Below, piece by piece: positions 1-32,123 of a stretch of DNA of 32,123 bases. Below the pieces are notes generated by a model. That model did not search any database. It saw only the letters and a list, made by a program, of their open reading frames with translations, and was not told where the DNA came from. Every line of letters begins with the position of its first letter. Position 1 is the first letter of the stretch. The position numbers were made by a program, and so were the translations under genes. The DNA is from an uncultured bacterium (GTDB lineage: Bacteria; Cyanobacteriota; Vampirovibrionia; Gastranaerophilales; Gastranaerophilaceae): contig ONTD01000018.1 in NCBI GenBank assembly GCA_900320675.1, forward strand, positions 1 to 32,123, read 5' to 3'.

Positions 1-60
1 ATTAATTTATAAAACTGGTAACAAATTTATTGGGGTATTTTATAACAATATACCTCACAA

Positions 61-89
61 TTGCCACGCTCAAGTTTAATTGATATAAT
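61..89 (+). promoter_or_regulatory. uvrC promoter, apparently leaderless
   Basis: A near-consensus sigma-70 promoter is visible: -35 TTGCCA at 61-66, a 17-bp spacer and -10 TATAAT at 84-89. With the usual geometry, +1 falls at position 96, which is the A of the uvrC ATG. There is no Shine-Dalgarno sequence between the -10 and the start codon, so the transcript is predicted to begin at the start codon. The box match is seen directly; the transcription start is inferred. Confidence 0.7.
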
Positions 90-95
90 ACAGTT

Positions 96-1763
96 ATGAA
101 TGAGCAATTAAAACAAACACTAAAATTGCTGCCGTCTCTACCAGGCTGCTACATATATTACAACAAAGATAACGAAATAATTTATGTCGGCAAAGCAAAA
201 ATTCTTAAACGTCGGGTTATGAGTTATTTTAACCGAAAACACCACGATAGTGTAAAAGTTAATGTACTGGTATCTCAGATTGAGCGTATGGAATATATAA
301 TAACAAACACAGAAGTCGAAGCGCTCATACTCGAAAATCACTTAATAAAAAAGCATAAACCAAAATACAATATTCTTCTTAAAGATGATAAAAAATATCC
401 GTATTTCCTTATTACGGATGAAGATTTTCCGCGAATAACAGTTGTACGCAAGAAAAATCTTAATCCTGAAAAAGGGCGTTATTACGGGCCTTATACTGAC
501 ATAAGAGCCATGTATGCGACTTTAGATTTTCTGAAAAAGATTTTTCCGCTCAAACAGTGTAAAACTCCAAAATTCAAAGATCGTCCTTGCCTGTATTACC
601 AAATAGGAAGGTGTATGGCACCTTGTCAGGGGCTGGTATCAAGCGATGAATATAAAAACCTTGTCCGGCAAGCAGAATTATTTTTATCCGGTAAGCAATC
701 CGAACTCATAAAACAAATTGAAGACGAGATGAATAAATATGCCGCTTCCGAGCAATACGAAAAAGCTGCCCGTATGAGAGACAGTTTATTTGATTTGAAA
801 AAAACACTTGAAAAACAAAAAGTTGTGTATGAAAATACCAAACTCAATGAAGATGTAATTTCGATGCTTAATGAAGACGGAATTTTTGCAATAGTCATAT
901 TAATGATTAGAGAAGGCAGACTAATAGATAAAAAAGATTTTACGTATGACGTGGAAGCAGAAGACAGGAGCGAATTTTTTGCAACATTTTTCAAGGATTA
1001 TTACAACACACTTGCCTTAGAGTTTCCGGACAGGATTGTATCTAATGAACTTGAAGCGGTCGGCGAAAAACCGCTGTATGAAGAATGGCTAAATATAATA
1101 TCAGGTAAAAAAGTCAAAATCAGTTACGGCAAATCAGCACAAGGAAAAGAACTTCAAATGCTCGCAGATAAAAATGCCAGAATCGTTCTTGATAATGCAA
1201 AAATTAAAAAAATGGTAAAGATTAATGAGGATTTCAACGAAATTGGTTCGTACTTAGCTGAAAAATTAAAGCTCAAAAACTTTCCGCACCGCATGGAGTG
1301 CTACGATATATCACACATTCAAGGAACTAACACCGTAGCCTCAATGGTTACGTTTATAAACGGTCTACCAAAAAAAAGCGAATACAGGAAATTTAAAGTC
1401 AGCAGCACAGAAGGAAAACCTGATGATTTCCAATCAATGAAAGAAGTATTGAGCAGAAGATTTAGCCATCTCGGAGATGAGAAAAAATGGGCAAAACCTG
1501 ATTTGATAATAATTGACGGCGGAAAAGGGCAGCTCTCCAGCGTAATGGAAATAGTAGAAGAAATGGGTATAACGGGAATTGATATTGTTAGTTTGGCAAA
1601 ACGGGAAGAAGAAGTATTTTTGCCTAAACAGTCAAAATCCGTACTTTTACCGAGAGACTCAGGAGCTTTGTATGTCGTCCAGAGAATAAGGGACGAAGCA
1701 CACAGATTTGCCATTACATATCACCGAAAACTCCGCGGTAAAAGTGCGCTACAACAAAAATAA
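96..1763 (+). CDS. uvrC: UvrABC excinuclease subunit C, without C-terminal HhH domain
   Basis: UvrC makes both incisions around UvrB-bound DNA lesions in nucleotide excision repair. The N-terminal GIY-YIG nuclease is present (LPGCYIYY at 15-22, YVGKAK at 30-35, LILEN at 77-81). A UVR coiled-coil motif that contacts UvrB lies near residues 205-235, preceded by the Cys-containing segment CLYYQIGRCMAPC. The C-terminal RNase H-like nuclease is also present (ECYDISH, LIIIDGGKGQL, RDEAHRFAITYHRK). The protein stops at 555 aa, just after HRKLRGKSALQ, where family members normally enter the tandem helix-hairpin-helix domain. The following bases encode no HhH in any frame. The start is the ATG placed exactly at the predicted +1. 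Both catalytic domains look intact, so it is probably functional. Confidence 0.96.
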   Translation: MNEQLKQTLKLLPSLPGCYIYYNKDNEIIYVGKAKILKRRVMSYFNRKHHDSVKVNVLVSQIERMEYIITNTEVEALILENHLIKKHKPKYNILLKDDKKYPYFLITDEDFPRITVVRKKNLNPEKGRYYGPYTDIRAMYATLDFLKKIFPLKQCKTPKFKDRPCLYYQIGRCMAPCQGLVSSDEYKNLVRQAELFLSGKQSELIKQIEDEMNKYAASEQYEKAARMRDSLFDLKKTLEKQKVVYENTKLNEDVISMLNEDGIFAIVILMIREGRLIDKKDFTYDVEAEDRSEFFATFFKDYYNTLALEFPDRIVSNELEAVGEKPLYEEWLNIISGKKVKISYGKSAQGKELQMLADKNARIVLDNAKIKKMVKINEDFNEIGSYLAEKLKLKNFPHRMECYDISHIQGTNTVASMVTFINGLPKKSEYRKFKVSSTEGKPDDFQSMKEVLSRRFSHLGDEKKWAKPDLIIIDGGKGQLSSVMEIVEEMGITGIDIVSLAKREEEVFLPKQSKSVLLPRDSGALYVVQRIRDEAHRFAITYHRKLRGKSALQQK

Positions 1764-1813
1764 AATTAAAACTTATATACTCTCAAACTTTAGAAATATT
1801 TTATAACTTTTTA

Positions 1814-1841
1814 TTGTTAAAATTTTGTTTACATTTATAAA
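1814..1841 (+). promoter_or_regulatory. candidate promoter of symporter/ACT pair
   Basis: TTGTTA at 1814-1819 and TATAAA at 1836-1841 are separated by 16 bp. This is a plausible sigma-70 promoter that would leave a leader of roughly 90 nt before the symporter gene. The region is very AT-rich, so chance matches are likely; the assignment is tentative. Confidence 0.35.
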
Positions 1842-1870
1842 TAGGGTTCTTGTTTTTGGTAAAATGTGAA

Positions 1871-1917
1871 AGTCGGAGATTTTCGATGATATTTATGGAG
1901 CAAAAATGCCCCCGATT
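1871..1917 (+). promoter_or_regulatory. structured 5' leader of the symporter gene
   Basis: The leader can fold with an outer helix (AGTCGG at 1871-1876 with CCGATT at 1912-1917, including one G-U pair) and an inner hairpin (GGAGCA at 1897-1902, AAAA loop, TGCCCC at 1907-1912, one mismatch). The two helices share one base. The Shine-Dalgarno AAAGGA at 1924-1929 lies just downstream. It lacks the conserved elements of the glycine riboswitch, which often controls such transporters, and I recognise no other known class. Confidence 0.3.
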
Positions 1918-1936
1918 TAATACGAAAGGATTTTAA

Positions 1937-3481
1937 ATGAAGAGACTTTTAATTGCACTGTTTACAATTTTATCAACCATACAAAGTGCAAATGCAATGA
2001 ATATAGATGCATTTTTAGATAAACATGTGGCTCCGGTTTCAAACCGAGTTTCAGATATAATATTTTTTCCGGTAAATATAGCCGGAACATCTATTCCTAT
2101 AGTAATTTTATGGATATTGTTCGGCGGACTGTTTTTCGCATTTTATTTAAGAGGGATAGCCGTATGGGGCTTATCTGAATCCTTCAGAATATTAAAAACT
2201 CCCGCACAAAAGAATTCCGATGGAGGAGGAGAAGTTTCTCCTTTACAGTCATTGATGACAGCTTTATCCGGAACTATTGGGCTCGGAAGTATAGCAGGTG
2301 TTGCAATATCAATATCAATAGGTGGTCCCGGCGCGGTATTTTGGATGTTTATAGGCGCATTACTTGGTATGGCTTTAAAATTTGTAGAAGCTGCTTTGGC
2401 AATTAAATACAGAAGATTTAACCTTGACGGTTCAATTTCAGGCGGTCCGATGCACTATATGGCACATGGGCTTACCAGAAAGAAAATGAGATGGCTCGGA
2501 CAACCTTTATCGGTTTTATTTGCAATTCTTTGTATCGGTGCAGGTTTGGCAGGCGGAAATATGATACAAATTAACCAAACGGCACAACAAATCGTAAATG
2601 TTACGGGCGGAGCAGACGGATTTATGGGTGATAAAATGTGGCTCGTCGGGCTTATCACGGCAATAGTTCTGGGAATAATAATTATCGGCGGGATTAAACA
2701 GATTGCAAAAGTTGCAGAAAAAGTTATACCGTTTATGTGCGTATTATATGTTATTGGCGGATTGTTCGTAATAATAGTAAATATTCAGAATTTAGGACAC
2801 GCCCTTTCTACGATTTGCACAGAAGCGTTTCACCCAAGTGCTGCATACGGCGGATTTGTCGGAGTAATCATTGCAGGTTTGAGGCGTTCGGTGCAAACTA
2901 ACGAAGCCGGCACCGGTTCTGCACCGATTGCATATGCTACCGCACAAACAAAAGAGCCTATCTCTTTAGGTTTTGTATCACTTACAGAACCGTTGTTTAC
3001 AGGTTTAATTTGCTTATTAACTGCAACAATAATTATTATCACAAATTCATACGTAGGTGTTAAAGGCGTAAACGGTATTCAATTAACCTCAGGAGCTTTT
3101 GAAACAGTATTTAGCTGGTTCCCATACTTGCTGGCGGTTGTTGTTGTTCTGTTCGCCGTTACAACAATACTATCGTGGGCATATTATTCCCTTAAAGCAT
3201 GGAATTTCCTTGTAGGGGAAGGTAAAAGAAGAACATTAATTTTCCAATTCGTATTTTTATCATTCACCGTTATCGGTTCGGTTATGAATGTCAGCTCGGT
3301 TATTAATCTTACCGACGCAATGATGATTGGAATGTCTGTTCCTAACATTATAACTATGTATATTCTCGCACCGGAAATAAAGAAAGATTTGGCAGAATAT
3401 TGCAGAAAACATCAGATAGGTAAGTTAATTAATCGTGATTGGTTAAAACCTGTTGCGATTGGAGTTGAGGAGAATAAATAA
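1937..3481 (+). CDS. Sodium:alanine/glycine symporter, AGCS family
   Basis: This is a polytopic inner-membrane protein of 514 aa predicted to take up alanine or glycine with Na+. AGCS hallmarks are present: GSIAGVAISISIGGPGAVFWM, an N-proximal membrane segment with the family GGPGAVFWM motif; SGGPMHYM; and RSVQTNEAGTGSAPIAYA, the family NEAGxGSAPIA motif. About ten hydrophobic segments are visible. The N-terminus (MKRLLIALFTILSTIQSANA) looks like a cleavable signal peptide ending in an AxA-type site, which is unusual for this family. Shine-Dalgarno AAAGGA sits 7 nt before the ATG. Its stop overlaps the ATG of the next gene by one base, so the two are probably translationally coupled. The exact amino acid carried cannot be read from sequence. 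Confidence 0.93.
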   Translation: MKRLLIALFTILSTIQSANAMNIDAFLDKHVAPVSNRVSDIIFFPVNIAGTSIPIVILWILFGGLFFAFYLRGIAVWGLSESFRILKTPAQKNSDGGGEVSPLQSLMTALSGTIGLGSIAGVAISISIGGPGAVFWMFIGALLGMALKFVEAALAIKYRRFNLDGSISGGPMHYMAHGLTRKKMRWLGQPLSVLFAILCIGAGLAGGNMIQINQTAQQIVNVTGGADGFMGDKMWLVGLITAIVLGIIIIGGIKQIAKVAEKVIPFMCVLYVIGGLFVIIVNIQNLGHALSTICTEAFHPSAAYGGFVGVIIAGLRRSVQTNEAGTGSAPIAYATAQTKEPISLGFVSLTEPLFTGLICLLTATIIIITNSYVGVKGVNGIQLTSGAFETVFSWFPYLLAVVVVLFAVTTILSWAYYSLKAWNFLVGEGKRRTLIFQFVFLSFTVIGSVMNVSSVINLTDAMMIGMSVPNIITMYILAPEIKKDLAEYCRKHQIGKLINRDWLKPVAIGVEENK

Positions 3482-3759
3482 TGTCTGAACAACAAATTAT
3501 CGTAACGGTTCAAGGTGTAGACAAAGTTGGTATTGTCGCAAAAGTTACATCCGTTTTAGCTCAATACGACGTCAATATTGAAGATATTAAACAAACATTA
3601 ATGCAAGGACACTTTGTCATGTTTATGCTCGGAGATATTGAAAAATCCAAATATTCATTCAAAGAGATAAAAGATGCACTATTGAAAACCGGCGAAGAAC
3701 TCGGTATGGAAATATGGGTGCAGAGAAAAGAAATAGTTGATAATATGCACATTATCTAA
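3481..3759 (+). CDS. Small ACT-domain protein, UPF0237 type
   Basis: This 92-aa protein is essentially one ACT domain. It opens with IVTVQGVDKVGIVAKVTSVLAQYDVNI, the beta-alpha pattern with the ligand-site glycine region of ACT folds, and ends with a strand EIWVQRKEI. It resembles the stand-alone UPF0237 family, whose biochemical role is not established; ACT domains usually bind amino acids. A GAGGAG ribosome-binding site (3467-3472) lies inside the end of the symporter gene, and the ATG overlaps that gene's TAA. Coupling to an amino-acid symporter suggests, as inference only, a sensor or modulator of amino-acid uptake. A strong terminator follows. Confidence 0.85.
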   Translation: MSEQQIIVTVQGVDKVGIVAKVTSVLAQYDVNIEDIKQTLMQGHFVMFMLGDIEKSKYSFKEIKDALLKTGEELGMEIWVQRKEIVDNMHII

Positions 3760-3764
3760 CTAAT

Positions 3765-3795
3765 AAAAAGGCTATCTTTAAAAGATAGCCTTTTT
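3765..3795. terminator. Bidirectional rho-independent terminator
   Basis: A 13-bp stem, AAAAAGGCTATCT at 3765-3777 and its complement at 3783-3795, encloses a TTAAA loop. A T-run closes the stem on the + strand, and the A-run gives a T-run on the - strand. It lies between the convergent ACT-domain and zinc-ribbon genes and can serve both. Confidence 0.9.
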
Positions 3796-3798
3796 AAA

Positions 3799-4086
3799 TT
3801 ATTCATTAGTTTCTTGCTGATTTTCTTTTTCAAAACATTCTTTACAGAAAACTTCTTTTCCCGGAATAGGTCTGAACGGAACCTGAGTTTGAGCCCCGCA
3901 TTTTGAACATACAGCATCGTGCATTCTACGGCCTCTTCTGTTTGCTTGTCTACGTTTTTTTCTGCATTCAGGACATCTTTTTGGTTTGTTTACAAGCCCT
4001 TTTTCCGCATAAAATTCTTGTTCGCCAACCGTGAAAACAAATTCACTGCCGCAGTCTTCACACACGAGTTTTTCATCTTCGTACAT
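3799..4086 (-). CDS. Small zinc-ribbon protein with CxxC-x17-CxxC motif
   Basis: A 95-aa protein with two four-cysteine zinc-binding units. The first is CEDC...CPEC with 25 residues between the pairs. A basic linker follows (KKRRQANRRGRRMHD). The second unit is CSKC then exactly 17 residues then CKEC, the pattern named CxxC-x17-CxxC in bacterial annotation. I chose the start at 4086 because AGGAG lies about 8 nt upstream; an in-frame start at 4122 has no such site. It has its own consensus promoter and shares the terminator at 3765-3795. Zinc ribbons plus a basic segment suggest nucleic-acid binding, but function is unknown. Confidence 0.85.
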   Translation of the reverse strand: MYEDEKLVCEDCGSEFVFTVGEQEFYAEKGLVNKPKRCPECRKKRRQANRRGRRMHDAVCSKCGAQTQVPFRPIPGKEVFCKECFEKENQQETNE

Positions 4087-4155
4087 TTTTGTGTCTCCTA
4101 AGTTAATAAAGTTAATTGTCAAAGTAAATAATTTTCTTACCTACTCCATTGTGTA

Positions 4156-4184
4156 ATTATACAGTATAACGTCATTTTGTGCAA
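4156..4184 (-). promoter_or_regulatory. Promoter of the zinc-ribbon gene
   Basis: On the - strand, TTGCAC (4184-4179) and TATAAT (4161-4156) are separated by 17 bp, close to the sigma-70 consensus. The predicted start near 4149 gives a leader of about 63 nt before the ATG at 4086. Confidence 0.7.
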
Positions 4185-4275
4185 GTAGGCAATTTATAAA
4201 CTTCATACGGACATATGATTTAATTAGTAACATTATTATCCATAATAGAACGAGATAATATTTAGGGTTGTAGCT

Positions 4276-5112
4276 ATGACAACAATTCAAGAAATAATAA
4301 AAATACTTACGGATGCCGGTATTGAACCTAATGAAGCGAATATTGAAGTAAGAATGCTTATTGAACATTTTTGCGGATATTCAACAAAAGATATCATATT
4401 AGGTAAAAAACTTACCGCTGAAAAGCTTGAAATTGTAAAAGAAAAAGCACTTCAACGAGCCAAAACCCGCAAACCCATTCAACATATAATAGGATTTGCA
4501 GACTTTATGGGTGAAAAATTTATAGTAAATCCGTCTGTATTAATTCCGCGTGATGAAACTGAAATACTTGTCAGAAAAGCAATAGAAATTATTAACAATA
4601 ACAAACTAAAAACAGCTTTAGATGTCGGAACCGGCAGCGGATGTATAGCTTGTATGGTAGCTAAATACACTGATTGCCAAATTATAGGGCTTGATATTTC
4701 TAACGAAGCTCTTCAAACAGCACTAAACAACGCATCAAGGCTTAATCTGTATAACAAAGCAATATTTAGAAAATCAGATTTATTTTCTAACGTAAAACCT
4801 TCTGAAAAATTTGATATAATCATTTCAAATCCCCCATACATACCGCTAAGACTAAAAGACTCCTTGCAGCCTGAAGTAATGTATGATCCCGCAGAGGCGC
4901 TTTTTACGGAAGATGAAGATGGGGTAAATTTTTATTCACGGATAGCTTCCAAAGCACCTGAGATATTAAACTCCAGCGGGTTCATACTTTTTGAAATCGG
5001 AATTAATCAAGCGGTTACCGTCTCTAAGTACTTAAGTGATAACGGATTTTCCAATATCGAAATAATAAAAGATTTATCCGGCATAGATAGAGTGATATCC
5101 GCTCAATTATAG
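4276..5112 (+). CDS. prmC: Peptide chain release factor N5-glutamine methyltransferase
   Basis: PrmC (HemK) methylates the glutamine of the GGQ motif in release factors RF1 and RF2, using S-adenosylmethionine. The 278-aa protein has the usual helical N-terminal substrate domain, LDVGTGSGC (115-123) as the SAM-binding loop, the acidic LGLD-type loop (GLD 138-140), and the NPPY catalytic motif at 185-188. ATG at 4276 follows AGGG at 4264-4267. A -10-like GATAAT/TAATAT lies at 4254-4261 without a good -35. Intact and of normal length. The gene ends about 150 bp before the convergent rseP; no clear terminator of its own is visible. Confidence 0.95.
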   Translation: MTTIQEIIKILTDAGIEPNEANIEVRMLIEHFCGYSTKDIILGKKLTAEKLEIVKEKALQRAKTRKPIQHIIGFADFMGEKFIVNPSVLIPRDETEILVRKAIEIINNNKLKTALDVGTGSGCIACMVAKYTDCQIIGLDISNEALQTALNNASRLNLYNKAIFRKSDLFSNVKPSEKFDIIISNPPYIPLRLKDSLQPEVMYDPAEALFTEDEDGVNFYSRIASKAPEILNSSGFILFEIGINQAVTVSKYLSDNGFSNIEIIKDLSGIDRVISAQL

Positions 5113-5192
5113 TATTTTTATATTATTTCTTGACGATTAATTATTAATTTTAATTCCGTTTTAATTATACACCCGCAAATTTTTGTGTCAAC

Positions 5193-5233
5193 AAAAAACG
5201 GAGATAAACTTAATAAAATTTCATCTATCTCCG
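5193..5233 (-). terminator. Terminator downstream of rseP
   Basis: Read on the - strand, CGGAGATA (5233-5226) pairs with TATCTCCG (5206-5199) across a loop of about 19 nt that can extend the stem partly. A six-T run (5198-5193) follows directly. It lies about 30 bp after the rseP stop codon. Confidence 0.8.
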
Positions 5234-5262
5234 ATATTATATTATTTGTAATAACAGTTAAA

Positions 5263-6630
5263 TTAAAGTTTTTTCATAACTAATGCATAGATATCGTTGA
5301 AACAAACAACCACCATAAGCACAATCAACAAAATAAAGAAGAATGTACCGATTTTGTCTATTGTCTCTTCATCGAGGCGTTTACCTCTAATTTTTTCGAT
5401 AATCAAAAACATTACATGCCCGCCATCTAATGCAGGTATAGGTAAGAAATTAATAATAGCCAAATCCAAAGAAATAATAGCCGTCAAAAGTAGTCCTGAA
5501 AATATACCGCTCGCTTGGATAACATCCCCGCCAACTTTTGTAATTGCAATAATACCGTGTAATTCACTCATAGGAATTTTACCGGCAAAAATTTGATACA
5601 AGCCGTACACAAGCATAACTGTCTGATTCCACAAGTACTTTGTGCTTGCTTTTAAAACAGACATAGGACCGGTAACCTTTGTCGTAACCTCTTCTATCTT
5701 CATGCTTATCCCAATAGTACCTTCTTCATTAGGATAAACTTTGTTCAATTTAACCTTTTTACCATCTCTTAATACAGTAATATTAATAGGGCATCCGGCA
5801 TCAGTTAGGGCGTAAGCAACGTCATTTAAAGTATAGGTTCCATCGGAAACTATATAACTTTTGTTCACAAGAAGGTCTCTCATTGCCTTTTGGGTAGGAT
5901 TTAATTCTATACGTTTATCTTTATATTTTTCAAGACCTCTCAAAACGTCTTTATTTAATTTAAACGGACTTTCATCAACACGAGCCGGAAGTTTAATAAT
6001 TACATCATTCGGAATAACTTCATCTCTTGTAAATGCAATATTTACAGATTTTAAATTCTTATATGTTCTTTCCAAATCCTCAGCGAGAATTTTACCATCA
6101 TTAAGCTTACTTAATTGTGCATACATTTTTATGGCACTGTGATTTGTAATCTTTGAACCGTTTATTTCAATAATCCGGTCTCCGGACTTTATTCCCGAAT
6201 TCCATATTGACTCAGCTTTAGGAGCAACAATATCTTTTACCGACACATTATAAACGCCCGACGGCAGCTTGCCCCACATACAAGCGGTAAGTACGACAAA
6301 AAATAACGCACAGACAACATTTGCAAACACCCCTGCAGAAACTACCACCAAACGTTGATAAATAGGTCTGTTCATAAATCTGTCCGGTGAATCGGCAGGT
6401 AAATTTAAATCTTTATCGTCATCAGGGAATGCAACATATCCGCCCAACAAAAATGCGTGAACTAAAACTTCCAAATCGCCAAACTTCTTACTCCACAGAG
6501 TTGGTCCTATCGGAAGTCCAAATCCGAATTTTGAAACCCGCATTTTGAACATCTTTGCCGCAAGGAAGTGTCCGGCCTCATGAACAAGTATTAACACGCT
6601 TAAAAGTAGTATCATTATGATAATAGACAT
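5263..6630 (-). CDS. rseP: RseP-type site-2 zinc metalloprotease (M50B)
   Basis: This is an intramembrane protease that cleaves membrane-bound anti-sigma factors or signal peptides. The HEAGH zinc motif is at 17-21 in the first membrane segment, and the third zinc ligand is in the LPIPALDGGH motif near residue 398. Hydrophobic segments lie around 1-22, 88-112, 375-400 and 425-450. The PDZ region after GIKSGDRIIEINGSKI is longer than usual: about 90 extra residues separate its two halves (resuming near PINITVLRDGKKVKLNKV). The start has an AGGGG site. It begins 22 bp after the speE stop and is probably co-transcribed with it, and it ends at a strong terminator. In many bacteria rseP sits beside cdsA, but not here. 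Confidence 0.94.
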   Translation of the reverse strand: MSIIIMILLLSVLILVHEAGHFLAAKMFKMRVSKFGFGLPIGPTLWSKKFGDLEVLVHAFLLGGYVAFPDDDKDLNLPADSPDRFMNRPIYQRLVVVSAGVFANVVCALFFVVLTACMWGKLPSGVYNVSVKDIVAPKAESIWNSGIKSGDRIIEINGSKITNHSAIKMYAQLSKLNDGKILAEDLERTYKNLKSVNIAFTRDEVIPNDVIIKLPARVDESPFKLNKDVLRGLEKYKDKRIELNPTQKAMRDLLVNKSYIVSDGTYTLNDVAYALTDAGCPINITVLRDGKKVKLNKVYPNEEGTIGISMKIEEVTTKVTGPMSVLKASTKYLWNQTVMLVYGLYQIFAGKIPMSELHGIIAITKVGGDVIQASGIFSGLLLTAIISLDLAIINFLPIPALDGGHVMFLIIEKIRGKRLDEETIDKIGTFFFILLIVLMVVVCFNDIYALVMKKL

Positions 6631-6652
6631 GTATTTCCCCTTTTTTGTAAAA

Positions 6653-7504
6653 TTATAAAAGTTCCTTCAGATAATTCGGCAGAGCAAATCTCGCCATATG
6701 ATAATCTTTGTTGTAGATTTTACAAGTTTTAACTATATCCGGATATCTGTCCTCAGCGAAGTATGAAAGCGGTTTAACACTTTGCGAGCAGAACGCCCAA
6801 GCCCAATATCCGCCGGGATATGTCGGAATATTAGATGTATACGTTGCACAAATAGGGAACACCTTATTTAGCTGGACATACATTTTTCTGACAGATTCAG
6901 CCTGAGCAAAAGGAGATTCCGATTGGGCAACCATAATGCCGCCTTCTTTTAATGAATTTTTGACATTTGTATAAAATTCATCAGTAAACAAACCTTCCCC
7001 GGGTCCCATAGGATCTGTAGAATCAATGAGAACTATATCAAATTGATTTTTCTTATCTTTTATATATTCAATGGCATCTTGAACCAAAATTTCCACTCTC
7101 GGATCATCCAATCCGCATGAAATTGTAGGTAAGAATTCTTTGCAGGCATCAATTACCATACCGTCAATTTCGCACAAAACAACATGTTTAACTGTTTTGT
7201 GTTTCAAAACTTCTCTTACCGTACCTCCATCACCGCCACCTATAACAAGCACCGTTTCAGGATTTTTGTGCTGCATCATCGGAATATGAGCAATCATCTC
7301 ATGATAATGAAACTCATCCCCCTCAGTTGTCATCATCAAATCATCGAGAGTTAATACTCTGCCAAGAGTACTGTCTGTTTCAAACACCTCAACTTTTTGG
7401 AATTCAGATTGTTTAGAGAACAACATCTTTCCGGCTTTTATTGCAATACCGAAACCATTCGGTGTAATTTCATGGTAATATCCGTTTTCTATACCGTTTT
7501 TCAC
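6653..7504 (-). CDS. speE: Spermidine synthase (polyamine aminopropyltransferase)
   Basis: Transfers an aminopropyl group from decarboxylated S-adenosylmethionine to putrescine or a related amine. The 283-aa protein shows the N-terminal strand region, HYHEM (66-70), the nucleotide loop VIGGGDGG (87-94), the acidic CEID (111-114) and the catalytic DSTDPMGPGEGLF (161-173, Asp161 and Asp164). The start codon is GTG at 7504, supported by GGAG 9 nt upstream; the nearby upstream ATG runs into a stop after three codons. Amine specificity cannot be judged. No SAM decarboxylase gene is in the window. It is followed after 22 bp by rseP; a 25-bp palindrome lies upstream. Confidence 0.95.
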   Translation of the reverse strand: MKNGIENGYYHEITPNGFGIAIKAGKMLFSKQSEFQKVEVFETDSTLGRVLTLDDLMMTTEGDEFHYHEMIAHIPMMQHKNPETVLVIGGGDGGTVREVLKHKTVKHVVLCEIDGMVIDACKEFLPTISCGLDDPRVEILVQDAIEYIKDKKNQFDIVLIDSTDPMGPGEGLFTDEFYTNVKNSLKEGGIMVAQSESPFAQAESVRKMYVQLNKVFPICATYTSNIPTYPGGYWAWAFCSQSVKPLSYFAEDRYPDIVKTCKIYNKDYHMARFALPNYLKELL

Positions 7505-7564
7505 TTATACATTCTCCCTAATACTATGGACTTTATTATTTTAACATGGAAAAAATTTTTGCAT

Positions 7565-7589
7565 TAATAAATTATCTGATAATTTATTA
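7565..7589. promoter_or_regulatory. 25-bp perfect palindrome upstream of speE
   Basis: Two 12-bp arms, TAATAAATTATC at 7565-7576 and its exact reverse complement at 7578-7589, flank a single T. The palindrome lies in the 109-bp gap between the dCMP deaminase and speE. It could be an operator for speE, or an AT-rich hairpin ending the upstream transcript: on the - strand a T-run follows, but only after about 9 nt. It does not match a regulator box that I can name with confidence. Confidence 0.45.
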
Positions 7590-7613
7590 CAAGGTATTAA
7601 CTAATACTCAAAG

Positions 7614-8057
7614 TTACTCTTCCAATTCTCTTCTCAAATCTTCAACCGTAACATGAACCACAGGGGTATTCTCATCTTTTTTAAGATAAACATCTGTTAT
7701 TCCGGATTGAACAATAAATCTCTTACACAATATACATATAAAATTATGTCCCCAAATGTACATGGTAGAACCCTTACATCTATCCTGTCCGGCTTGAATA
7801 ATAGCATTTTGTTCTGCATGAATAGAACGGCAAGTTTCATACCTTGTACCGGATTGTATATTATTTTGTATTCTGTAACAAACCCCTCTTTCAAAGCAAG
7901 ATTCAACCTTTGACGGAGTGCCGTTATAGCCGGTAGCCTTAATTTTTTTATCATCCCCGACAATTACCGCACCTACTTGAGCTCTCAAACAATTAGAGCG
8001 GCTTGCACAAGTTTTTGCCAAGTCTAAAAAATATTCTTCCCAGCTTTTTATTTCCAT
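7614..8057 (-). CDS. Deoxycytidylate (dCMP) deaminase family protein
   Basis: A 147-aa zinc-dependent deaminase of the dCMP deaminase/ComEB family, which converts dCMP to dUMP for thymidylate synthesis. The zinc and proton-shuttle motif HAEQNA is at 80-85. The second zinc motif is C108-x2-C111 in NFICILCKR. The Pro that precedes the first of these Cys in many deaminases is Ile here, but CxxCKR variants occur in the family. The N-terminus has the usual CASRSNCLRAQVGAVIV. It lies 17 bp after the AICAR transformylase gene and is probably in its operon. The purine-side versus pyrimidine-side role rests on family membership only. Confidence 0.88.
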   Translation of the reverse strand: MEIKSWEEYFLDLAKTCASRSNCLRAQVGAVIVGDDKKIKATGYNGTPSKVESCFERGVCYRIQNNIQSGTRYETCRSIHAEQNAIIQAGQDRCKGSTMYIWGHNFICILCKRFIVQSGITDVYLKKDENTPVVHVTVEDLRRELEE

Positions 8058-8074
8058 AATCCTTACTACCTCTA

Positions 8075-9070
8075 TTAATGCTTATAATTTCTGATACCTG
8101 TCAAAATCATAGCTATATTATATTTATCAGCTAATTCAATAATCTTATTTTCGTTAGCAGCTCCGCCGGGCTGAATAATGGTAGAAATTCTGCCCTGTGC
8201 AGCTGCGTATATACAATCTATAGTAGGTAACGGCATATCAGATGCCAATACGGCATCTTTTGCATTGTCGCAAGCAACATCCATAGCTACATCAACCGCC
8301 GGCACCGGAGATGTAAATCCCTGAATAATCGCAACAGTTTTAAAATCTTTTGCAACTACTATTGAGTTTGAGCGCGCATACTTTGAAACTTTCCAAGCAA
8401 AAACGACATCCTCAATCTGTTCTTTGGTCGGTTTGGTTTTTGTAACTACCCTAAAAGAATTTTTACCTAAATGACTTCTGTTAAAATCCTGATAAACTGC
8501 ACCAAACGGAGTTACATGAATATCTTTTTGAACAAGTCCTTTAAACTCATGCAGCGGAGTATTCAATTTTATAACTTTAATCAACGGATTACTTCTCAAT
8601 AATGCCAAGGCCTTTGGATTATAATCAGGAGCAATAATCATTTTTACAGCCATAGAATTTAAGTGTTTCGCAATTTCTATATCTACCGTTTTCGTAAATC
8701 CGATTGCGCCAAAAAATGACGATATAGGATCACAGTCAAAAGCCTTGTTATATGCTTCCTCTACAGTAGGGGCAAGAGCCACACCGCAAGGGGCAGCATG
8801 CTTAACAATAGCAACCGCACATACATCAAAAAATTCACTCAATATATTCGTTAACTCAGTTACACTCAATATTTCATTATAAGATAACGGTTTGTTGTCC
8901 ATTACCTCAAAATCCGCCATACCGTCAAATTTCATCACACCGGCAGGCTGCTGAGGATTTTCTCCATATACCATATCCCATAAGGTTGTATATTCTTTTT
9001 CGTGTTCTAAATTCCAAGTCCTTAGTTCATTTAAATTGTCATAAACTTTTATTTCAACCTTTTTAGCCAT
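8075..9070 (-). CDS. purH: Stand-alone AICAR transformylase (C-terminal half of PurH)
   Basis: This 331-aa protein matches only the AICAR formyltransferase half of the bifunctional PurH. That half transfers a formyl group from 10-formyl-THF to AICAR late in purine synthesis. Landmarks are YGENPQQ (35-41), the catalytic Lys-His in VKHAAPCGVA (K90, H91), NSIVVAKD, DAVLASD, IIQPGG and the family C-terminus TGIRNYKH. The roughly 200-residue IMP cyclohydrolase (MGS-like) domain that normally precedes it is absent, and the sequence upstream does not encode it. I chose ATG 9070 because AGGAG lies 10 nt upstream; a longer ORF start at 9142 has no support. The AGGAG is part of a hairpin (9078-9100). 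A dCMP deaminase gene follows after 17 bp. Confidence 0.9.
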   Translation of the reverse strand: MAKKVEIKVYDNLNELRTWNLEHEKEYTTLWDMVYGENPQQPAGVMKFDGMADFEVMDNKPLSYNEILSVTELTNILSEFFDVCAVAIVKHAAPCGVALAPTVEEAYNKAFDCDPISSFFGAIGFTKTVDIEIAKHLNSMAVKMIIAPDYNPKALALLRSNPLIKVIKLNTPLHEFKGLVQKDIHVTPFGAVYQDFNRSHLGKNSFRVVTKTKPTKEQIEDVVFAWKVSKYARSNSIVVAKDFKTVAIIQGFTSPVPAVDVAMDVACDNAKDAVLASDMPLPTIDCIYAAAQGRISTIIQPGGAANENKIIELADKYNIAMILTGIRNYKH

Positions 9071-9077
9071 CAGCTCA

Positions 9078-9100
9078 ATTCTCCTGTATGTAAGGAGAAT
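9078..9100 (-). promoter_or_regulatory. Hairpin sequestering the purH ribosome-binding site
   Basis: In the - strand transcript, ATTCTCCT (9100-9093) is a perfect 8-bp complement of AGGAGAAT (9085-9078), with a 7-nt loop TACATAC. The second arm contains the AGGAG Shine-Dalgarno of the AICAR transformylase gene. When folded, the ribosome-binding site would be hidden. The complementarity is seen directly; a regulatory role is inferred. Confidence 0.55.
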
Positions 9101-9143
9101 AACACAAATATTGTATTTTGTAAAATTATTGCAATAAAACATG

Positions 9144-9172
9144 TTGAAATAATTTTGATTTTTTTATATAAT
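9144..9172 (+). promoter_or_regulatory. Promoter of the 210-aa coiled-coil protein
   Basis: TTGAAA (9144-9149), a 17-bp spacer and TATAAT (9167-9172) match the sigma-70 consensus well. The predicted start near 9179 gives a leader of about 38 nt with AAGGA at 9203-9207. Confidence 0.72.
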
Positions 9173-9216
9173 TGTTCGGGTAAGGAAGTAAATGAAAATA
9201 AAAAGGATTTAGAAAT

Positions 9217-9849
9217 ATGGATAGCAACAAAATGACAGAAGGCGTAGGTAAAAAAATTGTTGAAGCTTTAAAACAACAATCAGATAATATCGATATTATT
9301 CCTGTTGCAGAAGAATCTGCAAACGACATAATGTCCGATATTCAAACTATGGAAGAATCTGCAAATCAGGTTGAAGAAGAAACCGTTTCTTCTCAAACAT
9401 CTTTTGAAGAAGTTAACAGCAATATTTCATCATTTAATTTTAATACTGCATTGAATAACAACGTTGATGCAGCGTTTGGAAATACTATGATGAATTTCAA
9501 ACAACCTGCTCAAGAGATGAATCTTTCTGCAGTTGAGGAAATGGAATTGCCTCCGAATGTTGCAGTCTTGAGACAGTTAATAACAAAAATTCCGACCGGC
9601 GTTTCAAAACAAACAGGCGCAATTATCATTAAACAAACAATGGAAGCTCTCGGAATTTCTATGACAAACGTATTACAAGAAGCTCAACAGGTTCAGGAAA
9701 ATCTTACCCAATCAGTAAGAGAATGCCAAACAAATGTTCTTGAATATAAGAAACAAATTAATGTTCTTGAAACCCAAGCTCAAAAATATCAAAGACAATT
9801 CGCAGCTATCAATGATATTATAAGTCTGTTTATCCAAACTAATAACTAG
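9217..9849 (+). CDS. Unrecognised 210-aa protein with C-terminal coiled coil
   Basis: I do not recognise this protein. Residues 1-110 are acidic, rich in Asn, Glu, Gln and Ser, and probably disordered. A more ordered segment follows, near residues 112-150 (LPPNVAVLRQLITKIPTGVSKQTGAIIIKQTMEALGISM as the core). Residues about 150-205 form a likely coiled coil rich in Gln and Glu with heptad-like hydrophobics (VLQEAQQVQENL, INVLETQAQKYQRQF). There is no signal peptide, membrane segment or enzyme motif. It has a strong promoter, AAGGA 9 nt before the ATG and its own terminator, so it is a real single-gene unit. The layout suggests a scaffold or cell-organisation protein, but that is a guess. Confidence 0.85.
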   Translation: MDSNKMTEGVGKKIVEALKQQSDNIDIIPVAEESANDIMSDIQTMEESANQVEEETVSSQTSFEEVNSNISSFNFNTALNNNVDAAFGNTMMNFKQPAQEMNLSAVEEMELPPNVAVLRQLITKIPTGVSKQTGAIIIKQTMEALGISMTNVLQEAQQVQENLTQSVRECQTNVLEYKKQINVLETQAQKYQRQFAAINDIISLFIQTNN

Positions 9850-9882
9850 ACTGATTTATAAATTCAAAACAAATAATTTTTT

Positions 9883-9913
9883 AAACGGAACTTCATAAAG
9901 AAGTTCCGTTTTT
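9883..9913 (+). terminator. Rho-independent terminator after the 210-aa gene
   Basis: AAACGGAACTTC (9883-9894) pairs perfectly with GAAGTTCCGTTT (9900-9911) around an ATAAA loop, followed by further T residues. It lies about 35 bp after the stop codon. Confidence 0.9.
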
Positions 9914-9969
9914 AATTGCATCATATAGCAGCATCAAATTTTCTGAATCAAAAAAAGTCAGGTTTATGA

Positions 9970-9975
9970 TATAAT
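9970..9975 (+). promoter_or_regulatory. -10 box of trpS
   Basis: TATAAT at 9970-9975 lies 27 nt before the trpS ATG, with AAGGA (9991-9995) between them. No convincing -35 hexamer is visible. The terminator just upstream supports an independent promoter here. Confidence 0.45.
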
Positions 9976-10002
9976 TAAAGCGGTAAGAGAAAGGAAATAT
10001 AA

Positions 10003-11007
10003 ATGACTCAACAAATTATAGTATCAGGAATGCGCCCTACAGGGAAATTACATCTTGGACATTATCTTGGAGTAATCCAAAATTGGGTTGAACTTCAACA
10101 CAAATACAACAGCTATTTTTTTGTTGCGGATTGGCATGCTCTTACCACAAAATATGACAAAACCGAAGAATTAAGACAAGATGTTTTAGAAGTTGTGATG
10201 GATTGGCTGGCTTCAGGAATTAATCCGGAAATTGCAACCGTATATGTACAATCTCATATCCCTGAAATTGCGGAATTGAATATTTATCTTGGAATGGCAA
10301 CTCCGCAAAACTGGGTTGAACGTGATCCTACCCTGAAGGATATGGCAAAAATTCTAAGAACAAAAGAAGGTCAAAATTCTCAAATTAGCTATGGGCTAAT
10401 GGGGTACCCTGTTCTTATGAGTGCTGATATTATGATGATGAATGCTGATGCAGTGCCGGTCGGGATAGATCAGGTTGCTCACATTGAAATTACACGCGAT
10501 ATTGCAAGAAGATTTAATAACATATACAATACCGAGTTCTTTAAAGAACCTCAACCAATTTTAAATAAATGTTCATTGATTTGCGGATTGGACGGAAACA
10601 AAATGGGTAAATCCTTCCACAATGATATAAAAATTTCCGATACAGAAGAAGACACCGCAAAGAAAGTCATGACAGCCATTACCGACAGAAGCAGAATGAG
10701 GAAAACTGATTTAGGACATCCTGATGATTGTGAAGTAGCTTTTAAATACTGGCAAATCTTCGGAACAGATGAAGAAATTTCAATCGTCAGAAAAGAATGC
10801 GAAGCCGGCGAACGAGGTTGTGCAGACTGCAAACGACAACTCGGCTTAAAAATAAACGAAAAGCTTTCTGAAATTCGAGAAAAACGCCGATACTTTGAGA
10901 CTCACATAGACGAAGTAAAAGATATCCTTATTGCCGGAGATAAAAAAGCACGCCAAAGAGCACAAGATATTTTATCGCAGGTTAGAGATATCGTCAGAAT
11001 GTATTAA
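10003..11007 (+). CDS. trpS: Tryptophanyl-tRNA synthetase
   Basis: This class I aminoacyl-tRNA synthetase charges tRNA-Trp. At 334 aa it has the normal length for the bacterial dimeric enzyme. The HIGH-type motif is TGKLHLGH (13-20) and the KMSKS-type motif is KMGKS (200-204), both ATP-binding. GIDQVAHIEITRDIA (154-168) is a typical TrpRS helix. AAGGA lies 7 nt before the ATG. The gene stands alone between two terminators, so it looks monocistronic. I see no T-box or trp leader peptide upstream. Confidence 0.97.
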   Translation: MTQQIIVSGMRPTGKLHLGHYLGVIQNWVELQHKYNSYFFVADWHALTTKYDKTEELRQDVLEVVMDWLASGINPEIATVYVQSHIPEIAELNIYLGMATPQNWVERDPTLKDMAKILRTKEGQNSQISYGLMGYPVLMSADIMMMNADAVPVGIDQVAHIEITRDIARRFNNIYNTEFFKEPQPILNKCSLICGLDGNKMGKSFHNDIKISDTEEDTAKKVMTAITDRSRMRKTDLGHPDDCEVAFKYWQIFGTDEEISIVRKECEAGERGCADCKRQLGLKINEKLSEIREKRRYFETHIDEVKDILIAGDKKARQRAQDILSQVRDIVRMY

Positions 11008-11012
11008 TACAC

Positions 11013-11043
11013 AAAAAGGTTAACCTGATTAAGGTTAACCTTT
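11013..11043. terminator. Bidirectional terminator between trpS and the RHH gene
   Basis: AAAGGTTAACC (11015-11025) pairs with GGTTAACCTTT (11033-11043). On the - strand the stem is followed by a five-T run (11017-11013), a good terminator for the convergent RHH gene. On the + strand only TTT followed by AT-rich sequence is available for trpS, so it is weaker in that direction. Confidence 0.8.
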
Positions 11044-11068
11044 AAATTTAATCTGTCATCCAATATTT

Positions 11069-11257
11069 TTATTCAAGTAAATCCTCTAATAAATCTGCAT
11101 TTCTGCTTGCAGTAGCCGATTGTCTTACCCTCTGCTTATAGATGTAAGTTCTCAATGCTTCACGGATTAATTCACTGCGTGAACGGTTTTCATCTTCCGC
11201 AACATTATCAATCATACTTAAAAACTCTTCCGGCATTGAAATTAAAACTCTTGCCAT
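11069..11257 (-). CDS. Ribbon-helix-helix (CopG/Arc-type) DNA-binding protein
   Basis: A 62-aa protein whose first 45 residues fit a ribbon-helix-helix fold: strand ARVLISMPEEFL, helix 1 LSMIDNVAEDENR, the SRSE turn, and helix 2 LIREALRTYIYK. A short basic then acidic tail follows (RVRQ...DLLEDLLE). AAGGAG lies 5 nt before the ATG. Such proteins act as dimeric repressors or antitoxins, often autoregulated. A 15-bp palindrome 24 bp upstream is a candidate operator. No toxin gene adjoins it, so a lone regulator is more likely than a toxin-antitoxin pair. Its targets are unknown. Confidence 0.88.
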   Translation of the reverse strand: MARVLISMPEEFLSMIDNVAEDENRSRSELIREALRTYIYKQRVRQSATASRNADLLEDLLE

Positions 11258-11280
11258 ATATACTCCTTTTCTTTTTCATG

Positions 11281-11295
11281 TATACGTCTCGTATA
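11281..11295. promoter_or_regulatory. Candidate operator palindrome upstream of the RHH gene
   Basis: TATACG (11281-11286) and CGTATA (11290-11295) form a perfect inverted repeat around TCT. It lies 23-38 bp before the start codon of the RHH gene, where a promoter would be expected. Short inverted repeats of this size are typical targets of RHH repressors, which supports autoregulation as an inference. Confidence 0.45.
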
Positions 11296-11464
11296 TATAT
11301 AAAAACATTTTGTTATAAAAAAGTGCTAAATTTTATATAGTAAATATATATAAATTTTTAAAAACCACGCTCTACTTGTGTTTTAGGCACTAACAATTGT
11401 AAAGATTTTGTAATAATAGTAATTAAAAAATCTATAAAACAGTTTTAAAAATTTTAAGAAATAC

Positions 11465-11530
11465 TCCCTCTAAAATCCCCTCTTTACAATCACAACGGTT
11501 TAAGTTATCATTATTAACGAAGAGGGATTA
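11465..11530. repeat. Inverted repeats flanking the pyrH promoter
   Basis: TCCCTCT (11465-11471) and AATCCCCTCTT (11474-11484) are both complementary to AAGAGGGATT (11520-11529). That element contains the pyrH Shine-Dalgarno; the longer upstream arm has one extra C. The arms bracket the predicted -35 and the predicted +1. If transcription starts at about 11518 the arms act only as DNA; with an upstream start they could hide the ribosome-binding site. Confidence 0.45.
11483..11511 (+). promoter_or_regulatory. Promoter of the pyrH-frr-cdsA-rnc-rpe operon
   Basis: TTTACA (11483-11488), a 17-bp spacer and TATCAT (11506-11511). The predicted start near 11518 leaves a 16-nt leader that contains the GAGGG ribosome-binding site. 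It lies in a 276-bp non-coding gap; the rest of that gap is AT-rich with no gene that I can see. Confidence 0.55.
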
Positions 11531-11533
11531 CTA

Positions 11534-12256
11534 ATGGGAAATGATTTAAAATATAAACGAATCTTGATAAAGATTAGCGGAGAAGCGCTTTTAGGAGAAC
11601 AACAGTTTGGGATTGACCAAAATCCCGTTCAAAAAATTGCATCAGAAATTAAAAAAGCAAGAGACTTAGGTGCTGAAATAGCCGTTGTAGTAGGTGGCGG
11701 CAATATTTTCAGAGGGATGAAGAACAGTGCAAAACTTGGCATGGATCAAGCAAGCGGAGATTATGTAGGAATGCTTGCAACTGTCATGAATGCAATTGCT
11801 TTACAGAGTGCATTCAATCAAATTGGAGTACCTTGCAGAGTACAAAGTGCAATAACCATAAAACAGGTTGCAGAGCCGTATATAAGACATAAAGCTATAC
11901 GCCACCTTGAAAAAGGTCGTGTTGTTATATTTGCGGCAGGAACAGGTAATCCGTTCTTCACAACGGATACCGCAGCCGCTCTAAGAGCTTCTGAAATCAA
12001 CGCAGAAGCCATGCTTATGGCAAAAAACGGAGTAGACGGGGTATACACTGATGATCCGAAAACAAACCCAGATGCAAAAAAATTAGAAAATATCTCATAC
12101 GACGACATTATTAAAAACGGACTAAAAGTCATGGATACATCAGCTTGCGCATTATGTAAGCAAAATAATATTCCTATAATTGTGTTTGATTTTGACGCAA
12201 CAGACGGAATTACGCAAATATTACACAACGAAAAAATTGGTACTTATATAAGTTAA
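11534..12256 (+). CDS. pyrH: UMP kinase
   Basis: Phosphorylates UMP to UDP for pyrimidine nucleotide supply; bacterial PyrH is a hexamer of the amino-acid kinase fold. The 240-aa protein has the N-terminal KISGEALLG phosphate loop, [43 protein letters not shown] and DGVYTDDPK, all diagnostic of the family. GAGG lies about 8 nt before the ATG. It is the first gene of the operon, followed by frr after 22 bp, the usual bacterial pyrH-frr pairing. rpsB and tsf, which often precede it, are not in the window. Confidence 0.97.
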
Positions 12257-12278
12257 ATATATACAGAAAGAGGTTAAA

Positions 12279-12857
12279 ATGTCTGAACTATCAAGCGAAG
12301 CATTAGAAGAGTTATTTTTATTCGGCGAAGAAAAAATGGAAAAAGCTATAAATCAGCTTAAAAAAGAGTTTGGTTCAATTCGCTCAGGGCGAGCTAATCC
12401 TATGATTTTGGATAAAGTTATCGTGGAATATTACGGGGCACCGACTCCTTTAAGACAAATGGCGCAAGTTAGCGTACAGGAAGGTACAACATTAGTAATC
12501 ACACCTTATGACAAGTCCATTATCAAAGAAATCGAAAAAGCCATCATTAAAGCTGAAATAGGAATTACTCCTAACAGCGACGGAACTTGCTTGAGATTAG
12601 CATTTCCTCCGTTAACAGAAGAAAGAAGACGTGAGATAGTTAAGGACGTAAAAAAACTCGGGGAAGACTCTAAAGTTGCTATAAGAAACATTCGTCGAGA
12701 TATGACTGATGACTTAAAGAAAATTGAAAAAGATGAAAAATTACCTGAAGATACAGTAAAGGATAATCAGGATGAAATCCAAAAATTAACTGACAAATAT
12801 GTCGGCATAATTGAGAGTTTAGTATCAGAAAAAGAAAAAGAGGTTATGACTGTATAA
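12279..12857 (+). CDS. frr: Ribosome recycling factor
   Basis: RRF, together with EF-G, splits the post-termination ribosome. The 192-aa protein has the long three-helix bundle ([24 protein letters not shown] and the C-terminal helices) and the domain II segment [23 protein letters not shown]. About seven extra residues at the N-terminus (MSELSSE) precede the usual start of homology; GAGG five to six bases upstream supports this ATG. Its TAA overlaps the cdsA ATG by one base (TAATG), so translation of the two is probably coupled. Confidence 0.97.
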
Positions 12858-13732
12858 TGTCCGATGAAATTAAGGGGTTGAATAAGAACGCAACAAGAAT
12901 GCTTACCGGATTTTTGTTAGGTGCAATAGTAATGACGGCAATCATATTTGGCGGAGTAGCCCTGCTTGCAATGGTGCTTGTTATAATAATATTGGCGTCC
13001 AAAGAATATGTAAAAATACTTAAACACAAAGGATTTTTCCCGAGTATAAAAGTTATTTTGTTATCAGAATTACTATTGGCGTGGGTAGCGTACGAACAAC
13101 GTTTTGATTTAGCTGCACTTGTCCTTACTTTATGTTCCACGGCATCATTTATGTGGGTGTTATTTTGCGGCAGACAACCGTATATAGCTAATGTTGCTAC
13201 AACCCTGCTCGGGATTGTATATTGCGGTTGGTTCCCTTTACACATAATCTTTTTAAGGAATTTAAGCTGCGACAAGTATGATAGCGGTTTGGGTTTCGTT
13301 GTTTTAATGTTTACTGCAATTTTATTAACTGATATCGGGGCATATTATATAGGAAGGCATTTTGGCAAACGAAAATTAGCGCCTGTCATTAGTCCTAATA
13401 AAACAATTGAAGGTTCTATAGGCGGAATAATATTCGCACTGTTAGGCGCACTTGTAATAGGTTACTTTATAAATTTAGAATGGTACATAGCTTTAATTGC
13501 AGGGTTATTATGCACAGTATTTGCCCAAATAGGAGATTTATCCGAATCTCTAATTAAGCGCGATGCAGGAGTCAAAGATTCCGGAGATTCTTTGCCGGGG
13601 CATGGAGGATTTTTAGACAGAACTGACAGTTTTGTATTTGCTATACCTATTATGTACTATTTTTGCTATTATTTTGTGTTCCACAATGAGATGGTAATAA
13701 ACTGGGTAAAATACTTTAGAGGCTTATTTTAA
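12857..13732 (+). CDS. cdsA: Phosphatidate cytidylyltransferase (CDP-diglyceride synthase)
   Basis: Makes CDP-diacylglycerol from phosphatidic acid and CTP at the inner membrane, feeding phospholipid synthesis. The 291-aa protein has about eight hydrophobic segments and the family signature near its C-terminus: SPNKTIEGSIGG followed by GDLSESLIKRDAGVKDSG and LPGHGGFLDRTDS. In many bacteria uppS lies between frr and cdsA; here frr and cdsA overlap by one base and uppS is absent. The stop overlaps the rnc ATG in the same TAATG way. Confidence 0.96.
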   Translation: MSDEIKGLNKNATRMLTGFLLGAIVMTAIIFGGVALLAMVLVIIILASKEYVKILKHKGFFPSIKVILLSELLLAWVAYEQRFDLAALVLTLCSTASFMWVLFCGRQPYIANVATTLLGIVYCGWFPLHIIFLRNLSCDKYDSGLGFVVLMFTAILLTDIGAYYIGRHFGKRKLAPVISPNKTIEGSIGGIIFALLGALVIGYFINLEWYIALIAGLLCTVFAQIGDLSESLIKRDAGVKDSGDSLPGHGGFLDRTDSFVFAIPIMYYFCYYFVFHNEMVINWVKYFRGLF

Positions 13733-14430
13733 TGCTTTCTGATGAAATAAAAGATATTTTTAAAATAGAAGTTATAACAGAAGCAAATTACCGAAATGCT
13801 CTTACGCATCCGTCCTATACAAAGGATAACAATCTTAATTACACCGAATGTTATGAACGATTAGAGTTTTTAGGAGATGCTGTTTTGAAACTTGCGGTGT
13901 CCAATATTCTTTATAAAGAATATCCAGACTATACGGAAGGGCAAATGTCCAAAATACGTTCTATTATAGTTTCGGATCACATACTTGCAAAAATTGCGGA
14001 TGAAATTGGATTAAACAGACTTATTATTGCAGGAAATCACGATAAAAAGCAAGGAATAACAAAGTTAGAATCTGTTAATGCCTGCTCGTTTGAAGCAATT
14101 TTGGGAGCATACTTTTTGGACGGTAAATTTAATGAAGTTATGGGATATTTGGAAAATAAATTTCACGACTACATAATTGAAGTTGATAATAATTTTGAAA
14201 AGTACAATGCAAAAGCTATTCTACAGGAATACACTCAAGGGTTAACAAAGGAAACTCCGGTATACAAGCTTTTAGAAACAAAAGGTGCGGAACATAATAA
14301 AACTTTTATCGTAGAGGTATATTATCGTAACGAAGCAATAGCTCAAGGTTGCGGGAAATCTAAAAAAGATGCAGAACAACATGCGGCATACCTTGCCTGC
14401 CAAAAACTCGGAGCAATCAAACATGAATAA
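13732..14430 (+). CDS. rnc: Ribonuclease III
   Basis: Cleaves double-stranded RNA in rRNA and mRNA processing. The 232-aa protein carries the nuclease signature ERLEFLGDAVL (42-52, with the metal-binding Glu and Asp) and a second catalytic region SFEAILGAYFLDG. It ends with a double-stranded RNA-binding domain (residues about 160-228: AILQEYTQG...AIAQGCGKSKKDAEQHAAYLA). It starts within the cdsA stop codon and its 3' end overlaps rpe by 8 bp, so it sits in a tightly coupled block. Confidence 0.97.
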   Translation: MLSDEIKDIFKIEVITEANYRNALTHPSYTKDNNLNYTECYERLEFLGDAVLKLAVSNILYKEYPDYTEGQMSKIRSIIVSDHILAKIADEIGLNRLIIAGNHDKKQGITKLESVNACSFEAILGAYFLDGKFNEVMGYLENKFHDYIIEVDNNFEKYNAKAILQEYTQGLTKETPVYKLLETKGAEHNKTFIVEVYYRNEAIAQGCGKSKKDAEQHAAYLACQKLGAIKHE

Positions 14431-15067
14431 AATAATTATTTCACCGTCAATACTTTCCGCTGATTTTGCAAATCTTGAACACGATATAATACGTGCAGAA
14501 AATGCCGGTGCGGATTGGCTGCATATAGACGTAATGGACGGACATTTTGTACCTAATATTACGATAGGGGTACCGGTTACCGCATCTATTAAAAAAGTCG
14601 CACACATCCCGCTTGACGTACACTTAATGATTGAAAATCCGGAAAAATACGTAGAACCTTTTGCAAAAGCGGGCGCAGATATCTTAACGTTTCACTACGA
14701 AGCAATGAAGAGTGAAGAGGACATTTTTAAAATAATATCATATATAAAATCTTTCGGTATCAAAGCCGGAATGTCAATAAAGCCTAAAACACCCGCTAAA
14801 AACTGTTTTAAGTTTCTAAATGAACTTGATATGCTTCTTGTAATGACAGTGGAGCCGGGATTTGGCGGACAAAAGTTTATGGCGGATTGCGCTGAAAAAA
14901 TAAAGTTAATACGCGAAAAGAATTCCGAAATAATTATTCAGGTAGATGGCGGAATTAATGAGGAAACCTCAAAAATTTGTAAAAGTTTTGGGGCGAATTC
15001 ACTTGTTGCAGGCAACTATATTTATAAATCAGATGATATAAATTATGCCGTAAAATCGCTAAAATAG
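14423..15067 (+). CDS. rpe: Ribulose-phosphate 3-epimerase
   Basis: Interconverts ribulose 5-phosphate and xylulose 5-phosphate in the pentose phosphate pathway. The 214-aa TIM barrel shows ISPSILSADFANL at the N-terminus, HIDVMDGHFVPNITIG, LDVHLMI, TVEPGFGGQKF and QVDGGI, all family hallmarks including the metal-binding His and Asp residues. I place the start at 14423, where homology begins and GGAG lies upstream; a longer ORF start at 14369 lies deep inside rnc. Overlaps the end of rnc by 8 bp. Last gene of the operon, converging on the AsmA-like gene. Confidence 0.96.
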   Translation: MNKIIISPSILSADFANLEHDIIRAENAGADWLHIDVMDGHFVPNITIGVPVTASIKKVAHIPLDVHLMIENPEKYVEPFAKAGADILTFHYEAMKSEEDIFKIISYIKSFGIKAGMSIKPKTPAKNCFKFLNELDMLLVMTVEPGFGGQKFMADCAEKIKLIREKNSEIIIQVDGGINEETSKICKSFGANSLVAGNYIYKSDDINYAVKSLK

Positions 15068-15087
15068 CACCAACAAATACTATTTTA
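15060..15087. terminator. AT-rich hairpin covering both convergent stop codons
   Basis: TAAAATAG (15060-15067) pairs with CTATTTTA (15080-15087) across a 12-nt loop. The left arm ends with the rpe TAG and the right arm contains the TAG of the opposite AsmA-like gene. The stem is short, AT-rich and lacks a T-run, so a terminator role is doubtful. Confidence 0.25.
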
Positions 15088-18000
15088 CCCACTTAAAACT
15101 TTTAACGTAAGTAAATCCGTTTATATCACCGTCAATAAGTACTGCAAAAATTCTTGATATTGTTGCATCTGGATACTTAGGAATTTTATCAATCTTAGCC
15201 TCAACCTCAGGAGACAATTCTGTATTTTTCAAAAACGGAATCGTATTCAGTAATGTATTTAGAGAAAGATTTTTTAGTTTACCAAATACAGAGGTTAAGT
15301 TTGTGGAAAGAGTACCATACACTTCCATCTTTGCTATATAAGTCTCAAGATTATATGAACCGTTCAAAAACAGACTTAAATCTTTACCCATTGAATAAAC
15401 TTCTATATTATTAACCTGAGTACCATCTAAATCAAATTTACCTGTAATACTTTTAAATTCTCCTGTCTTTAAAGGAGTAATCAGGTCAATTATATTATTA
15501 ATCGATATACGAGTAATCCCGCTAGTAACAATATTTGTAGCTTTTAATAGGTATTCCAAAGAACCTAATTTCGGCATTCTGCCATCAGTAATTATAAAAT
15601 TGCCGTTTCCGGAAAGAGTTTTCATACAATCTTCTTGATTTAAGCCGGTACATTTTATATTTAATTTTCCGTTTGCAGTACCAAAGAACTGACTCTTCAT
15701 ATTGAATAATGATTCCGCTATAGATTGAGCATTAAATTTATTTATGTTCACATGAAAATCTAACTTATTTGACTGCAAATTGTACGTACCGTTTCCGTCC
15801 GCAGAACCTTCTGCCAATTTTAGGATATAATCTTTTATTTTTAAAATTTTCTTGCTGTCTATTGAAAAATGAGCCAAAAAATCAGTTGCATTCAGTTCTT
15901 GAATTTTTATTTTATCAGCAGTAATTGAACCTGATTTTACTATAACATCTGTAGTATTAATATTTTTAGCGTTTTCATCAACCCCAAGATGTTGTTTATA
16001 TAATGTAGCATCATAATCGTGCGCCGCATTAGATATCTCGTTGAAATCCAACAAATCACAATGTACTTTTAAATTATTTATCACGTAAGGCGGAGTAAGT
16101 TTATTTTTTATAACAGCATCTACGGATATATTACTATTCATAACGGAACTCGTACCTGTAACATTAATAATATCAGGTTTAAAATTAAAATTAACATCTT
16201 TTACATTAGCGTTAACCATAGGAATATCTATACCTGATATTTTAAATGTACCGAGAATTTTAGGATTCAACATTTCACCGTTAACAGTTAAATTTGACAT
16301 GAAAGTTCCCTGCTTCATAAACGGCTTTTTAAAAATTATATTAAAGATTTTTGCATCTGTCGGAGTATTGGTTTTGACCTTAAAATTATTAAAGCGCATA
16401 TTATTATTCGCAAGAAGTTGAATTCCTCCACTGGCAGTCAATTGAGTATTAGGAATTTTTCTGCCGTTCTGAGAAGTAATAATTTTGTCGTATTTAAAAC
16501 TGTTTAACTTTACCCAATCTTTGCCGGACAAGCTATCAATGTCAATAGCAACTCCATGAATTAAATCCCCTATTGTTGCTCCCATATAGTATATTGACGA
16601 ATTCTTGTCAAGCTTCAATTCCGTTTTTGCATTTAATTTGTTTATTGAACCGCTTAATTTAGAAGATAAAATTGCATCCCCTTTTAATTTTATCGGATAA
16701 ACAGATTTCGCATTAAAGAACTGATCAAAAAATTCTTGAGTAGGCTTTGCATTACAGTAAATATTTAAATCCGGATTGTCCGTGGATACACCGGATATTT
16801 TACCGTTTAGAAATACCGGCATATCGCCCGCAAGAGCATTTATACGATTTAAATTAAGGTTATCGTCGTCATACAAAGCATTCCCGTCAAGAATTTTTAT
16901 TTTCATGATTTTTGGTTTGTACACAAAACTAATATCTGAAAGTTGTGTAAATACTCTTATATTATTATTTTTAATTTTTGAAGCAATATCAACAAAACCT
17001 TTAAACTGCCCAAATTCATTGAATCTTGGTAATTCCGGAATTTCCAACTCGTTTAATGCAGACAGGTCAAATTTTTTCATTGAAAAATAACCGTTATATG
17101 CCTGTTTATCGGTCATAATATTATCAACATCGACTTGCAAATTAAACGGATTATTCTTTAAAGTACCCTTAATAGGAGAAACATGTACATGTCCGTTTTT
17201 AACATTAAACTCACTGTTATTTACAAGAATAGGAGCCTTTGATCCATAATTACTATAAATTCTTCCTTTTGCAACAATTTTACTGTAATCAAATTTATCA
17301 ATATTTATAACCCCTTTATAGTGTCCTGAAAAAGAGGTGTTAATGCTACTTAATCCCGGAATAGGTATGATTTTATTTCCGTAAAATAATTTTGCAATTT
17401 TCCATCCGTCATATGCACTAAATTTATGAGAATATGCATTTGCAGTCAATACATTATTTTTAATAAACCCATTTGCAGTTATCGGAGAATTTACAAGATT
17501 TGCATCAATTTTAAAGCTACCGTCATTTTTATCAAAATTTACAATCCCGTTTATATTAGATGCAGGAACTTTTTCGGGGAAAAATGTCATTGAGTTGGAT
17601 AAAAATTCTATCCAACCTTTAGCAAACAAATCCTTATTAAATACAGGCTGCACTCCCCTGTTTACATGCCCGAATACCGTAATAAAGACCTTTGTCTTAC
17701 CGTTTGCTGATGTAATCGGAGAAAGCATATGCTGTAACTCTTTAAGAATTGGTGAAGTATTCACGATTTTTAATAAATCCTGAGAATTTTGTCCGTCTCC
17801 TTTTACATCAACAGACAAATCGCCTTTCATAGTACACTTTCCGTTAACATCAACCGGCAAACCGTTTAGATTCAAAGAAGTTGTTTTAAAATCAACATCA
17901 TCTCCGTCAAATTTTACCCAGCCTGCAACATTTTTTGCAACCATATTATTTATTTCAATAAACGATGCGGTTCCGTTTCGAAAATTTATCTGTCCCCACG

Positions 18001-19528
18001 CATGAGGGTCCTGTTTTGTTCCGGAAATTCTAAACGCGGCATTTCCAAATCCGGCCGGAACATCCATCATCGGAACAGGTCCGAGCTCAAATTTAAATAT
18101 CTCCCTCAACGGCATTAAAACTTTTTTCGCTTTTACCAAATTTATATTTTTAGTTGTTTTAATATCCAAATCAGAATATCTTTCTCTAAATAGCTTAAAA
18201 GAACCCTTTACATCAACATATTCGTTTGGATCGGTTAAAACATGGGCATCCAGCTTCATGGTATGTTTGTCAAAATTAAGTTTTATCAAAGCATTTTGAG
18301 GTGCATCTTTAATAGGTTCAACAAGATACACATCCGTTAATAAAACATTTCCGTACAAATTCGGGTAATCCGCATCACCTACAATATCGAGATTTCCCGT
18401 AGCATTTCCGTATATAGTGTGTTCTTTTAATTTTCTGAAATTGAAATCCGGATTTAAGTTTTCATCCCCCGGAAAGAGAGGTATTATATTTTCCCCTCTT
18501 GCATGGTTTACGGTTGCTTTTAAATCCAGTTTCGGAAATTTTGCACCTGTCTTATACACGCCGCCGGAAAGCATTGCATCTATACCCTTTGAAAGAATTT
18601 TAAAATTATTTATTTTGACACCATCATTAATTACATTTACATCACTCGTAATATTGAGCGGATTATCACAATATATTGAAGTATCCTTAGTATCAAGCAT
18701 CACCGCAAGCTTGTCTATACTTATATTCGATTTTATGTTCTTGTGTCCGTGAGACTTCTTCGTTTTGGAAGTATAATTTACAATCCCGCTTAAATTTTTA
18801 ATTTTACCTTTTGTAAGAGTCTTAGCATATTCATTAAACTCCGACAAATCCAAATCTTTTAGACTTACGTTTAGTTTTATCTTATCCTCGGAAACCTTCT
18901 GTAAAGGCAAATCTAAATCAACATCCGCAATTAATTTTGAAATTTTATCTCCAATTAATAATTGTGAATCAGTAGAAAAACTAATATTTTTATTTGCTTT
19001 GTAATTATCTATTTTAAAATAACTACCGATTAATTTTATATTTTTATTTTGGACTTCATCATTCAAAGAAATATCGTATTTACCAAGATTTGCTGACAAT
19101 TTTTCAAGAGTAAACTTAGGATTGTTCTGCAACTTTATCGGGTATTGTCCCAATTTAAAGTTATGATTTTTATCGTAAATCACATTCGCATACAGTCCAT
19201 CAGCTTTTAATTTTGAAATATTAATATTCTTAAATAGCAACGGAATTAACTTAATATTAATATAAGGTCTGTCGATTGCCATAGCCTTGGTATTGTCATC
19301 ATTTAACACATTTAATTCTTCAGCTCTGAAAATTATAGAAGGAATAATGCCAGCCCTAATTTTAGGATTAACTAAGTCAACCTTATAACCCGCCATATTT
19401 TGTATTGTTCTCTCAGCAAAATTTTCGAATTTTGAATTATTTAAGGCTAAAGGAATCCCCAACAAATACCCGCCATATAATATAGCGGTACAACTTAATA
19501 TAATAATCGCTGCAATTTTTCTCTTCAT
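15080..19528 (-). CDS. Very long AsmA/YhdP-like envelope protein
   Basis: A 1482-aa protein with one N-terminal membrane anchor (residues about 4-27) and a very long periplasmic region of repeated beta-strand units (recurring patterns of the type NGxxxGxxxNPxLD). The C-terminus fits an AsmA-like domain: LSGNGNFIITDGRMPKLG, GEFKSITGKFDLDG, and a final amphipathic segment. AsmA, YhdP and TamB proteins are bridge-like proteins linked to lipid or outer-membrane protein traffic between the two membranes; which subgroup this belongs to is uncertain. No Shine-Dalgarno precedes the ATG, and the promoter lies so close that the leader is only about 4 nt. Its presence supports a diderm cell. Confidence 0.82.
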   Translation of the reverse strand: MKRKIAAIIILSCTAILYGGYLLGIPLALNNSKFENFAERTIQNMAGYKVDLVNPKIRAGIIPSIIFRAEELNVLNDDNTKAMAIDRPYINIKLIPLLFKNINISKLKADGLYANVIYDKNHNFKLGQYPIKLQNNPKFTLEKLSANLGKYDISLNDEVQNKNIKLIGSYFKIDNYKANKNISFSTDSQLLIGDKISKLIADVDLDLPLQKVSEDKIKLNVSLKDLDLSEFNEYAKTLTKGKIKNLSGIVNYTSKTKKSHGHKNIKSNISIDKLAVMLDTKDTSIYCDNPLNITSDVNVINDGVKINNFKILSKGIDAMLSGGVYKTGAKFPKLDLKATVNHARGENIIPLFPGDENLNPDFNFRKLKEHTIYGNATGNLDIVGDADYPNLYGNVLLTDVYLVEPIKDAPQNALIKLNFDKHTMKLDAHVLTDPNEYVDVKGSFKLFRERYSDLDIKTTKNINLVKAKKVLMPLREIFKFELGPVPMMDVPAGFGNAAFRISGTKQDPHAWGQINFRNGTASFIEINNMVAKNVAGWVKFDGDDVDFKTTSLNLNGLPVDVNGKCTMKGDLSVDVKGDGQNSQDLLKIVNTSPILKELQHMLSPITSANGKTKVFITVFGHVNRGVQPVFNKDLFAKGWIEFLSNSMTFFPEKVPASNINGIVNFDKNDGSFKIDANLVNSPITANGFIKNNVLTANAYSHKFSAYDGWKIAKLFYGNKIIPIPGLSSINTSFSGHYKGVINIDKFDYSKIVAKGRIYSNYGSKAPILVNNSEFNVKNGHVHVSPIKGTLKNNPFNLQVDVDNIMTDKQAYNGYFSMKKFDLSALNELEIPELPRFNEFGQFKGFVDIASKIKNNNIRVFTQLSDISFVYKPKIMKIKILDGNALYDDDNLNLNRINALAGDMPVFLNGKISGVSTDNPDLNIYCNAKPTQEFFDQFFNAKSVYPIKLKGDAILSSKLSGSINKLNAKTELKLDKNSSIYYMGATIGDLIHGVAIDIDSLSGKDWVKLNSFKYDKIITSQNGRKIPNTQLTASGGIQLLANNNMRFNNFKVKTNTPTDAKIFNIIFKKPFMKQGTFMSNLTVNGEMLNPKILGTFKISGIDIPMVNANVKDVNFNFKPDIINVTGTSSVMNSNISVDAVIKNKLTPPYVINNLKVHCDLLDFNEISNAAHDYDATLYKQHLGVDENAKNINTTDVIVKSGSITADKIKIQELNATDFLAHFSIDSKKILKIKDYILKLAEGSADGNGTYNLQSNKLDFHVNINKFNAQSIAESLFNMKSQFFGTANGKLNIKCTGLNQEDCMKTLSGNGNFIITDGRMPKLGSLEYLLKATNIVTSGITRISINNIIDLITPLKTGEFKSITGKFDLDGTQVNNIEVYSMGKDLSLFLNGSYNLETYIAKMEVYGTLSTNLTSVFGKLKNLSLNTLLNTIPFLKNTELSPEVEAKIDKIPKYPDATISRIFAVLIDGDINGFTYVKSFKWVK

Positions 19529-19538
19529 ATCTGGTCAT

Positions 19539-19568
19539 ATTATATTACACACATACCATAATTAGCAA
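19539..19568 (-). promoter_or_regulatory. Promoter of the AsmA-like gene, near-leaderless
   Basis: On the - strand TTGCTA (19568-19563), an 18-bp spacer and TATAAT (19544-19539). The predicted start is near 19532, 4 nt before the ATG at 19528. There is no Shine-Dalgarno in the interval. Confidence 0.55.
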
Positions 19569-19652
19569 TCTTTTATTTTTAAAACATAAACTTTTTGGGG
19601 ATTATAAATTTCTGCAAAACTATAATAATACATATATGGTGGTAAAGTAACT

Positions 19653-19817
19653 ATGGATCTGTTAAATTATACAAAAAATTTATATAAAAAAATCAAATAC
19701 TATGACCAAAAGGCGGAAAAAAACAATTTTCAACCCAAAAATCCAAATCCTTTTTCATATAAAGAACCCATTGATATCACAATTATTTGGGTACAAAACA
19801 ATGATAAAAAATTGTAA
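19653..19817 (+). CDS. Possible small protein, 54 aa
   Basis: A short ORF (MDLLNYTKNLYKKIKYYD at its start, ending ITIIWVQNNDKKL) in the 328-bp gap between the AsmA-like gene and ruvC. A TATAAT box at 19621-19626 and a weak GGTGG upstream of the ATG support expression. It is rich in Lys, Asn and Tyr, has no signal peptide or known motif, and I do not recognise it. The coding case is modest; the rest of the gap holds the divergent AsmA promoter and the ruvC promoter. Confidence 0.4.
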   Translation: MDLLNYTKNLYKKIKYYDQKAEKNNFQPKNPNPFSYKEPIDITIIWVQNNDKKL

Positions 19818-19841
19818 AAATAAAGCCACAATCATTTAATA

Positions 19842-19850
19842 TGCTATAAT
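19842..19850 (+). promoter_or_regulatory. Extended -10 promoter of ruvC, apparently leaderless
   Basis: TGCTATAAT is an extended -10 (TG at 19842-19843, TATAAT at 19845-19850). The -35 region is poor, as is allowed for extended -10 promoters. The predicted +1 is 19857, the A of the ruvC ATG, with the same six-base gap between -10 and ATG as in uvrC. Confidence 0.6.
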
Positions 19851-19856
19851 TTATTT

Positions 19857-20324
19857 ATGAAAATACTAGGCATAGATCCCGGAATGGCAATAGTAGGCTA
19901 TTCTTTAATAGATTACGACAACAACGAATACAAGCTGATTTCATCAGGTTCCATACAAACAGCAAAGGGGGAAAGGGAATCCTCCAGATTATTAGAAATA
20001 TACAATGACATGCAAACAATTTTGGAAAAACTTGAACCTGATGTTGCTGCAATAGAAAAATTGTTTTTTGTTCACAATCAAACTACAGTAATGCCGGTGG
20101 CACATGCCAGAGGGGTAATTTTAACAGTGCTTGAGATGCACAATATCCCTATATTTGAATACACCCCAATGGAAGTAAAAAAAGTCCTCACCGGATTTGG
20201 CAGAGCTGACAAACGTGAAGTTGAACAGATGGTTAAACTTACCCTTAATACAGATACCTTGCCAAAACTCGACGATACAGTTGATTCGATTGCTATAGCA
20301 ATTTGTCATACAAGAAAAATATAA
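19857..20324 (+). CDS. ruvC: Holliday junction resolvase RuvC
   Basis: A dimeric endonuclease that cuts Holliday junctions after RuvAB branch migration. The 155-aa protein has the four acidic active-site positions of the family in ILGIDPGMAIVGYS (first Asp), AIEKLFF (Glu) and the C-terminal DDTVDSIAIAICH (two Asp). VAHARGVIL, YTPMEVKKVLTGFGRADK and the normal length complete the picture. There is no Shine-Dalgarno; the ATG coincides with the predicted transcription start. It ends only 3 bp from the stop of the convergent GH57 gene, with no terminator between them. ruvA and ruvB are not in the window. Confidence 0.96.
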   Translation: MKILGIDPGMAIVGYSLIDYDNNEYKLISSGSIQTAKGERESSRLLEIYNDMQTILEKLEPDVAAIEKLFFVHNQTTVMPVAHARGVILTVLEMHNIPIFEYTPMEVKKVLTGFGRADKREVEQMVKLTLNTDTLPKLDDTVDSIAIAICHTRKI

Positions 20325-20327
20325 CAA

Positions 20328-22556
20328 TTAATCTCTTCTGATATTTAATAGCATTTCGTTCGGAATAAATACATCATTTAAACCGACTGCAGCATTTACA
20401 AACACAAATTCCATATTTTCTTCATGATTTATATCTAAACTGTCAAACGGTATTTGTAAATCTATAACTTTATCAAATACAAATTTTATATCTTTTGAAC
20501 TGCCCAATGCCCACAAATTATTCGGAATAGATTTGATTAACCTGACAAACTTTAATTCCCCATGGATCAATGAAATTTGTATTTCATTATGAAATTTTTG
20601 CTTCGTTATAGGTAAAACATCGTCAGTTTTATTTATCAGTCTAATCGGAGACAAGGAATGTTTTTTTGAAGAATTACGGGTATAAACATACATTTGGTAA
20701 ATCCAATTTTTTGTAACCGGATTAGATAAAACGTAATTGTTAACGTAAAATCTTAAATATAAATTATCCTTGTCATAACCAAAACATATCCTGTCAAAAA
20801 ATTTATTTTCCTTTAAAACAGGTCCGTCCGGAATATCAATACATCCCGCATTAATCCAAGAATCATCATCTTCTTCCCCGTCAATAAGCGGTTTAATTTC
20901 ACCTTTAGGATATCTTGACGGCTTTGTCGCCATAGATAGCAACGGTTCATCCAAATATTCAGGAGGTTCTAAACCTAAATATACGTAAACATTTTTTAAA
21001 TGTTCCCTAAATAAGTAGTCGAAAATGTTATCACGTCCGGAATCGTTTGGTTCTCCGTACCACCAAAACCAATCACTGCCTTCACAAATAAATAATTCCT
21101 TTTTTGCATCTTCTATATGCATATTAAGAGGATGCTGCTTTACAAACTTTGAAAAATCGTCTCTTACATTTTTTAAATATTGCCAAGCTAAATTTTTAAT
21201 AGGCTCATCTATCCATAATTTAAAATTTCTGTTTATCCAAGAACCTGCCTGTATTTTATTTAATGGTTTATGATTTTTTTCTTTGTCTAAATACTCACTT
21301 ATTAAAACTGTTTCTAAAGAGTCATCTTCCGATATTAGCTTATACAAAGTATTTAAGAAAATATTGCCGTCTTGAGGGTAATTTTCCCAACAATTTTCAC
21401 CATCCATAGCGATCGTTAACAAATGATTTTCATCAGGAGAGGACAATAATTTACTTTGCATTACCTTTATTCGTTCATACAAATCTTTAGCCGCCAATTC
21501 CGAATCAAAATTCGGATATTCAAAACTTATCAAATTAGAAATCATTGAATTTCTGAATATCATTTTAACTCCGGATTTATGCTCATAAGATTTCACCAAA
21601 TGATAAGGTTCTTCCATATACCCCTTAAAATCACGGATAAATTCAAAATTTATGGAGCTTGCAAGTATACCTTCATCAGATATAGACCAATCAACTCCCA
21701 ATGATTTAAATAATTCCAATTCTTGCGAACTGATACAATGCTCAGAAGGCCATATCCCCCTCGGACGCACACCTATTAATTCTTCAATTCTGTCTAAGGC
21801 AGCTTCTGTTTGCATTTTAGCGTCCAAAGACATTTTTAAATTTGATGGCAAGCCCTCTTTATTTGAAATGTTTGCAGAATTTATATCCAATAATATCGGT
21901 AAAATCGGGTGATAATACGGACTTGTTGTAACCTCAACTTTACCTCGCTCAACAAAATCTTTATACGTAGGAATAATTTTTCTTATTATATCACGCTGCA
22001 TCTCAATTATTGTGCATCTGTCTTCATATGTGTAATTTTTTCCCTTTTTCAAAAGCTTTTTGAGTAACGGGTAATCCTTTACGTAAACCGGATCAAACCA
22101 AACCATATTAAACAATGCCATCAAATCGGAATATTCTTGATCTGTGAACGCATTTACATCAACCTCTCTAAATGATTGGCGCTTCTGAAACAAACGGTTA
22201 TACTCAGGATAAGGATAAATCATCGTTTTATAATTTGCATCAAAAAAATTATTTAATATAAATTCCTTATCCTCGTCATTTAATTCTTCTATCGGAGTAA
22301 CAGTTAACCGTGAATGCAGGTCATGAGCACCTTTAATTCCGTAATCTATAAACGCATCCAATAACACCGGTACCAAATTTACGTTGACCTTTATATTTTT
22401 ATAATTATCGGTTATCGTAATCATATCAAGATAATCTTTTACCGCATGCAGCCTCACCCATGCCATCAAGTAATCACCATCAGGCGAAAGCTGGTACACA
22501 GGTTGATGCATATGCCAATAGAACGCAATTGATAATTTTTTTGTATTACTCATCAT
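20328..22556 (-). CDS. Glycoside hydrolase family 57 protein
   Basis: GH57 enzymes act on alpha-glucans (amylase, amylopullulanase, 4-alpha-glucanotransferase or branching enzyme). The 742-aa protein has the conserved N-terminal WHMHQPV (14-20), SPYYHPILP (212-220), the nucleophile region GIWPSEHC with Glu272, and the acid/base region IAMDGENCW with Asp385. After the catalytic barrel and helical domain, residues from about 565 to the end form a beta-rich accessory module (KPLIDGEEDDDSWINAGCIDI onward). No signal peptide, so it probably works on cytoplasmic storage glucan. The exact activity cannot be assigned. GGAG lies 12 nt before the first of two consecutive ATGs, so either could be used. 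It has its own promoter. Confidence 0.9.
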   Translation of the reverse strand: MMSNTKKLSIAFYWHMHQPVYQLSPDGDYLMAWVRLHAVKDYLDMITITDNYKNIKVNVNLVPVLLDAFIDYGIKGAHDLHSRLTVTPIEELNDEDKEFILNNFFDANYKTMIYPYPEYNRLFQKRQSFREVDVNAFTDQEYSDLMALFNMVWFDPVYVKDYPLLKKLLKKGKNYTYEDRCTIIEMQRDIIRKIIPTYKDFVERGKVEVTTSPYYHPILPILLDINSANISNKEGLPSNLKMSLDAKMQTEAALDRIEELIGVRPRGIWPSEHCISSQELELFKSLGVDWSISDEGILASSINFEFIRDFKGYMEEPYHLVKSYEHKSGVKMIFRNSMISNLISFEYPNFDSELAAKDLYERIKVMQSKLLSSPDENHLLTIAMDGENCWENYPQDGNIFLNTLYKLISEDDSLETVLISEYLDKEKNHKPLNKIQAGSWINRNFKLWIDEPIKNLAWQYLKNVRDDFSKFVKQHPLNMHIEDAKKELFICEGSDWFWWYGEPNDSGRDNIFDYLFREHLKNVYVYLGLEPPEYLDEPLLSMATKPSRYPKGEIKPLIDGEEDDDSWINAGCIDIPDGPVLKENKFFDRICFGYDKDNLYLRFYVNNYVLSNPVTKNWIYQMYVYTRNSSKKHSLSPIRLINKTDDVLPITKQKFHNEIQISLIHGELKFVRLIKSIPNNLWALGSSKDIKFVFDKVIDLQIPFDSLDINHEENMEFVFVNAAVGLNDVFIPNEMLLNIRRD

Positions 22557-22584
22557 CGATTATCTTAACTCCGACCGTAAAACA

Positions 22585-22614
22585 ATTATAACACCGACAG
22601 ATTACAATTGTAAA
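22585..22614 (-). promoter_or_regulatory. Promoter of the GH57 gene
   Basis: On the - strand TTTACA (22614-22609), an 18-bp spacer and TATAAT (22590-22585) lie in the 61-bp gap after the 819-aa gene. The -35 overlaps a 12-bp palindrome (TTACAATTGTAA, 22602-22613) that could bind a regulator. Confidence 0.6.
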
Positions 22615-22617
22615 TAT

Positions 22618-25077
22618 CTATGCTTTTATTACCTGTTTAATTCTGTTATTGCTGCTCGCAAACGGAATTTCGTCCTCGTCTTTGATTTCTTGAATTTCTT
22701 CTTTTATATCACTCTTGCTCACGTCATAAGACTTAATTGAGCGTTTTCCGGTAAGTCTTTGCATAAAGTTGTAATAGCCTTTCAAGAAACCGGTAGCATT
22801 ATCCTGTTTTTCTTCCATCTTTAACAACTCATCTCTTGTATGAGCGCCAACCGCAACACCTACTGATTTTCTTGTCAACCATTCACCCATTGTCGTATTA
22901 GTCAGTGTAATCCAAGTCATACCAAATAAAGACTTGTTGTACTGATTTCTGAATGTACTGTTAAACAAGTCAATCAACAATGTCTGATAGAACAACCTTG
23001 AACCTTCTTGAACAAATCTTTCTTTAAATTTAGTTTGAGCACCCTCTACATCGTTACCGTTTGACTTTAACATAACCATATTGTAATTATCAGTCATCAA
23101 GAACCAAAGTGTTGCTGCCGTGGCCGCCGTCTTTGCAAGATTTGACAACTCAGCATTTGAAACGTTTGACATAGTATCCACATTAAATGATTTTAACAAA
23201 TTATCACAAACATAGTCATGGAATTTCTTTGCATCAAAATTCTCTTCCAATGCACGTTTCCCAATATTATCAACGCTTTTTGCCAATGCCTCAACATCAC
23301 CCACTCTGCATAAAAATTGTTTTTGTGTTTCACTCAATTTTTCAGCCGGTGTATTTTTTAATTCTTTAACAAATTTTTCAATATCTCTGGCAAAATCATT
23401 AGTTAAATTTAAATCTTTTTGCATATTTTCTGCAATTACTTTAATTGTTTTTTCATCATTTATCGGCACTTTAACCGTCTTTGGCTGATGAGTAAATGAC
23501 TTAATAGCTTTATCAACTAATCTGTAAGGTAAAGTAACCGTACTCCACGCAAATTTAAACGGAGCAATTACAAAATTTACAAGAGGTTTTACCTTCTTAT
23601 CTCTTGCACCAAGACTTATCGTACCGTCAGCATTCTGTGCATATTTTGAAACTCTTATATAATCTTCTGCAATATCCTCAGAAAATCCGTTTTCTTTTAG
23701 GACTTTTACAATTTCATCAAATTTTGTTTTATCAATCCTGTAGTCATGGATTGTTGTTAATTTATCATACAAGTTTTTAAACGGCTTGAATGATGATTTA
23801 ATTGCATTATCAATTGCACTGACTTTCCTTAATCCTTTTAATGCAAAGCCCGCAGCAATCACACCGGCAGAAGCTTTTGCTAAAGTATCTATTGAAAGTA
23901 ACGGTTTTTGTTGAGCTCTGTTGTCTGTCTTTGCTTTACTTGCAGCTTTAAATGAAGTATCAGGTTTTATATCCTTTTCCGGTGCATTATTCTTTTTATT
24001 TTCTTCCCTTGCTTCTTCCGGAGAAAGGCGTTTTATATGTTTGCCGTTAGAAAGACGTGAAACTGATTCCGTAAACAACGCCGTTAATCCTGTCGTCAAC
24101 ATTATACCGGCATTTGAATTATTCATAACCTTTTGCAACGCACCAAACGTAATCAAAGTTATATAAGCATTTATAAATATACGGCTCATTTCCTGTCTGA
24201 ACCTGATTTTCTTTTCATGTTCCGCTTTATCTTTATTATCATCCATCATTCTTGACAAGTTATATGCATCATTTGCAAGAAACAATGCAGGCGGAATACC
24301 GGAAACAATTCTGTTCAAAGATCGTTCGTGCTTTGTATCATAATTTCCGGTTTTCGGATCAAACATTTTCATTTTTCTTTGAAAAATTGCCGAGCGGATT
24401 TCTTCCTCTGTTTTTCCATCTTTTAATAGCTTTGCTCTCGTTTCGGCAAGACCTCTTAACGCACTTATTTGAGCTTCAATTTTTGACTCAGCACGTAAAC
24501 TCTTCATAAAATCAGAGTTATGAGTTTTCTCAGACCATTTTTTGAACGGCTTAATTTTGCCGACTAAATCTACAACACCGTTCAATATATCTGACGGAAG
24601 GTTCTTTAAAACAAGTCCATCACCAACTAAATGAGGGATGGACTTTTTGTGGAAAATAACTTCGCCTTCTTCAAGAGTTCTGAATAATTGCGGCATTGCA
24701 GGATCAATTTTATCAACAATTTCACCCGTTTTGATGTTAAATATCTCGCCGCCCTTTGCCTCATAGAACATCTTATGAGCAATATTTAATTTGGAAGATG
24801 CTACGTGATTATACAAATCTTCTCCCATATGCCCTAAATTCTTTTTAGCAAAATCTATTAATTCACTCTTTATATATTTATTACTCTTATTTGCACTTGT
24901 ATATAAAAAAGAACCTTTAAATGATAAATCAGTTGAATTATTATTTAAAGGCTCTTTATTTAAACGATTAATTGAAGATAGTGATACCGATTCCATGAGA
25001 GGAAATTTTCTAGGGGATATTAATCCCTCAGTTCGTTTCCTTTGAGGTATGTTAAATTCGGTTTTCCCTATCAACAT
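22618..25077 (-). CDS. Unrecognised 819-aa protein, possibly membrane-associated
   Basis: I do not recognise this protein. Residues 1-60 are a polar, Asn/Ser-rich leader ending near LSFKGSFLY. A basic helical region follows to about 300. Hydrophobic stretches occur at roughly 258-270, 300-340 (INAYITLITFGAL, AGIMLTTGLTALF) and 395-416 (SAGVIAAGFALKGL), then again in the VNFVIAPFKFAW and TAATAATLWFLM segments. Between 345 and 392 is a charged Lys/Glu/Ala linker. The C-terminus is acidic and polar. No enzyme motif, signal peptide or repeat is evident. AAGGA lies 8 nt before the ATG, and the gene has a likely promoter and sits alone after the rpoC2 terminator. Size and composition suggest a lineage-specific protein. 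Confidence 0.87.
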   Translation of the reverse strand: MLIGKTEFNIPQRKRTEGLISPRKFPLMESVSLSSINRLNKEPLNNNSTDLSFKGSFLYTSANKSNKYIKSELIDFAKKNLGHMGEDLYNHVASSKLNIAHKMFYEAKGGEIFNIKTGEIVDKIDPAMPQLFRTLEEGEVIFHKKSIPHLVGDGLVLKNLPSDILNGVVDLVGKIKPFKKWSEKTHNSDFMKSLRAESKIEAQISALRGLAETRAKLLKDGKTEEEIRSAIFQRKMKMFDPKTGNYDTKHERSLNRIVSGIPPALFLANDAYNLSRMMDDNKDKAEHEKKIRFRQEMSRIFINAYITLITFGALQKVMNNSNAGIMLTTGLTALFTESVSRLSNGKHIKRLSPEEAREENKKNNAPEKDIKPDTSFKAASKAKTDNRAQQKPLLSIDTLAKASAGVIAAGFALKGLRKVSAIDNAIKSSFKPFKNLYDKLTTIHDYRIDKTKFDEIVKVLKENGFSEDIAEDYIRVSKYAQNADGTISLGARDKKVKPLVNFVIAPFKFAWSTVTLPYRLVDKAIKSFTHQPKTVKVPINDEKTIKVIAENMQKDLNLTNDFARDIEKFVKELKNTPAEKLSETQKQFLCRVGDVEALAKSVDNIGKRALEENFDAKKFHDYVCDNLLKSFNVDTMSNVSNAELSNLAKTAATAATLWFLMTDNYNMVMLKSNGNDVEGAQTKFKERFVQEGSRLFYQTLLIDLFNSTFRNQYNKSLFGMTWITLTNTTMGEWLTRKSVGVAVGAHTRDELLKMEEKQDNATGFLKGYYNFMQRLTGKRSIKSYDVSKSDIKEEIQEIKDEDEIPFASSNNRIKQVIKA

Positions 25078-25106
25078 TTTCTGTTCCTTCCAAGTTTCTT
25101 ATGCTA

Positions 25107-25134
25107 TTTTTAACCGAATATAAAATTTTGGCAA
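25107..25134 (-). promoter_or_regulatory. Candidate promoter of the 819-aa gene
   Basis: On the - strand TTGCCA (25134-25129), a 16-bp spacer and TAAAAA (25112-25107). The -35 is good and the -10 is weak. The position just downstream of the rpoC2 terminator and about 30 bp before the start codon is right for this gene. Confidence 0.45.
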
Positions 25135-25189
25135 GCCCATGACAGAAAAAAATTTACACATGTTTACAAAACTATTAATATTGTAGTAT

Positions 25190-25219
25190 AAAAAAGGCGA
25201 CGCCAAATTGCGCCGCCTT
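25190..25219 (-). terminator. Terminator of the rpoB-rpoC1-rpoC2 operon
   Basis: On the - strand AAGGCGGCGC pairs with GCGTCGCCTT (one G-T wobble) around a 6-nt loop, then a T-run. This is the most GC-rich hairpin in the window and lies about 20 bp after the rpoC2 stop. Confidence 0.93.
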
Positions 25220-25240
25220 ATTATTGTATGTATCCTTTGA

Positions 25241-28200
25241 TTATTCAACAATACCGTTATCATCAATAGTCAAGTCAGGAGCCCCAAACATACCTTCGAT
25301 TTCTTCCAAAATCGCAGATGGTTTTCTTGCTTGATTTCTCTGAGCAACAGCACGTTTTCTCGCTTCACGTTCTTTTTCTTCGTTTGCATTTGACAAGTGA
25401 TGGAATCCTGTACCTGCCGGTATCAAACGACCTATAATAACGTTTTCTTTCAAACCTCTCAACATATCTTTCTTACCGTCAACCGCAGCTTCAGTAAGAA
25501 TTCTTGTTGTTTCTTGGAATGATGCTGCCGAAATAAAGCTTTCGGTGTTCAAAGAAGCTTTTGTAATACCTAACAACATGTATTCACAAGTTGCCTTAGT
25601 ACCGCCATTCTTTTCTACCTCTGCATTTTCTTTTTCGAACAGTTGAACTTCTACAAGTTCTCCAGGAAGAAGTTTAGTATCCCCAGCATCAACAACTTTA
25701 ACCTTTTTAGTCATTTGACGGACGATAATTTCAACGTGTTTATCTGCAATTTCTACACCCTGAGAACGGTATACACGCTGTACTTCATCTACCAAATACT
25801 GCTGAGCAGCTTCCGGACCGCAAAGTCTGATTACATCATGCGGATTTAAAGGACCTGAAGTTAAAGGTTGACCTTTAGTGATTTTTTCTTTGTTATTTAC
25901 GATAATATTTGCATCGATTGCATATTTGATTTCAGTTCTGCCGTTGTCATTTACTAAGAACAATCTTGGCAAATCTTCATCAGTATCAATTTCAGCTATA
26001 CCGTCTTCTTCTGCTAAGATAGCACAATCTTTAGGCTTACGACCTTCAAGAAGTTCTTCTACTCTCGGCAAACCTTGAACGATATCACCGGTTTTCTGTC
26101 TTTCATACACAAGAGATGCTATCATATCACCCCTAAGTACCAATGCTCCGAGTTCAACAAGCAACATTGTACCAGGGCTTACCAAATAAGGACGACCTTT
26201 TCTTATTATTACTTCACCCTTATTTACTCCGATAACCTGACCGGAAGCGGTTGACTTGTCACCCTTATCAGAAATTACATCATCAATTTTAACAAAATCA
26301 CCTTTTTTAACTTTTGCTTTACCTGAAACTTTTACTTTTGCTTCATATGTTTCACTGGTTAACAATAATCTTCTTGTTTCCGATTCATTATCGTGAATTG
26401 ATGCTACACCATCATTCACTGAAAGAACTTGAGTCTTAGCAATTGGAGTTTTTGCATCAATTACTTCTCCGTCTTTTACCAACAATTCTGTCTGTAAAGA
26501 TGAAGCTAATTTTGAATTACTTTCTTGTTCACGACGAACAATTAAGTTTTCCAAAACTACAATTCTCAAATTGTTGCTGCTATCGAGTTCAACCATACCT
26601 TTAAGGTGTGACAAATACCCTTGCATTTGAAGAACCAAACTTGTTCTTGTAATAGTAGAACCGTCAAGGTTACGAACTCTCGCACCATCCTTGTATTGTA
26701 ATTGAGTTACAGGAACTATATCAATCAATTCATCTGTTGTATTAAATTTAATTGAAACTTCCTTTTGATCAACATTCAATACTTGAACAGGTCTTACCAA
26801 AATTTGAATTGGCTGATTTGAAATACTATCTTCGTCTAAATTCAAAGTAGTATCCAACTCTTCATCCAAATCATCGATAGCAATATCATCCATTGATGAA
26901 TCCATAATTGTAACGATTGATGTTTCTTTTGCTTTTACGCCATCTGCAATTACGGTACCTTTCTTAACCACTTCACCTTCATCAACCTTTAATGCACCAA
27001 CATTAGGAAGTGAATGGATTTCTCCAGGTCTTACCGTAATTTCATGTATTACGTCATTATACTCTTTGAATTCTACAATACCGTCGATATGGCAATATAC
27101 ATCTTTTACCACCTCTGTACCGGCAGTAACAAATGTTCCGTTTTCAACCATCTTCAATGATGAATCTTTTGAAATCTGGTGAATTTCTTCCGGAATAAAT
27201 ACTACCGAACCCGGTTTTGTAATAATTTGATTTTCGTCAACTTCAACATCAACGTATCTGATTTCACCGGATGAGGTAACCGCACAATCATCATCGATTA
27301 ATTCGGCGATAATCATACCGTTTTCTACCGGAGTATCAACAGGCGCTTTTACGATATATTTTTCACCTGTCTTTTTAACTGTCCAGATTTGTTCCTTCTT
27401 AGTTTGTTCAAATGTAGCATTTTCAGGTGCCAAAGAAGCAATTACAATAGTAATTTCCTTACCTTGAACAATCTTCTTAATCTTCTTACCTTCAAATTTT
27501 ACATCTTCAACGACAAGGTCTTCACCGAAACGGACTTCCCCGCCATGTTCAGAAATTGTCAAAGTTTCAGCCAATTTCTCACCTGACTTAATAGCTTGTC
27601 CGTCTTTTACAAGAACTTTGGATCCGCCAGGAAGGTTATATACATCACCGCCTAATACCCAAATAACGCCTTGTTTATTAGTTGTTCTTGAAATATTACC
27701 TTGTCTGTCTTTCTTTTCATCAGCTACGAAATCTTCAAATATTACTTCACCTGATAAATCAGTCGTAATATCTTTTGTAGCCTTTTCTGTCAAACGGGAA
27801 CCGTCTCCCTGTGATACCGGTTCATAAGTTGCAAGTTTGAATCCCTTGTCAACCTTCATGCCGTTTTCAAAAAATACCGTAGAACCTGCCGGAATATGAT
27901 ATTTTTCAGTCTTCTTGGAGCCTTTAATCTCAATATCAGCTTCATAGTTAGAAATTCTAACTACATCACCATGACGGGTTCTGAATTCTCTTGTTTTAAC
28001 ATTTGAAACGACTTCACCTGCAATAGCAGCTTCAACTGTCTTCATTGCACCTGAACCTTTGAATACACCACCTGTGTGGAATGTTCTCATGGTCAACTGG
28101 GTACCAGGTTCACCGATTGATTGAGCTGCAATAATACCGATTGCTTCTCCGATATCAACAAGCTTTTGAGTTGTCATAGCCCAACCGTAACATTTTTGAC

Positions 28201-29119
28201 AAATACCGTATTCAAGACCGCAAGTTAAACCTGAACGAACTTTCAATCCGTTTTCATTCAATTTATCTTGATTTAATCTTGAAATCTTTCTGATATCTTT
28301 TCTGTCCATCGTTGTACCGTTTGCAACTATAACGTTACCGTTTTCATCAACTATATCTTGAGCAATCGTTCTGCCCAGTAATCTATCGATCAACGGAACA
28401 ATAATTGTATCACCGTCTTTAATCGGTTTCATATTGATATATTTATCTGTATGGCAGTCATCAGCTCTGATAATAACATCTTGAGCAACGTCAACCAAAC
28501 GTCTTGTCAAATATCCTGAGTCAGCTGTTTTCAACGCAGTATCTACAAGACCTTTTCTTGCACCGTATGATGAAATGATGTACTCTGTAACGGATAGACC
28601 TTCTTTAAAGTTAGCCTTAATCGGCAAGTCGATAATTTGTCCCTGTGCATCAGCCATCAAACCACGCATACCAACTAACTGTGATACCTGTGATAAGTTA
28701 CCTCTCGCACCGGAGAACGCCATCATATATACCGGATTTAATCTGTCAAAGTTATCAACAACACTTGATGTTAACTTTGCAGTAGTTTCGGACCAAGTGT
28801 CTATAACCTTGGTATATCTTTCAACTTCGGTGATTTCACCTTTTAAATATCTGTTTGTTGATTTTTCAATCTCAACTTCGGCTTCTTTTAACAGTTCTTT
28901 CTTTACTTCAGGCACCTGCAAATCCGCAATAGAAATTGTTGTACCTGATTTGGTTGCATACTTGTAACCAAGGTTTTTCAAACTGTTAGCCAATTCCGCA
29001 GTTGTAGCACCACCAAACTCCAAATACATCTGAGATAAAAATTGGTTTAACGCCTTTTTATCCATCTGTTTGTTTATGAAGTCAAGTGTTTTCTTTGAAT
29101 TAGTATAAGTTGTTTCCAT
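25241..29119 (-). CDS. rpoC2: RNA polymerase beta' subunit, C-terminal part (RpoC2)
   Basis: The C-terminal portion of beta', encoded separately as in cyanobacteria. The 1292-aa protein (numbered from ATG 29119) has the second zinc site (Cys222, Cys300, Cys307, Cys310), the bridge-helix/trigger-loop region GEAIGIIAAQSIGEPGTQLTMRTFHTGG ending near 351, and the late conserved block QGLPRVEELLEGRKPKD near 1010. The roughly 650 residues between them match the position and size of the cyanobacterial SI3 insertion, with many short repeats of the type VKxGxxI (sandwich-barrel hybrid motifs). I place the start at METTYTN because GAGGA precedes it by 8 nt; an ATG at 29134 overlaps that site. It follows rpoC1 after about 43 bp. 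Confidence 0.96.
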   Translation of the reverse strand: METTYTNSKKTLDFINKQMDKKALNQFLSQMYLEFGGATTAELANSLKNLGYKYATKSGTTISIADLQVPEVKKELLKEAEVEIEKSTNRYLKGEITEVERYTKVIDTWSETTAKLTSSVVDNFDRLNPVYMMAFSGARGNLSQVSQLVGMRGLMADAQGQIIDLPIKANFKEGLSVTEYIISSYGARKGLVDTALKTADSGYLTRRLVDVAQDVIIRADDCHTDKYINMKPIKDGDTIIVPLIDRLLGRTIAQDIVDENGNVIVANGTTMDRKDIRKISRLNQDKLNENGLKVRSGLTCGLEYGICQKCYGWAMTTQKLVDIGEAIGIIAAQSIGEPGTQLTMRTFHTGGVFKGSGAMKTVEAAIAGEVVSNVKTREFRTRHGDVVRISNYEADIEIKGSKKTEKYHIPAGSTVFFENGMKVDKGFKLATYEPVSQGDGSRLTEKATKDITTDLSGEVIFEDFVADEKKDRQGNISRTTNKQGVIWVLGGDVYNLPGGSKVLVKDGQAIKSGEKLAETLTISEHGGEVRFGEDLVVEDVKFEGKKIKKIVQGKEITIVIASLAPENATFEQTKKEQIWTVKKTGEKYIVKAPVDTPVENGMIIAELIDDDCAVTSSGEIRYVDVEVDENQIITKPGSVVFIPEEIHQISKDSSLKMVENGTFVTAGTEVVKDVYCHIDGIVEFKEYNDVIHEITVRPGEIHSLPNVGALKVDEGEVVKKGTVIADGVKAKETSIVTIMDSSMDDIAIDDLDEELDTTLNLDEDSISNQPIQILVRPVQVLNVDQKEVSIKFNTTDELIDIVPVTQLQYKDGARVRNLDGSTITRTSLVLQMQGYLSHLKGMVELDSSNNLRIVVLENLIVRREQESNSKLASSLQTELLVKDGEVIDAKTPIAKTQVLSVNDGVASIHDNESETRRLLLTSETYEAKVKVSGKAKVKKGDFVKIDDVISDKGDKSTASGQVIGVNKGEVIIRKGRPYLVSPGTMLLVELGALVLRGDMIASLVYERQKTGDIVQGLPRVEELLEGRKPKDCAILAEEDGIAEIDTDEDLPRLFLVNDNGRTEIKYAIDANIIVNNKEKITKGQPLTSGPLNPHDVIRLCGPEAAQQYLVDEVQRVYRSQGVEIADKHVEIIVRQMTKKVKVVDAGDTKLLPGELVEVQLFEKENAEVEKNGGTKATCEYMLLGITKASLNTESFISAASFQETTRILTEAAVDGKKDMLRGLKENVIIGRLIPAGTGFHHLSNANEEKEREARKRAVAQRNQARKPSAILEEIEGMFGAPDLTIDDNGIVE

Positions 29120-29162
29120 TCTATATTTCCTCAATTTAATTTCTTTTATACATTCACTTGAG

Positions 29163-30881
29163 TTAAGCAGACAAAGCGATTGCTTTTCTTACTGTTTCGT
29201 TGAATATAATTCTACCAACGGTAGTTTCTATTCTTTCACCTTTTTCATCTCTTACGACAATCTTGTCGTGAAGCTCGATTACGCCAACTTCTAACGCTGA
29301 AATAGCGTCTTGGAAGTTGTAGAAGTAACCTTTTACAGGCATTTCAGGATTTTTAATAATAGTTAAGTAATACATACCCAAGACCATATCCTGAGATGGA
29401 GTAATAATCGGTTTACCTGTTGCCGGAGCAAGAATATTATTTGTTGCTAACATCAACATTCTGGCTTCAGTTTGAGCTTCAATAGAAAGCGGCACGTGGA
29501 CTGCCATCTGGTCGCCGTCAAAGTCTGCGTTGAACGCTGTACATACCAACGGATGAAGTTGAATTGCACGACCTTCTACAAGCTTTGGTTCAAATGCCTG
29601 AATACCAAGTCTGTGAAGGGTTGGAGCACGGTTCAATAATACCGGATGTCCGTCGATTACTTCTTCTAATATATCCCATACTATTGCTTCCGAACGTTCA
29701 ATCTTCTTCTTTGCAGATTTAATATTTTGAACGTATCCTCTTTCAATTAATTTATTTACAACAAAAGGTTTAAACAGTTCAATAGCCATTTCTTTTGGCA
29801 AACCGCACTGATTCAAGCTCAATTGAGGACCTACAACGATTACTGAACGACCTGAGTAGTCTACACGTTTACCAAGCAAGTTCTGTCTGAAACGACCTTG
29901 TTTACCTTCTATAATATTAGATAATGATTTCAACGCTCTGTTATTAGGTCCGACAACCGTTCTGCCTCTTCTGCCGTTATCGATAAGAGCATCCACCGCT
30001 TCTTGAAGCATTCTCTTTTCATTTCTTACGATAATTTCAGGAGCGCCCATTTCCAATAATCTTTGTAAACGGTTATTTCTGTTGATTACACGTCTGTACA
30101 AATCATTCAAATCTGATGTTGCAAAACGTCCGCCATCCAATTGAACCATAGGTCTCAAATCCGGAGGAGTTACAGGAAGTACATCCATTACCATCCAAGT
30201 AGGATCTGTTTCCGATGAAATCAACGAATCTAATAATCTTAATCTCTTTATTAATTTAGATTTTCTTTGAACAGAAGTTACGCCTTCATTTAATTCGGCT
30301 CTCATTTCTTCTGCCATTTTCTTAATATCAAGCTCGCCAAGCAATTCTTTAATTGCTTCTGCACCGATACCTACTTTTAATGCACTGTCTTCGTGTTCAA
30401 CCATGTAATCTTCATATTCTTCTTCGCTCAATAATTGAAGCTTTTTGAATTCTGAATCTGCAGGATCAATTACTACGTAGTTATTAAAGTAGATAACTTG
30501 TTCCAAATCTTTCAAAGTCATATCTAACAATAAGCCAAGATATGAAGGAATACCTTTCAAAAACCAGATATGAGAAACAGGAGCTGCCAATTTGATGTGT
30601 CCCATTCTTTGACGTCTGACTTTTGAATCTGTAACTTCAACACCGCAGCGTTCGCAGATAATACCTTTATGACGAACTCTTTTATATTTACCGCAATAGC
30701 ATTCCCAATCTTTTGATGGTCCAAAAATTCTTTCGCAGAATAAACCATCTCTTTCAGGTTTCAATGTACGGTAGTTGATTGTTTCCGGCTTAGTAACTTC
30801 ACCGTAGGACCATTTCAAAATCCTTTCCGGCGACGCTATACTAATTCGTATATAGTCAAAATAATCAATACTTGTTGACAT
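29163..30881 (-). CDS. rpoC1: RNA polymerase gamma subunit (RpoC1)
   Basis: The N-terminal part of beta', a separate 572-aa gene as in cyanobacteria. The first zinc ribbon is complete (C61, C63, C76, C79). The catalytic NADFDGDQM at 451-459 supplies the three Asp residues that hold the active-site magnesium. [21 protein letters not shown] and [16 protein letters not shown] are intact. It ends ([12 protein letters not shown]) about where the family splits. AGGAG lies 11 nt before the ATG, a longer gap than usual. Between rpoB and rpoC2, with 141 bp of non-coding sequence to rpoB. Confidence 0.97.
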
Positions 30882-30932
30882 TTTTATTTTTTCTCCTTTT
30901 ATTGTTCTAAGGTCTTATGAATGTATAAACCG

Positions 30933-30948
30933 TTTTACATTTGTAAAA
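30933..30948. repeat. Inverted repeat in the rpoC1 leader
   Basis: TTTTACA (30933-30939) and TGTAAAA (30942-30948) form a perfect inverted repeat around TT, about 50-65 bp before the rpoC1 ATG. A very similar palindrome overlaps the GH57 -35 box (22602-22613). Given the high AT content this could be chance. Confidence 0.3.
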
Positions 30949-30986
30949 ACTTATTCACTTTATCACTCAATAACCTATTCACTTTA
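30948..30986. repeat. Direct repeat between rpoB and rpoC1
   Basis: AACTTATTCACTTTA (30948-30962) and AACCTATTCACTTTA (30972-30986) are identical at 14 of 15 positions and offset by 24 bp. They lie in the non-coding spacer between rpoB and rpoC1. Function is unknown. Confidence 0.55.
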
Positions 30987-30996
30987 CCATTTGCTT

Positions 30997-31016
30997 CGGG
31001 GAATTGAAATTCCCCG
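30997..31016 (-). promoter_or_regulatory. Hairpin directly after rpoB
   Basis: CGGGGAAT (30997-31004) and ATTCCCCG (31009-31016) form a perfect GC-capped stem with a 4-nt loop, starting about 7 nt after the rpoB stop on the transcript. No T-run follows, so it is not a standard terminator. It may protect or process the rpoB-rpoC1 mRNA. Confidence 0.5.
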
Positions 31017-31022
31017 TACAAA

Positions 31023-32123
31023 TTACATATCTCCGAAGGTTGTCGGTGTTTCGAAGAAATTGATATTTAACAATTCCGAATCAATATCAGAAAGCGTTCT
31101 TTTTGGAGCTGACTTTCTCATATCATCCATATCTGTCATCAAATCAACTTCGGCACCGTCTTTCTTCGCTACCGTAATATCCAAACCGATACTTTGTAAT
31201 TCTCTTACAAGTACCTTAAATGACTCAGGAATACCCGGTCTTGGAATATTATCACCTTTAACGATTGCTTCGTAAGCTCTGTTACGTCCGTTTACATCAT
31301 CGGATTTAATAGTCAACATTTCCTGCAATGTATACGCAGCACCATAAGCTTCCAAAGCCCAAACTTCCATTTCACCGAATCTCTGTCCGCCGAACTGAGC
31401 TTTACCGCCTAAAGGTTGTTGTGTAACTAATGAGTAAGGACCTGTACTTCTTGCGTGAATCTTATCATCAACAAGGTGAACAAGTTTTAAGATATAAGAA
31501 AGACCAACAGCAACCGGTCTATCGAACGGTTCACCGGTTCTTCCGTCTATCAACGTTACCTTACCGTCTTCGTTAACCCAATCAAAGCCTGATTCTTTAA
31601 TACCTTTGATAAGCTCTGCCTTTGTAGCTTTTTCAGAAGTATTATCGCCGTATCTTTCATCGAAAGAAGGAGCTTCATAGTGGTTACCTGTCAAGTATGC
31701 AGCCAAACCTAATAACAATTCATAAGTCTGACCAACATTCATACGTGAAGGAACACCAAGTGGGTTCAATACGATATCTACAGGAGTACCGTTAGGTAAG
31801 AACGGCATATCTTCTCTAGGAAGAATCCTTGATACAATACCTTTGTTACCATGACGTCCTGAAAGTTTATCACCGACAGAAACTTTACGTTTTTGTGCAA
31901 TATAAACCCTGATTACGGTATTTGCTCCAGGAGGTAATTCATCACCTTTTTCTCTGTCAAATACCTTAACGTCGATAACTCTGCCGCCTTCACCGTGAGG
32001 AACTCTTAATGAATTATCTTTTACATCTCTTGCTTTTTCCGCAAAAATTGCTCTCAACAATTTTTCTTCAGGCGGATGTTCGGATTCACCCTTAGGTGTA
32101 ACCTTACCAACAAGAATATCGTC
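31023..32123 (-). CDS. rpoB: RNA polymerase beta subunit, C-terminal third (partial)
   Basis: The 3' 366 codons of rpoB; the frame is open to the window edge (first residues [14 protein letters not shown]), so the 5' part lies outside. Beta landmarks include [45 protein letters not shown] and [25 protein letters not shown], which carry lysines and arginines near the active site and the clamp-contacting C-terminus. A TTG at 32060 could be taken for a start but is internal. First visible gene of the polymerase operon. Without the 5' half the rifampicin-binding region cannot be inspected. Confidence 0.97.

Follow-up and report, generated by a model that had tools for sequence, protein, structure and literature searches.

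Gastranaerophilales are common gut bacteria and belong to a non-photosynthetic group that is sister to the photosynthetic cyanobacteria. Two kinds of described system come closest to the 819-aa protein analyzed here. Chloroplast transit peptides with FGLK-like motifs and encapsulin cargo peptides are N-terminal targeting or docking peptides, and the leader found in Gastranaerophilales shares with them a short phenylalanine- or glycine-containing motif, a disordered tail and occurrence on unrelated proteins. However, its consensus differs from both, and its receptor is putative. Internally duplicated membrane transporters, such as membrane pyrophosphatases, are likewise helical with internal repeats, but no sequence match to the 819-aa protein was found, structural alignment gave a Z of about 4, and the hydrophobicity of the protein is weak. 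Among the titles and abstract openings listed for Gastranaerophilales and Melainabacteria, none dealt with this protein or with its leader.

The window, i.e., the whole analyzed stretch of 32,123 nucleotides (contig ONTD01000018.1), belongs to a genome of 1.69 Mb in 196 contigs. The gene occupies 22618–25077 on the minus strand, with its ATG at 25077 and its stop at 22618; read on the plus strand, the same span is full of stops. The span given in the first-pass annotation was borne out by the open reading frame and by its conservation, which goes well past what chance would give (homologues in 48 of 57 relatives), and the strand, which had been left unstated, is now assigned as minus. Upstream lie rpoC1 (29163–30881) and rpoC2 (25241–29134), split in the cyanobacterial arrangement. 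A strong terminator-like hairpin of 10 pairs on the minus strand (25219–25194) ends rpoC2 and parts the gene from the polymerase transcript. Of the separate expression signals proposed earlier, this hairpin is strong; the promoter-like sites upstream of the gene reached 9 of 12 matches at most.

Proximity to the polymerase operon, also pointed out in the first-pass annotation, applied to this window but not to the relatives. Among the best 80 of the 154 relatives found on genome contigs, rpoC2 fell within the fetched flank in four and was never immediately adjacent, being separated from the gene in all four by other genes or by 5 kb or more. There was no constant neighbor either; the commonest upstream gene took the adjacent place in 26 of the 80. 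An operon with RNA polymerase was ruled out on these counts; the gene sits elsewhere in relatives, its polymerase neighbor here is incidental, and the functional link that the annotation had implied was left unsupported. Directly after the gene, on the same strand, a glycoside hydrolase family 57 (GH57) gene (20328–22556) has its own strong promoter-like site with 11 of 12 matches at 22614–22585. Further along the minus strand (15080–19528) is encoded a 1482-aa protein with weak matches, below cut-offs, to DUF748 and YhdP (AsmA-like), possibly an envelope lipid-transfer protein. Neither tRNA genes nor Rfam elements were found in the window.

The family is confined, as far as searched, to Gastranaerophilales. 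The protein search detected it in 48 of 57 near relatives (own genome included), and the search of genome contigs showed relatives encoded in 154 of 173 candidate stretches, many of the named ones being Gastranaerophilales or Melainabacteria and the rest carrying titles of uncultured bacteria or cyanobacteria. The repeat profile described below matched 230 of 382 genomes at the level of the class and 118 of 292 at that of the phylum, and every match among those listed in these wider searches came from the same family or order. Among the listed genomes of the same family that gave no match, some genera recurred (g42, g43 and others); a further 132 no-match genomes in the class search and 154 in the phylum search stood outside those listed. 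A phage or plasmid origin was ruled out, as phages, plasmids and viral contigs gave no match to the protein. The distribution therefore upheld the earlier view of this gene as the best candidate for lineage-specific biology, the family having been confined to one order in every search made. The own genome holds a single copy. True paralogues with an SFKG-type leader exist, and the most copies in any genome were found in G032, where twelve repeat matches corresponded to six proteins of the family (L188–L193), five of them shorter, at 667–684 aa.

The absence of a recognizable domain, noted in the first-pass annotation, was confirmed: neither the whole protein nor the repeat profile gave anything above cut-off against Pfam, NCBIfam, PHROG, PADLOC or PDB sequences. 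The weak matches to FlhF (TIGR03499; 16.5 bits against a cut-off of 174) and GldL_N (PF22827; 13.9 bits with the whole protein and 17.7 bits with repeat 1, against a gathering cut-off of 24) covered short stretches below the curated cut-offs, and on this evidence neither family is a relative.

Comparison of sequence profiles showed the protein to be an internal duplication of a three-helix unit of approximately 100 aa, set in two homologous helical halves. Profile–profile alignment of residues 58–370 with residues 380–790 gave a probability of 95 and an E-value of 3.8e-8 over 148 columns, vs. 0.034 and 0.064 for reversed controls. A profile built from both repeats found exactly two copies in each of the 127 family ORFs (127/127) and none in the other ORFs of the DNA searched with it. 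The window protein itself contains a pair of units of approximately 100 aa (repeat A2), with E-values of 7.2e-36 and 2.5e-35; one more match in the own genome was weak (E 0.31) and was taken as chance. Repeat 1 (24031–24324, minus strand; residues 252–349) is a three-helix unit with D-x-Y-N, R-x-x-Q-E, N-x-S and R, and repeat 2 (22840–23145, minus strand; residues 645–746) is the best-conserved part of the protein. Across 60 sequences of the unit, D19 and R90 were invariant and N22 and S70 nearly so, the conserved polar residues being D-x-[YF]-N, [RK]-x-x-Q-E, N-x-S, R and G-x-P.

The AlphaFold2 model of the whole protein (68 sequences) showed a mostly helical body, with a mean pLDDT of 72.3 and a pTM of 0.68; residues 1–57 and 375–394 and most of 789–819 fell below a pLDDT of 50. 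A second model, of residues 391–790, reached a pLDDT of 72.6 and a pTM of 0.59, and both are of middling confidence. Foldseek found no match at E ≤ 0.001 for either model against the PDB, nor against viral models. With VIA, the whole model reached at best Z 5.2 (rmsd 5.3 over 79 residues) and the model of residues 391–790 Z 7.6 (rmsd 4.6 over 75 residues); values below 8 may reflect no more than a shared arrangement. Because these matches were weak and Foldseek gave none, no fold was named. The protein thus lacks a strong structural match, and its earlier description as being of unknown function was not refuted, although absence of a match proves nothing.

Duplicated three-helix repeats could also be inserted in the membrane as in inverted-repeat transporters, making the protein a two-fold pseudo-symmetric carrier or channel. 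The internal duplication would fit such an architecture, as would conserved polar residues within moderately hydrophobic helices and weak VIA alignments with membrane pyrophosphatases (Z 4.1 and rmsd 5.7 over 224 residues), although a Z below 8 may again reflect only a common arrangement. Hydropathy pointed both ways. A 19-residue Kyte–Doolittle window at or above 1.6, approximately the usual transmembrane level, occurred at least once in 63 of 115 distinct members, whereas the best window of the 819-aa protein was 1.42 (vs. 1.70 in rpoC2 of the same DNA window) and two or more such peaks were found in only 12 of 115 members. The repeat helices, moderately hydrophobic, also carry charged residues. 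A carrier or channel is considered rather unlikely. Of the several hydrophobic stretches reported in the first-pass annotation, what remained is a moderate hydrophobicity, with over half of the members (63/115) reaching 1.6 and this protein stopping short of it.

The N-terminal leader (24907–25077, minus strand; residues 1–57) starts with M-x-[IV] and is predicted to be disordered (pLDDT < 50). It ends in phi-[STA]-F-x-G, here LSFKG (24913–24927, minus strand; residues 51–55). After removal of identical proteins, which reduced 127 members to 115 for the motif and hydropathy counts, 110 of 115 were found to close their variable N-terminus with phi-S-F-x-G, as LSFKG or something very similar, so that the SFKG-type leader remarked on earlier is both real and conserved. 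Among the five exceptions, the ORFs read for L019, L020 and L199 do not include the N-terminus, L201 has the near miss VGFKG, and in L188 the motif is simply absent. Alignment A1 comprised the window protein and 67 relatives, i.e., the same 80 minus 12 near-duplicates and the 5′-truncated L072; F53 and G55 were invariant in all 68 rows. Position 3 was a gap in 2 rows, and 61 of the other 66 had I or V. The codon of the motif glycine was GGT in 86 of 110 members, which indicates that the peptide is kept rather than a ribosome-binding site, and an internal ribosome-binding site was ruled out on this basis. A second, looser motif, TSFKA (23944–23958, minus strand; residues 374–378), lies in the low-confidence linker between the halves. 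By the strict pattern a motif was found between the halves in 80 of 115 members, whereas the most successful of 23 permuted patterns reached 62 of 115. Several members without the strict second motif read SFKS or SFGS there, and in the G032 paralogues (L188–L193) it is absent by the strict pattern.

Sequence comparison showed that leaders of unrelated proteins also close with this type of motif. The clearest case is a DExH helicase (L225:7322-9769; G002:C1:147325-149769), which contains DEAD and DSHCT domains and has an orthologue (L265) in the own genome. Its leaders are unalignable, yet [ILV][SN]F.[GN] is kept in 11 of 12 orthologues, one of those with the motif coming from another family of the order. 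Initial scans, made with loose patterns or raw tripeptides, were noisy and showed no clear signal. In the congener G002 (1.2 Mb), a control with threonine in place of phenylalanine scored nearly equally (3.37 vs. 3.63), and a permutation test was therefore made. There, 30 of 1071 ORFs carried [ILVAT][SNT]F[KTGRSQEN][GNA] after a polar N-terminus, whereas 119 permuted patterns of the same composition averaged 13.2 (sd 3.9, maximum 23); some of the 30 read as chance matches within ordinary proteins, as this average would predict. The start M-x-[IVL]-x-x-phi was found in 10 of the 30, as compared to 59 of the 1041 others (p 6.9e-6), and several further G002 ORFs with this start have a near version of the motif ending in phenylalanine. 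At L249:10138-12618 of G002, four small ORFs lie close together, each with the same kind of leader (M[QR][IV]Q, then TPFT, TTFTN, TSFQA and TTFQG), and resemble a small cluster of tagged orphan proteins.

Enrichment was clear in one of four samples of the order. G002 showed it; the own-genome sample showed a slight excess (3 vs. 1.0 permuted, rank 8 of 120), and G017 (3 vs. 2.8) and the loci of other genera (4 vs. 4.0) showed none, nor did the outgroup G056 of the same class (1 vs. 2.1). The lack of clear enrichment in three of the four is what would be expected if the leader were a shared translation-friendly N-terminus that has no receptor, the likeness across families being compositional. 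Yet the permuted G002 controls keep composition, and the motif is conserved at the peptide level, between diverging flanks, in the 110 of 115 family members and the 11 of 12 helicases. This explanation appears quite unlikely.

Besides the helicase, the G002 proteins with the leader included an M16 peptidase and an AAA ATPase, each scoring above its Pfam cut-off, as well as radical-SAM-like protein(s) below it and an HNH protein found by a looser pattern. In a further candidate leader family, which reads like phosphoglucose isomerase, the motif is lost outside near genera. Two G002 paralogues differ from their tagged counterparts: a helicase (L148:17253-19550) has no leader, its sequence opening directly with the helicase domain, and the second M16 peptidase has a hydrophobic N-terminal segment resembling a classical secretion signal. 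The latter could suggest that the motif itself serves in protease processing or export, the 819-aa protein being secreted or surface-exposed. A polar leader that varies in sequence but closes with a short fixed motif would suit that role, and the second copy between the halves would let these be separated. Other proteins with the leader, however, are enzymes of cytoplasmic type (the DExH helicase, the AAA ATPase and, below cut-off, the radical-SAM-like protein(s)). Processing or export is held to be distinctly improbable.

We tentatively propose that the leader motif acts as a docking peptide and the protein body as a helical scaffold, a reading that we hold to be plausible, if short of probable. 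The motif would be bound by a receptor peculiar to the lineage, and this putative receptor would recruit the protein to one cellular site. There the body would serve as a non-catalytic, pseudo-symmetric helical scaffold, for which no enzyme activity is proposed, and in many relatives it may work at or near the membrane surface. In favor of this reading count the internal duplication, the peptide-level conservation of the leader motif in 110 of 115 members, its presence in the helicase orthologues, and its enrichment in G002 together with the association with the M-x-[IVL]-x-x-phi start. The family being single-copy in its own genome, yet kept across many genera, is consistent with docking and scaffolding, and the contrast with the leader-less helicase and the secretion-like M16 paralogue in G002 is consistent with docking. 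Counting against both are the restriction of clear enrichment to G002, the loss of the motif in the phosphoglucose isomerase-like family, its absence from L188, the lack of a clear membrane helix by hydropathy, and the middling fold models.

A wider form of the docking proposal, which we regard as doubtful, is that Gastranaerophilales use an undescribed two-part N-terminal address, in which M-x-[IV]-x-x-phi is followed across a polar spacer by phi-[SNT]-F-x-[GNA], to dock dozens of unrelated proteins, among them the DExH helicase, M16 peptidase and AAA ATPase, to a lineage-specific receptor. The 819-aa protein, whose duplicated helical body would come with two motifs of this kind, would then be a central scaffold of the site. 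Support for such a putative order-specific address comes from one helicase family, the 819-aa family and one congener.

Kept across much of the order and having no recognized fold, the family is a fair marker of Gastranaerophilales biology. The occurrence of a short tag on unrelated proteins is a hint that these cells direct proteins by a route not yet described. If unrelated enzymes do share this N-terminal tag, it would offer a first way into protein organization or export in Gastranaerophilales.
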